From contig FMBT01000296.1 in the NCBI GenBank assembly GCA_900095095.1, positions 496,001 through 560,000 on the forward strand: a stretch of 64,000 nt of DNA. Direction: 5' to 3'. Origin of the DNA: Fragilariopsis cylindrus CCMP1102 (taxonomy: Eukaryota; Bacillariophyta; Bacillariophyceae; Bacillariales; Bacillariaceae). Positions 1 through 64,000 of the stretch are shown piece by piece. Position 1 is the stretch's first letter, and every line of letters begins with the position of its first letter. A model generated the notes under the pieces. The model made no database searches, was not told the origin of the DNA, and was given only the letters and a program-made list of their open reading frames with translations. A program made the translations under genes and the position numbers.

Positions 1-1
1 A

Positions 2-1906
2 CGTAACAGTAATAAAGAACAAACTCAAACACAAACACAAACACCAAGAAAGAAGGATAATGATGATGACTATATCTTTGATGAAAATGAATTAGAATTA
101 CAGGAATTGTATAAAGAATTTTGGAATACTGTTATAGTAGAAGAAATTCGTAATCACATATATACCGAATCACGTGTATTAGCTGCATTACCATCACAAC
201 CATATTCCAAAGAATATAATGAATTAAATAAAGCATTTGATAATGCTAATAATGCTAATAATGCTAATGGTAGAAATAAAAATAAAAAAGATTCTTCAGA
301 GTCAGAGTCAGATTTATATATCAAAATAAAACAATCTAAAATGAAACGTTCACCTGATTGGTTAAAGAAACATGGTGTATGTGCTGATTCGATACGAATT
401 GGTATATCCACTATCGAAAATAAACAAGCGGGTCATGGTGCATTTACAAATACACAATTTAAGGAAGGTGATGTTATTATGTCGGTACCATTAATACATA
501 TACCAAATCGTACAATATTAGATACCTATTATATATATGACCATGAGAAATACGAGAAGAATAATAACGACAAAAATGATGATGAGAAGAATAACGGCAA
601 TGATGAGAATAACGAGAAGAATAATGACTTTGAATTAAAAATTGGGAATGAACCAACTGGTCATCAATTACTGTTAAATTATGTCTTAGGTCATCGTGAT
701 TCCACTATGGTATTAAGTCCATATGGGCCAGGATTTCAATTACTAAATCATAATCAAACATTGGTCAATTGTAAATTACAATGGGCATCAATGGATCGGA
801 GTAATCATCATCCATATTTATTAACACAAAATGTGGATTATATCAAAACCAATCATTCGACTGGTTCGGTATTAGCGTTTGAAGTAATTGCTACTAAATC
901 CATATCCAAAAATGAAGAATTATTTTTAAATTATGGTCATGAATGGGAAATGGCATGGAATACTCATCATACTAAAAATTGGGTTCCAGTAACTGGTTCA
1001 GATTCTTACGTATCAGCATTAGAATTAAATACATTATCTATAAATGAACCATTACAGGAATGGAAAGAAAATGAAGAAGAAATTGATGAAGATTCAAATT
1101 ACAAGTCTAAGTCTAGTAATAGTAGTCCATATCCAAATAATGTACGATTAATGTTAAACTTAGCATGGGCTGATACAGAATTCCGTCTAGAATATGGTGA
1201 TGATCGTATTGATCATTATATAATGTGGGAAAATTATCGCTACCTTCCAGTGGAATCCATATATCCTACTCCTGCTAGTACAGGAGGTACTACGAATGGA
1301 ATGAGAAGAAATATACCGCCAGTAATAGTAGATGACAGTCAAGATAATGTAATGTGGGAAGCATTAACAGAAGAACAAAAAGAAAAAGTACTGAAACATC
1401 AAGGAACTGGTGGACATAGACCTAAAACTAAACCTAAAATAATGAATGGTAAATTAATTGATCAAACGTTATATACAGTTGTTATTGCTGCAGATGAAGG
1501 CGACGACGACGAGGACAAACGTATAATAAAAAATGTACCAAGACGTGGATTACAATTTGAAGATATTGCCTATACGAATGATCAATTTTTATCGAATGCA
1601 TTTCGTCATGATATACGTATCCCGGATGATCTATTTCCAGATGCATGGAAGAATAATAAGAATGAGAATAATAAGCCAATAATAATAACACAAGAACAAC
1701 AACGTCAACGATCTTATTCACAACTACTACAGCAGCAGCAGCAGCAGCAACAACAGCAGCATGAAACAATAGATGAGGAGGAGGAGGAGGAGGAGGATCA
1801 TCATCATCATGACGTGGTAGAAGACGATGATGACGAAGACAATGATGATGAAAACGGTGATGATGAAGACGATGATGATGAGCTACCAAGTGCCTCTGAT
1901 TTGTAG
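2..1906 (+). CDS. SET-domain protein, 5' end outside the window
   Basis: The frame is open from the window edge to a stop at 1904-1906, so the N-terminus is missing. The middle holds a SET lysine-methyltransferase fold: GHGAFT (about nt 434-451) is the usual N-terminal SET beta-strand, LLNHNQ (about 742-759) is the SAM/substrate NH motif, and EELFLNYG (about 917-940) is the C-terminal catalytic motif. A low-complexity Asp/Asn/Glu/Lys insert (about 540-630) splits the SET domain, as in split-SET proteins such as Rubisco LSMT or SETD6 relatives. The C-terminus is Gln-rich (CAG/CAA run near 1730-1760) and then very acidic. Expected role is methylation of histone or non-histone lysines; the substrate cannot be told. 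No intron is evident. Confidence 0.75.
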   Translation, partial: RNSNKEQTQTQTQTPRKKDNDDDYIFDENELELQELYKEFWNTVIVEEIRNHIYTESRVLAALPSQPYSKEYNELNKAFDNANNANNANGRNKNKKDSSESESDLYIKIKQSKMKRSPDWLKKHGVCADSIRIGISTIENKQAGHGAFTNTQFKEGDVIMSVPLIHIPNRTILDTYYIYDHEKYEKNNNDKNDDEKNNGNDENNEKNNDFELKIGNEPTGHQLLLNYVLGHRDSTMVLSPYGPGFQLLNHNQTLVNCKLQWASMDRSNHHPYLLTQNVDYIKTNHSTGSVLAFEVIATKSISKNEELFLNYGHEWEMAWNTHHTKNWVPVTGSDSYVSALELNTLSINEPLQEWKENEEEIDEDSNYKSKSSNSSPYPNNVRLMLNLAWADTEFRLEYGDDRIDHYIMWENYRYLPVESIYPTPASTGGTTNGMRRNIPPVIVDDSQDNVMWEALTEEQKEKVLKHQGTGGHRPKTKPKIMNGKLIDQTLYTVVIAADEGDDDEDKRIIKNVPRRGLQFEDIAYTNDQFLSNAFRHDIRIPDDLFPDAWKNNKNENNKPIIITQEQQRQRSYSQLLQQQQQQQQQQHETIDEEEEEEEDHHHHDVVEDDDDEDNDDENGDDEDDDDELPSASDL

Positions 1907-2082
1907 ATACAAAAACTCCTCTTGACGATGATATCATATAATAATATTAGACTTTCGTATTAATCTTTTGTTTGTATTGCTTATTTTTTCTTCTTTATAT
2001 AGTATAAAATATCGATTTTATGGTGGTAGAATTTTAAAATCATTCTTATTCGGATGACATTATATCTTGATGTACACATAAT

Positions 2083-2676
2083 TCAAGGAAGAACCATCGT
2101 TAGAATTCCACTCATTGTTAATGCTGGAAATAATGAATATAATAAGCCCGAAGAAGAAGAAGAAACAATTGTAGTAGGACTCATAGTGGGTTCGACAGTT
2201 GCTGATGGGCTTGGCGTAGTATATCCCCAAACACAACTATCATCCTCTATTTTGAGCAAAGTTGTCATAGAAAATGTGTCATCACCACCATCATCACCAC
2301 ACTTTATTCCATCTTCATTACAGAATTCTACAGTATACCCGACGTTGTATACTCCAGGGGTGTTGTATACATTTGTACTGTTGACCGTTGTTTTAACACC
2401 ATAAGGAAATTCTGCGAATGTGGCATACGCTGTAGGACCCCAATCGAATGTATATTTTACAGGGTATGTACCGCCCGATTCGTCGTCACCCCGTTGAATC
2501 TGCATGAACGCTGTATTAGTATCTCCTACTTTTCCACATTGACCGGTACCACTTCCTACGGTGGTAGACCTATTATTTTGCTGTCCATTCACTGAACTAG
2601 TATTGGCAAGCAGTAGTGTAGCTGCAACTAGTAATAAGATCATCAGAATCATGTTTGATTTGTGTTTGCCAGTCAT
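2083..2676 (-). CDS. Small secreted or membrane-anchored protein with PKD-like region
   Basis: A 197-residue ORF on the minus strand starting at ATG 2676. Residues 9-32 form a hydrophobic signal peptide ending near SVNGQ. The mature part has five Cys and a beta-rich middle; NTPGVYNVGYTVEFC resembles the end of a PKD-like immunoglobulin fold (the turn before a 'Y.V...v.c' strand). A Ser/Thr/Pro-rich stretch (TPSPSATVEPTMSPTT) leads to a hydrophobic C-terminus (LLYSLFPALTMSGILTMV), suggesting a GPI-type or transmembrane anchor. This is the architecture of many diatom cell-surface proteins. I do not recognise a specific family. It is convergent with the SET gene, about 175 bases away. Confidence 0.6.
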   Translation of the reverse strand: MTGKHKSNMILMILLLVAATLLLANTSSVNGQQNNRSTTVGSGTGQCGKVGDTNTAFMQIQRGDDESGGTYPVKYTFDWGPTAYATFAEFPYGVKTTVNSTNVYNTPGVYNVGYTVEFCNEDGIKCGDDGGDDTFSMTTLLKIEDDSCVWGYTTPSPSATVEPTMSPTTIVSSSSSGLLYSLFPALTMSGILTMVLP

Positions 2677-3224
2677 CGTTGATCTTCTTTCTTAACTATA
2701 TACTGAATATTGTGCTGTTGTTGTTACTATTAGCGGTTGTTTGTGATAGAATTCGAAAATAATATCCGTTCTGGATTGGGCTAATTTTTTTCTGGGAATG
2801 GATGTGATTGAAAATTACACGAATGAATTATCATGACTTCAATTCGGACTTGTTTGTGTGTGTTAAAGGAAATTCGAAAGAAGATATTATTTTTGCATGC
2901 TTTTTGTTGTTCTAGTTCGTTAATTGTAGCTTAGTACTGAGTTAGCTCTCTTTAAAAAAGATGTGAATTTGTTCCTTCAATTCCTTCTTTGATGCCATTC
3001 GCTACATCTCTCCTGTCTCAACAAGAGTACCTCCAACCCTCTCTTGCGAAATACACCACCGTGACCGAAGAATCACATCGGTACAACATGGTGTAGCAAA
3101 TTAGTGAAGAGCAAAGGAAAGAAGTCAAAACAGAGCTAGACATAAAAAAAAAGAAACTGGACTACCGTAGCTGTTATTCTTCGAGAGAGGAAAAAAAAAA
3201 GAGAACGAATGTCGACGATTGTAG

Positions 3225-3674
3225 CGACGTCACAGATCGAAACAAGAGCATGCCAAAGATGAAAATGATACGAATAACAACAATTATCAAAACGAAGATA
3301 ATAGTAGTGATAACAAATACGATAGTTTCTTCGACGAATGGAAGGTAGGGAATTGGTGTTGGGAACGTGATTATAATAAATATCCTGCTGTTGTTGTTGT
3401 TGTTGTTGTTGTTGTTTCATTGCCCGCCAATAATAATGGTAATGATAATGATAATGATAATGGTGGTATAAATAGTAGAAGCAGCGAAAGGACGATCAAA
3501 GAAGAATTATGCAACGATGATGTACAAAAATGCTGCGAGGATGTAAACATGCTAACCAACACGATAATAATGATAACGAGGAAAGCAATGAATGAATCCG
3601 TCACCGCAGATGTAACAGCAGCAGCAGCAAAAAAAGACGAAACGACGAAAATTTCTTCGAGTAATTGTAGTTGA
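3225..3674 (+). other. Open frame without ATG, low complexity; exon or gene remnant
   Basis: The plus frame is open for about 450 bases after a stop at 3222-3224, but its first in-frame ATG comes only near 3548, so it cannot be a simple intact gene. The translation has an aromatic, coding-looking stretch (FFDEWKVGNWCWERDYNKYP, about 3327-3386), then a Val run from a GTT microsatellite, Asn/Asp repeats, and a Cys-containing segment (KCCEDVNM). An antisense ORF covers the same bases but is mostly Val/Ile/Ser low complexity. It may be an internal exon, a decayed gene or chance. The rest of 2677-4180 shows only AT-rich DNA and short repeats. Confidence 0.2.
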
Positions 3675-4180
3675 ATTCCTCGAAAGAAAATTGGAGTCGA
3701 GGAGAAGAAGAAGAAGGAACATAGCAGCAGCATCAATTCAATAAACGGCAAGACGAGAGCTGACCTAAAGGTGGCGACGATAACGATAACGATAACGATA
3801 ACGATAACGTTGTTGTTGTTGTGTTGTCGTCGTCGGAGGAGAAGATAAAACAATTTCGAGTAGAGAAAGAAATGGAACTATGGACGTTGCATATTATTAT
3901 GCAATGACGTAAACAATACCGAATATTGTTGAATCCACAGTCGAAGTTATTCCTAATCTCCGTGAAGTGTGTACGATGCGGAATCAGAGTACTAAATTAA
4001 TTGAATAGAAATAGAAAATAATATGCATATTTATTAGAGAATTAACCAGAGTTTCTTCCTTTCCATCACTTCTTTGGACGCCTTGATTCTTGTATTATTG
4101 TAAATGTATGTGTAATTTTGGTTAGGGATGATGGTGATGTAGGTGATGGTGGCTAATCAAGTGCGTCGTTATTAGTATGT

Positions 4181-4786
4181 TTAATTGGTATTCATGCTCG
4201 CAATGGCCAAGATGTCCACAATAGAAGGAATAACAACACTCGGAATACCACCGACATTATCTTCATCATCATCGTGACAGTTACTAAGATCAATCTTGCA
4301 ATCAGTCATGGAAGTAAATTCAGAGTTGGCACGACCCTTAGCACAGAATAATTTCTCCCATGCGACATGTTCCTTTGAAGATAATAATGCAACACCAAAG
4401 TCAATACCAGAAAGTGCTGCAGTAGCATCATCATCATACGTCTTGCACAGGTTGCAGCCATACCCGCCGGTGCTTCTGCTTCGGCGACGACGGGAACTGC
4501 GAGAACGACGTTCGAGGTTGGCACCTCCACGAAGAAGTACAGCGGCACTGACACTGGGATCAGTATCAAATCCTTCGATGTCATCATAGTCCATAGTAAC
4601 ACCATCAACACCTGCATAGGCTTCGTTAAAGGCATCAACCAAAGCAGATCCAAGGTATTTTTGAGCAGCAGCAGAAGGCATGGTATCAACATCAGAGTTG
4701 AAGGATGCATCGGAGTGGCAAACATACTCAGCAGCAGATGGAGCAATGAGGGCAGCAAGGAGAAGGGCGATGGTGGAGAATTGCAT
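4181..4786 (-). CDS. Secreted protein with Arg/Ser-rich centre, unknown function
   Basis: A 201-residue ORF beginning MQFSTIALLLAALIAPSAAE, a textbook signal peptide cleaved after the SAA at about residue 19. The mature protein has a conserved-looking acidic first half (DYDDIEGFDTDPS), an ALLRGG turn, a basic RS-rich linker (RRSRSSRRRRSRS) that could be a processing or silica/polysaccharide-binding site, then a Cys-containing second half (GYGCNLCKTYDDD, LFCAKG, MTDCKIDLSNC) with six Cys likely in disulfides. The C-terminus is hydrophobic (VVIPSIVDILAIA). I do not recognise the family. A start at 4905 in another frame is a shadow. Expected location: secretory pathway, cell surface or frustule. 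Confidence 0.65.
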   Translation of the reverse strand: MQFSTIALLLAALIAPSAAEYVCHSDASFNSDVDTMPSAAAQKYLGSALVDAFNEAYAGVDGVTMDYDDIEGFDTDPSVSAAVLLRGGANLERRSRSSRRRRSRSTGGYGCNLCKTYDDDATAALSGIDFGVALLSSKEHVAWEKLFCAKGRANSEFTSMTDCKIDLSNCHDDDEDNVGGIPSVVIPSIVDILAIASMNTN

Positions 4787-5194
4787 GATTGGATAGGATA
4801 GTGGTATTTGGAATGGATGTTAATAGTTTGAATGTGAGTTTGAGTTTGTATCAAATTAAGTTTTGTGAGAGTATAAAATGAAGATGTGAAAATTGATGAA
4901 ACCATGATTTTACAACTTTTCTTTATTTTATTTCCATCTTTTTCATCTTCTATCTGTAGAAAGAGTACCGGACCCTACGCAAGATCTTGATAAACTGCAT
5001 TGAGGTTCGAAGATGACTTCTACTCCGCTCATGACCATTACCGAAAGTACAATTCACTATGTAAAAAGTTGCTTGAGTTGTATTCAAGTTATTCTTTTGA
5101 TTCCCATCGCGTAGATCAAAATTCCGAATCCCACCGTCGTCTTAATATGAAAACGGACATTATCTTCCCCGTGCTTCTATTAGCTACTCAAATT

Positions 5195-5588
5195 CGTATT
5201 CCACTCTTGTCTTGTCGGACAGTAAGATTTTCATGTTTTTATTCACTGCGCGCAAACCACGGATGAATGAATGAATCGCGTATTCCACTCTTGTCTTGTC
5301 GGACAGTAAGATTTTCATGTTTTTATTCACTGCGCGTTTCAAGGAAGAAGGGAAGAACGCCTTTGTTTCATCACAAAGTTGAACATGTATTCGATGATTC
5401 ATTCCCATCGTGTTGCTGAAAAAAATTCGTTGTTCACTCGATCCCACCGTCGTGTTGTCAAAGTAATTTTAAATAAAAATTTGCGGGAGTTAAATGCAAA
5501 CGGACATTATGAATCAATCGCGTACAGTACCGTATTCCACTCTTGTCTTGTCGGACAGTACGATTTTCATGTTTTTATTCACTGCGCG
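5195..5588. repeat. Three 58-bp direct repeat copies
   Basis: A 58-bp unit beginning CGTATTCCACTCTTGTC and ending CACTGCGCG occurs at 5195-5252, 5279-5336 and 5531-5588. Copies 1 and 2 are identical and copy 3 differs by one base (AAG versus ACG). Copies 2 and 3 also share about 25 bases downstream (TTTCAAGGAAGA...). No ORF through them looks coding. The rest of the 4787-6199 gap holds only AT-rich DNA. Confidence 0.85.
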
Positions 5589-6199
5589 TTTCAAGGAAGA
5601 GAAGAACGCTTTCTCAAATTCACAACACAAATAAATAATTGGAGCGAACGAAGAACAAAGCGAATACCGTAATCATTGATTCATAAACGACAGAGAACGT
5701 TAGATTCGTTCGCGTTCATTCATGCAACAGAAAAATGCATAGAATGTAAACGCAACATACAAATACTGGAATCAAATGAAACGGGAAGCCTATATAATTA
5801 TTGATTAGATTCACGAGAGAACAATTGATTGATTCGATTCGCTTCGCTTCATTCAAAGAAAATGTATACACTGTATGTGCAGTACAGTCACGGTATAATA
5901 AAAATGCCAAGCATTTACACTCTACACTAGCATATGAGATACTACTGTAGGACACTGGCTTGACTCAATTACCGGTACTTTGTCAACGCTTCATTCGCCC
6001 TAGCTATTGTGACTCTCCGCAGAAACCACGATCACAACAATCGCCTCATCTACAGATTCGTTCAAAGACGTGTATGCTATTAAAGTAATTCGATTCCTAC
6101 AACCCTACTCTCACAACTTACAATTCCTTCAAGTCCAAAAAAGAAAAAGAAAACACACAATATCAACCAATAGTTACAAACCATCAATCCAAATATAAC

Positions 6200-6919
6200 A
6201 TGAAGTTAAATATCTTTTTTCTCTCTGCGGCCACCATGGTCAATGCTGTCAGTAGTACCCCCACGGTGAACCTTGGATCTGCCGAGGATTTCGTCATCCT
6301 TTCAAAGTCTGGCATCTCCACTGTACCCAGCTCGGTTATTACGGGTAACATTGCTGTCTCGCCCATCGCTGCGGGCGCCATTACAGGATTTAACTTGGCC
6401 ATGGACACTTCGAACACGTTTTCGACTGATTCCCAGGTCTCGGGCAAGGTCAAAGCGCCAGACTATACCACTCCCACTGGTCCTGAACTGACCACCGCGG
6501 TTAACAACATGGCGACCGCGTACAACGACGCCGCAGCACGTGCTACCACTGTATCAAATCTCAAAGAAGGTGTCATTGGCGGCGAAACATTGGGTCCAGG
6601 TGTCTATACTTTCGACACAGATGTTAACATCTCCGCTGATTTAACCTTCAGCGGCACCTCAGAGGATGTCTTTGTCATTCAGACATCGAAGAGCATTATC
6701 CAAGCCACAAGCACCCAAGTGGTTCTCGAAGGTGGTGCACTTGCAGAAAACATCTTCTGGGCGGTTGCCCAAAAGGTTACTGTCGGTGCAGATTCACATA
6801 TGGAGGGCATCATCTTGGCCAAGACGGCTGTTACATTCAGTAGTGGTTCTTCTTTGAAGGGCCGTATCTTCTCGCAGACGGCGGTCACCCTCCAGAAAGC
6901 AATCATCACTCAGCCATAG
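6200..6919 (+). CDS. Secreted ice-binding (antifreeze) protein, DUF3494 family
   Basis: A single-exon gene for 239 residues. Residues 1-16 (MKLNIFFLSAATMVNA) form a signal peptide. The rest is one complete DUF3494 ice-binding domain: LGSAEDFVILSKSGIS, ITGNIAVSPIAAGAITGF, AYNDAAAR, LGPGVYTFDTDVNIS, TSEDVFVIQ, NIFWAVAQKVTVGADSHMEG and the closing SSLKGRIFSQTAVTL. This is the right-handed beta-helix with a flanking alpha-helix known from sea-ice diatoms, fungi and bacteria. The product is secreted and binds ice, inhibiting recrystallisation. Length matches single-domain family members and no C-terminal anchor is seen. Base composition is clearly more GC-rich than the surroundings and there is no intron, in line with the established view that polar algae obtained this family by horizontal transfer. 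Whether this copy is thermally regulated cannot be read here. Confidence 0.95.
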   Translation: MKLNIFFLSAATMVNAVSSTPTVNLGSAEDFVILSKSGISTVPSSVITGNIAVSPIAAGAITGFNLAMDTSNTFSTDSQVSGKVKAPDYTTPTGPELTTAVNNMATAYNDAAARATTVSNLKEGVIGGETLGPGVYTFDTDVNISADLTFSGTSEDVFVIQTSKSIIQATSTQVVLEGGALAENIFWAVAQKVTVGADSHMEGIILAKTAVTFSSGSSLKGRIFSQTAVTLQKAIITQP

Positions 6920-7742
6920 ACTAGCATATTGAGAAAGGTGACAATATAATAATAATAAGATATTACTAACTACAAATGCTTCCACTACAATCTAGATCAA
7001 CGATGTGAATGGGATATCCATTCGTGAATCAATCTAGTTTCTGTCCATTATGCACTCCATTCTTCTCTGATGAATCTCAATCTATAACTCATATACTTTT
7101 AGAAAAGAGAACAGAAGGGGGTATCTTTCATAGGTATCATAGGTATGAATTCAACGTGTCGCCGTGCGATTGCCGACAACAATATGAACCAACATGTGCG
7201 AACTCCGGTAGTCGCGATTGTTCATTTTCATTAAAAAATATCCATTTTTTCTCTGGAAAATGAAGCACAGAACAACAACAACAACACAACACAACTCGGC
7301 ATATACTACGTCGTCGTAACATAACAACTAATTGTCCCTTCTTCCTACATCTCATCATTGTCTGTTATAATGACTAGTTATCAACCAAGATTTTGAGGTG
7401 TTTTTGCTAATTGGATGGTTGTCTTCATCAATTAGTGGGATGGCAGTCATATTATACTATGGTAATTGGTACTGGTATATTGTTCTTCGCTGCTTGTAGT
7501 TGATACTATGTGAAGCATCCTAGTAAAGTAACGACTATTATACGAGTACACTTCTAGGAGTAAGAGAAACGTATTAAAACAAAACAAAGGTGTATTATGT
7601 GTTCATTCATTTCGAAAATTTATAATTTATTCATTTACTAACTCATGATCATTTATTTCAAAAGGCTGAACGAATTTCATCAGCACTCCCTGCTGTACTA
7701 TACGGTGGCCGTGTTTACGTTTTACGTTTTACTTTACTTTAT

Positions 7743-9523
7743 TTATTTTTGTTTCGTTAATGTATTGACCATAACATGTGGCCACGTAATTGGTGTTCGT
7801 CCATCAAAATGAAAGACGATACTTGCATCTTCAGAATATTGCATTTGCATCTTACCATTCTCTAATTCTTCAATCCAAAAATCGGCCTTGTAAACACGAG
7901 TGTTGGCACGTTGATTCACAAAATTTGTATTAATTAATCCACCTGCTCCATCTTTGTGATCGGTTGTCATTTTGATGTGATAGTAATTTTTGACAGGTCC
8001 ATTCTTTTCCATTGCATCTTCAAGTATCAATTTGGGTTGTTCCCCTAATCCCTCAAGGTATGGTTTCAAATACCCTAACTTAAGTGCCAATCGAAGTGGT
8101 GTTGGAAATGTATCAATAGTAGGAATTTTAGGTGCTCCGACACCTTCTGTACGATCAATATCAACATCACCAAACATCATTGCCATATTCCCATGTGGAA
8201 TACTAGCACTTCGTGCCAATGTGTAGGGTGCTTCGTTTTTCGGATTAATTGGTTTGGTCTCATCGACCATATTCACAATTTTTGGTAGATAAAAGAACAT
8301 ACCAACTTCTTCATGGATGACATTACTTCCCACTGGTTTCGTCCCTGCAATCCAAACCTTTTTACTGTATTTTAATACCGCACTGTATTGATCAATGGAC
8401 CCACCAACTTGAATATGAATGAGCACAAGTACGTACGATACGTAAACAAGGGTAAGGGTAAAAGTGAAAGAAAGATGAGAGATGATGACACAACACAACA
8501 CAACACAAAACACAAACACAAACACAAACACAAAATGAAATGCGATTGCGTATGATGTACAAATAGTTTAAAATTGGACAATATTTATCTATATCGTACC
8601 TTGTAGTGCATCATCTTGCACTGGTTCAATAATAAATTCTTCCTCATACCGGAATTCTTTAATATCAAATGATTCTGCACTATTAATAGAATATAATAGA
8701 ATAATATATTATATTATGTAAAGGAACACAAACACGTACGAGATTTTGTTAGTTTGTGCGCTTTTTTTCGAAACACGGTAGTGTAAATGTACATGTAACT
8801 ATTTGAATTTTTTCTTTGTACATACTTATTTTTTGCACGAGTATTTGGTTCTGTTCCTCGACCTGGTACAGCAACCCTTGTGAACCCTTGATTACCTCTC
8901 CATGTTCCAACTGAATATTAGATTATAAAATGTAAATGTACATGTAAATCAAAATGGAGGAATGTGAGAGACGAAGACGAAGACGAAGACGACGAAACAA
9001 ACGGAAAGTTTATATAAAACATTCTATCGTGTTTGTTTGTTTGTTCGTATTTTTTTGTTATCTTACTCAGATCTTGTAATGGTCCGTAACCTGTTTCGGC
9101 ACCGGGAGGATAGATGGGCTGCTGTGCCTTCTTATCGTCGGCAGCGGCTGCTGTTGCTGCTGTTGCAGCTGTTGCAGCTGTTGCAGAATGTGGCATGATC
9201 GTATCAACAATCAAACCAGAGGATGCAATCCCACCACCTACAATTGCTGATAATGCTGCTGCACGTCCAGGAAGACTCTTGATTAATTCACGACGGTTTT
9301 GAAGATTAGTATTTGTAGTAACAAGATGTTCATCGACATTATCATCAATAATATCATCAACAGTAGCTTTCATAAACGAAGACATAAACGATGCCGGTGC
9401 CAATCGTTGAGCAACAGGTGGTGTAAATGCAAAGGCAACTGCAGTGAAGGAAGAGAACGACGATGCCATCATTGTCGTCGTCGCAATAATGATAGCTAAC
9501 GTAGAAGAAGAAAGAACCAGCAT
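7743..9523 (-). CDS. Nitrobindin-like beta-barrel protein, predicted thylakoid lumen, four exons
   Basis: Exons on the minus strand fit as 9523-9067, 8910-8826, 8679-8600 and 8407-7743, each with GT..AG borders and matching phase, giving about 425 residues. The N-terminus is a signal peptide followed by the diatom plastid motif FAF (VAFAFTPP). A twin-arginine signal (NRRELIKSLPGRAAALSA, then GGGIASSGLIVD) follows, predicting Tat import into the thylakoid lumen. An Ala-rich linker precedes the mature domain, which starts GPLQDLIGTWRGNQG and contains RYEEEF, HEEVGMFFYLP and ARSASIPHGN. These resemble the heme-binding nitrobindin/THAP4-like barrel ('l.GtWrG', 'H.E.G...', 'SIPHGN'). Heme binding is not proven, and the family call is moderate. 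Introns are about 80-195 bases. Confidence 0.6.
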
Positions 9524-9724
9524 TGTATTCTGTTGTGTATTTCGATGAGTAACTTGAGTAACTTAAGGAGGGGAAAGAAATGTTTTTATTCTTTCGGTGT
9601 GGGTTTTATGGATGTTATTTCTTTCGATGGGTTTTATGGATGTTAGCATGAAGCGTGAAGAGCAGCTCGTATGTTTCAGAGCAGAGAATTAAAAATATCA
9701 TGATATGCATGACAAAAGGGGAAC

Positions 9725-10117
9725 ATCACGTACGCACTTTCATTACTGTACTGTACAATAAATGGCCAAGTGTTGATGTCAAGACTGGTGTCACTAGATA
9801 GAATACAGTGGTGTAGACACCAAGCTCTTTCGCTTCTTCTCATTTGAAAGTACACGAAGCTTACGGTATGAGAAGAAACTACCGATCAGCCAATAATCAC
9901 CATCTCTGCCGAAGAACAATGCTACATCCATGATATGATGTTTTTCAATATCACGTACGCACTTTCATTACTGTACTGTACAATAAATGACCAAGCTCTT
10001 TCGCTTCTTCTCATTTGAAAGTGCACGAAGCTTACGGTGAGAAGAAACTACCGATCAGCCAATAATCACCATCTGCCGAAGAACAATGCTACATCCATGA
10101 CATGATGTGATGTTTTT
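9725..10117. repeat. Imperfect tandem duplication, about 220 and 168 bp
   Basis: Copy A (9725-9946) and copy B (9950-10117) share the same order of blocks: CACGTACGCACTTTC, TACTGTACAATAAATG, CTCTTTCGCTTCTTCTCAT, GAAACTACCGATCAGCC and GAACAATGCTACATCCATGA. Copy A has about 54 extra bases (9771-9824) flanked by CCAAG on both sides, so copy B probably lost them by recombination between the CCAAG repeats. A few point differences show the duplication is not brand new. The surrounding 9524-10619 has no convincing ORF; it includes an A/T hairpin near 10435-10470 centred on GAAAGCTTTC and a GA run at 10528-10547. Confidence 0.8.
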
Positions 10118-10619
10118 CGTCGGTAGATATTCTTCTCATTTGATTTGTCTGATAATGGATTGATTGATTGATTCGTCAGATTTTTCCTTGATAAATGTGG
10201 ACAAACCTGTTATTGTTATGCAATTATTTATTGAGAAAATTCTCATCCTAAATCTATCCTGATGCATATATGAAAGAGAGAAGAAAATACGAAGTACAGT
10301 AATGAAGCAAATTGTGAAGCAATAGTTTGTGGTCTAGCCTAAGTACGATACGTCGCGCGATTTCATCTGTCCACGACTGGATCACGCGCATGCAGCGAAA
10401 TGCGAAATACTTCTTAGGCGAAGCCAAGAAAGCAAAAAGCAAGAAAGCTTTCTTTTGCTTTTTTTTCTTATTCATTTTTTATAGGATTAATCGATCTAAA
10501 AGCAGAGCAGAGCAAAACTAAAAAGTAGAGAGAGAGAGAGAGAGAGTGCTAAACTAGCGGATAGAAAGTAGTCTAGTAGTCTAACTACTTTATCAAACAA
10601 CAGTGTTGATACAGTTCTA

Positions 10620-10921
10620 ATGTTTTTGTCGTGTTGTCGTCGACGATATCGACAACAATATCAACGTGGAGCATCATCGTCGTCATCGTCATATTATGAA
10701 GATGATGAAGATACGATCAATAATAGTCAAGGAGTCAATGTCGACCACGACGACGACAATAGTAATAGTAGCAAGAATGTTGTAGTTGAAACGGTAATCG
10801 ATGACGAAAATGATAATGAAAATATCAATAACAATGTGGATTATGATTATGATACTACGAAAAAAAAGAGCAGGCGGTATTCATCAAGCAGCAACTACAT
10901 GAACAAAAATGGAAACAACAG

Positions 10922-10953
<32 letters not shown>

Positions 10954-11204
10954 ACAACAGCAGCAACGATGACATTGACATTGACGACGACGATGGGGTT
11001 ATACATATGTTCCCAAAAGTATGGAAAGAAAGGACATCAGCAGCAGCAGTAACAACTACCAATACAGAAAGTAAAATTGAAAGTGATAACAATACTATCA
11101 CTGGTAATAATAATAATCATAATGATAGTGATAGTAACCATAATAATTGGTTTTCTAAATATCTGTGGTCATATAAACATGATAATAACGATGACTTGTC
11201 TTGA
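10620..11204 (+). CDS. Asn/Asp/Ser-rich low-complexity protein
   Basis: A 194-residue ORF with ATG at 10620. It opens with MFLSCCRRRYRQQYQRG, a Cys pair and basic cluster that could be a palmitoylation or membrane-association signal. Most of the rest is simple sequence: a Ser run, acidic patches, and a poly-Asn run of about ten from an AAC microsatellite. Two short segments look less repetitive and more constrained: VIHMFPKVWKERTS and the C-terminal NWFSKYLWSYKHD. Poly-Asn proteins are common in this window. The antisense ORF is a Leu/Ser shadow of the same repeats. No family is recognisable, and it could be only part of a larger gene. Confidence 0.45.
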
Positions 11205-11948
11205 CTTTGACTTTGACTTGACTTGACTTGACATACGCCATTATTATAATTGTTAGGGTGGTGCGTGCGCTTTAAGTTAAAGTTGTGTTGTGGGTGAAGT
11301 GAAGTGCCCTTTGGTGAGAAAAGAATCGAATCATGATTTAAACGATGGCTTGACTTTGACTTTGACTTGTAATATACGACACTTGTATTATAATATTATG
11401 TAAGTTACTGTACATAAAAAAGCATTGAAATAGTGTGAAGAAGGAGAATAGAAAAACTATTTTTGAAAACAACAATGCAATCATAATCATTTGAATTTGA
11501 ATTTCGAATTTCGAATTTTCGAATTCGTTCACCACTCTATTAATAAATATCAATGAATCAAATAAAAAAACCAATGAATCAAGTGCAAATGCAAATACAA
11601 TAATCAAATAATTATACTAGTATTAGTAAGAATGAATTGGGAAGTATCGTATGGGACCCACCAAAGATTAGTTTCACTCTAAAAAAGAAATCTTCAAGTT
11701 GATATTAAGTGTTATGCTTATGCTTATGTTATTGGGTATTGGGTATTGATGCATATATTGTATCATGAACACAAATTCAATAATTCCATTCCATTCGATT
11801 TCAATATTCAATCTTCTATATTCAGATTCCCTTCTTTTTTGCTTCTTTTTGCTTTTTTCGGAACACAGCAGTTAAAAAGTAATAGTATTAATTTACTATT
11901 ATTATGCTTCGACGAATTTTAATTTTATGAATAATTAATTAATTTAAT

Positions 11949-12518
11949 TTAATTAATTGTTAATTTAAAATATTTTTGATCGATATCTTCTTGTGGTATT
12001 AAATGTAAATCTAAACTGGGTGTCCAGACACCTTGTATGGAGGGTGTATCCGTATAAATTGGTTTTGTAAATTTTTTCATTTTACGTCCACTTTTATTAT
12101 ATAATAAATTGAAGGCATCCTCGATTGGATTGGCACCATTTGTTTTATTCACTTTTTTATCAAAATTACCAACCGTAATTAAATTATCATGATTATTATC
12201 ACTACTGTTACCACCATGTCCATGCCCATGTCCACCTTTACTTTTTAAACATATTTGATGTATAACAGGTTTGGATTGTTTCCCTGTCATATTACCACCA
12301 ATTGATTTATTCGACACGGCTTGTGTAACGTAATCACCTGTTACAATTGGATGTTTCCCATTCTGGACCTTGACTTTAATTTCTACTGATGGTCGGGAGG
12401 TAGCCCAATCAATCAGTCGACCCGATTTTAAATAATCACGTACCGCACGTGACGAACCACCATATTCACAATATCGTAATGTTAATTTTTGACATTGAAA
12501 GACACCACGTGTTGCCAT
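11949..12518 (-). CDS. MRPL43: Mitochondrial ribosomal large-subunit protein mL43 (MRPL43)
   Basis: A 189-residue ORF starting MATRGVFQCQKLTLRYCEYG. The first 70 residues match the L51/S25/CI-B8 thioredoxin-like domain of mL43: GVFQCQKLTLRYCEYGGSS, then RAVRDYLKSGRLIDWA (helix) and PSVEIKVKVQNGKHPIVTG (strands with the conserved 'HP...g.Y' end). After this comes a diatom-type extension with a His/Gly run and PIEDAFNLLYNKSGRK, then a C-terminal tail VWTPSLDLHLIPQ. It acts in the mitoribosome large subunit. No separate presequence is visible, which is usual for mL43. Upstream to 13051 is a roughly 530-bp divergent intergenic region with microsatellites. Confidence 0.88.
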   Translation of the reverse strand: MATRGVFQCQKLTLRYCEYGGSSRAVRDYLKSGRLIDWATSRPSVEIKVKVQNGKHPIVTGDYVTQAVSNKSIGGNMTGKQSKPVIHQICLKSKGGHGHGHGGNSSDNNHDNLITVGNFDKKVNKTNGANPIEDAFNLLYNKSGRKMKKFTKPIYTDTPSIQGVWTPSLDLHLIPQEDIDQKYFKLTIN

Positions 12519-13050
12519 CTTGACTTTAACTGTATTTGAATTTATTGCTGCTGCTGCTGCTGGTGCTGCTATTTCTTCTTTCTTCCTTCCTTCGTGTCTT
12601 CGTTCGGCGTCCTAGATGGATGATGTCTTCGATGTTGGCGATGATGTGTCGTTGTTGTCGATATGATGCTGTGATGTGCTTGATGTGTTCTTGATCGCCT
12701 CTCTCTCTCCGTCCGCGTGAAGAAGCGTTCTTATGTGTGGTCGAGCGAGCGTGAATGAGAAAATTAGGGACTGACTCAACTATTCATTCATTCACGAACA
12801 GTCAATCATGCTGTACTGTAGGAAAGCAAGAAAGGACGGTCCAGCCAGTAAGAGGAATGTGTGAGTCAGCAGTCAGCAGTCAGCAAGAAAGAGAAATTTA
12901 TTTTTCCTTGTAACAGGAAGGGAGGCAAAAAAAGTTTTGACGATGTAGATAGATATTAATTGTCTAGGCAGGATTTGAACATTTACAAGATCTACTGTAG
13001 AGCAGATCCTAGACGATAGGACAAGACAAAAGACAAGACAAGACAAGAAA

Positions 13051-13395
13051 ATGAAGCTGTCAATACCATCCACGACGACAAAGACGAATGTTATTAAATT
13101 GGCTATGATGAGATATGGTTCATCATCATCTTCTTCTTCTTCTGCAGCGACGACGATGACGACTACGTCAACAACAAAAACATCAACAGCAGCGAGTCGT
13201 TTAATTCAACGTAGAGCAACAACAGGAAGTGTTTCATCTATATTTTATTTAAAGAATTTAGAATCATCAAATCCTAAACAACTTAAACAAGCAAAATTTG
13301 TGGAAAATATATTTACTTTTTCAGTTGGTGTACCAATTGCTATATTAGGATTAGGTGGTATATATAAAATTTCTACAGCGACGACATCAGACTGA
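13051..13395 (+). CDS. Small single-span membrane protein, probably mitochondrial
   Basis: A 114-residue ORF with ATG at 13051. The first 60 residues are Ser/Thr/Ala/Arg-rich, lack acidic residues and include ASRLIQRRATTG, which suits a cleavable mitochondrial presequence. The conserved-looking part is NPKQLKQAKFVENIFTF followed by one membrane span, SVGVPIAILGLGGIYKIS. This size and shape are typical of small inner-membrane respiratory-chain or ATP-synthase accessory subunits, but I cannot name it. It is divergent from the mL43 gene. Downstream 13396-14064 holds a GATCA tandem repeat (about 13471-13515) and AT-rich DNA. Confidence 0.55.
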   Translation: MKLSIPSTTTKTNVIKLAMMRYGSSSSSSSSAATTMTTTSTTKTSTAASRLIQRRATTGSVSSIFYLKNLESSNPKQLKQAKFVENIFTFSVGVPIAILGLGGIYKISTATTSD

Positions 13396-14064
13396 ATGAC
13401 TGAGATTCAAAAAAGTGGATGATTGAAAGAAATAGAGAGGACTTTTAACATCACTGTTCTTATTGGGAGGTGACCGGTCGGATCGGATCAAATCAGATCA
13501 GATCAGATCAGATCGCTGTCTATATATACTGTAAATAAATGGCGATCTAAAGAAACAAGTGACTGCTTGCATCTCTCTTGGGAGGATCAGTATGTATAAT
13601 CAGCTATTATTTAGTTTACCCTTTTTGGAGAGGAAGGACGAACAGAACCAATCGTAGTGTGAGAGATAGCGAGAAACGAAAACGAATCCATAATATCTTC
13701 TTTTTCTGGAAAAAGAATGCAATGGCGGGGGGTAGGTTGTTGACTAGTGTGCTGGATCAGCATGCATTAACTTAATTGTAGTACAGTAATATATTTCCGT
13801 TTTCCGGCTTCGAAAGACATCGTTCTCATGGCGACATATTATAATAATGAGGGAAGTCAATATGCTTGCTACTATTAGTTAACAACGCTGTCAAAAATAA
13901 AATTATAAATTTGCTAAACGTTTTCAAATGTATTTTTTTAATTTCTTTTTTAGATTTTGAAGTTATTTTTATTTGTTTATAATATGAATAAGTAGTACAC
14001 AACCTTTTCTCTTAGTAGTTTTTAGGTTTATTTAGTTCATTTCTTTCTTTCTTTCTTGTGTTAT

Positions 14065-16472
14065 TTAATATGTTTTTGGTAATTGTTGGAATGGTAATTT
14101 TTCTCTATTACGTTCTTCTCCAATTAATTTATAATCAATCACCTTGGAGTTATTTTCCACCAACATCATTTGAAATTCTTCCGCTGAGACAACTTCACGT
14201 TCCATTAAATCTGCTGTTAATTGTTCAAATAGATCACGATTATCTAAAAGGATGTTCTTGGCCACAAGGTAGGAATTATTGACAAGACGTTCCACTTCAT
14301 CTTCGACTTCTTTTAGCTTCTTATCACCCCAAATTGATCCAGATCCACCCTGCATCATACGTTGCATGGGTGACATACTAGGATCATCCATAGCAATTAG
14401 TCCGACTTTATCAGACATACCCCATTCGGTGACCATACGTTTGGCGATGGATGCAACCTGTTGAATATCATTGGAGGCACCAGTGGTGGTCATGTCATCT
14501 CCGTACACAATTTCTTCTGCTAGACGTCCACCTAACGCAACAGCCAATTGTGATTCAAAATATTGAATGGAGTACATACCAGATTCTAATCGGCTCTCTT
14601 GTGGTGCAAAGAATGTTAATCCACCAGCACCACTTGATCGTGGTACAATAGAAATTTTTTGTACTTGATCGTAATCAGGAACTAATGCACCAACAACAGC
14701 ATGTCTATAATATAGATGTAATGAAATAGTGGAGCAAGAGACAAAGATATAAAGCATAATAGTGTGAGAAAGAAATCCAGTCGAGGAAACAAACAAAAAT
14801 CGGAAATATCGAATTGAAATACATAATTTCTTTTCTTGGAAATGCTGTGGAAACTTACCCAGCTTCATGGTATGCCACCATTTGTTTTGCTTTTTGATTT
14901 GGGTTACCACCTTGTTTTTCTAATCCCACCATTAAACGATCGACGGCACGATCAATTTCATCCCAACCAATCGAACTTTTCTTATCACGTGCCGCAGAAA
15001 TTGCCGCTTCATTCATTAAATTTTCTAATTGTGCACCCGAATATCCAGGTGTACGACGTGCAATGGCTTCAAGATCGACATCCGGTTCTAATGGTTTACC
15101 ACGTGAATGTACACCTAGAATTCGTGTCCGGCCTTTCCAGTCCGGCAAGTCAACACTGACCTTACGATCAAATCGTCCCGGACGCAACAGTGCTTGATCT
15201 AGGATATCAATACGATTTGTGGCAGCAATAGTAATAATACCAGGATTGCCATCAAAGCCATCCATCTCTACCAACAATTGATTAATAGTTTGTTCCCGTT
15301 CATCATTACCACCACCTTGTCCACCACCACGTTGCCGACCCACCGCATCAATTTCATCAATAAAGATAATACATGGTGCATTCTTCTTGGCTTGACCAAA
15401 AATATCACGGACACGGGAGGCACCCACACCGACAAACATTTCTACAAATTCCGATCCGGAAATGGAAATAAAGGGTACACCGGCCTCACCGGCCACCGCC
15501 TTCGCGAGAAGGGTTTTACCAGTTCCCGGTGGTCCATCGAGGATAACACCCCGTGGAATACGACATCCATTTTTAGAATACGATTCGGGTTGTTTTAAAA
15601 AGTCGACCACTTCGGCTAATTCTAATTTCGCACCATCACATCCCGCTACGTCATCAAAGGAGACACCCGTATCGGGCACCATTTGTACTTCGGCTTTGGA
15701 TTTTCCAAAGCCACCCATTCCGCCCATACCACCAGCACCACCACCGGGCATACCACCCCCGCCTTGTTGACCACCACCCGCATTACGACTCAAAAAGAAT
15801 AATCCAGCAAATAATGCAGCAGGGAAAATTAAGGATTGAGCCAAGTCACCTAAGCCAGAGGATTCTTGTTGTGGTAGTACAGTCACATCCACCTATATAT
15901 AATATACAATAAAATGATAAGGAAGGGACGAAGAAGCGATTGTAAAGCAAGTAAGTGTGAGAATACAATACGCTCATGATGGGGGAATGGAAAACTGAAA
16001 CGAAAATCAAGAAGAAGTGCCGAATATCAGTCTGTCTGTTTAGCTGTGTGTGTGTGTAACGACGTACCTTATGGGATGTTAATTGTGTCAATAGATCTGG
16101 ATCATTGGGTAAGGATTCAATTTTTAGTCGGGTACCATCGACATCGACACCTAATAATTGTGTTCCATCAGAGGAAAAGGTGACCTTTTCAATTTTATCA
16201 CCATCCACTAATCGTAAGAATTCCGAATATCGGACATCCGATGGACCACCACCTGGATTTTTGACAATCATCTCCGGTGCTTTTTGTTCCAGTTGTGCAA
16301 CAGGTGGAGCAGCAACATCACCCACATCAATATCCATAGCCATTGATAATGACGATGTCTTTGATGATGATTGAGTTCTGTAGTTGTTGGTCTTAATTGG
16401 TGATGAAGGTGCGAAGGCACTTGTTTGTTCTGCTAAGAGCAAAGCCATAACGGCTGATGTTGAAAACTTCAT
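14065..16472 (-). CDS. ftsH: Thylakoid FtsH zinc metalloprotease, three exons
   Basis: Exons 16472-16068, 15892-14859/14857 and 14704-14065 join with GT..AG introns into one frame of about 690 residues. The N-terminus [23 protein letters not shown] is a signal peptide with the diatom plastid motif AFAP. A Gly-rich linker follows the membrane segment ([13 protein letters not shown]). The AAA+ module has Walker A GPPGTGKT, Walker B IIFIDEID, an SRH region ([19 protein letters not shown]) and the pore motif FVEMFVGVG. The protease site HEAGH is split by the second intron. Sequence and location fit the thylakoid hexameric FtsH of types 1/5 or 2/8, which removes damaged photosystem II D1 protein during repair. 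Intron 2 is about 150 bases and intron 1 about 175. All catalytic motifs are intact. Confidence 0.93.
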
Positions 16473-19400
16473 ACTATTTGATTTGATTTTGTTTTTTTGC
16501 TTTTTGGGAAATTTGATTTCTTTTCTGGTTTTTTGATTTATGACTCTTTGTATTGGATTGGATTAGTAAGACAAATAATGTATTTACTCACTTTGACCTA
16601 CTGTAGTAATCGAAATGAATGAATGAATAGGATTGTAATAGCGAATGATGACACAGTCGATGAAAGGTGTTCTTTATTTCGACTCGACTCGTGAAGTTTT
16701 AGATTGCTAATGACAAGATATTTGTCGTTGTCATACACCGTATACGCGATGGTATCTCAGAATTATTGACTCAATTGTTCGTCATGATGTTGCGGCTAGC
16801 TACGGCACAGCTAGCTTTTATGTCCCGCGTTCCGACTGACTCACAGGAATGAATACCGACCGTGCATTTTATGCCGCTGTGTTCGTACTTCTGAAGTACT
16901 TACGAGCAGTAAGAGCACGGTAGTACGTGGTCAGATGACAAAAAACAACAAGTACGTACTATTTGTACGGTAAATGAATAAGAAACAAGAATACAAAGAA
17001 CAATGCGCATGTATGATGCAAGTTCGGTACGTGACTCACTCGACTCGACTGACTCATACGATTAGTGTTACTACAGTATACACTAGTAGATTAGGTATCC
17101 TAGTCATACTAGTAGCTACTAGGTCCTAATACCTACTATGTAGCACTACGTAGGTAATGGTAGCAAATAAATAATACGCATTTTGGTTGAATACTACACT
17201 GTAGTAATTACTGTAGTAAAAGTAGCAAATAAATCATGCACACTGGTATGGTTGAATAGTAATTTGGCAAAGATGGTATAAAACAACAAAAGAAATCAAG
17301 GTAGGTGTAGGATAGGTCCGGTTGTATATAATCCATTTATTTTGGTCTGATGTAATGTGAAGTATAATAATATAGTAGGTCTAGGTAGAGACAGCATAGT
17401 GCTCTAATGATGATGATGCATTGCATTGCCTGCTGATGCTTAATGTTATCTATCTATCTATCTATCTATTATGTATCTTCTTGGATCTTCATTGTATTAT
17501 TTTGCTTGAGGCTTGCTAGCTGTTGCATGATGGGTTCATGTATGATACCTTTCATATTCTTTTATGAAGAACAGAGATTTCTATAGCGCATCCCAGAGCA
17601 CATCAGTATGGTCAGCTAGTCCCCCCCCCCCCCCCTCCCATCACACACACACACACACACACACAAAGTCTTGTCCTTCCCTTTATCTTGGGCTCTTCAG
17701 TCAACAACAGCATCATCATTACAGCTTCAATTATTTCATAGGGAGGGGAGGGGTACTTTCAGACCAATTGTGTGTGTGTGTGTACTGTTTTCAGCACTCC
17801 CTAAATGTACACATACCCTATCCAGGATATTGATTGTTCTGAAGGCTTCCTCACTGTTGCTGTTTGATTGAGTCCTTGTCTTCCCTTATTAACCTTAATT
17901 CACTGTGGTCGAAAAGTAAGTTAGTGATGAACAAATGATCACTGTGCTACCAATCTTATTTTTCCATGCCTTTCAGCTTGCTTAATTATTGGCAGCCACA
18001 TCATATTTCTGCGCACCTACCATTTTCTGCACACTCTACCCATCTGCTTAAATTATTCCTCTACTACTATTTCCCATCTGCTATTCCCCACCTGAACTAC
18101 TTGAAGAGCTATTCAGTAAGTTTATTTGATTTTCCCTGCTTTACTTAACTACTACTGCCTACTTCAATGGGATATAGTCTCATTGTTTCCAGTCAATTTT
18201 ATCAACCAATTGATTCTTTTTGTATAACACTAGAGAGATCACTGCTTGATTCTTCAATGTTTGCAAGGAGCCGCAATAATTGAGTTTTCTGTTGGTTTTC
18301 TATATATATATAGTAGTCAGTCTGCAGTTGATGGTCTGGTCCATTTCTGACATTCATTCTAGTTTCATCTTTCCTCCACCATTGAAGCAGGTTACATATT
18401 ACATATATTATCCATCCATGATATTTCTATTATGTTGATTTTTCACTTTGGTTGGTTGGCTTTGTTTTGTGATCACATCATACTCTATATAGAGCAAAAA
18501 CCTCAGTAAAATTAGATCATGCCAGTCATATGATAACTGGTGAGTTCCTTATTCTCTTTTTTGCTGTGTAACAAGAACTTCCATGTGTAACTAGAGACTA
18601 AAAAAATATTCATAGCGTACCATACCCCTCTACCACTAGAAAATCATGTCGAGCTTGAGCTGATGAAGTTCCCGTTTCTTTGAGGACTAGGAACTCCATG
18701 GGGGTTGCTCAAGCCTTCTACCCTACCTACCCACACAAATCTGCACATTTGGGCTAGGTGGTGTACGATGGTTGATTTGTTACCACATAGTAAAGATTTG
18801 GTCTGTCATTCAAACTTGAATTAAATTATTTATGAAGCACTTATGCAGTGATAGGGCAGAAGATACCATTGATTCAACAGCATTTGTCCCACATGTAACA
18901 ACCCAATAGGTCTAATGCAGGGACTAGCCTGCCTAATTAAGAGACAAGACATTTCCAATGAAGGAATTGAACTACAGCCCACTACTCTGGTGGAATTTTT
19001 GTCATGCCAACCCTCCTGTATAATTCTCTGTGAAGGAGGTACACCTACTTTGTCAGAGGTGCATAAAAGAAAGAAGAAGTACAGGAAAAAAATATACTAT
19101 GAGTCACAGCTTGAAAACGATGCAATGATGCAGCAGTATTGTAATAGATATATACACAGTTTCATAACTATGTGTTATTAGATGGAGTTAGTTTTGTTTT
19201 TATCTTTTGGACTCATGGAAACTGCACAATTCTTACTATACATCTACACTAACTAATTTTGTGGTATTGTAAAATTGCTGAAATTTTTTCACTGACTTGG
19301 GGATTAAAAAAGCAAAACACAATCACTTATGAGTCACAACAAGCAACTCCACCATTCATATAGTATATAGCATGATGAACATCTCAGTGCATAGATATTA

Positions 19401-20764
19401 TACAATATTATATGTGCCAGTACAGAGAAGATAAAAGTTGTTTCTGTATCATGCAAGTTCAGATGAATCTGGGTGTTTATTTAGTACTATGACATTGACA
19501 GATCTCTATCTTGCACACAGTTGTTCAATTCTTGTTCACTAACATGCCAAGATAAGATGAGTGGTGTTTTTAATTACTCAGCATCAGTCCTGTCAAAACT
19601 ATTATGCGCCAAACTTCTGGATTGTGCCTGCTGCTGCTGCTGCTGCTGCTGTACAAGTTAGTTAGAGCACTCAGTAGTAGCAATTGTGGTACAGGTCTGT
19701 TTGCTTTTATCTTGCATCACCCCCCCCCCCCCCCCATCTTCAATATGATGTTATTATGATGCGACAACCAAAATACTTACTAGAATTTTTGTGCATCTAA
19801 TGTGTATGGCTCTTGATGGAGTAGATCATTTGCACGTGTCCAGCATTAGCTCTCTCGCTGGTCGGACAGCAGTATTCAGCTATTTCTCCATTTAGCAAAT
19901 CAACAATTGTTGTTCAGCACATGCCAAACTTAGACTTTAAGCGCAGACTCTTCACTTATTCTACTATGGAGTTGCTTTTTGTTGAGATCCTAGCTCACCC
20001 ATCTTAAAATGCATGTAATGGTTGGCAGCAGCAGCAGCAGCAGCAGCAGTATGTGTTGAGCTTTTAACAGAAAGCTTTTAACAGAAAGCCAACAGACTGG
20101 TCACACCTACCTGCAACACCCTATAATAACTCACTCATCTTATACCAACAAGAAGAAGAACACAAACACACAAAGAAATCCAATCAATACTGTGAAAATG
20201 ATAATCAATCAAAGCCAACTATGTAGTACCAGCTATCATAATGGCGCAATGACTGAAAATGGTGGAGAACATGTGACAGATTCAAACTCCACATTGTGGA
20301 ACCCCTTTCAGGGATCACCCTTTGTGAGCAGCAGGTTGGTAGCTAGCTAGGATAGTTATATAATCTAGGCTGGCTACACTCGTACTGTAACATAAGAAGT
20401 AGTACTGGTAGGTAGGGTTTGTTTATATTTTTAATGTTTAGCTACTAGCTATATGGCTGATGCAGTACATCAGGTATTGCCCCTGACCTGGTGGTACAGT
20501 GTACAAGTTCTCGTTTGTAAGATTAGAAGGTTACAACTTCTGTACTGTACTTATTTTATTATCGGCTATTTGTGTTATGATGATGGTCGGTGGATCCCAT
20601 TTTTGTGTGAGAAACCGTGTAAGCATCAAATAAATAATGATGATGCTTGCACTTCTGTTCACTGGAATACACATACTAGTACAGTACGCACGATTGATAG
20701 AGAAAGACGTACGTACCTGCACAAAAAAACGGGAGAGAGAGAGAGTAGGTTTGATTACTGTTTA
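16473..20764. other. Gene-poor block with simple repeats
   Basis: I see no convincing gene in about 4.3 kb. The block holds a (TATC)n run near 17451-17470, a 15-C homopolymer at 17621-17635 followed by (CA)n to about 17664, (GT)n near 17770-17781, (CTG)n near 19630-19650, a 16-C homopolymer at 19720-19735, (CAG)n near 20026-20049, and a direct repeat of AAAGCTTTTAACAG at about 20070. Short palindromes rich in CTAGTA/TACTAG lie at about 17080-17150. ORFs here are short and uncoding in character. Spliced RNA or degraded repeats cannot be excluded. Confidence 0.5.
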
Positions 20765-21166
20765 CTACATGCCTAAAGCGGCCATGGAGAATTTGTCGTT
20801 CCAAATCTTCTTCATCGAATCAACCTTCCCGTCAGCGTTGAAATGCAAGATATACGCATATTCCAAGACGGGACCCTCTTTGCCACCTGGCCAGACGAGG
20901 CCGTTCCAGATGACGGTGTTGCTGGCTTTATCCTCCGCGAGAATGCCCTCAAAGATCGCCGTCTGGTTGCCAGCTAGAAAGGTTTTGGACCACTCGCCGT
21001 ACGCGCTGATGGTATTGACCTCCTTGAGCATGTCGGCCTGACACGAAAAAGGGGCATCGGCGATGGCGTGAGGCGCCAGGGTCGAGGCACCCTCTGCGTT
21101 GATGCAGTCCACCGCGTCGACGAAGGTCTTGGCTGTAGTGAGGTTCTTGCTCATTTTTACACCCAT
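20765..21166 (-). CDS. NTF2/SnoaL-like small protein
   Basis: A 133-residue single-exon ORF. Met1 and Met5 (MGVKMSKN) are both possible starts. The pattern of an N-terminal helix (TAKTFVDAVDCINAEGASTL), a mid-domain APHAIADAP, and a final strand pair YAYILHFNADGKVDSMKKIW fits the NTF2-like/SnoaL cone fold, where the last 'DGkI....' strand is characteristic. Such proteins include small hydrolases, isomerases and ligand binders; the substrate cannot be told. There is no signal peptide, so it is probably cytosolic. The gene is distinctly more GC-rich than its flanks, which may mean acquisition or strong expression. Confidence 0.6.
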   Translation of the reverse strand: MGVKMSKNLTTAKTFVDAVDCINAEGASTLAPHAIADAPFSCQADMLKEVNTISAYGEWSKTFLAGNQTAIFEGILAEDKASNTVIWNGLVWPGGKEGPVLEYAYILHFNADGKVDSMKKIWNDKFSMAALGM

Positions 21167-22004
21167 GGTCAGATTTGTTTGTTTTTATTTATGATGCCTG
21201 TTTGACGAATTAATGAGAAGGGTATCTTTCTCTCCAGAATATACTGCCACAATAATAACCACCAGCCACAACCAGCAATTTTGAGTTTAAATTGAACTTG
21301 GATCTTCATCATTTACCAATCATGTCACGGTTGTATCATCAGATTGATTTGATTGATTGATTGATTCGATTTGTTCGCTTCTTTGCTTGATTGATCCGTT
21401 CAGAGTGATAGTGTGTATGCATTATTGATTGGCTTCGCGTATCATGCAGAATGGGTCGGTCACCTTCTCTTCTTTAAAGAACACATGTTCTGAAATTTTC
21501 AAAATCGGAATTCCATTTTTAGACTATGATCATGTCTGTGAACTTGAAGTGTTACAATTGAACTAGATACCGTACGATACAAGCCTCTCGCGGAGAGAAA
21601 AAAGAGCTTAAATTCAGTTTAATTATTGTACTTTCGGGTTCACTGTATCAAAATATATATTCGTCGAATCAACGTTGTTTTTTGTCATCGGTCGGTCGAA
21701 CAAAGAGAGCAAGCCCTAAACAAGTTCAGTATATTGCAAGGCACATCATGTGATGTTATCAGTACACCATGGATACACATTTTACGTCAACACAAACACG
21801 ATCGATTCAAAATTTAAATGCACGTGCGATTCGTAGGAATCATTTGAAAACAGTGTGCTTTGACGATTCAATCACACGTGCTTTGGTATAGAAAAATGAG
21901 AAATAGAACATTCATTTAAGGATTTTATAATCGTATTTAATATTATATTGAAGGGCAGGCGCAAGAACGAATACGGTATGCTCAAAAAAATGATGTGAAG
22001 TTAA

Positions 22005-22017
22005 GGTGGTATCATCA
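22005..22017 (+). repeat. Left terminal inverted repeat of transposon
   Basis: GGTGGTATCATCA directly follows TTAA. It is the exact inverse of 31659-31671. Beyond the 13 bp the two ends diverge, though both carry a GTGCGC motif a little further in. A perfect 9-bp hairpin (AAAATGGAC/GTCCATTTT) lies at 22060-22084 and may be a subterminal binding site. Confidence 0.85.
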
Positions 22018-22355
22018 GCGTGCGCCGAAAATCGCGCTACAACGCGTAAAAGCACGGTGAAAATGGACAATTCGTGTCCATTTTGGTTAGACCTATTGTG
22101 CTGGCAGTGTTCTCGTACACGCACCGTCCTATATATGATGACCTTCGTCTGCTCAACACGAATCTTTCTATGTCCAATTTGATTGGTGTTCAGCGCGTGT
22201 ACTAGGTGCTGTATATTTCTGAAACTCAAAAAGGTGGTTTTTAGCCGTTTTCTGCGAAAATAGTTCAAAAGTGTTTATCTACATCAATTTTTACGTTAAA
22301 CACTTAATACCGGTGGGGGTTATATTCTGCTAAATGAGTTCTACCCGTACGTCAT

Positions 22356-25071
22356 TCAACCGTCGTGATCCGAGCCTTGGGTGTCATCCAAATAGGGCTC
22401 CGAATCTTGCTCTAAAATCTCCCTTTCGAGTAGACAGCAATGGAATTGCGAATTCGTTAGGTCCGCTGTTGCCGCTGTTTCTTCGCACGAATCTTCAAGC
22501 GCGCATAGCTCATTTTCCTCAACGTTTGGATTGTTGGATTCCAACGTCCCTTATTACCGTTAGAAATAAAGAAAAGCAGAAGTACACTTCAGTAGTTTTA
22601 TGGATTTCTTTGTGAAAATTTGAATTATAATTACATACGCAGAAAACACGATTGTACCCGGTAGGATCACTCTTTTGTTGGTCGCAACGGTAAATTTCAC
22701 CACCGGCCAATTTCAACCCCCTCACATTATTCCTCCCATACCTCCCATCTCACATTTTGCACACAACCACTTACCGGTATTTTCATCTATTACACTTTCC
22801 ACTGGTTCGTCAACTAAATTTACTTCGTCGTGTTTCAACTCTTCAACCACCGTATCATCAGGTATACCATTTGGGTACTCTAATATCATGGCTTTAATTA
22901 AAGCCGGATCCTCACCCTCCTTCGTAACGTAATTTTTATGATACGGGCAATGTTTAGATTTGTTGACATGATCCTTTCTTTTGCAAAGCTTACAAGACGT
23001 CCTCTTTTTTTTCCCATCAATTGCTGCGGTAGTTACCTTTTTTTTTGCCTTTTTCCTTGTATTCAACGCTGCTCGTGATGTACCCTCGTTCAATCCCATT
23101 CCAGGTTTGTAAAATTCTCCTTTATCCTGTGATTTCTCCTCCTTTTTCCGATTCTCCCTCTTCTTTATGTTTTTCCGCATCATTCTTCTCCTTTTTATCG
23201 TGTCTAATTGGATGTAGTGTTTTTTGTAGGTCCTTTTTTTCTCTATATCCGTCCATCCCTTTACTCGTAGCAGATTATTTTCAAATCCCATTCTCTTATA
23301 CAATTCAACCATGGTGGATTTGTACCCGTCTGTAATAATACATACCGAGAAATGGACCCTACCTTTATCCGCTATTGTCGTTCCGAAATTCTTGTGTTTG
23401 GGCAAAAACTTTGTTACAACAAAGTTTGCTGATTCACTCAAATTTGTATTTACCTTATGGTGTATTTCTCGTAGTTGTTGCTCGGTGGTATAACGTTTGT
23501 GTATCTCCTTCAAGTTATCATACATTAATTTGTTTTTAACTTTGCAACGATAATGTAAATGATCCGCCGATTTTTTTGTATCAGTTAGCTTTTTAGCAGC
23601 GCACCACTCACCGCACAGTTCGTGATTATTAAAATGATGCTCTATAACTGGTGCGAATGCAGCACAGAATAAATTGAAATCCTTATCCACATTCTTAGCC
23701 CGAGCGTACGCAAAATTGACTTTCAATCGATCACGGTCAACACCAGTTACTCCCCCACTTTCCCCCTTCCTCATGTTAACTAACTTCTGAACTGCATTAC
23801 CGAATCCACGCACTCTGTGATTAGCATCCGCTTTACAGATAGGTTCAGGTATGTTCAGTTCAAGTGCACCGTGGTCGTTTTTGGTTGCTCAATTGGATGG
23901 TTGGCGTTAGGTCCTCCTTTCGACATAATCCTGCTTCTATCTTTTCTCTTCCATTCTGTTTTAGTCGGGCTCTCATACTGGAATCGTCATCAGTAACAAT
24001 AGTGCCTACAAACGCATCACCCTTGGAAAAAATCGATTGGATGCATTTCAAAAGCAGCATGAGGTTCCATTCCCTTTGCAGAACCTGTATAGTTATGCGA
24101 GCACAATTTCGGATCGTGTTCCAACTTGTGTTCACATTTTCGACAACGCGTGGACATCTGCTCAAAGTAGAGAATTTTATTCGTCTCTACTCCAAAAGCA
24201 AAAAATTGGGCTTGTTGTGCGTCGTAAGTTCTTCCGGAGCTACGCTTTCTCCATCCAGCATCCATAGATACGCCTATGTTTCGTTTTTTCTTTGGTCTTG
24301 GTCTCGCTTCTTGGTTTTCGTCCAACGAAACTGCATCTACTTCTAACGCGGGTGTATTGACATAGGGGTATTTTCACCCGCCTTTCTTTTTCTAATCGTA
24401 TCTGCAACGAGGTGCACCTCATCAGTGATTGGATCGTTGACCAATTGTGATTCCTTTTTTTCGTCGTTCAAGTTTTCTTTCAACTACTTCTTCCGCCATT
24501 TTTATTATGTGCAGAGCCATAGTTTCTTCATTGGATGTAAACGAGTCTAGCAATTGTCGCTGGCTGCAACATAGATTAAGCTGAGAGGCAACCAATGCGT
24601 AATCGTGTCCGCCACCTCCAATCATCATTATACCTAAAGTCAAGTCTAGATTGAGTTGATACTGTCGAGTAGCACGGTTACCACATTTTTTTATATCATA
24701 TGGATCGCACTTGTCGTCAACCAACTTATCCAAATCAACCATGGCTGGTTCCTTGACGGACCATTCGTTATATTTTTCACAAATCACATTCTTACATGCT
24801 AGACTGACCTTTGTAGCTATTCCGATAGTTTCGGCACAAAACTCCATTGTGTTCATTTTCCTGCATTTACAACACACTGTGTTTTCGACAAGAAGAGCAG
24901 TTATGCTCTTCCATGCAATTATTACATTCCGATCGTCACACTTGTTTACAAAAATTCGACCCCCCCCATCATTCACCCAATGTGCCAAGTTCAACCTATT
25001 TGTAAAACACCATGGATCAAATAATTGCTTTAACCTATTTGTAAAACACCATGGATCAAATAAATTGCTTC
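22356..25071 (-). CDS. MULE-like DDE transposase, frame interrupted
   Basis: Minus-strand blocks read in order: N-terminal part (about 25,031-24,422; FDPWCFTNRL, WVNDGGGRIFVNKCDDRN), catalytic core (24,325-23,860 and about 23,884-22,722), and tail (to about 22,356). Core motifs match the Mutator-like transposase domain: first Asp in IGVSMDAGWRKRSSG; a zinc-type CRKCEHKLEHDPKLC followed by NYTGSAKGME; second Asp in GTIVTDDDSSM; DANHRVRGFGN; HELCGEWC (the C/H insertion); and the probable catalytic Glu in NTNLSESANF. The tail has Cys-rich CKLCKRKDHVNKSKHC, a likely zinc knuckle. One frame change falls in an A-run near 23,880, and others are near 24,100-24,400 and 22,725. Some may be introns: a GTATGTAA donor near 22,630 with an AAG acceptor near 22,550 joins the tail in frame. 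Confidence 0.7.
24993..25071. repeat. 40-bp tandem duplication at the 5' end of the transposase
   Basis: AACCTATTTGTAAAACACCA and about 20 further bases occur at 24993-25031 and again at 25032-25071, with an extra A and one substitution in the second copy. On the minus strand both copies translate to FDPWCFTNRL, so the N-terminal segment of the transposase is doubled. Confidence 0.8.
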
Positions 25072-25867
25072 AACTAAAACAACATTCGTGGTTCACGTAA
25101 TAGTATTGTTTCCTTGTGCTCTGTTCTCTGTCAGTAGCGGAATCCATAACGAGCGCGGTGAACCATTTGATTCGACAACCAACGACCAGGTTGTGCAAAG
25201 CATCTATTCGAACCACGTATCTATACAAACCACACTCGTGTCAAATCAAACTGGACGGACAAGATTCAAATCAGTATTGTCATTCTTTCAAATTGTCTGT
25301 TGCTGTAATGCATCCTTTTTGTCGTTAACGGTTACGACGAGCCCATCGGTAGGTAGTACTGACTTACCCCCCAAAATCCGAAAAATTGCGCGCCTTTTCT
25401 GAATACGTGCAGGTGCTTGGTATTTATCTCCTATGAAATTGTAATAAGAATAGTTGAAAGATCTAATACACGCCGGCTATACAAACCTGTTGATAGTCTT
25501 CCAGGTCGATTCAAAAAACGCCCATACAACCGGCAACAAATCACATGTTTCCCTCCGTTTTCAACTCAATATCTAACACGGTTGCTTTCCAGAAAGAGAG
25601 GGACTTTCACCGGCCATCATTCGTAAGCATCAAGAGCAGGGCTGGATCTTCCGTTTGACAAATCAAAGCGTTAGCACCCCGGTTGTATACAACAATGCTA
25701 TAGTTCCCTCCATTTTGAACACGACCTACTTCTATCCTTTATTATTTTAGCGTACTAAAGTAACAAAAAGCACTATACTTGACCTAAATATTGTGGAAGT
25801 CGAACAATATGATCATAATTTGCAACTTCGTTCGACAAAACAGTAGTATCCAATTACAACACGTATC

Positions 25868-27133
25868 ATGTTGTTTTCTGTTGTTAATGGCTTTGAGCAA
25901 TTTTTATTGTCAGTCTCCTCTCATTTCTCGGATGAAACTATATACCTGCCTTACGACGATAAATTGGAACACCCGATCTGGATAGTCTCTCAATACAAAC
26001 CTCTTCAAGTTCCACCCATGTCGTATTTGCTGTATGAGGACCGTTCGGTAACTTTCACTGCTGAATATCATTTGCAGGAGGTAGATGGTGAACAGAATAC
26101 CATCCAGGTGCTCAAGAAGATAGTTCGAGTACATCTACCGTTTTGGACAAGTTACACAGATTGCGTAAAAGTAATCCACACTCTCATGGGCGGAGGCAAC
26201 CCCATTTACAAAGAGAGGGAAAGTGATTTATTCACTGAGCGTCGAATGGTTATTGGAGGCATTGCTATCCTCCACGAGTTTGTGTACAATATTAACAACC
26301 TCAAATCGTTTTCCAAAATTGAAGACTACCCTGAAATCCACGCTGGTTCACAGAACAGGTCTGGTATATACGAAATGGAATCGTATATGAGTTTAGATCG
26401 AGAATTTGATGCCATCTGCAACAGGCTGCACAGATGGGTACCAACAGTCCCTACACAGGAGGATGTTCCACAGGTCGAATTTGAGAAGGTTGATTCCTGG
26501 TCGCTCTGTTACTCGAGACAAGAAACATGGAAAGAAACACACGCTCGTATTAACGAACAGTGCAAACGATTCCGTATTACCAACTTCAAGGAACCAACAC
26601 GAATGCTGTGCTATTACAGCCCCGGTGGAAATTCATCCAGGCAAAATTGCACCCATTGCAATTGTCATCCTTGTGCTTGGGAAATCAATAGAGTAGAGAT
26701 AATTCGTAATGTTAACTCTATGCGAGGTGAAAGCAGGTACTCGGCCAATGAACGTCGCTTCCTTGGATATCGTTTTTTTTACTTCATTCTTCACGACGGA
26801 TATGGCCCTATAAACAAGCGCGTTCCTCTCCCTCGTTGTGGAACAGAGGCAATTAAAAAGGAATGGCCAAATCCACCCGGTGTCGGTTTCACCGGGTTCA
26901 AGCTCCACCGTCGTCGAACCAATACCGTGCGTGCTGTTTCTTCTCCACAAGCTAGATTACCCGCGGATGTTTCCACCAGGCAATCGATCTGCCGTCCCCG
27001 TCAAATCAAATACTACATCGATCCCAAAAAAAAACCAAACGAGGTAATCGAGATTCACGACGAAGTTCAGATCAAGATTGAAAAAGGAGTAAAGGAGGTA
27101 ATTGAAATTGAAGACGACGACGACGACGAGTAA
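25868..27133 (+). CDS. Transposon protein with P2X7-type C-terminal (ballast-like) domain
   Basis: A 421-residue intact ORF with ATG at 25868. The N-terminal two thirds match nothing I know (DKLEHPIWIVSQYKPLQVPP, VHLPFWTSYTDCVKVI). Residues of about 260-345 resemble the P2X7-receptor intracellular domain: NCTHCNCHPCAWEI (Cys cluster, then W), NSMRGESRYSANERRFLGYR ('R...Y..F'), LHDGYGPINKRVPLPRC ('hG.lg...R..iP.C') and IKKEWPNPPGVGFTGFK ('Ir..fP...g.y.GF'). In P2X7 this domain holds a dinuclear zinc site and a guanine nucleotide pocket. The C-terminus is a charged tail ending in an Asp run. It sits head-to-head with the transposase, about 800 bases apart. Its role in transposition is unknown. 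It is one of the better preserved genes in the element. Confidence 0.65.
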   Translation: MLFSVVNGFEQFLLSVSSHFSDETIYLPYDDKLEHPIWIVSQYKPLQVPPMSYLLYEDRSVTFTAEYHLQEVDGEQNTIQVLKKIVRVHLPFWTSYTDCVKVIHTLMGGGNPIYKERESDLFTERRMVIGGIAILHEFVYNINNLKSFSKIEDYPEIHAGSQNRSGIYEMESYMSLDREFDAICNRLHRWVPTVPTQEDVPQVEFEKVDSWSLCYSRQETWKETHARINEQCKRFRITNFKEPTRMLCYYSPGGNSSRQNCTHCNCHPCAWEINRVEIIRNVNSMRGESRYSANERRFLGYRFFYFILHDGYGPINKRVPLPRCGTEAIKKEWPNPPGVGFTGFKLHRRRTNTVRAVSSPQARLPADVSTRQSICRPRQIKYYIDPKKKPNEVIEIHDEVQIKIEKGVKEVIEIEDDDDDE

Positions 27134-27524
27134 ACAAAAGAAATTGAGGATGATTGAAATGTGATAACAGTAACCGATTGAGATTGATGAGTAAATGTAA
27201 TGAACGACGATGAATAAACCACTGGTAAAAAAGAAAAAAAGATTAAGCAAAAAAGCAACACAGAAGAAAGATAATAAAAGAGAACTATATTTGTAATGAA
27301 ATCTAGTTCTACTTTCTTTATTAGTTAGTTGTATAATAGGCATACTTGGTTGGTTTGTGCATAAACCAAGTAACTTTTAACCTATGTGAATTCTGACCGT
27401 GTTGATTGTATAGGTAGCGAGCTTGGTGGTGATGACATCCACCAGGTTGTATAAAACTCAATTGCTATGTTCCAATAATTACTGTTCCAATCCTATCCGT
27501 AAACGATGTTTCAGTGTACTCATG

Positions 27525-30002
27525 TCAACATAGGCGTTGATTGATTTTATTTTCTATTCTTTTTCTCCTTTTTCTCCTTTTCCTCCTTTTCCTCCTTTTT
27601 CTTCTTTTCTTCTTTCTCTTCTTCTTTTCATTATTGGTGTTGTTATCAGCACCTATTCTATTATCACTACTATTACCACTAGCGCTACCATTTACAGAAT
27701 CGGTGGTGCGAGCACTATTACGTGCGCTCAATAGCGCTTTCACCGTCAAATGTTGATTGTTTCCGCCCCTTGCGACATTCGACCCCGTCGAATGTTCGTC
27801 AACAGTTGATCCGTTCGTTGTGGCATTTAAATTAAATAGTTGTAATATTTCTTTGATTTCGTCGCTGTTGCTCTTGCAAGTACCCGTCGTCACTACTACC
27901 GCGGACGATTCGCGGAGGTGTTGTTGTCACCCTCACCGACTTTCAACCCCGTCGAATGTTGTTGTCCGCTAGTTGCTGTTTCCGCATCGTCAACAGTTGA
28001 TCCGTTCGTCGCGGCGGTCAAATTTCCTGAGTTGCTGATACCTGTTTCGGCAGATGTATTGTTTGTGCCCTGTGCGACATTCAACCCCGCATCATTAGCA
28101 GCATCCTCTGCGTTGGCCTGACCTGTTTTCTCACCGTGAGCAGGTGGTTCGTTCGTTTTGTCATTTAGATTTAGTTGCCCGTCGGATTCAACCCCAGCGA
28201 CATCCAACCCCGTCGGATGTTGTAGTTCAATGACTGTTTCCTCACTGTTAGCAGTTGGTGCGTTCGTCGTGGCATTTAAATCGACCAGATCCTCCGAATC
28301 TTCCAGATCGTCCGGATCGTCCGCATTTTCATTAACAGTTTTTCCTGCTTCGTTTGTTCTCCAAAAATGGGTGAGTTCATCTATGTCGGTTGCCGTGTGA
28401 TTGACATAATTATTTTCTCCGTTGGTTTCACTTTCCAAATACCTTTTAAACTCATCTAAGGCCTTGGGTCGACCATATGCCATCGCAGCTGTTTTTTTTC
28501 TTCGGCATAATGGTTCGTATTTGTGTCCAACCCCATTGATGTCGGTAATTTGTAGAAGTATAAATTCTTGTGATGGAAACTCCATACCAGGACGCTGACT
28601 GTATCTGTCGAAGACGTTCGTCATAGTTTCCACATTTGCTTTCAGTTTTTTTCGTTGTTGGCCAGCCATACATGCGGCGGGTGTAGTCCAGGTTCTCTTT
28701 GCCTATATTCACGCAGTGACGCACTGAATCCTTTCTCAGTCCACAAACCGTCATCCGTATAATTCTGTTCACTCCATTCTCCGTTGTCTGGTATGCCTGC
28801 AGCCTCAATGTTATCATCACCATCATTCTGTACCATTGGTTCATCCGGATCAAGTGTATCATCACCCGGGTCGTATATCGAAACACTGTCCGATTTACTT
28901 ACCGAATCATCTTCATCTGATGAGTGATGTGCTACCTCCACTGATTGGGTTGGAGGTTTCTTCTGTTGAGATATCAGAATTCTTTCACTTCGTCTCGGTC
29001 CCAAATTCTGACCTGGTTGAATTTGAGTATGATCAGATTGTGATAGGGCAAAATTCGGACCTAGTTGATTATCACCTTGATTTAAACGCAGCAAAAGCAA
29101 CCTTCTTTCGCTTTGGTACAGCGGGTACAGCAGGTACAGCGGGTACAGCAGGTACAGGCGGTAAAATAAGGGATGAATCTTCTCCAAGCATTCCCTCGGG
29201 AACCTTAATCCATTCGACTCCATCCACTGCCGACTTGTTTAATTCTAAAAATCCTTTTTCAACGAACATATCGACAAATGAACCACAAGCAACAAATGTC
29301 ATTCCAATCGATAAATTGTTTTTCAAAAGGGTCATGCCTTTGTCAAACATTTCGTCGGAGTTGTTATATGCATGGTGACAATGACACCCGGTAAAAATTT
29401 CAACCAGGTGAAAGATCAAACCGCCGCGAGACTCGAGGATGTTGGTTCCAAAGTGATGTCGAATTTGAACAAGGAATAACCGTTGCAGTTCAAGGTGTGC
29501 CGCTGGGGCTACAGATAGGTAAGGAAAACTGTCAACCAAGATTGTTAGTACATCTCTCGATGCAAGTATCTCGTTCGACAACACCTCTTCTTCTTCTAGA
29601 TGTGATATTGTCTCGTCCAACTCTTTGCTGAATTTGACGGTGAAATCTCCTATAACAGCCACGAATTTCAAAAAATAATCGTCGTTGTCGCTGGCTAAGG
29701 GTGAGATGTCCCCCGGTTGAAGTTCGTTGATTTGCTCCACACCCGCTTCTAGTACAATTCCTTCCATACTAGCCAATGTTGGAAATTTTTCTATTAAAAT
29801 GTCCAAGAACTGTTGCTGGACTATATTTATCCAACCGTTGTGATAAAGGAAGATGATTGTCACTCTTCCAAAATAATTTGAAATCGGTATCGAATGTCGC
29901 CAATTCGGTAGTTCGCTCTTCATCATTCATAGCCTTTACCAAATCATGAAGATCGGGAGGTGGATATGATGCTGATGCTGCAGCATCGTGAAGGATGGAC
30001 AT
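27525..30002 (-). pseudogene. Long accessory transposon gene, unknown function, frame interrupted
   Basis: Minus-strand blocks from a likely ATG at 30002 (MSILHDAAASASYPPPDLHD) to about 27,525. The first block (about 30,002-29,072) is a helical, non-repetitive domain: FPTLASMEGIVLEAGVEQ, DYFLKFVAVIGDFTVKFSKE, RLFLVQIRHHFGTNILESRG, CHCHHAYNNSDEMFDKG. It ends in a PAVPAVPAVP repeat. The second (29,223-28,642) is acidic with PRRSERILISQQKK. The third (28,669-27,896) has a short conserved-looking part (FDRYSQRPGMEFPSQEFILL, YEPLCRRKK) and then a degenerate repeat region, in which ATTNGSTVD/NATTNAP and QHSTGL/QHPTGLDV recur. The last (27,893-27,525) repeats that theme and ends in a Lys/Arg run. 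Frame changes fall near 29,850, 29,070, 28,650 and 27,895, mostly beside short runs. No family recognised. Confidence 0.45.
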
Positions 30003-30602
30003 GGTTATTGAAAAACGCAGTAGTTGAAAACTCAAATGAATTATATGATTAGTGGAATATGAGACAATCGAAAGGAGGCTTTCGAATGTTGTTCTTTTTG
30101 AGATGTGAGAAAAAGGAATTAGGAGGAGAACTACGATGAAGGAAGTAGGAAACAGTCCATGGAAAATACCCATGAGTTGTCGTAACAGCCAGTATCGGAG
30201 TGGTTTACGAATTTGGTTTTCAAAAAGAAACGGAGTGATGGGTTTATGATGTCAACCGTTTTTTATTTTTCAGTACGGGATGAATGAATGGTTACAATAT
30301 ATATCGTGGAGGTTGTGTCACAAACGATAATATGGCGCGCCAGTCGGTTATTTTTGTTCACACGGTGAAAAACCGTTGAAAGATGTTATAATAATAACTG
30401 AGGAGTAACGATCCACACCACTACTAACATTGTGTACAGTACTGCGTCGACGTCAGACCTATGGTGGTAAGCGTAGATCCTGTGTACTTCAACCTGGTCT
30501 TGTGTTCTTCACCCTGGTCAAATCCCACATGTAACAATCCATACCAAAGGTGTTTTGACTGGATATTTAGGACAAAACATAAAAACAGACAGTAATCTCA
30601 TC

Positions 30603-31040
30603 ATGAATACGTCTTATTATTCCTTAGACCAGTCCACCATCAACGATTTAAAATCGGGTGGACTGACCATGGTGACGATGCAACAGGGTGAAATGGGTAT
30701 CATGATGTTCACCTCCCCGAATGAATCTTTTCGGTACAACGATAATTGCATTACTTTGAAAAGAGAAATCGCCGCATTGAACAAAGAATTTGAAGATGGA
30801 AATGTTGGAAAGAAAGTATACTACAAAAACGTGGCAAAATGGTGTAGCAACGTGCTTCATTTTGCCAACGAATGGAGTCCTCATCGTGTGCCATTCGATA
30901 TTCGTGATGGTTACGATGACTGCATGAACACCATTGGTTGTACCAGCACAATGACATGGCCTGACAAAGTACAGATTCCATTGAGCGAGTTGCCTGATGA
31001 AGCACGAAACGAGATAGTCGCATCATACACCGTAATTTAG
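30603..31040 (+). CDS. Small transposon-encoded protein, unknown function
   Basis: An intact ORF; the likely start is ATG 30603 (MNTSYYSLDQSTINDLKSGG), giving 146 residues, with an upstream in-frame start near 30555 also possible. Composition is balanced, not repetitive, so it looks truly coding: FTSPNESFRYNDNCITLKRE, FEDGNVGKKVYYKNVAKWC, HRVPFDIRDGYDDCMNTIGC. There is no signal peptide or membrane span. It is convergent with the small ORF at 31166-31393. I recognise no family. Confidence 0.5.
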   Translation: MNTSYYSLDQSTINDLKSGGLTMVTMQQGEMGIMMFTSPNESFRYNDNCITLKREIAALNKEFEDGNVGKKVYYKNVAKWCSNVLHFANEWSPHRVPFDIRDGYDDCMNTIGCTSTMTWPDKVQIPLSELPDEARNEIVASYTVI

Positions 31041-31165
31041 TCGATGCAATATAAATGATAGGTAATAGTTTTAATAAAATAAAATCCAACTAATACGAAT
31101 AGCCATAGTATAGTAATAAATGAAATGTTTCTTAAAATGTATACTAGTGTCTTATTTAGTTACAA

Positions 31166-31393
31166 TCACGAACGATTATTCTGGACCTTTTTGGGAAAAA
31201 CCCGGGTGATATCTGCCATTGGTGGATTACAACTATAGTCCATATGGTTGTCGATGTAACAGTGAACAGAACTGAATTTGTCTGGTTTGAAACCGGTAGT
31301 GATACCAGAATCATCTTCCGTTCCAGTGTTGTTAGTTAGGGTAAAATAAAAAACACTAGGATCGGGTGAATACACCGTGGTGTGATATTGCAT
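31166..31393 (-). CDS. 75-residue ORF near the right end of the transposon
   Basis: Starts MQYHTTVYSPDPSVFYFTLT and contains HCYIDNHMDYSCNPPMADIT, with two Cys and no simple repeats. Being so short, it may be an exon or chance. The 280 bases between it and the right inverted repeat contain an A-rich tract and no better candidate. Confidence 0.3.
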   Translation of the reverse strand: MQYHTTVYSPDPSVFYFTLTNNTGTEDDSGITTGFKPDKFSSVHCYIDNHMDYSCNPPMADITRVFPKKVQNNRS

Positions 31394-31658
31394 ATTAACT
31401 CTTGGGAAGAGATCTCGTCGGACTTTATTCGGGGTTCGGTCGACGTTTTTGTATGGTACTTAGTACGAAAAATTGGGTGGGCGTTTATTTTACTGTTACA
31501 AGAGAACACCTACAGAAAGGGAATCGCAAAAAAAAAAAACACGAATATACAGGATTTGATTTTAAAAAAAAGGATATCAAAGACGGTGATAATCGATGGG
31601 GGTGAAATTCCAAATTCCGTGATTTTTGGACTCATCGCGCACCATATCGAAGGATTCG

Positions 31659-31671
31659 TGATGATACCACC
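31659..31671 (-). repeat. Right terminal inverted repeat of transposon
   Basis: TGATGATACCACC precedes TTAA (31672-31675) and is the exact inverse of the left end at 22005-22017. Confidence 0.85.
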
Positions 31672-32103
31672 TTAATTGATATTTTATTGTGAAATTAAAA
31701 ACAAACGATTAATTGTTACGTGATGTAACAGAAGCAAGCAAGCTATAAAAGAGAACAATAAAAGTTCGCACCCATCCCAATAACAGAACAAGGCAGATTG
31801 TATGTGGTGTTCCTTCTGATTCCGCGTCTTTTTCAATACAACCTACTCCAAAACAAATACCGTACTGTACTACTGGAACACCTGTACTAACCCGTTAACA
31901 TCACAATCACAAGCAACCTACAGTTTATTAATAAAAAAGCTGCTCTTGAGCGTGAATTATAAGAGAGAAAAGAAAAAGAGAGAAATAAGAGTGTGTGAGA
32001 GAGAGAAAGAGAAAGCGATTGATTCGATTAAATTCATTCAATTCACGCAAAGTCAAAGAAAGTCAAAAGAAAGTCAAATTCAAATTTTAGATTTTAAATT
32101 AGT

Positions 32104-34442
32104 ATGAGTGGTGTTAATAGAAATAATTTTCTAAGATTTCGACGGTTATCGTCGTCGTCATCGTCAAGTAATCATAATAATAATAATATACAAGGCGTGC
32201 AAGAACAAGGTGTACAGCAGCAAGATCAAAAATCTTTATCATTACTAGCGTCATCGGCATCGTCATCGTCCGCATCCGCATCCGCATCCGCATCATCGTC
32301 GTCGACTAATAATACTACTACTACTAGTAGTAGTAGTAGTAGTAGTAGGGTAGAAAAGATGGTATTATGCGATACGAATCATCCGGTGGAAAATGAAAAG
32401 AAAAAGGAGGCGAGAGAAGAGGATACAGAATTAAACGAAATAAGTCACGGTAGTCGTCGCGGATGGAATCTGAAAAGAAAAATAGGCGTAGTAGAGATAC
32501 TACCGCCGGTACTAATAGTACTGCGGCTATTACCTCCAGTAGTAGTAGTACTTTGGGTATTAGTCGTAACGATGACGTCAATGATGGCGACGACGATGAC
32601 AGTAGGAGTACCAACAACAACAAAAATAAGAGAATGAAATTTGATGGCGGTGAAAGCAACAGCAACAACAACCACAGGGAGGACGAAGACGAAGACGGAC
32701 GACGAGAAGACAAAACTACTAACGTTAGTAGTAGTAGTAATAGTAGTCCTGATAATGTGGATGATGGAGTAACAGTAATATTGAAAAAAAAGGATGTACC
32801 AAAAGAATTAGTAGATACAAATTATGGCAAAGAATCGAAATATTGGCAGTCATTAAATGATGTATTACAATTAAAAAGAACAGATCGTAGACAATCATTA
32901 GGATCTGATTCATCTGATTATGATTATGAGTCATCCTCTGACTCTGAATCGGAAGAGGAATGTAATGAGAATGATTCGGACAATGATAATGATGATAATG
33001 ATAATGGCGATTCTCATAAATCGGAAGGAGGAAAGAAGAAGAAGAAGAAGAAGAGCAAGATAAAAAAAGAAAAACGTTCTCGTTCGAAATCATTAAAAAG
33101 AATATTAGCTCGTGCTCGTGCACGTTCATTATCAAGATCACAATCCCAATCCGAATCCCAATCAGCAGTGGTAGTACAAAATTCAAAATCTACAAATTCA
33201 AAATCTACTGAATCTACTGAATTATCGTCAAAATTATCATCTCATCAAACAAGTTATTCGAGATCATCGAAGTCAAAGTCAAAATCATTACCATTCGAGG
33301 ATACTATTGCGACTACGACGACGACGACAACAACGTCGAAGAAGAAGAAGAATCCTCCTCCATCTCCTCCTGTCAATAATAGTACTTCTAGTAGACGACC
33401 ACAACGTCGTCGACGTAAGAACAGTATTGCCAGCAGTCGTGCTACTACTACACATAACAACGATGAGGATGATGATGATATTGATGCATTCGATATTGAT
33501 GTGGATGATTTTGTGGTATTGAATGTAAGTCCATCAATTGTTGCTGCTACAACTGCTGCAAGACAACAACGTCGTAGTACTAGTAGTAGAAATCGTAGTC
33601 CTGCAAAAGCAGAAGCTGCAAATGATCATGGTGACAATGATGATGATGATGATGATGAGACATGGGATGAAATGTATCAACATTTAGCTAAATTCTACAA
33701 GAAGTATGGTCATTGTAAGGTTACTAAAGAATTAGATATATTAGTAAAGAGAAAGAAGAATGGTCGTTCACAACAATATGGTGAATTAAAAAAATCATTG
33801 CAATATTGGGTAACCTATCAACATCGACGTATGAGACCGGAAATCAAACATCGTGGTGGGGCACGTAATCTAAGTCTAAGAGAAGAAAAATTATTAAATG
33901 AACTGAATTTTTGTAAATTTGAATACAAAGAAACTGTACAAGAATTTGATAATTTTTTTGGTAGACGTATTGCCAAAAAATTTGATTTTTTACAAGATGA
34001 TGGTATAGAAACAACACAAATTTATTTTGGTACTGTTGGTAGAATATCATCTATATCAAATAAAGTAAGTGTTAGTTACTATTTTAGTTTTTGCCATGCT
34101 GGCGTCGTCATTGCCCTGCTTACTATCAACTCAAAAAAATCTAACAAAACCCGCCTTTTCCTTTTCCTCCTTTCCTTCCTCTTACCTACTATTTTGCTGC
34201 TGCTATTGCTGTTTATTGTATCTTGTAATTGTAATTATTCATAGTGGGTACGTATTAATTATGATGATGGTGATAGGGAAGATCTTGATACAACACATTT
34301 AATGTATGGATTACATTTATATAAAAAATATTCAAATCAAGATATTAATAAACAACCAGCACAACAACAACAAGTAGTGCTGCTTCTGATGCTGATGTTC
34401 AGGCTGATGCTATTGATGTTGATGGCAACAACGAACGTATAA
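32104..34442 (+). CDS. Nuclear protein with helicase-associated (HA) and Tudor-like regions
   Basis: ATG at 32104 (MSGVNRNNFLRFRRLSSS). A probable intron at about 32362-32453 (GTATTA...GGTAG) joins this to the frame of 32454-34064. The first 400 residues are Ser/Asn/Asp/Lys-rich with a KKKKKKSKIKKEKRSRSKS nuclear-type basic stretch. At about 33,660-33,950 is one helicase-associated domain: TWDEMYQHLAKFYKKYGHCKV, LQYWVTYQHRRMR, LSLREEKLLNELNF. Then IYFGTVGRISSISNK is joined across an intron (34065-34244, GTAAGT...CATAG) to WVRINYDDGDREDL and HLMYGLHLYKKY, the 'YFGTV...YDDGD' Tudor-like module often paired with HA in diatoms. Just after, in a CAA run near 34,365, the frame ends at 34442 while a new frame carries on, so the next entry is probably the same gene. 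Confidence 0.6.
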
Positions 34443-37165
34443 GTAGTAGTACTCCTATTACTAAACGTCGTCTTGCTCGTCAAGGGGGTGTCAAACAATG
34501 TATTCATCAAAATGCTGGTACTGATAATGATATATTGGTATCATCTACTTGGACTACATCCTGTGGCAACATAAAGTATGCTACAAATATTCTACTTGAA
34601 GCTGATAAGAAGAAGAATTCGAATGAAACGAAAACCATCGATCGTGTCGTCCTCGTTGATGAGGACAAGGACAAGCACATCATGATAGAAAAAGTAAACG
34701 ACGACTACGACGATCATCATGATGTTTTGGTAGAAGGAGAAGGGCGTAGTAGAGCTGATTATGACGACGAAAATAATAATAAAAAACCTGCTGCTGTGCA
34801 AAAGAAAAGAAAAGCTTCCTCTACTGCTGCTGCTGCACATCATCGTTCATCAGATGAAGAATTTATGTTAGATCCTGATGATGACAATGGTGATGATGAT
34901 GATGATGAATTAGAAGATTGTACCGATGAAGAAGAAAATGACTATAACAACGATAATGATAATGGTAAAGACGACAGTCCCGAAAAAAATAAAAGTTGTC
35001 ATTCCATCAGTTATAGTAATTCTTCTAAATTCCAGAAGATGATGATAAAGAAACGACAACGACGAACCTTACCTACTATTGCTACATCCTCCAGAAATAG
35101 GAATATGAAGAACAGCGACAGCGACAGCTACAACGACAGCGATAATAACATCAACAACAGGAAGATAGATGATTCATTGTATGATGGAGAAGAAGAAGAA
35201 AAATCCGATGACAACTACGACGGCGGATACGAAGTCGACAGCGACAATGACGACGACGATCACGATAAAGATGCTACTACTGCAACTACAAGTGTAAAGA
35301 ATGAAGGAGAAGAAAAAGAAGATGTGCACGAGGACGATTATGCTGCCCGTGCTACTACTGCTAGTAGTAAAGCAGCGACAACTGCCCCTATGAATGATGA
35401 ATATTATCATGATTCTAGTGATGATGAGGCTATTATAAATAAAATGACATTTATTTCTCCTCCTCCTACTTCTGCTGCAGCTGCTGCAGCTGGTATTGGT
35501 ACCAACATTGATGATAATACGAAAACGATAGGTCGTTATTTCTATTCTTTTGGTAATAACAGTAATGGTAATCCTGCTGACACTGGCACTGCTGCTGACA
35601 CTGCTGCTACTGTTCCCACTCTTGCCAAGATTACTAATGCTCAATATGCTGGACAACGATCTGCTGAAGGAACATTTAATGCAGCATCATCTGCATCATC
35701 AGTAGCAGTAGCGAATCAGAAAATGAAGGCGCAACGAGAAATCATTACTATTGACACTACCGATGAGGAGGATAATGCCAATGCCAACGAAGATAATGAT
35801 AATGATATCCACATGACTGCCAATAATCTCAGTCTCAATATCGCTTTAGCAGCAATGGATCATGACCAATATAATAACAATACGACATTAGCAAAGCAGC
35901 AGCTGCAGGTGCACCCGCACGCGCGGGATCATCAACGTCATCAACAGCATCTTCAGCAGCATCAGCATCATCATCAGATTGCAGCAGCAGCAGCAAAAAC
36001 AAAAAATCCTCGTCCAAAAACAAATCGTCGAAATTATTCATCAATGCTTGAAGTAACAAAGGACTACTACAATAATGGTAATAATGATGTTAGTATTCAT
36101 CAGCAGGGTGATAAAAGTAATCAAAATGATAAAAAAGAAGAAGAAGAGGAAGAAAAAGAAGAAGCAACTATTTTTAACAAACCGACTATGCTTGAAATAA
36201 CAAGAGAATATTACAAAAAGAAAAATATTAATAACAATGATAATGCATCATCTTCAGTTATTCACCATCGTCCTGTTGAAGATTCATATCGACACAAAAT
36301 ACATAGTACAATTCGACGAAGCAACGGTGGTGGTTCTGCTGGTGCTATTGCTCCAAATGCCACTACCTCTTCTTCTACTGGTCTTGCCAGTAGTAGTTAT
36401 GGGATGATGCACGGCAACAACGGCAGTATGCGTACGTCATCTGTTGCTTCTGCTTCTGCTGCTGCTGCTGCTGCTGCTGCCTCAAATACATTATCATCTA
36501 CCCAATTGCAAGAATTAATGATCCGTAAAGCAATTGAAGAAGAAGCTGCAGCAGCATGGGCAGATACAGATGCATATAATGAAGTAGATGACATAGGTGG
36601 TATAGATACAGATACGGTAGGTGCGATAAATGCAATAACTACAAATGTAAATGCAGCATTAAATATGGTACTACAACAACACCACCAACAACAGCAACAA
36701 CAAGCATTAATAGAACAACAACAACAGCAACAAGTATTAATAGAACAACGGCAGCAGCAACAACAACTGCAGCAGCAACGAGAACAGCAACAGCAACGAG
36801 AACAGCAACAACAACAAATATTAATAAAACGTCAACGAGAACAACAACTAACTCATCAACGGTTAGAACAACAGATTCAACAACGACAACAACAATTACA
36901 GTTCCAACAGCAACAACGGCAAGTGAATCAAATCAATCTCAATCATAGTAATAATCTTAACATGAATATGAATATGAATATGTATATGAATAGTGGTGGT
37001 GGTAGTAGTAGTAGTAATAGCAGTAATAATAACGTTGCTGGTGATTACGTTCGATCGTTATACAACCTAAACAATGATAATAATAATAATAATAATAATA
37101 ACAACATCAATAATAATAGTAATACTAGTAGTAATAATAATAGAGGGGGACATCAATATTACTAA
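34368..37165 (+). CDS. Asp/Asn/Gln-rich C-terminal part, probably of the HA/Tudor gene
   Basis: The frame is open from about 34,368 (SSAASDADVQADAIDVDGNN) to the stop at 37163-37165, over 900 residues, without a convincing independent start. Alternating acidic, Asn, Ala and Gln runs dominate. Two similar short motifs stand out: NYSSMLEVTKDYYNNG and KPTMLEITREYYKKKN, an internal repeat with the pattern 'sMLE.T..YY'. A third constrained patch is LSSTQLQELMIRKAIEEEAAA. The Gln-rich region (about 36,670-36,930) is likely coiled coil or prion-like. The join to the upstream HA/Tudor exon would need a frame change in the CAA repeat at about 34,365, explained by slippage, an assembly error or an unusual short intron. 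Function is probably chromatin- or transcription-linked; this is inference. Confidence 0.5.
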
Positions 37166-37512
37166 AGTAACTAACTAAAAGATTGAAATGAAAAATCAAG
37201 TCAAGTCAAATTAAATCACAGTCAATAAATAAATCAATATAGTTAAAACAGACAAAAAAGACTTACGAATAGCATGACTCATCACTTTTATCTCACCTCT
37301 GTAATTCTATGTAGCTTGCATTCAGCATAACACTCTATTAATAATAATAGATAGGTGATATGCCATTCAACGCAAGAATAATCAAGCACGGAAATCCTTT
37401 TTTAACGACTGAAAATCAGAAAAGAAAAATAGAAAAAAAACTTCAGTCGTGGTTTTTATTTTTCAATTTTTGTGTTTTTGATTTTAAGGGGGGTTATATA
37501 GTTTTGTTTTTC

Positions 37513-37684
37513 GGCAGGGGCTGTATAGATCAGTCTCAGCCTGGCCTCTCGCGCATTTATCACTGATTATAGTTCTGATCTAGTCGGACCTCAAATATTT
37601 TTAGAGATCCGAATAGATCAGAACTATAATCAGTGATAAATGCGCGAGAGGCCAGGCTGAGACTGATCTATACAGCCCCCTGCC
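37513..37684. repeat. Long near-perfect inverted repeat (MITE-like or hairpin locus)
   Basis: An arm of about 77 bp (37513-37589, beginning GGCAGGGGCTGTATAGATC) is repeated in inverse at 37608-37684 (ending CTATACAGCCCCCTGCC), with a loop of about 18 bases. Arms differ by one substitution near the loop and one extra C in the outer part. The CAGGGG...CCCCTG ends resemble hAT-type termini, but I see no 8-bp target duplication. It could be a foldback MITE or a small-RNA hairpin. The rest of 37166-38203 holds promoter-like AT-rich DNA with GTACTGTAC motifs. Confidence 0.85.
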
Positions 37685-38203
37685 TACAACAAATCAGCGA
37701 AAATAAAGAAACTTGAAAATTGAATCGAATCGTCTGTTTACGAGCCAATAGAGAGTTTAAGTCGACTGAGTCAACGAAACAATAACACTTACAGTACTGT
37801 ACTGTACAACGCACATCAACAGCGAATTGCGGTGCTTTGGTTTTGTGTTGTTTATTTTTGTGGTAACTTAACGCGTACTCCTGTATCGCACTGTACCAAC
37901 AATAACATAACAGAAGGCATCACATCACTTCTTATCACATCGGTCATTGCTTGCTTAGTTCTTGCTTTTACTTTCTACAGTATTATTTATTAATCTCTAC
38001 AAGCAGTACTGTACAAGACTTCTGCTCTACAGTATATCGAAAGTGAACTCATCACCATATAATAAAGTACTTCGGACAGATAGTATAGGAGCAAGGGATT
38101 CATTCATTTCACGCTGACGAGAGAGAAAAAAAAGAGAAAGAAAGAGAGAGAAGAGGAGGTTTGTTTCAATTATTTGATACCATTGATAATTAATATCATA
38201 ATT

Positions 38204-39139
38204 ATGAGTACTACGACTGTCGATCTAAATCGACGTTTATCTGTATTAGAAGCACGTATTGGTATTACATCAGCAAAAACAGCTTCTTCTTCCTCTACTA
38301 CTCAAAATACTAATGTAAATGTAAATGAACGTTTAATACAATTACGTTTAAATTATGAACGTAAAATTGCGGGTGTGGCAAATTCAAATTCAAATTCTAC
38401 GTCATTGTTGTCGTCCACAAATACAGATACAACTAATAATAAAGAATTATGGAGTGAATGTATAAAATTACTTAAAGAATTGGATCCTGATATTGGATTG
38501 ACACATCAACAACAACCATTACTATATAAAAGACAGCAAATTTTAGCATCATCGTCAGATATGAAAAATGATTTTCATCAATTAGATATGATATTAAATT
38601 TACTACTAAAAGATACGAGAGTTGGTTACTGTGGTAATAGTGGAAATTCGTCTTCAGGTGGTTCTGCAGCGACGGCGACGACGTCTGCTTACTCGTCAAA
38701 TAATGATTCTGCTTTAACAGGAGCGGACAAGGACAACGATACAGCAAATAAGGCAGCAGGCCAATCATCGTCATCGGAACACCAACAGCAACAACAAAAC
38801 AAAACGAAGCTGAAACAACAAGAAGAAGAACAACAACGTCAACAACGCAGTGGTGGTGGTAGTGCTGGAAATAATATACTACGGTTAGATCAAGTTCTAC
38901 AAGCACCTATAGTATCATCTGACTATTATGGAGCTACAAATATTAATCCAGATGAACTCAAACGGTTAGAGATATTACGTGTCAAATTATTAGATTTGAA
39001 TAATCGTTCTACTGTATTAAGTCAACAATTACGTCATTACTTGGAATGTTATCATACCACAATGCAAGCTGTATCCAACAAGATCGTTTTGGCGGATGAA
39101 AAAATTAAAAGTTGCAGTAAAAGCAAAACAACAAAATAA
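38204..39139 (+). CDS. Coiled-coil protein, possibly dynactin p24 (subunit 3)-like
   Basis: ATG 38204 gives MSTTTVDLNRRLSVLEARIG, 311 residues. N- and C-terminal parts are helical with heptad-like leucines: RLSVLEARIGI, LIQLRLNYERKIAG, LWSECIKLLKELDPDIGL, FHQLDMILNLL, and at the end LKRLEILRVKLLDLNNRS and LSQQLRHYLECYHTTMQAVS. The centre is a Ser/Gln/Lys-rich linker. An N-terminal 'LE.R...' start and a C-terminal 'LS.Q...y...' end are what dynactin p24 shows, and the size without the linker is close, but the similarity is weak. Other coiled-coil adaptors are possible. The AT-rich leader has a GA run at about 38,120-38,160. Confidence 0.5.
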   Translation: MSTTTVDLNRRLSVLEARIGITSAKTASSSSTTQNTNVNVNERLIQLRLNYERKIAGVANSNSNSTSLLSSTNTDTTNNKELWSECIKLLKELDPDIGLTHQQQPLLYKRQQILASSSDMKNDFHQLDMILNLLLKDTRVGYCGNSGNSSSGGSAATATTSAYSSNNDSALTGADKDNDTANKAAGQSSSSEHQQQQQNKTKLKQQEEEQQRQQRSGGGSAGNNILRLDQVLQAPIVSSDYYGATNINPDELKRLEILRVKLLDLNNRSTVLSQQLRHYLECYHTTMQAVSNKIVLADEKIKSCSKSKTTK

Positions 39140-40026
39140 TGTATATGTCTTCAACAGCAGCAACAGCGACATCAAGTTATTTAAAATATATATATATAAT
39201 GGTTTATAAGAAAGAATTAGCAGAAACGACGATCTTTTATATATCTTAGTAAATATAAAACAAAAACAAACATCATTCCATTTATTTATCATAGAAATAT
39301 ACATATACATGTCATTAAATACAGTGCTATTCATACTCAATAGGTTATAAATTCTGTTCATACTCTGTTTGCTTACCATCCTCCAGTGCAAGCTCTCTAG
39401 TTTACCTGATTCTGTTTATCTTTCAAATTGAACTACTTGCTATTCACTCACGCTTTGTGGCTTACCTTCTGGTAGTGTACTATTTTTCTTGCTGTTGTTA
39501 CTACATGCTCTGTAATTGCTATTATTTTGTTTTGGGATGGGCGCATATTCTAAGTGCTCTGATGATTGCTTGCCTACCATGTGTACTCTAGAGCTGTTGC
39601 TACTGTTGTCTCTGGCCTTCTTGTTTCATACATTGTTGTGCTCCATATGCTGTTGCTCTATGGTTTTACCTTCTTCTTGCTTATATCTTTCCTTCAATTA
39701 CGTATTGTCTTCGTGCTCTATATATTGCTTATCCTTTGTCATGGCTCCGATAATGATTCTTAGATTGGGGTGCGACAATTCTTAGCTATAGAAGAGCATG
39801 TGAGATGGAGAGGGACGAGGACGATGGGACGAAGAGTCGAGTAAGCGTATTATAAGTGCAGAAAGTACAGAACGCAAGATTTCGGCAAATAAAGAAAAAA
39901 GAATCGGATTCGGAAACGAGACCGAGACCTAGACGTAGTCGGGATCTTCCCTAACGGATAATCGAGATATACAGAATGAAGATAAAGATAACATGAAATA
40001 GAAGTAATTTATCATTTTTATCTGTC

Positions 40027-40302
40027 TTTTTTGTTTGTTTATTTTTTTAAGTGCTTATCTTTATTCCAGTCTATCCCTCCCTTATCCTATATTCATTTTT
40101 TTCTAGTCAAGTTCATTATTGTCGTCGTTGTTCCCTGTTGTATCTTCTTTTGTTTCTTCTTCCTCTTCTTTTTTTGTTTGTTTATTTTTTGAAGTGCTTA
40201 TCTTTATTTCAGTCTATCCCTTAATTATCCTATTATCATTTTTTTCTAGTCAAGTTCATTATTGTCGTCGTTGTTCTCTGTTGTATCTTCTTTTGTTTCT
40301 TC
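40027..40302. repeat. Tandem duplication of a gene's 3' end
   Basis: About 133 bp at 40170-40302 (including the last 18 codons, stop and 3' flank of the minus-strand gene) are repeated at 40027-40160 with a few changes. Shared blocks are GTTTGTTTATTTTTT, AGTGCTTATCTTTATT, CAGTCTATCCCT and TTTTTTTCTAGTCAAGTTC. The outer copy is a spare fragment encoding the same acidic tail in minus. Confidence 0.85.
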
Positions 40303-41646
40303 GTCTTTGTTATATATTGAAATCTTTAAAAGATCCAATCGGGATTTGATCATTTGTAGATTGACCTGAAGAACTACGAATCGTACTGTTACTCTCTCGG
40401 GAAGTCGTTCAACTTGTTGACCATTAGCACCAAGCACTTGTTGATCTATTCTACGCTGGTCCGACATTATGCTGTACTCAATGCGTTGATTAATATCTAC
40501 GTCTTCGGAAAACTCGTTGCTACTCTCGTCCAAACAAAATACCACGGTTGATACAATTGATTGATATTTACCAAAAAAGAACGCTCGCAAGTATCCTCCA
40601 TTTAAAAGTTGAACGCCATACGAAGCACTTCCACGAGCTCCATCGTTACCAGTTGAGTAAACAGGAATGTTCCCTAAGTTAAATGTTAAGTTGGATATAG
40701 AGCTTAAAGGTATTCTGATAGGGCAGCTATTAGATTCTCTTCGCAAGTCCCAACAGGGAATCATGTCATTTTCTCCAACCTGCATCGTACCACTAGACCC
40801 GGATTTGAGTTTCAATTGGAAAAGGGGGACATGATCCATGTTGGTACAGATACAAGTACCAAAAAGATCACGAGACGAAACAAGCTGTTGATTTCTCAAC
40901 TTCGTCATTTCATATTCTTCCGCTTTTTGCAAGAGACTTTGATTGTCCGGAAATACTACACTAAGTAACTTGAGTTGTGCCGTAAAGTCGTCTGCTTCAC
41001 CCTCTTTCAATACTTGTGCTGTATTAATAGCTCTATCAATCACCATTTTCTTAATTTTGATATGATCTAATTTGATGGTCGATCCAACAAATTTGCACGC
41101 TGCGCCATGACTTTCGAGAAAGTTGCCGGTATCCACATTAGTTAACCCCACTGTGGAAAAATAGTGATACGCCTGTAGAATTTCGTTGATGCTTTCATGG
41201 TAATTTTCGACTATCCAATTCACATGGACGACGCCATTACCAAGGATGGATTCTACAGTATCAGCGTTATCTTCATTGGTGTCATAGTGCTGTTGCATAA
41301 ACACTGCTTGGGATAGCCTGATACCGGATAGGACGACGCTAATTCCTCCCAATCGTTCGTGAGATAAAGATGGCGCATTCTTTACTTTGTACACATAAAA
41401 ATCATTATTTTCCTCGCTGACGTCGTACGAACTAATATCTACATCGATAGTGTCGTCGCGTTCTTCAGTAATACCATACAATTTGATTGTTCGAAGTACT
41501 TTCGAGATCGGTTCCAGCGCCGTGTTCTCTACATGTAACTTACTAATTTTGATTGCTGTATCTGCTAATAGCCTATCACAGAAAACGGAGGAAACCGCTT
41601 TTCCCAAACCCCCTGTAGTGAGGGTATCACTTGAATTGATAGACAT
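40246..41646 (-). CDS. 466-residue protein of unknown function
   Basis: An intact single-exon ORF with balanced composition, beginning MSINSSDTLTTGGLGKAVSS. No signal peptide or membrane span. Segments that look constrained include LGGISVVLSGIRLSQAVFMQ, VVHVNWIVENYHESINEILQ, GTCICTNMDHVPLFQLKLKS, MIPCWDLRRESNSCPIRIPL and GYLRAFFFGKYQSIVSTVVF. The last 20 residues are acidic (EETKEDTTENNDDNNELD). The mix of strands in the second half and helices in the first suggests a multi-domain soluble protein. I do not recognise it; it may be lineage-specific. The 3' end is duplicated downstream (40027-40160). The region 39140-40026 has no clear gene. Confidence 0.6.
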   Translation of the reverse strand: MSINSSDTLTTGGLGKAVSSVFCDRLLADTAIKISKLHVENTALEPISKVLRTIKLYGITEERDDTIDVDISSYDVSEENNDFYVYKVKNAPSLSHERLGGISVVLSGIRLSQAVFMQQHYDTNEDNADTVESILGNGVVHVNWIVENYHESINEILQAYHYFSTVGLTNVDTGNFLESHGAACKFVGSTIKLDHIKIKKMVIDRAINTAQVLKEGEADDFTAQLKLLSVVFPDNQSLLQKAEEYEMTKLRNQQLVSSRDLFGTCICTNMDHVPLFQLKLKSGSSGTMQVGENDMIPCWDLRRESNSCPIRIPLSSISNLTFNLGNIPVYSTGNDGARGSASYGVQLLNGGYLRAFFFGKYQSIVSTVVFCLDESSNEFSEDVDINQRIEYSIMSDQRRIDQQVLGANGQQVERLPERVTVRFVVLQVNLQMIKSRLDLLKISIYNKDEETKEDTTENNDDNNELD

Positions 41647-41784
41647 AGAGATTGGATGTTCAATTTATTTGGTTTAATAATATATCGTACTTGAAGTAGG
41701 TACCTAAAAGATAATGAATTTATATCAACACAAGCTCCGTAATAACGTCAAGGTGTTTATGTTATACTTGTTGTTTGTGTGCTG

Positions 41785-41831
41785 TTATGTGCTGTTGTTG
41801 GCTGTTGTTGGCTGTTGTTGGCTGTTGTTCT
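41785..41831. repeat. Short tandem repeat of GGCTGTTGTT
   Basis: The 10-11-bp unit GGCTGTTGTT is repeated about four times just before a palindrome, upstream of the 40246-41646 gene. Confidence 0.7.
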
Positions 41832-41891
41832 GAATGTAGATGTTGAACGCGCACTCTTCACAGCTACTCTACGAGCAGATTTGCTATGAAG

Positions 41892-41921
41892 TCAGGGGTC
41901 ATTAATATTAATGACCCCTGA
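41892..41921. repeat. Perfect 30-bp palindrome
   Basis: TCAGGGGTCATTAAT is followed at once by its exact inverse, ATTAATGACCCCTGA, with no spacer. It lies about 245 bases upstream of the start of the minus-strand gene ending at 41646. It could be a dimeric-factor binding site or a fragment of a foldback element. Confidence 0.9.
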
Positions 41922-42770
41922 GTGCTTGTGGATGGTACAGGACTGTAGTTTGCGCAAAAAACGACAAAGTGGCAATTTCCCTTACCACCCGAAAATAGCC
42001 TGCGTAAACAAGCAAGCAAAAACGACACTTTAAATTTGTATCCGTGGCGTATCTCGTCTCGAATGCTTCAAGATATGCTGAACTATCATCATAATCATCT
42101 CCTTTAGTTAGATGGAAATTGTAAACTAAATATATCTACTACTAGTAAAGAGTTACTATAGATTGACTGCTCAACACTTTCTCAAAACTTAGTTCCAATG
42201 TGATTAAGGAACTTCTTTGATGAAGTGAGACACTTCTGCGACATGACTCTTCCGTAGAAAAAGAAGTGTACTTTGATATCTTCTGTATCACCCTCAAAAG
42301 CGGGTTCTTGCAAATAGCCTTTATTCTTGCTATCACTGCTCATGTTGTTGTTGGTTGTACTCGGCTATTATGTACTATATTTGTATCTGTTGCTATATCA
42401 CTTATCCTTTGATATGGCTATTATTATTATTGTAGTAACTTTCTCTACTACCCTACGTATCTAGGTGAAGACTGTGACATAAAAGTAGAGTGTATATTAT
42501 AGTATTAATTTTTCACTAGATTGTTAATTTTAAAAGAAAGTGAGCTATGTGTGGCCATGAATCATTTGGTACTTTCCATTGCCAGATGGAGCTACACTTC
42601 GTAATTGATATGGCGAATTTCACGAGTTTTTTTAGGCCATAGTACCATTTGTACAAGAGATATGGACGGATAGATGCCTAGATAGAAACAAGCCAGTAAC
42701 AGGAGGACGAATTGTAGCATAATATGACTCGCTCTCAAAGAAAGTAACACGCCTATAACCACCGAGAGAA

Positions 42771-43016
42771 ATGGTACTCCCGGAGAATGAACTGAAGATA
42801 TTCAATGAAGAACTGGAAGTAAAATTAGACGATACAAATTAACAATTAAAGGAATGGTTATTAAGACGGAAGCCAGTAATAGATCACAGCATGAAACGAG
42901 TACAGGAGCTGGCAAAAGAAAATAGTAAATTAATCTGGCAACTCTTCACAAAGAATAAACCAGTAAGAAAAAAGGAATCAAAGGAAAATTACAGAAAAGG
43001 AAGCAAGCAAAGGTGA
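42771..43016 (+). pseudogene. Coiled-coil gene fragment with an internal stop
   Basis: The frame from ATG 42771 (MVLPENELKIFNEELEVKLD) meets a TAA at codon 24 but continues open as QLKEWLLRRKPVIDHSMKRV and QELAKENSKLIWQLFTKN to a TGA at 43014. The heptad pattern of Leu/Ile resembles the coiled-coil proteins encoded at 43404 and 50082. It may be a relic of that family or a short gene starting at the ATG near 42,891. The rest of 41,930-43,400 shows no clear gene. Confidence 0.35.
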
Positions 43017-43403
43017 AAGTCATGTTAAACAACCCACTGACGAATGTCTATACTCACCTCAAGCAGAACAGATCAACGAGCCAGCCACTAACAGATAAGA
43101 AAAGGAAAGACAAGAAGACTTATCTAATATTACAAATGTACCAGACGATGGGGAAAACGAGGTCGACAAGCAGGGATAAAGAAACCACAGAAGTAGATCA
43201 TTGATGACAGATTCGGGGATGAACCAATTTAATATGAATACAATAGTATAGAATGATAGGTGGGTCGACTGCTGACTCTTCTGTCTTTCTATGACGTTGA
43301 GGAGCAAAGCGGCAGCTTTTTAATGACAAGTTACATACTACTATGATTATCTAGATCAAAAGTATTAATAGTAACACTATCAGCAAGTGAGTAAATTTTT
43401 GTT

Positions 43404-44432
43404 TCAAAACACTAGGATATTATCATCGTCATCACTGTCTTCAGAACCATCTTCAATTTCGAACTTTCTTTCTTCTCTGTTATTGCATTCTTTTTCCTCC
43501 TTCGGACTCAACTTATTCTGGGATATAATTGTTAGGGAGGAGAGTCGCCTTTTTTGAGAATTCTTCCTTTTCTTGTTTATTACTTTAGAAACTTTAGGTA
43601 ATGCGTGTTTCAATTTTATATCATTCCTTTTCGAATTGATAGTAGCTGCGTACCACGCCGCGGATGATTCCTGATGCTGTTGACTTATAATTTTGCACAT
43701 CCGGTTTAAATGTATAGTACCATCAGCGATATTCCTATCACTGTGATCCATAGAACCTTGTTGACTATGGAATTGCTCGTAGTTCATCTTTTCATTGCAA
43801 TCTTGTGGAATTATTGAATCCAATAAAGAATTCTGCTGTTTTACTAATCTTTTTTGTTTGACGTCCATGATTGTTTGACGATTTTTGACTACTTCCATTA
43901 TTTGTTGCTTTCGATTGTTTGTATGAATGTAGCTAATCGACGTCCCAGCTTGGTCCAATGTTGATGATAGATTTGAGTTCGCAAATTGAAGCATCACAAG
44001 CTGGCTTGAGAGACCTCTACCTTGGTCACTCCTTTTCCGTGATTCCTTCGTAAGAGTATCGTACTGTTGTTTTAGGTCTAAATTTTGTTGGTTGTAGTTA
44101 TCCAATCTCTTCGCGTGTACCCTGTATTGTTTCTGTAAATCATTATTTGTTTGATTGAGGTCTTCAATTTTTTGTTGATAACTTTCAATGCGTTTCCAAA
44201 GGAGTGCATTTTGATCCATATACTTGTCAATCATTGATTCTTCCCGTGATGATGATATGATCGGTGGTCGTTCACGCAATACTTTACCTTGAAATTGATC
44301 AATTTGTGAATGTGCTCGCGCTTGTGCTACTGTCATACTTGGGGTATAAGTAGGTAATGGTGTTCGTCGCATTGTCTGCTGTTGTGTTTCGCAAACTTGA
44401 GCACCGTAATAATAGTTGTTATTTATATTCAT
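43404..44432 (-). CDS. Coiled-coil protein, paralogue of the 50082-51053 gene
   Basis: I choose ATG 44432 (MNINNNYYYGAQVCE) since the paralogue's leader begins in the same way; a longer frame to 44564 lacks an ATG start at its end. The protein is about 342 residues. A central coiled coil covers YMDQNALLWKRIESYQQKIE through DLKQQYDTLTKESRKRSDQG, with NQT..DLQ repeats. The C-terminus has a basic stretch (NKKRKNSQKRRLSSLT), a motif IISQNKLSPKEEKE and an acidic tail ending DDDDNILVF. The 50082 gene shares 'NQN..LW.RI..Y..KI..LNQT..DLQ.QY', 'VISQD.LS.KEK' and '..CLVF', so the two are clear duplicates. Role unknown; the acidic end with a terminal LVF is distinctive. Confidence 0.65.
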   Translation of the reverse strand: MNINNNYYYGAQVCETQQQTMRRTPLPTYTPSMTVAQARAHSQIDQFQGKVLRERPPIISSSREESMIDKYMDQNALLWKRIESYQQKIEDLNQTNNDLQKQYRVHAKRLDNYNQQNLDLKQQYDTLTKESRKRSDQGRGLSSQLVMLQFANSNLSSTLDQAGTSISYIHTNNRKQQIMEVVKNRQTIMDVKQKRLVKQQNSLLDSIIPQDCNEKMNYEQFHSQQGSMDHSDRNIADGTIHLNRMCKIISQQHQESSAAWYAATINSKRNDIKLKHALPKVSKVINKKRKNSQKRRLSSLTIISQNKLSPKEEKECNNREERKFEIEDGSEDSDDDDNILVF

Positions 44433-44948
44433 TGTTTGTTTCCAATATACTATTATTTTATTAGAGTTCTGTCTGTATGCGTACATTTTTGTTTGAAAGA
44501 ATAATAGTATAGAAAGGTTAGCAATGCACAAAAAAACGCAACCATTCCAACTGAGACTTTCCACATGTACTATTTATCTCTGCCATTCAAACAAAATCTA
44601 ACAGACGATTATCAATGTTTAAAAAGCCTTTACGGCTTACAAATAATGTACCCTGGATATTTCTTGTTCTATAATCATATACTGTATGACATAAGATAAC
44701 ATTGTCAACCACTTACTTACTCAATCGTTTTTTTAGGCAAATACTAAATAGCCATTCGAAGTGAAGTACACTGTGAGAACTTACCGTAGGACAATTAATT
44801 GTACAATATTATATTCGTAAGTATTGAAAGAAAACACAACGGTGATGGAAGAGCGGAGACATGTAATTTAGATTGCGAAACGAAGGACGAATGAATTGTG
44901 ATGATCGTGTGAAATGAAGAATGGTATATAATATACAATTTTTTACGT

Positions 44949-45266
44949 ACCGTTATTTTTTATCATAAGTACGAAGTAAATTATATCAACGTCCCTAAGT
45001 GAATTGATCGCTTTTTATACGGGAATGTGCATAACGAAAATACAAAATTACAACTGAGGGCACTATAAGTAGTCGCACGATTTGATTTGAAGTCAATTTC
45101 CTAATCCAATACCGATATTTTTTACCATAAGTAGGAAGTAAATTATATCAGCGTCCCTAAGTAAATCGATCGCTTTTTTGTAAAAGGGACTGTGCATAAC
45201 GAACATACAAAACTACAACTGAGTACTATAGCCGTCGCTCGATTTGATTTGAAGTCCATTTCCTAA
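44949..45266. repeat. Imperfect tandem duplication of about 156 bp
   Basis: Copies at 44949-45104 and 45110-45266 share ATTTTTTA.CATAAGTA, AAGTAAATTATATCA, CGTCCCTAAGT and GATTTGATTTGAAGTC, with roughly one difference per ten bases. No ORF runs through them. Confidence 0.8.
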
Positions 45267-45502
45267 GCATGAAAACTTTGAAAAAATTATTTAGACGTGA
45301 GGTTAAAAAGGCGACATAGTACCCGTGCAGTAATTTGGATGATTATTATAAATATAGGATAACATAATATTATGCGACTAGGATAATAATATTATACCAC
45401 GTATTGATCGAACTACGTTGCATGCAGCATTTGATATTTGAAATATAAAATGCCGCATGTACTAATATGGAAATATCATATTTCTATACTTCAACCTTAT
45501 TT

Positions 45503-45852
45503 CCCATCAACGGAGAGTGGAGTGATTGTAAACGCGCGAAGTCTGTCGTTCGTGACGAACCATACCAGTAGTAGGATACGTAGATAAGATTCGTAGGTAG
45601 AGTATGACATTACCCTTAAGGTACATGACGACAAAATCAGATGATCGGACACTCGTTCCACTGTTTCTTCTGATGTCTGTTTCCATGGATTGCGATCCTG
45701 TCAGCTAGTCTAGCTAATAGGACCTCACCATGGGATTTTTCTTTGGGCGAACTAGATGAATTTCATTCATTCCCAAGCTACTGTAACAATTTGATTAAAT
45801 CCCATCAAGAACGGAGGATGGAGTGATGTAAACGCGCGAAGTCTGTCATTCG
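45503..45852. repeat. Two 50-bp direct repeats about 250 bp apart
   Basis: CCCATCAA...GGAGTGAT followed by GTAAACGCGCGAAGTCTGTC and TTCG occurs at 45503-45552 and 45801-45852, with small indels between copies. The rest of 44,433-46,329 has no recognisable gene. Confidence 0.75.
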
Positions 45853-46191
45853 CTCGTTGGTTTGGCAGCAAAGCCAATCATTCAAGTTAATTCGAGACCC
45901 ACACAGATTCTGGATGAATGAAATAAAATCTATTTTCGCGAAGAAAAAAAAAATCCATATTTTTGTACGAACTGTAACAACACAAACCCCCTTTACCTAT
46001 GTAGTCCTATGTATGTATTGTATACTATTATTATACCTTACTTAAAGTACATGAACCGTTATGCGACGCATTTTTACAACAACGAGGACTTACATTTATT
46101 ATTCGAACAGAACCATTTATTCTACCTGGTAGTCTAGCAAATATTAAATAATAGAATGAAAAGGTGAACGGGATAGTAGCCCTACAGTACA

Positions 46192-46192
<1 letters not shown>

Positions 46193-46225
<33 letters not shown>

Positions 46226-46254
46226 AGAGAGAGAGAGAGAGAGAGAGAGAGTAG
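46193..46254. repeat. (GA)n microsatellite in the leader of the DTW gene
   Basis: Two GA runs separated by TAAGA lie 75-135 bases before the ATG at 46330, so they are probably in the promoter or 5' untranslated region. Confidence 0.85.
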
Positions 46255-46329
46255 AAGAGAACGAAGTGCATCTAGCAGCATTGTATCGACGATAATATAA
46301 GAAGAGCGACGAACAACAACGATAATACA

Positions 46330-47826
46330 ATGTCATCTGCTGAATTTTCTATTAACGGTGATGCAGAAGCAGTAGCAGTAACAGTAGCACACAGTAGTAG
46401 CAACAAAGATAATAGTAAAAGAAAATTTACAACACAACAAACATTATTGTCTAAAAAGGAAGAAGTAGGCGACAATAGTAACGAAAGTTCAAGAACTAGT
46501 AGTGCGAATAAAGGAACAAGCAGTAGTAGTAAGAAGAAGAAACGACGAATTATTTGTGATCGATGTTCACGTCCCAAACCACAAACATGTATCTGTTCTG
46601 CACTTCCTACTAATGGTATACTATTAAAAAAAGTAGAAATTATTATCCTACAACATCCATTGGAAATCAAAAATCATAAATCTACTGCGAATCGATCGGT
46701 ACCATTATTAGAATTATGTTTACATCAATCCTGTTTACATTTACTACATGGACGTCGATTTGGGAAGGAATCGTTAGGGAAAGAACTTTACAAAAAATTA
46801 CATGGACATGGTGGCGATAGTGGCGATGGCGGCGATAGCAATGATAATTTAAGCAGTTTCGATTATGATTATATACCTGTATTAGTATTTCCAAAATTAA
46901 AGAAGGAAACTATTGAAATAATAAGCAGTAGCACGTCATCGTCAACAGTACCAGTACCAGTACCAGTACCAGTACCAGTACCAGTACCAGTACCAGTACC
47001 AGTACCAGCGCTAGAGCAGCAGACTGAGAGCGGCATGAACAACGAGAAAAATAAAGACAAGCAAGATCAACAGAATAGAAAATGTTGCTATAAAGAAGAA
47101 GATGCAACAGTATTGAGTTTAAATGGATTATTACGCAAAATGAAAGAAGAGGCAGACGCAGAAGAAGTATGTAACAAAGTAGAAGTAGAAAAAGATAATG
47201 GTGATAAGAAAAAGAGAAGAAAGAAAAAGAAAAAAATATTATTATTGGTATTGGATGCCACATGGAATCATGCACGTGAAATGCATATGGCAAATATACG
47301 ATTGCATCAATATCCTACAAATATGTTACGATTAGCATTAGAGAAAGATGATTTACTAATAGATAATAATAGTAAAGAATTCCAACCAGGACGATTCCGT
47401 GTAAGAGGAAAAGCATCGAAGAAAGGATATAAAAAGAAGAAGAAAAGCAAGAAATATATCAAATCTTCCAATAACAATGCTGCAGTATTGGATGATGAAG
47501 ATGAAGATGAAGAACCATTAGATGGATCATGGATGTCCACAGCTGAATGCATTGCATGGATTGTTTCTAAAATTGAAGAACAAGAACAAGGCGAACAACA
47601 AAATGAACATAATGAACATGATAAACGAGCAGATGAAAAGCAGCAAACGAAAAGCAGTGCTAGCACTATAGTAGTAGACAACGCTTCGGGGACAGCAACG
47701 ACATTGACATCATCATTATCATTATATGAAATATTAATGAAACCATTAGATCTAATGGTATTAAAATGGAAATCATTTGTTGATAATTCATCAAATAATA
47801 ATAATCATCATAAACATGATCGATAA
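46330..47826 (+). CDS. DTW-domain tRNA-uridine aminocarboxypropyltransferase
   Basis: A 498-residue single-exon ORF with ATG 46330. After a Ser/Lys-rich leader comes the DTW domain: CDRCSRPKPQTCICSALP (Cys cluster), EIIILQHPLEIKNHKSTANR, the strand YIPVLVFPK, LLLVLDATWNHAREM (the D-x-T-W motif) and TAECIAWIVSKIEE. The family (TapT, DTWD1, DTWD2) transfers the aminocarboxypropyl group of SAM to tRNA uridine, making acp3U at positions 20 or 47. Three inserts split the domain: (VP)n of about 12 repeats at 46,945-47,006, a Lys-rich stretch, and an Asn/Asp/Glu linker. The C-terminal helix LYEILMKPLDLMVLKWKSF matches the end of the family. Catalytic motifs are complete, so it is probably active; nuclear or cytosolic location is open. 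Confidence 0.85.
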   Translation: MSSAEFSINGDAEAVAVTVAHSSSNKDNSKRKFTTQQTLLSKKEEVGDNSNESSRTSSANKGTSSSSKKKKRRIICDRCSRPKPQTCICSALPTNGILLKKVEIIILQHPLEIKNHKSTANRSVPLLELCLHQSCLHLLHGRRFGKESLGKELYKKLHGHGGDSGDGGDSNDNLSSFDYDYIPVLVFPKLKKETIEIISSSTSSSTVPVPVPVPVPVPVPVPVPVPALEQQTESGMNNEKNKDKQDQQNRKCCYKEEDATVLSLNGLLRKMKEEADAEEVCNKVEVEKDNGDKKKRRKKKKKILLLVLDATWNHAREMHMANIRLHQYPTNMLRLALEKDDLLIDNNSKEFQPGRFRVRGKASKKGYKKKKKSKKYIKSSNNNAAVLDDEDEDEEPLDGSWMSTAECIAWIVSKIEEQEQGEQQNEHNEHDKRADEKQQTKSSASTIVVDNASGTATTLTSSLSLYEILMKPLDLMVLKWKSFVDNSSNNNNHHKHDR

Positions 47827-47921
47827 AAATAAAACAACAAGAAAAGTGTGTAAACTACAGTATAATCAAGTCCAATCATTTTACAGTAGCATACAATCAT
47901 TATTTAGCTTAGCTTTAGCTT

Positions 47922-48747
47922 TTAGCTTTTGATTGTTTCTGATTTGATTAATTCTTTTCTTTCTTCGTCTTTGTAGTAGTCAATTAACTCTCCTAACGCA
48001 AACACATCGTTTTCTTCTTTGACGACGATCACATCCTTCACTAATTCAAGCTGCTTCACCTCCATAATGGATAATTGCTTTTCTACTTCATCTTCTACCG
48101 CATCGTCATAATTGTGACCTGCTATTACTGTTACTTGTTTCCTTCCATCGATAATCATCGTCTGATTAGTATTAGTTCTTTCATCATCTACTAGCCGTGT
48201 ACTACTACGTAATGGTCGTATGGTCGTAACAAGAAGGGGACAACTGTTATTACGACTATGACTACGGCGCCTGTCGCCATAATTAACATCGTCTTGTTTT
48301 TGAATTGAGTTTGTAGAAGTAGAACTAGAAGCTGTAGTTGTCGTCGTCATCGTATTACTACTACTACTACTACTACTAGCCCTATTAGTAGTAGTATACG
48401 ATGTATTTCCTAAGTTCATAAATCCTGTTAGGATACCGACATCATTCATTAATTCAAATGTTTCCCATTCGCATAAGAATTTGACTATATCATTCGAATC
48501 CACTAAAAAGAAGAGTGGATATTGACGACTAATAGAACCACTTAACGCCAACAACTCATTCCGTCGTTCACGATCTTTTGGATCAGTACTCGCACCATCT
48601 ACTTGTTCTAAATATTGGGACTGATCATCGATTCTCATACCTTTTAATATTGTCAGTGCTCGATTATGAGCCGTTTCTTCATTTGTTGGTCTTCCCGATG
48701 TTGATGATGAGTATAGGATCAGTAATCTCTTGTTGTTTTTGTTGTTC

Positions 48748-48778
<31 letters not shown>

Positions 48779-48902
48779 AGTTGCTTGATATTTGGGAACT
48801 ATCGTCTACTAGTACCTGCTGTTTCGGACTACGCTCGACGGTTTTTACAGAAACAGCGTCTACTTGTCTTGGACGCTCGGCGGTTTTTAATGATTCATTC
48901 AT
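47922..48902 (-). CDS. Thioredoxin-fold (SH3BGR/glutaredoxin-like) protein
   Basis: A 326-residue ORF, ATG 48902 (MNESLKTAERPRQVDAVS). After a poly-Asn run from a GTT microsatellite comes LLILYSSSTSGRPTNEETAH, ALTILKGMRIDDQSQYLEQV, DGASTDPKDRERRNELLALS and QYPLFFLVDSNDIVKFLCEW. This follows the SH3BGR-like layout: beta strand with 'YSS..sG', an 'yeeiDg...kd.R.eL...sg' middle and 'yPq.f' strand. The CxxC pair is absent, as in SH3BGR. The second half is Ser/Thr-rich, then a C-terminal helical acidic part (KQLSIMEVKQLELVKDVIVV). Likely a non-catalytic adaptor. Convergent with the DTW gene, ends 95 bases apart. Confidence 0.6.
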
Positions 48903-50081
48903 TATAATATGTATAATTTAATATAAATTATAGAATACAGTACAGTACTGTATAATATAATATTACCGTACTCAATACACTATAAATTTATAGAAATATT
49001 ATGAATAAGAAGAATTGTATCCTGAATACATATTAATTTTATTTTACTTCGCTTTTCTAGATTGTAACAGGGAGAGGAGAAGGAAAGGTGAATGAGTAAA
49101 ATGTAGTAGAGCAAGAAACAGAATCCTGACTCAACTTAACAGCACGTAGCAAATGTACTAGTGCAATGATGAATGAGTCGAATGTAGGGTAATAAGTAGA
49201 AGAATTCTGACTCAAGAAAGAAACACATAGGATAAAAGTGTATCATTGTTAACAATGACGAATAAATTTGTTGATTGATTGGCTACACGAATAAATAAAT
49301 AATAATACATAATCAATAATCATAAAGTACACTTCAAGTACCATACATCCAGCTGCTTATTATTATTTATACCTAACGTGCACGTAGGACCTAAGTACTT
49401 GAAGTAGGTACGTCTGACTCGAATACAACCTTCGCCCAACCTTCAACTTGTACAGTCGTAAGCAGTATTGGGAATTAATATTATTCGCGCCCCTGTTCTC
49501 TTTTGGAACCGCCACAAAGAAAAAAGTTTAAGAAGAGAACGAAAAAAAGATCACTAAGTGTATAGCAGACAAACAATCCAAATAAATAGTGCAGGGGGGC
49601 TGGGGTGATACATACGACTAACTGATTGATTCGATTCGATTCCTATTTTTTGATTTAAAACTACCGTAGAGAGTATGGGTATGATACTGTATCGTACTGT
49701 ATCGTATCGTACTGTAATCGTAATGCGTAGTTTCCAAGCCTATCTTTTATTTACCTTTACTACTGTACATACTGAATTAGATTGTGAAACTGATAATTGC
49801 AATAGCAAGTCTCTTATAAGAATTATACACGACCTATAAAAGAGCTACCAAACTTCACTGTAATATTGTACAAACAGTAGGATAAACTATGATAGAATGA
49901 ATAGATACGCAATACAGTAAGAAAACCAAAGAATAAACACCTCTTCATTAACTCTTCTGTATAATGTTGTATAATGCTGATGTAGGTTCTGGTATTATAT
50001 TTCATACATATTGATACTAGCTGGAGATAACTTGAATAAATATTTATATTATTAGCAAATAAGTACAGTAAAAGTGTTGCT

Positions 50082-51053
50082 TCAGAACACTAGACAATCA
50101 TCATCATCATCATCATTATCCTCATCATCACTACTGTCTTTAGGATAAGATTCATCAACAGATCTGCAAGCATCTTTATTGTTGTATTCCATTTTCTCTT
50201 TTGAACTCAATATATCCTGGGATATTACTTGGAAGGAAAATGACCTTATGCGGCTGTTCCTCTCTCCAATTGATGTTGCTACTACTTGATTTGATTCTAC
50301 GAACTTGGATGGTTCCTCTTCTTTCTTACCACTCATGATAGATGAGTGCTTTCTTTTTAGGTTTTGGTTGGTAATAAGCTGTGCTGTGTTTAGTTGTAGT
50401 TGTTGCTGTGAATCAGTTATAGCATTTTGTGTTGCTGACGCGGGAGGAGGCACTAACATTGGTGAAGATATTGCTATGTGATCCTTCATCTTGCCATTCC
50501 CTTTTTTCATGTTTAGCTTCTGCTGGCTTGTAATTTTCTCTACCCACTTGTTTTGACAATTGTTCATTGTACCTGGTGGTTCACGAAGATGTAGTAAGCT
50601 TATCGGTTGTTGGTATTCTTCCTGTTGTTTTGAATTTGGTGACAATTTACTTTGCACTACCAAAACATTACCTTGTATTTGCTGCTCTTGATTTTCTAGA
50701 GGAATGGATCGAATGAACATCTGAATTCGACTTGATGTTTGTTTTAATCTTGTATGCGTATCTTGAAGCAGTAAAAATAGTTGGGACAAATTTTTACTCT
50801 GTTCACTCTTGTTTCGTGAATCCTTTGCGAGTGTGTTGTATTGTTGTTCTAATTCATAATTGTCTTTTTTTTGGTTGTCCAATTTTTTTTCATCTATACA
50901 GTATTGTTGCTGCAGATCTTTTTTCGTTTGATTTAAAACATTAATTTTTCGTTCATACCCTCTGATACGCTCCCAAAGGATTGAATTTTGATTAACAAAC
51001 CAGTCAACCCCCATTGATGCTTCCTTTGATGATGATGATGATGATGATGCCAT
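50082..51053 (-). CDS. Coiled-coil protein, paralogue of the 43404-44432 gene, possibly decaying
   Basis: ATG 51053 gives 323 residues (MASSSSSSSKEASMGVDWFV). It shares the coiled coil and C-terminal motif with the 43404 gene: NQNSILWERIRGYERKINVL, LNQTKKDLQQQYCIDEKKLD, YNTLAKDSRNKSEQSK, then FQVISQDILSSKEKMEY and an acidic tail ending DDDDCLVF. Upstream, to about 51,280, the matching leader (MNGANTISQVRTSKY, TITVSQSQIQVNQF) can still be read but contains one stop and one frame change, so translation either begins at 51053 or this copy is decaying. The region 48,903-50,081 upstream of the end is AT-rich with no gene seen. Confidence 0.55.
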   Translation of the reverse strand: MASSSSSSSKEASMGVDWFVNQNSILWERIRGYERKINVLNQTKKDLQQQYCIDEKKLDNQKKDNYELEQQYNTLAKDSRNKSEQSKNLSQLFLLLQDTHTRLKQTSSRIQMFIRSIPLENQEQQIQGNVLVVQSKLSPNSKQQEEYQQPISLLHLREPPGTMNNCQNKWVEKITSQQKLNMKKGNGKMKDHIAISSPMLVPPPASATQNAITDSQQQLQLNTAQLITNQNLKRKHSSIMSGKKEEEPSKFVESNQVVATSIGERNSRIRSFSFQVISQDILSSKEKMEYNNKDACRSVDESYPKDSSDDEDNDDDDDDCLVF

Positions 51054-51593
51054 TGGTGGTCGTTGCGACGCAATACTGGATATGGAATTGATTCACTTGT
51101 ATTTGAGATTGCGATACAGTTATAGTTGATGGTGGTTCCAGTGGACGTTATTGTTGCGGCTGTGTTGAAATTACGCTAGTTACACCATTGGTCATATCAT
51201 GTTCACGACCAGAAGTGAAGTTCAGATACTTTGATGTGCGAACTTGAGAGATAGTGTTTGCTCCATTCATTGAAACACTAAATTGAACATTACAACTGAT
51301 TTTTTTTTATTCATCGTTGCCAGTGCTGTATGCAGCGTATTTTCTATTTTTAATTGGTACAAGGGATCTTAAAAATAGAATTTGTAAAGAGATCTTCGCC
51401 GACGGCGACTACTTACTACATTAATCGCGCACGACTTGAAATGTGATTCAATATTATTGTGAATACTGTACACTCTATTATTTACAATACACAATGAACA
51501 CATAATCTTAGAAAGGACCATAACCAAAAGCTAAATAATATAGAGTAACCTTCTCCTCCTCCTTCTTATTATTATTATTACTATTATTCTACA

Positions 51594-52436
51594 ATGACCG
51601 CCACTGCTCAAAGTGTAAAAACTACAAAACGCGTTGGGGTCGTCCTATCGGATGGATTCGAGCTGCTGGATGTGTGAGTGTTAATGTACTATTGTGTATT
51701 CAAGTGTCGAACTTGTCGACCCTGTCGAATGTAGTAGAGCATTTAGCTTGCATTATTACGACCGCGATCACTTACGTTGTTTCTTGTCGACGTGTTTTCT
51801 TTTTTTTTTGTCAGGATGGGCCCGTACGAGGCTCTCAAGGAAGTCCAAGAGCATTACTATGAATCGATCGACATTAAGCACCGGAAAATGGTGGACAAAG
51901 GCAAATCCGGAATCGAATGTAACCTCCAAGTCGAGACCATCCTTGCCTCGTTCGGCGATATTGGCAGCGTCGTCCGATCGTCGAGCGGTGTTTCCATACC
52001 CTCCCAATTCGACATGTCCTTGGATTTAGAAGCGACCCACTTCGACCTCCTCGTGCTGGGCGCGGGCAGCATCGATAAATCCGACAAAACGTCCATGAAC
52101 TATTTGAAATACCACCTCGACCGGGGTGGATCGATCCTCACTGTGTGCACCGGAGCGTCGTTTGTTGCGGAACTCGGCCTCCTCAACGGGACCGAGGCCA
52201 CCACCAACAGCCTTTTTATTGACATCTACCGGAAGGAGTACCCGGAAGTGCGATGGATGGATCTCGCCGACAACCTCAAACGCCGGTTTGTGCGCTCGAC
52301 CCCACAGATCACCACCACTGCCGGAATCACGGCAGGAATTGATGGGACGTTGTACCAGATTCAAGAATGGTGTGGTGAGGAGGTAGCAGAAGCCACGCGA
52401 CAGTGTCTAGAATGGCCGCTGCCGATACATGATTGA
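51594..52436 (+). CDS. DJ-1/PfpI-family (class I glutamine amidotransferase-like) protein, two exons
   Basis: Exon 1 is 51594-51673 (MTATAQSVKTTKRVGVVLSD, GFELLDV) and exon 2 is 51815-52436, across a GTGAGT...TTTGTCAG intron of 141 bases. The protein is about 233 residues. Typical family motifs are GFELLDVMGPYEAL, FDLLVLGAG, the nucleophile elbow LTVCTGASFVAELGLLNG with Cys, and TTAGITAGIDGTLYQI at the C-terminal end. This is closest to the isonitrile-hydratase/AraC-type PfpI branch, where 'T.AG..AGID.al' is diagnostic. The usual ATTHW after the elbow reads ATTNSL, so the catalytic partner differs. Exon 2 is strikingly GC-rich compared with neighbours. Likely cytosolic; substrate unknown. Confidence 0.85.
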
Positions 52437-52843
52437 ATTGAACACCATGATTTTGGAATAACAACAAAAAAGCAACAGAAGAGCGATGGATGAATGATAC
52501 AATAGAATAGAACCCTACATTATTTTTTAGTAGCATTCTTGTTTTTAGCTCAGTAGAAAGTAACATAATTAAAATATGTCACAATTTAGTATTCCTAGCA
52601 AAGCAGTTCATCATTCCGCACAAAGAAAGAAACAAAGTTTACAATATTTTATATGATAAGAACACTACAAAAAGTAGGTGTATATAATACTGTTTCGATT
52701 CAGTTAAACCGTCTTATTTTAGATTCTTACAGTACCTCCGAATCGTTATAAAACTAATGCAATCACAACTCTTGTATTTTTTCAACATCATACATCGCTC
52801 GATCTAACATATTATTATTGTATTCAATTTAAAAGTCCAAACA

Positions 52844-53299
52844 TTGAATACTTCCAACAGTCACTCGATCCAAGCTGAAGCAAACCTCAGTATGTCTACT
52901 ACTATGAATAAACAAGAAGAAGGAAACCCCAAAGTTGAAGCCGGACAAGAACGTGATATTATTCCAGTTGCAGATGAAAGTGGTAGTAGCATTCGTCGTG
53001 TAAAACGATTGCTATCCGGTCTTCTTTATGTACGGGATCGTCGTAAACGTCAGAAGCAAGTAAATGAATTTATGAAAAACCAGAACGTCGAGCTCAAGGC
53101 AATAGTATGACGACAAGCAGAAGAGTTAAAAGAATCAAAACAACAAGTAGACGATGAGTTGAAGGAACTAAAATCCTGTAACACAGATCTTGAATATGAT
53201 TTGAGACAAGCATGTGCTTACAATTTAATTCTCCCAAAAAGTGCAGATGACTGGGTCAGACTCACATTTCTCTTCTTTCCCCAAACATGGGTAGTATAA
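52844..53299 (+). pseudogene. Coiled-coil gene with an in-frame stop
   Basis: An ORF from ATG 52844 (MNTSNSHSIQAEANLSMSTT) of 88 residues stops with TGA at 53108. The same frame stays open afterwards as RQAEELKESKQQVDDELKEL and YDLRQACAYNLILP to a TAA at 53297. The helical run across the stop (QVNEFMKNQNVELKAIV, then RQAEELKES) looks like one broken coiled coil. Relation to the 43404/50082 family is possible by 'NQN.EL' but not firm. Readthrough or a sequencing error is not excluded. Confidence 0.4.
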
Positions 53300-55719
53300 G
53301 CAGGAGCGAGAATACGGTAAGAAAACAAACTTGAATTTGCAATGCTCATCGAATAACAACCAGCAAATATCGCTCTAATACGACACTGTCATCAATATTG
53401 GAGTCGTTTCTGTTGTTATCACCGGCCTGTTCTTCAAGATTGAAGGACAGTTCCCCTGCTGCTATTGCTTGGAATAGAAATGGTAACATCAACAGCACTA
53501 GCAACATCGGTATCGTTCATGCTGTGTGGTCATGGGTTCATACCCCGGTCCTAGCAGCATGGTCGAGTCACACCCAGGAGTCTAGTATAGGACTCAGGCT
53601 CTGCGGCAGGTGCAGCCATGTGCTCACCGATAGTTTCGCAGTGTGTGTGTGTGTGTGCGTATGAATGAATGTGTATCTGAAATTATGCACCAGATCTTAT
53701 TTACCAGCATCGCATCGCATCTCACTTAATCTGTTTATTTTCCCACCCTTTTTTGTCTATTGAATACCTACCTCATACCTCATACCTCATCATGTACGTA
53801 CGTAGTTTACTGATTTACCTGTAATGCTTGGGGAGGTGGCACAGACACCATTATCATTTATTATTCCTGTCATTTTATGGAAAAAAAAGTATAGAACTGT
53901 ACCTACGTGGAGGCTATATTTACATTGTATTTAAATGATGTTTTCTATTTCATTTGCTGTAAGGTATATGTTTATTCTATAGACAGTGATAATATTTAGT
54001 AGATGTGATCATAGTATTCTTCTATTACAGCATGCTACTACCCTAAAGGCAACAAACAACAACAACAACAACAAACATAACAATAGCATCGTCCACAACA
54101 AAAGGAAGATGAGCAACTCTATGAGATCATACCGTATGGAAAATCAGCTAGATCAAGGTAAATAGCATTCCGCCACATCACATGGCATGTATGCAACAAG
54201 AATGATCTACACTGTTATGTACAGTGTACATTCAACTTGTTGTTACATCAGATGACAATGTACATGATGCATTCAACTGGTCGCTATTGTTGCTGTTGCT
54301 GTTACTAACTGTTGCTGTTTGTTTTTTACTATTAACTTGTAGGTTGCCTGTCTGTATATTATCATTGCTGTTTCACAACATGATGATGATGTGTACAGTG
54401 TGAGCATTCCACATGTTGTTCCATATGATGATAGTAGATAGTTGTATGTATATTGAACTTGCTGGTTGCTCGCCTGTTAGATGTATGTAGGTAACAAGTA
54501 GACCCTACAACTTGTTTGGACGGTTCTGGTCTTGCCACCCATTAATTTTAATCAATCACACCTTGTCCAAAAAATGTATTAAGCACATTGCTTTATGTTG
54601 TAGCATAAGGTAATTGAACAGGTATTATATAATGATTCTGAATCATGTAGCTATGCTGTGTGGTTAAGCAGGTCACAGTACACATACATATGAATGATTC
54701 TTCTAACAACTCAGATTGTAGGAGGTATGGGTGGTCAAATAGTTAAGTAAGCGTATGCACACACAAATTTTAGTACACAAATAATATGTGCTGTTATTCA
54801 CAAGCTGAACAATAAACACTTGTAGACAATTTATTATTTCCCCCTAAACTGTCTCCTTTATGCTGCACCTACTGTATTGTTTTTGGTTTTGCACAGTGCC
54901 TCCTACAAAATTTCTGTTCCTGTGGTTGGGGAATGATTTACATTTTGCTGGTGTGGAAGGCACAGAAACAACAACATGATTTTCAATTAGAAATGAATAC
55001 AAAATATCTCATTTGAAAGGGTTGCGGAGGACAACACCAGATGGGTTGGGTGCACTAGCATCCACATAGAGTACTAAAATATTGTGCTTGCCTCCTACAC
55101 CTTTTCTGTTGCTGTGGTTGGGGAATGATTTTCATTTTGCTGGTGTGGAAGGCACAGAAACAACAACATGATTTTCAATCAGAAATGAATACAAAATATC
55201 TCAGTTGAAAGGGTTTCAGAAGACAACACCAGATGGGTTGGGTTGCATTAGCCACAAAATGGGCCATTTAGGCCCCAAAACAGGGTTTTCCACTTTTGTG
55301 TGCACCTAAGCTAGATCATCAACACAAAGCAACAAGATTAAGCTCCCTTTGGTATATATGGCGCACCCCATCCATATATTTTGGGATGATATGCCTTTTT
55401 GAGTGTACTGTATGTCCACAAAACACAGCAAATGGGCCATTTTTGGGGGTTATTTGATGTGTGCCATGTGTGTGCCTACATTATGAGATACCAGTAGGCT
55501 TACAAGACCAAGGAACGTAGCAGTTATCCATCCAATAGGTCAATTGTAAACTTCATAATTTAATTTTCCAAAAAAATGACTTTTAAGGTGTATATATTTG
55601 ATGCTAAAGTTGTTATTATATACTAGACTAATAAATACCAGTAAAATTTGGGCACGATTTAGTTTTTATATTAATAACTAGTTCCACGCGGAGATTTATT
55701 CAATGCTTTCGACAGATCC
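53300..55719. other. Gene-poor, repeat-rich block
   Basis: No convincing gene. A (GT)n run lies at 53641-53658, ATACCTCATACCTC repeats near 53,765-53,790 and (AAC)n near 54,055-54,074. In style it resembles 16.5-20.7 kb, with CTG/TGT-rich, non-coding sequence. Confidence 0.45.
54897..55247. repeat. Two 158-bp direct repeats
   Basis: TGCCTCCTACA...GGTTGGGGAATGATTT, CATTTTGCTGGTGTGGAAGG, CACAGAAACAACAACATG and GACAACACCAGATGGGTTGG occur at 54897-55054 and 55089-55247 with about a dozen differences, 34 bases apart. Confidence 0.85.
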
Positions 55720-56290
55720 CCATTGAGTCACTACACGGGACCCACTACAGGCTACCCAGTCACGAATTGGGTAATAATTTATACATCATCTTCATCATCC
55801 TCATCATTACTATCTGCTTCAAAATTGATGATATCATCATCAATACTATCAGTTTTATATGACCAGTACACCATTCTCCCGATCCATTTGAAACTGAGAA
55901 TGTTATGTGCCTGTCTTTCTTCCTTGGATTCTTCGGACGTCGAATCACAACCTGAGTACCAGGCACTTGTGTTATAGACTTGGCAGGAGCTGCATCAGCC
56001 GAAACATCCGGTAGAGCATCCACCTCACCATTATTATCGAACTACACTCGATTTAACCAAAATCGCATCTCTTGTTTCATATACGTTGTGTTGTTAATAG
56101 GATCAAACATCTTGTAACAATCCCCTGCACTGTCAGTACAATAGCCACCCATCATACATATGATGCCGCGCATATTGACTTTCACTCTGACACTACCGGA
56201 AACAGTATCTACACCAACTTCTCCAAATACGGGTATTCTATTAGCAACATTTTCAATCTTCATCACCATAATACCCATAAGTGATGTCTT
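55720..56290 (-). mobile_element. Fossil of a Ty1/copia retrotransposon (pol fragment)
   Basis: Minus-strand translation gives RIPVFGEVGVDT, RGIICMMGGYCTDSAGDCYK and YMKQEMRFWLNRV, the region between integrase and reverse transcriptase in diatom copia elements ('VFGE.GVV', 'CmfvGY...H.GD.YrM', 'tRDv.WL.RM'). An acidic linker follows. Only this short part of pol is recognisable. No terminal repeats were found, and the piece is broken and appears old. Confidence 0.65.
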
Positions 56291-56728
56291 CTTTCTTACT
56301 CCTTTTGTTTACTTCCGAGACGCGACTTTTATCACGCACTAACACACACACACACAAACACAAACGCTAACACTACGCTATCAATCAAATGAAATCAGCG
56401 GAAATAAACCCCGTAATGGCTACTAAAAACATGATTGGCGTGATCATATATCGTACCATACTGAAGAAGAATTAGTGTCATAATCACCACCGTTATTATA
56501 GTAACAGCGGAGATTATGTCTTTAATTGCTGCGATTTCATCTCGAGTTCAGCAACTTCATTTTCAAGTTCCATTAGAGTTGCAGGAAGTGGGTATACAAC
56601 TGTACTGTTCCTCTCATCATCCTGCTACGACAGTACAGACGAGGAAACGAGAGAACTTAACTGTAAGATACTACCCGCTGTTCTAGAGTTATTGATTATG
56701 CTCGGGTGCTTTGAAGATTTGTTGACGG

Positions 56729-56750
56729 TTAGGGTTAGGGTGGTTAGGGT
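56729..56750. repeat. Short telomere-like tract
   Basis: GGTTAGGGTTAGGGTGGTTAGGG has three TTAGGG units within about 22 bases. TTAGGG is the diatom telomere repeat. This is an internal position, so it is an interstitial tract. Confidence 0.8.
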
Positions 56751-56969
56751 AAATCAGTGTAACTGTAATGAAGATCTAATAATCAAGTAGGCGGTTATGA
56801 AAGAAGATGACTATTATTCTTAAATTGTGCACGAGATAAAACTCTCTCAAGAAGATTTTTTGCAATTTGCCCGAGGAAGTTATAACTTCAGTAATAGTAC
56901 TGACGCAACTGTGCTTGGACGACAACCTATAGTTACACTAACATTTAATCTTGACACCAAATCAACAAA

Positions 56970-57566
56970 TTACATACGTTTTGTACCACATGGTGATCCA
57001 CCCATCCATTCAGCATTTAGTGCTGGACTTGATGATGATGATTGCTTACGAGGAGTAGTACCACCACTCGAACGATTTTTTTTACCTTTACGAGGTGTCA
57101 ATGTTTCATTTCCTACGGATGCGTTCGCCCAATCATCTACTTTATCACCACAACCAATATTTGGACCATAAATTAAGGCTTTCCATTTTCTAATTTCTTC
57201 TAAACTATGGTCTGGCATCGTTTTCGATTTTTGATATATTTTAGGTATTGTTTTATTGCGATTTGCTTTGCGTAGTCTTTTTTTATGGTTTTATATGCTG
57301 TTGATATTAATTTATGATGTAGTTGTACATCGTATTGTGACTTTAGTTCCAGGAAAAAAGTCCATGCCTTCAACGAAACATGAAGAGGTCATAACATTGA
57401 TGTTGAACATCAATGCTATGATTGCTACATACTGTGCATACATTGAAGTTGTTGGGTACAGTTCGCATATTCTATATTCCTTACCGGTATTATTGTTTGT
57501 GTAAGCGCGGTTACAACAAGATTGGACAAGACATCCACAAGCGGGGAGCGTGATTATTCGATTCAT
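56970..57566 (-). other. Possible minus-strand exons of an unknown gene
   Basis: Two coding-looking minus-strand blocks. 57566-57312 has NRIITLPACGCLVQSCCNRA and CELYPTTSMYAQYVAIIALM, ending CFVEGMDFFPGTK. About 57,282-56,970 has RKANRNKTIPKIYQKSKT, EEIRKWKALIYGPNIGCGDK and PRKGKKNRSSGGTTPRK. The gap of about 65 bases between them could be an intron, but the borders are weak. A plus-strand ORF overlaps (56827-57171). No family recognised. Confidence 0.25.
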
Positions 57567-57926
57567 TCGGTGATATTTTATATTTTATCATTGATGCTTT
57601 TTTACAGCTTCCGAGTATTTTCTAATCCTAAATGTGCGAACAATCAAACGCAAATGTCTTGCGTATGCCTTCGATCAGCTTCAAGGGGCACAAGATGTTC
57701 TTTTAAAAGAAATCAGAAGCGCGTACTTCAATTAGCGCGTACCGTATATGATTTACGGTATTGGGGATCGCTTTTTCTCTTTGGTATCTTGCTTCAAGTA
57801 CATTATTTTATTATATATTATAATATACATAACTTAGTATATTTGGTAATGCAAAAAATGCGAATTGGAACCGCGACGCGACGCCACGATTGTCTCTATT
57901 ATAACTATGAACGATTGATTGACCAT

Positions 57927-58017
57927 TTACCGGTATGAGTCTGGGCATTCTTAACAGAAAATGTCTCCTCCCTCGTTTTGATCACGATTGATTACCGGTA
58001 TGAGTTTGGGCATTCTT
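57927..58017. repeat. Two 26-bp direct repeats upstream of the adhesin-like gene
   Basis: TTACCGGTATGAGT followed by (C/T)TGGGCATTCTT appears at 57927-57952 and 57992-58017, 140-230 bases before the ATG at 58159. Position suggests a paired regulatory site. Confidence 0.6.
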
Positions 58018-58158
58018 CACAAAAAACAGTATACCACGAAGTAAAACTTTGATAGCAAAACTAAATACTTCTCAAAGGAAAGGAACAATCGTCTCACAAA
58101 ATAAAATATTGACAAACAATTATTGTAAAATAAAAGTAAACCTAATATCCTTATTAAT

Positions 58159-60867
58159 ATGCAAATCCAATTTACAACGATCACCTTCGCATTACTTGCG
58201 TTAGCGGGTCATATTGCTTTTGCTAATGAGTGTCTACAAGATAATCTTGGAAATGGATTCTCCTCAGCAATACATGATCCGTCACTCGGTGATAGTCATT
58301 ACGGACAAGCTGACGAAGGAATGTGTTACCCGAAAGTCCATTCGTTAGGTAGTGGTGTATCTGGTAACGACGATGGTGTCGCTATGCTTGTAGGAGGTAA
58401 CTACGTTGGAGTAAAAGGTGCAGAAATTGAAGGAAACATGGTCGTTATGGGCAATTTCCGTGTAGAACAAAATGGACCATCGAATTTTGTCTCTGTAGGA
58501 GAAGGAACGCAAATTACACCCCATAAGGGTGGCGAATGTATTAAAGTTGGTGGAGATATGTCATCAGCGAAACGAATGGAAATCTTCTATCCACACTATT
58601 CATGCACCGCCGTTGTTAAGGGACGACGTGACGACGTCAACAAGATTGCACCTAAATGGATGACAGATAGTGGATTTGAATACAAGCAAGATTCGAATCT
58701 TGATATGACCAAGTACGAACAACAGATTGATAGTTTGAGAGCAAAGTCGGCATACTGGTCAAGTCTACCAACAACTGAAGGAGCTTCATATGGTGTATCA
58801 TCTCGAGCATTCAACATCGAATGTACAGATGATGATGTCGTCCAAGTTTTTAATATTGAAGCATCCACATTACAAGGACAAGGATACGATACGTATGTTT
58901 TCAATGAAAACTGTAGCGACAAAACGGTCCTGATTAATGTCCAAGGAACTGGTAGTGTCAAGTTCACAACGAAGCATACGAAATGGACAAAGGATGGACA
59001 AGTTCAATCTGGTGGATGGGCCAATTTCCCATCATGTATGAATTCGGCTATTTTATGGAATTTCCCGAATGCTGTTGATGTTACTGTTGAGGGTTATGAT
59101 GAACTTCAAGGATCAATTCTGACTACGGGAAATCTTCATTGGAAAAGTGGTAGTGGACAAAGTGGTCGTACGATGGTTCTGGGAGATTTGGTCCATGATT
59201 ACGGGGGATCAGAGTTCCATTCTTTCGAATTCAATCCTCCAAAGCCCCTACCAGATCCAAACTGTGAAGAAGTTTCTCCTCCTACAATTTCCGATTGTAA
59301 TGGTGAAATCATTGAGACGTCGTCCATTACTTCGTTAGATTTTTTCAATAGTGTCGTTACAAAAAATACATTACATTTAGAGGGTGGCGAACTACGATAC
59401 GAAAGTAAGTTCTAAAAAGATGTTTGTCTGAAGGATTATTACCATCGTACTATTTCCTTGTCAAATAACTAACACAAATCCCCTTCTTGTTTCACTCTTA
59501 TTCGAACAATAGATGTTGGCATCGTTCGTGACCGAGAAGTAGATCTGGTCGTTACTATTACAGGAGGTGACTACACGGACATCGCTGATGTTTGGGAAGA
59601 GAGAGGAAAAGCTGTTGACAATATGAACGGCAAGAAGCCAGATAGTACGTTTGCCAATATTAATCTTCAAACAGTACTAGGCAAACCAAAATCAGGCGAG
59701 GGAAACTTTAAGTTCTGCTTTTATGATAAAGGAACGGAAGAATTGACAAAAGTTGATACATTCCGTTGGACTGTATTTGATACTGATGAACGTGGTGGCG
59801 GAATCAAAGAAAAGATGCTTATGGATGTTAGTCAAGCTGTATCATTTCAATTATGGCCTGATACAACAAGATCTGAGATCAATACAATTTGCGAAGATGG
59901 AAGTTCTCTACCTTGTAATTCTGGCGTTCGCACTATCTTCCATTCTTCTACTGTCGGATCCGGAAAGGATAATCCTACCGACCCTAACATGATGACAGAC
60001 CAACAAAAATCTCGAAGTGTTACATTCACATTCACTGATACTGATTGTTGGGAATTTACATACGATCATTATTGTCCTTCCGAACAGCTCGATTATGTTG
60101 GCCAAGATACAGTCTGTAAGAGTTACTCTGGCGGCAATTTTCTATTCAGTGGCGATTCAAGTGAAATCATCAACGAGGGAGAGTGCGTTGTATCACCACC
60201 ACCACCACCACCTAAGCCAACAAAAGAGCCAACGGAATCTCCTACTTTGGCTCCTGTTGTTCCTATCACTGAATCACCAACGAAATCTCCTACTTCATCT
60301 CCTGTTGTTCCTATCACTGACTCACCAACTGGATCGCTCGAAGTTTTAGGCAGTGACGATGATGATGATTCCTTTCTACCGCCATTGTGTCCCGTCGATA
60401 TCACCATTGTAAAAAAATCTGGTGAAACCGATTTTCCCGCAGAAAATAATCCCGTTGTTACTATCTTATCTCAAGATACATCGACTGTTACGGTTGCCCT
60501 TGCGCAAGAATGGACTACCAAATCAGTAGATTCAATTTTCTATGATTACAAGGTAGATATTTGGGCGAATAAATGTTTCGCTGAAACTGATGTCAACGGC
60601 GGTGCTGTATTTGATACAATCACTATCAGTTGTAATATTATGACACCAACAGCGTATCTTCAAATTTGTGTTGCTGATAATATTTCGAATGAAATCTTAT
60701 CAATTGGTGATGATGCAACCATTCCAAAATGTTGTCATTCAGAAGAAGTTGCTCCACCAAATACACCAAAGGTATGCTACTCCCTCGAGATTCGTTGTGA
60801 AAGTGCATGCATCGACGAATCGGAAAAACGTCGTACGTTACGTGGATCTTCTTCGAAGAAGAATTAA
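58159..60867 (+). CDS. Secreted adhesin-like protein with choice-of-anchor A domain, two exons
   Basis: Exon 1 58159-59404 and exon 2 59513-60867 join in phase across a GTAAGT...ACAATAG intron (108 bases) into 866 residues. Residues 1-22 are a signal peptide (MQIQFTTITFALLALAGHIA). The first 400 residues match the choice-of-anchor A fold: AMLVGGNYVGVKGAEIEGNM, VVMGNFRV, VINVQGTG (from a strand), SAILWNFPNA, LQGSILTTGNLHWKSGSGQS and GSEFHSFEFNPP. In bacteria this domain sits in surface adhesins. Exon 2 adds beta-rich segments, ending in a Pro/Thr/Ser repeat (PPPPPPKPTKEPTESP, PVVPITESPTKSPT) typical of diatom wall and mucilage proteins, and a Cys-rich C-terminal domain. No membrane anchor. Likely a frustule, mucilage or ice-adhesion protein; the exact role is inferred. 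Confidence 0.75.
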
Positions 60868-61440
60868 ATAATAAAAATAGACTTAAAAATAAAAACTACA
60901 TATAAAGAACAAGACGAAGAGGAAACAAGATAAAATACAGCATACATACATGCATAATATAAGATATAAGAAATGAGAATAGATTAACCAATGTTAAATT
61001 GAAACAAACATATATTCCTTGTGCACAGTCTCGTAAGGCTTGTATTCTAGGTCGCTAATCAGAAATGGTGATGGTTGTATAGGATCTCGTCCACCCATCA
61101 ATAAATAACTAGCTCGCTCCATCAAGCAAGCGAACCGAAAAAGTAATGATTTCTTCGATATAGAAGTTCTATCTAACATACACTGGTTGCTTGGCCAGCA
61201 TTTGGGTACTATATACTATACTCTTGATACCGACCCAACGAAACCATATATACGAGTCGAATCAGACTCGTCACAAACATCTTTACCTAACATCCACATG
61301 TACCGTCGCATCGAGAGTGCCAGCACTAAAAGGCATGACTACTAGTAGGATATATAAGGATTTTATTCATTAAATATTTTGCTACTACCTGTAAAAATCC
61401 TTCGATCATAATACATATTTTAGATACAATTTTTATTGTC

Positions 61441-61530
61441 AAAACTGATTTCATTCACTCATTCACTCATTCACTCATTCACTCATCCACTCATTCACTC
61501 AACTCACTCAACTCACTCAACTCACTATAT
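61441..61530. repeat. CATTCACT/CAACTCACT minisatellite
   Basis: The units CATTCACT (about five in a row) and then CAACTCACT (about three) tandemly fill this stretch, between the adhesin-like gene and the truncated protease. Confidence 0.85.
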
Positions 61531-61626
61531 GATGCTACAAGTATAGCTGTAGGTGTCATATTATGATGCCTCGCCTTTCTTACTTTATTCCCTTTACACA
61601 ACTCTCTTTCTACTCTTCTACTTTTT

Positions 61627-61701
61627 TGTTTTGTTTTGTTTTGTTTTGTTTTGTTTCGTTTCGTTTCGTTTCGTTTCGTTTCGTTTTGTTTTGTTTTGTT
61701 T
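61627..61701. repeat. (TTTTG)n/(TTTCG)n pentamer repeat
   Basis: About five TTTTG units, then six of TTTCG, then four of TTTTG, just downstream of the protease stop codon at 61715. The mixed centre shows variant spread inside the array. Confidence 0.9.
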
Positions 61702-61714
61702 TTAAATTCAAAAT

Positions 61715-62520
61715 TTAAAGTAAATGTGCACCAATAGGAATAACATTAGCATATAATATTCCAGATGTACCACATGTTAATTCAACTGGTGGTGTTATAT
61801 CTTGATCAGGGCCTGTACATGCAACACCATGTGTTGGTGAATTATCTGTTTTACAAATTGACATGGGATCTTCTAGAGTGGATGGATCATTACGTTTTAA
61901 ACGTATATATCCATTCTCACCCCATGCCGCACCCCACGAATTTCTTACTAACCAATAATCGTCATCAGTTACTTCGTCTGTACCGTATCTGTTTTATTTT
62001 CAGATTGATTTTGAAAAGGAAAATTGAAACAGAATGACGAAATGACGAAAAGAAGAGGAAAAAGAAAAAACAGGAACGGAATGTCGTTAAGAACCATGAG
62101 TTGAGTGAGATGTAGTAACGTTAGTACACCAAATTAAATATGCACAAAAAATACAAAACGACAGATAACAACAACAACGCACTTATTGCAACTTGCAAAA
62201 TTAACTTACCCTTCTAATACAACAGCATGATTAATATCATAATGGTCACCATAACTATTACGATCAGAATCATCAAATATACCACTTTGATACATCCCCC
62301 AATGATTTGCAGCAACAGAAACAACCACCGGACCAATCATAGCAATTGTATACATTAAACTATCATAGGAATTACTTGGTAAACTTGAAAATCCAACAAT
62401 TGATGCCACAGCACCAACTAAATAACCATCATTTGTACCAGTTGGACCTAAAATTACAGTTGTACCAAACGTCGTGTTTTGGCTGTTTTTATCTTTGGGC
62501 CTGATTGATTGACTTGGCAA
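61715..62520 (-). pseudogene. Papain-family (C1A) cysteine protease, 5'-truncated
   Basis: Exons about 62520-62210 and 61988-61715 join over a GTAAGT...AAACAG intron. The first holds YTIAMIGPVVVSVAANHWGM, YQSGIFDDSD and DINHAVVLEG with the catalytic His; the second has [23 protein letters not shown] (catalytic Asn in NSWG) and LKRND. This is the C-terminal half of a cathepsin L-like protease. The N-terminal half with the prodomain and catalytic Cys (QGSCGxCW) is absent: only 230 bases separate 62520 from the ATG of the divergent GT61 gene. It is either a fragment or has exons I cannot detect, so active protease is unlikely. The C-terminal extension ([20 protein letters not shown]) is present. 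Confidence 0.65.
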
Positions 62521-62750
62521 CTTTTCATGAGACGCTGCTTTGCTTCTGCTTTGAGTACACCTTAAAATGAGAAAAAAATGTACTGTACGTACCGTATCAT
62601 TGAGATGAAAACAGCTTAGAGGAGAAGAGACGGGGACAATCGACTACACAAACACCCGCGATACCAAATAATACTAGTAATAAATAATCGGCACTATTGG
62701 AAAATATCACCTTTAGCAAGAAGCAATAATATAAGCGTATCTATATAAAT

Positions 62751-64000
62751 ATGCCGTCGTCGTCGTCACAGTCACCGTCGCCTTATCATCCATCGTCCCG
62801 CCCATCATGGACGACGAAGCGTATTTTCATTGTCATTGTTATGTCGTCATTTCTTTCCTTAGCAAATTTTCGAATATTAAATATCGCACAGAATGAAATA
62901 AGCAGGGTCCATAGCTTTTATTCTCCCAATTCTTTTTCATTGGTGGAGAACAGTTCCTATTACAATATGTATGATCAATATTTGCAGGAAGTAACATCAT
63001 TAAGATGTACACCTTTATCAGAGATATTTATATTTCCAGATGTAATAGATAATCACACAGCGGTATGTGAATTCCAAAAGCATAGAGGTCCAAATTTTAA
63101 ACATTTTCCACATACAATGCAACAGTTATATCCTTGTTTTTCATGGTGGAATAATGCTCGTAATCAAAATAAAAGCAATGTATTAATTATGAAAGTACCA
63201 AAAGCTTTAAGAACAGAATTTGTGAATGGATTTATGACGGCACTACTTGCAAATAACACGTTATCATTTGATCTCTTTCTAGATAAGAATAAGGAATATA
63301 CAAAGTTGAATATTAGTGTCCATGTCGGCAATCATATCGATACATATCAACATCTTCGAGATTATGGTAATAAACCTAGAGCCTATAGAATGCATCACCC
63401 CAATGATGCAAAAGTGATGCGGCAAATTATCTTGGATTACTATAGTATAACATCATCAGTAGTAGACAGTAATAATCACTTCAATCACAACAACAACAAC
63501 AACCTGGCAATAATACCCACAGCAGCAGATGAAGTGGAATGTCTTAATGTGAGGAAGTTGAAGAAGAAACAACAACAACAGCAGCAGCAGCAGCAGCAAC
63601 ACAATACACAAGAAATACGTATGCCAGTTATTGGTTTCTTGAATAGACACATTAGTTCAGGCCGTTATGTAACAAATCATGCCAGTATTGTAAAAGCTCT
63701 TGAAGAAGAATTGTATCCAAATAATAGTAAGAATAATTCTGGAGACGTTATTACTACTACCAATAGCGCTGCTGGTGTTCATTATCTTTCTAATTTTGAT
63801 GGATTGTCATTACAGGAACAAATTGCGTTCATGCATAAAATTGATATACTCATTGGACCACATGGTGCACAATTAACAAGTGTACCATTTATACCAGAAT
63901 GTGGTGGTATATTAGAATTATTTGCACCAGGACATTATATACCAGATTTTTTTGGTAGCCTATCCAGAGCAACTGGTCATTATCATATTGCCTATTATAC
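62751..64000 (+). CDS. GT61-type glycosyltransferase (DUF563), 3' end outside the window
   Basis: ATG 62751 opens a frame with no stop to the window end (416 codons). The N-terminus is Ser/Pro-rich, then a signal-anchor span (RIFIVIVMSSFLSLANFRIL), so this is a type II Golgi membrane protein. Lumenal segments include LRCTPLSEIFIFPDV, FKHFPHTMQQLYPCFSWW and GFLNRHISSGR. The catalytic C-terminal part DILIGPHGAQLTSVPFIPEC and LELFAPGHYIPDF is the hallmark 'GpHGA.L.n..F...' and 'E.fp...' of the GT61 family, which includes plant beta-xylosyltransferases and metazoan EOGT. A poly-Gln run (about 63,570-63,600) interrupts the loop. A TATATAAAT sits ten bases before the ATG. Sugar donor cannot be told. 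Confidence 0.8.
   Translation, partial: MPSSSSQSPSPYHPSSRPSWTTKRIFIVIVMSSFLSLANFRILNIAQNEISRVHSFYSPNSFSLVENSSYYNMYDQYLQEVTSLRCTPLSEIFIFPDVIDNHTAVCEFQKHRGPNFKHFPHTMQQLYPCFSWWNNARNQNKSNVLIMKVPKALRTEFVNGFMTALLANNTLSFDLFLDKNKEYTKLNISVHVGNHIDTYQHLRDYGNKPRAYRMHHPNDAKVMRQIILDYYSITSSVVDSNNHFNHNNNNNLAIIPTAADEVECLNVRKLKKKQQQQQQQQQQHNTQEIRMPVIGFLNRHISSGRYVTNHASIVKALEEELYPNNSKNNSGDVITTTNSAAGVHYLSNFDGLSLQEQIAFMHKIDILIGPHGAQLTSVPFIPECGGILELFAPGHYIPDFFGSLSRATGHYHIAYY

Follow-up and report, generated by a model that had tools for sequence, protein, structure and literature searches.

The stretch of DNA analyzed here (the window) comprises 64,000 nucleotides of the Fragilariopsis cylindrus CCMP1102 genome (contig FMBT01000296.1, positions 496,001 to 560,000). 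Positions 22001 to 31675 form a single TTAA-flanked unit of 9.7 kb, with the element proper running from 22005 to 31671. The following features were read within it:

22001–22004: left TTAA, target duplication, read from the sequence and from the single TTAA in the empty alleles of sister copies
22005–22017, plus strand: left 13-bp terminal inverted repeat, GGTGGTATCATCA; the 17-mer of TTAA plus this repeat occurs 41 times exactly in the genome
22722–24972, minus strand: putative Kolobok-like transposase gene (PF20700), whose frame is interrupted in the window by length differences of one base
25868–27133, plus strand: ORF-B, 421 aa, with a cysteine cluster; residues 264–346 resemble the KolX/P2X7 ballast motif
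27547–30002, minus strand: ORF-C, 827 aa in the C742 copy, with a lysine-rich C-terminus; broken in the window
30603–31040, plus strand: ORF-D, 145 aa, open in five of eight copies
31659–31671, minus strand: right 13-bp terminal inverted repeat, an exact match to the left end
31672–31675: right TTAA, read as target duplication from the sequence, with empty alleles coming only from other copies

The exact 13-bp terminal inverted repeat reported in the initial annotation is present at both ends, and the termini are GG...CC, thus of the form 5′-RR...YY-3′. Searching the window for the 17-mer at up to three mismatches gave three matches, the third of which (at 21325) carried all three mismatches; over 100 dinucleotide shuffles, the mean was 0.32 matches and three were reached in one shuffle of the 100.

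We searched the host assembly (67,884,144 bases in 818 contigs) for exact 17-mer ends and found 41 of them, 19 forward and 22 reverse; a control pattern, the 17-mer read backwards, had no exact match in the whole assembly. Twelve of these ends come in exact pairs from six full-length copies (the window copy, on contig C108, and the copies on C91, C276, C390, C516, and C536), and four more occur singly on long copies or partial ones (C742, C416, C40, and C559), the C40 and C559 contigs beginning within the element. Another 22 belong to eleven MITEs. The last three are single ends, lying on C52, where the right end of a MITE survives over about 66 bp, at position 978628 of C91, where 23 bp are left, and in a diverged MITE on C297. 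The initial annotation was to be given up if no other copy shared both ends; such copies were found. Eight near-full-length copies differ by 0.05 to 2.14% in substitutions, to which come 10 to 51 changes of length each, most of them a single base, and all eight keep the same gene layout. The element is apparently young. The value of 0.05%, obtained for the window and C91 copies, may understate their divergence because flanks were borrowed in the assembly, and perhaps letters of the element too. The eleven MITEs are 609 to 671 bp long, are 76 to 100% identical to each other, and overlap the long element only in its left ~290 bp and its ends. Two MITE pairs (C80/C543 and C574/C608) have identical near flanks; they may be alleles or duplicates, which would leave nine MITE sites.

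Empty alleles were sought with the joined flanks of these nine MITE sites and with twelve one-sided flanks of the long copies. Alleles with a single TTAA were found for three of the nine MITE sites (C237, 100% at C80; C42b, 97% at C517; and C388, 78% at C157) and for two full-length insertions. The site of the C516 copy is found empty on C523, and the empty site on C205 consists of the C390 left flank joined to the C40 right flank. Since C205 pairs the C390 left flank elsewhere, the right flank that C390 has in the assembly, which equals that of the window copy, is not truly its own. The right flank of the window copy recurs at the contig ends of C91, C390, and C536, each about 6.0 kb past the element, and C276, C516, and C742 have a common left flank. 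Chimeric assembly of contig ends at a long repeat apparently accounts for these shared flanks, a reading that the C205 empty allele supports. The copies have six different flanks on the left and as many on the right, which points to six insertion sites.

In this element family, the paired TTAA arises by duplication of the target. The duplication claimed for the window copy in the initial annotation, and the empty-site comparison proposed there, held in part: TTAA stands at both ends and other copies have single-TTAA empty alleles that support duplication, but the flank search of the assembly found no empty allele for the window copy, which sits far inside a 735-kb contig. By analogy with its sister copies, its own TTAA pair is a candidate target duplication. 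The empty alleles also fit sites that were never occupied and do not necessarily point to excision. Together, the copies, the ends, and the empty alleles of sister insertions support the mobile multi-gene TTAA element that had been proposed.

The proposed MULE-like DDE transposase was upheld as a transposase-like protein matching PF20700, while the term Mutator-like comes only from the name of that Pfam family. The profile matched with an E value of 1.7e-17 on the window piece and of 8.4e-29 on the C91 copy, the only one of the eight in which this reading is open, for 749 aa. At E ≤ 1 across the genome, PF20700 gave 11 matches, all within the eight copies of the element, and a protein search recovered transposase remnants on C242 (77% over 54 aa) and C694 (42%). 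No mention of PF20700 was found in the open-access literature searched. Five copies have a stop at codon 9 of the C91 reading, so translation may truly begin farther upstream and in a different frame; the window frame is open upstream to 25069. Transposase variants among the copies lean toward synonymous changes (33 synonymous and 54 nonsynonymous, including 3 stops; p = 0.002). The order of motifs in the C91 protein, read by eye, is D238, C277/C280/H286/C291 (CCHC), D328–330, DANH at 382–385 (D382xxH385), H450/C453/C457, and E513. The DANH motif, the H450/C453/C457 cluster, and E513 would make up a DDE arrangement with DxxH and a zinc cluster before the E, as read by eye from the protein itself.

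Passages of PMC9587614 list as Kolobok traits the TTAA target, RR...YY termini, a C/DxxH motif, and, in nearly all lineages, a zinc finger between the second D and the E; a CCHC after the first D is described there for KolobokP, KolobokE, KolobokD, Kolobok5, and a few others. The 4-bp TTAA target duplication of Kolobok was found here at two full-length and three MITE sites. The element is thus very probably a Kolobok-superfamily DNA transposon that is autonomous and probably of the cut-and-paste type, a placement made by its TTAA target, its ends, and the by-eye motif order. The same features favor Kolobok, which the initial annotation had suggested, as the likely superfamily. The product of the minus-strand gene would be a DDE transposase bearing two zinc-binding clusters. 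It would bind the ends, excise the element, and integrate it at TTAA, and it may also mobilize the MITEs with common ends. One point against the Kolobok reading is that THAP was not found: searching the open C91 frame, whose N-terminus is possibly incomplete, gave no match to it at E ≤ 10. THAP is usual in Kolobok transposases according to the part of PMC6004289 that describes them, and it does not figure in the definition given in passages of PMC9587614.

Two other superfamilies were weighed. Target duplications of MULEs are about 8 to 11 bp long, and against the empty alleles that of this element is 4 bp, on which ground a MULE identity was rejected. A Mutator-like element (MULE or Phantom) sitting at TTAA would explain why the sole Pfam match bears the name Mutator-like transposase; given the TTAA duplication, the lack of any other Pfam transposase family at E up to 10, and a CCHC and second H/C cluster of the kind that passages of PMC9587614 describe for Kolobok, we regard it as improbable. 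Still further from likely is a piggyBac-type element, although piggyBac, as the other TTAA superfamily, shares the target and its duplication, and KolX-like proteins are noted in a few piggyBac families in PMC9587614. The GG...CC ends speak against it, as the RR...YY form is what sets Kolobok apart from piggyBac in the passages of PMC9587614 on termini, and no piggyBac transposase family matched at E up to 10. The piggyBac identity was rejected because no Pfam family except PF20700 matched the open C91 frame at this threshold, at which the HMMER filters drop most weak matches.

Besides the transposase, the reading frames indicate three further genes (ORF-B, ORF-C, and ORF-D) rather than the four coding blocks counted in the initial annotation, as the minus-strand blocks between 27.5 and 30.0 kb form a single 827-aa frame. 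ORF-B is open in two of the eight copies (window and C276) and ORF-C in one (C742). Frames are broken in most copies; differences of a single base may reflect either decay or errors of long-read assembly. Counts of synonymous and nonsynonymous variants among the copies were 11 and 19 (1 stop) for ORF-B (p = 0.085), 21 and 45 for ORF-C (p = 0.13), and 1 and 3 for ORF-D (p = 0.65), with p = 0.034 when the three were pooled; the apparent selection signal is weak. None of the three proteins had a credible match in Pfam, PHROGs, NCBIfam, or the PDB sequences (best E values of 0.024 in PHROGs, 0.13 in NCBIfam, and 0.34 in PDB sequences). Relatives in viruses were rejected after four scans of IMG/VR proteins, with six short peptide patterns each, confirmed none; one degenerate pattern gave 10 IMG/VR loci, none of which matches the four element proteins at E ≤ 0.01.

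Proteins B, C, and D would assist or regulate transposition; as mere guesses, ORF-C might be tethered to chromatin or in the nucleus by its lysine-rich tail, and ORF-D might be a small regulator. That the three are instead host genes captured as passengers, with no role in transposition, we consider unlikely. In its favor, along with the weak selection signals, ORF-C and ORF-D have relatives elsewhere in the genome. Those of ORF-C lie on C83 (53% over 161 aa, within an open 736-aa ORF) and C772 (39% over 139 aa, with one stop), with no transposase, B, or D adjacent within the surrounding stretches examined; those of ORF-D lie on C89 (72%, open) and C384 (58% over 134 aa), with weaker ones on C439, C164, and C197. 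None of the contigs C83, C772, C89, and C384 carries an exact 17-mer end. Between ORF-D and its C89 relative, dN is 0.15 to 0.16 and dS is 0.26 to 0.36, depending on the method. A further ORF-D match, on C311, was seen in one search and was absent on repeat. Against passengers stand the layout kept in all eight copies and the absence of any ORF-B match below E 0.004 in the genome outside the element copies. Moreover, the DNA matches on C89 and C384 extend past ORF-D, at 84% identity over 544 and 442 bp, so these relatives may be debris of related elements.

Passages of PMC9587614 connect the P2X7 ballast domain with KolX, a protein of the Kol0 lineage from animals. Of the 12 positions in the published third-cluster consensus (PMC7016195, in the part that gives it), ORF-B agrees at 7, the spacing being shifted by one residue. 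With exact letters, 146 of 20,000 ORF-B shuffles were as good (~1%), and equal or higher scores were reached at five unrelated sites among 210,890 residues. Upstream in ORF-B, CxCxxC and R...YR.F follow one another as they do in P2X7; no second cysteine cluster was found in ORF-B. PF20478 did not match ORF-B, though the model finds P2X7 at 3.5e-58. The pairwise score of ORF-B against P2X7 was reached by 2 of 500 shuffles with BLOSUM62 and, with BLOSUM45 against three P2X7 sequences, by 7, 22, and 13 of 500; hhalign gave P 0.009 but a probability of 4%. Among 263 ORFs of at least 150 aa compared by Smith-Waterman, unrelated ones scored 59, 48, 47, and 46, against 47 for ORF-B. A relaxed motif, written after ORF-B had been seen, found only the ORF-B copies in 827,454 six-frame residues and was matched by none of 20,000 shuffles. 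Folded alone, ORF-B had a mean pLDDT of 31.7.

Judged on these residue patterns, ORF-B may tentatively be taken for a KolX-like zinc protein. We hold somewhat more loosely the wider proposal that it is a true relative of KolX and the P2X7 ballast in a CCHC-bearing diatom Kolobok, with ORF-C and ORF-D as two new Kolobok accessory families. If this reading of ORF-B were true, KolX-like proteins would have long accompanied TTAA-targeting transposons, either predating animals or having spread beyond them, the domain behind the P2X7 tail would not be confined to animals, and the tail of the receptor would trace to a wider transposon stock.

Several described Koloboks resemble the element. The CCHC-bearing KolobokP, KolobokE, KolobokD, and Kolobok5, as presented in parts of PMC9587614, share with it TTAA, RR...YY ends, and, as far as its protein can be read by eye, a DDE enzyme with C/DxxH, a zinc cluster before the E, and a CCHC after the first D; unlike them, it has no nuclease, exonuclease, or helicase domain detected by Pfam in B, C, or D. 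Two features of KolobokP were also not found, its His-Me nuclease and its long terminal direct repeats, the latter being absent among the 20 largest of at least 60 direct-repeat families (longest unit, 48 nt). Kol0 elements with KolX, of the Kolobok-1_XT type, likewise pair a transposase with a second protein, which ORF-B may resemble. In the passages of PMC9587614 on Kol0, however, the lineage is described from animals and the CCHC is assigned to other lineages, whereas the present element comes from a diatom, carries a CCHC and two further genes, and has a KolX match that is only suggestive. Xenopus Kolobok (XKol) and its T2-MITEs (PMC6004289, in part) share TTAA and short MITEs with like ends, while the frog transposases carry THAP, which was not detected here. 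The element had been thought unusually long; this was not borne out, as the ten full-length Xenopus Koloboks in Table 5 of PMC6004289 measure 6,763 to 13,907 bp (6.8 to 13.9 kb), and size was dropped as a special feature.

Kolobok is recorded in the diatoms F. cylindrus (PMC9587614) and Cyclotella cryptica (PMC7466962), the same host group, in passages that do not give gene content. The superfamily and host group were already known; the three-gene accessory set is what the search of open-access literature, outside which Repbase falls, did not find. With Kolobok on record for F. cylindrus, the undescribed Kolobok subgroup suggested in the initial annotation stays a tentative proposal. Accessory genes are part of what separates the published Kolobok lineages, and an apparently young multi-copy protist element with three such genes, empty alleles, and end-sharing MITEs would be a workable test case. 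The diatom host named in the initial annotation agrees with 27 silicon-transporter matches over the cut-off in the genome, and the window also carries an ice-binding protein.

The window's right flank recurs as the terminal ~6.0 kb beyond the element copy on three contigs of the host genome assembly G000, C91, C390 and C536 (loci L031, L033 and L035). According to one empty allele, a site on C205 that has a single TTAA and pairs the left flank of C390 with the right flank of C40, the junction between element and right flank on C390 is false. The ends of C91, C390 and C536 are therefore likely to be chimeric, formed at the 9.7-kb repeat. On C638, the interval 1950-9200 (L066) matches the right flank of the C276 copy at 96% and also, weakly, the left flank of the C416 copy at 79%; the two matches are separated by ~7 kb that contains no element sequence.

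Short copies with the ends of the long element make up a MITE family, whose shared sequence with that element is limited to ~290 bp on the left plus the terminal inverted repeats:

L036-L046 and L051:148-802, MITE family, 609-671 bp long

In the long element the open frame extends upstream of the transposase's start, and this upstream stretch contains a 39-bp tandem duplication (window 24990-25067, two units 90% alike). Two loci, L057:6196-9061 and L058:5634-8476, carry remnants of a related transposase. At both, long ORFs of one other family, with the common motif CGCEPCIQM, lie ~1 kb or less from the remnants, in a relative orientation that differs between the loci. These pairs perhaps represent another mobile element.

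The window also contains two ice-binding matches, in two intervals:

6200-6919 and 58159-59415, ice-binding protein (PF11999, E 6.6e-60) and ice-binding-like adhesive domain (PF20597)

These domain matches suggest a cold-adapted host.
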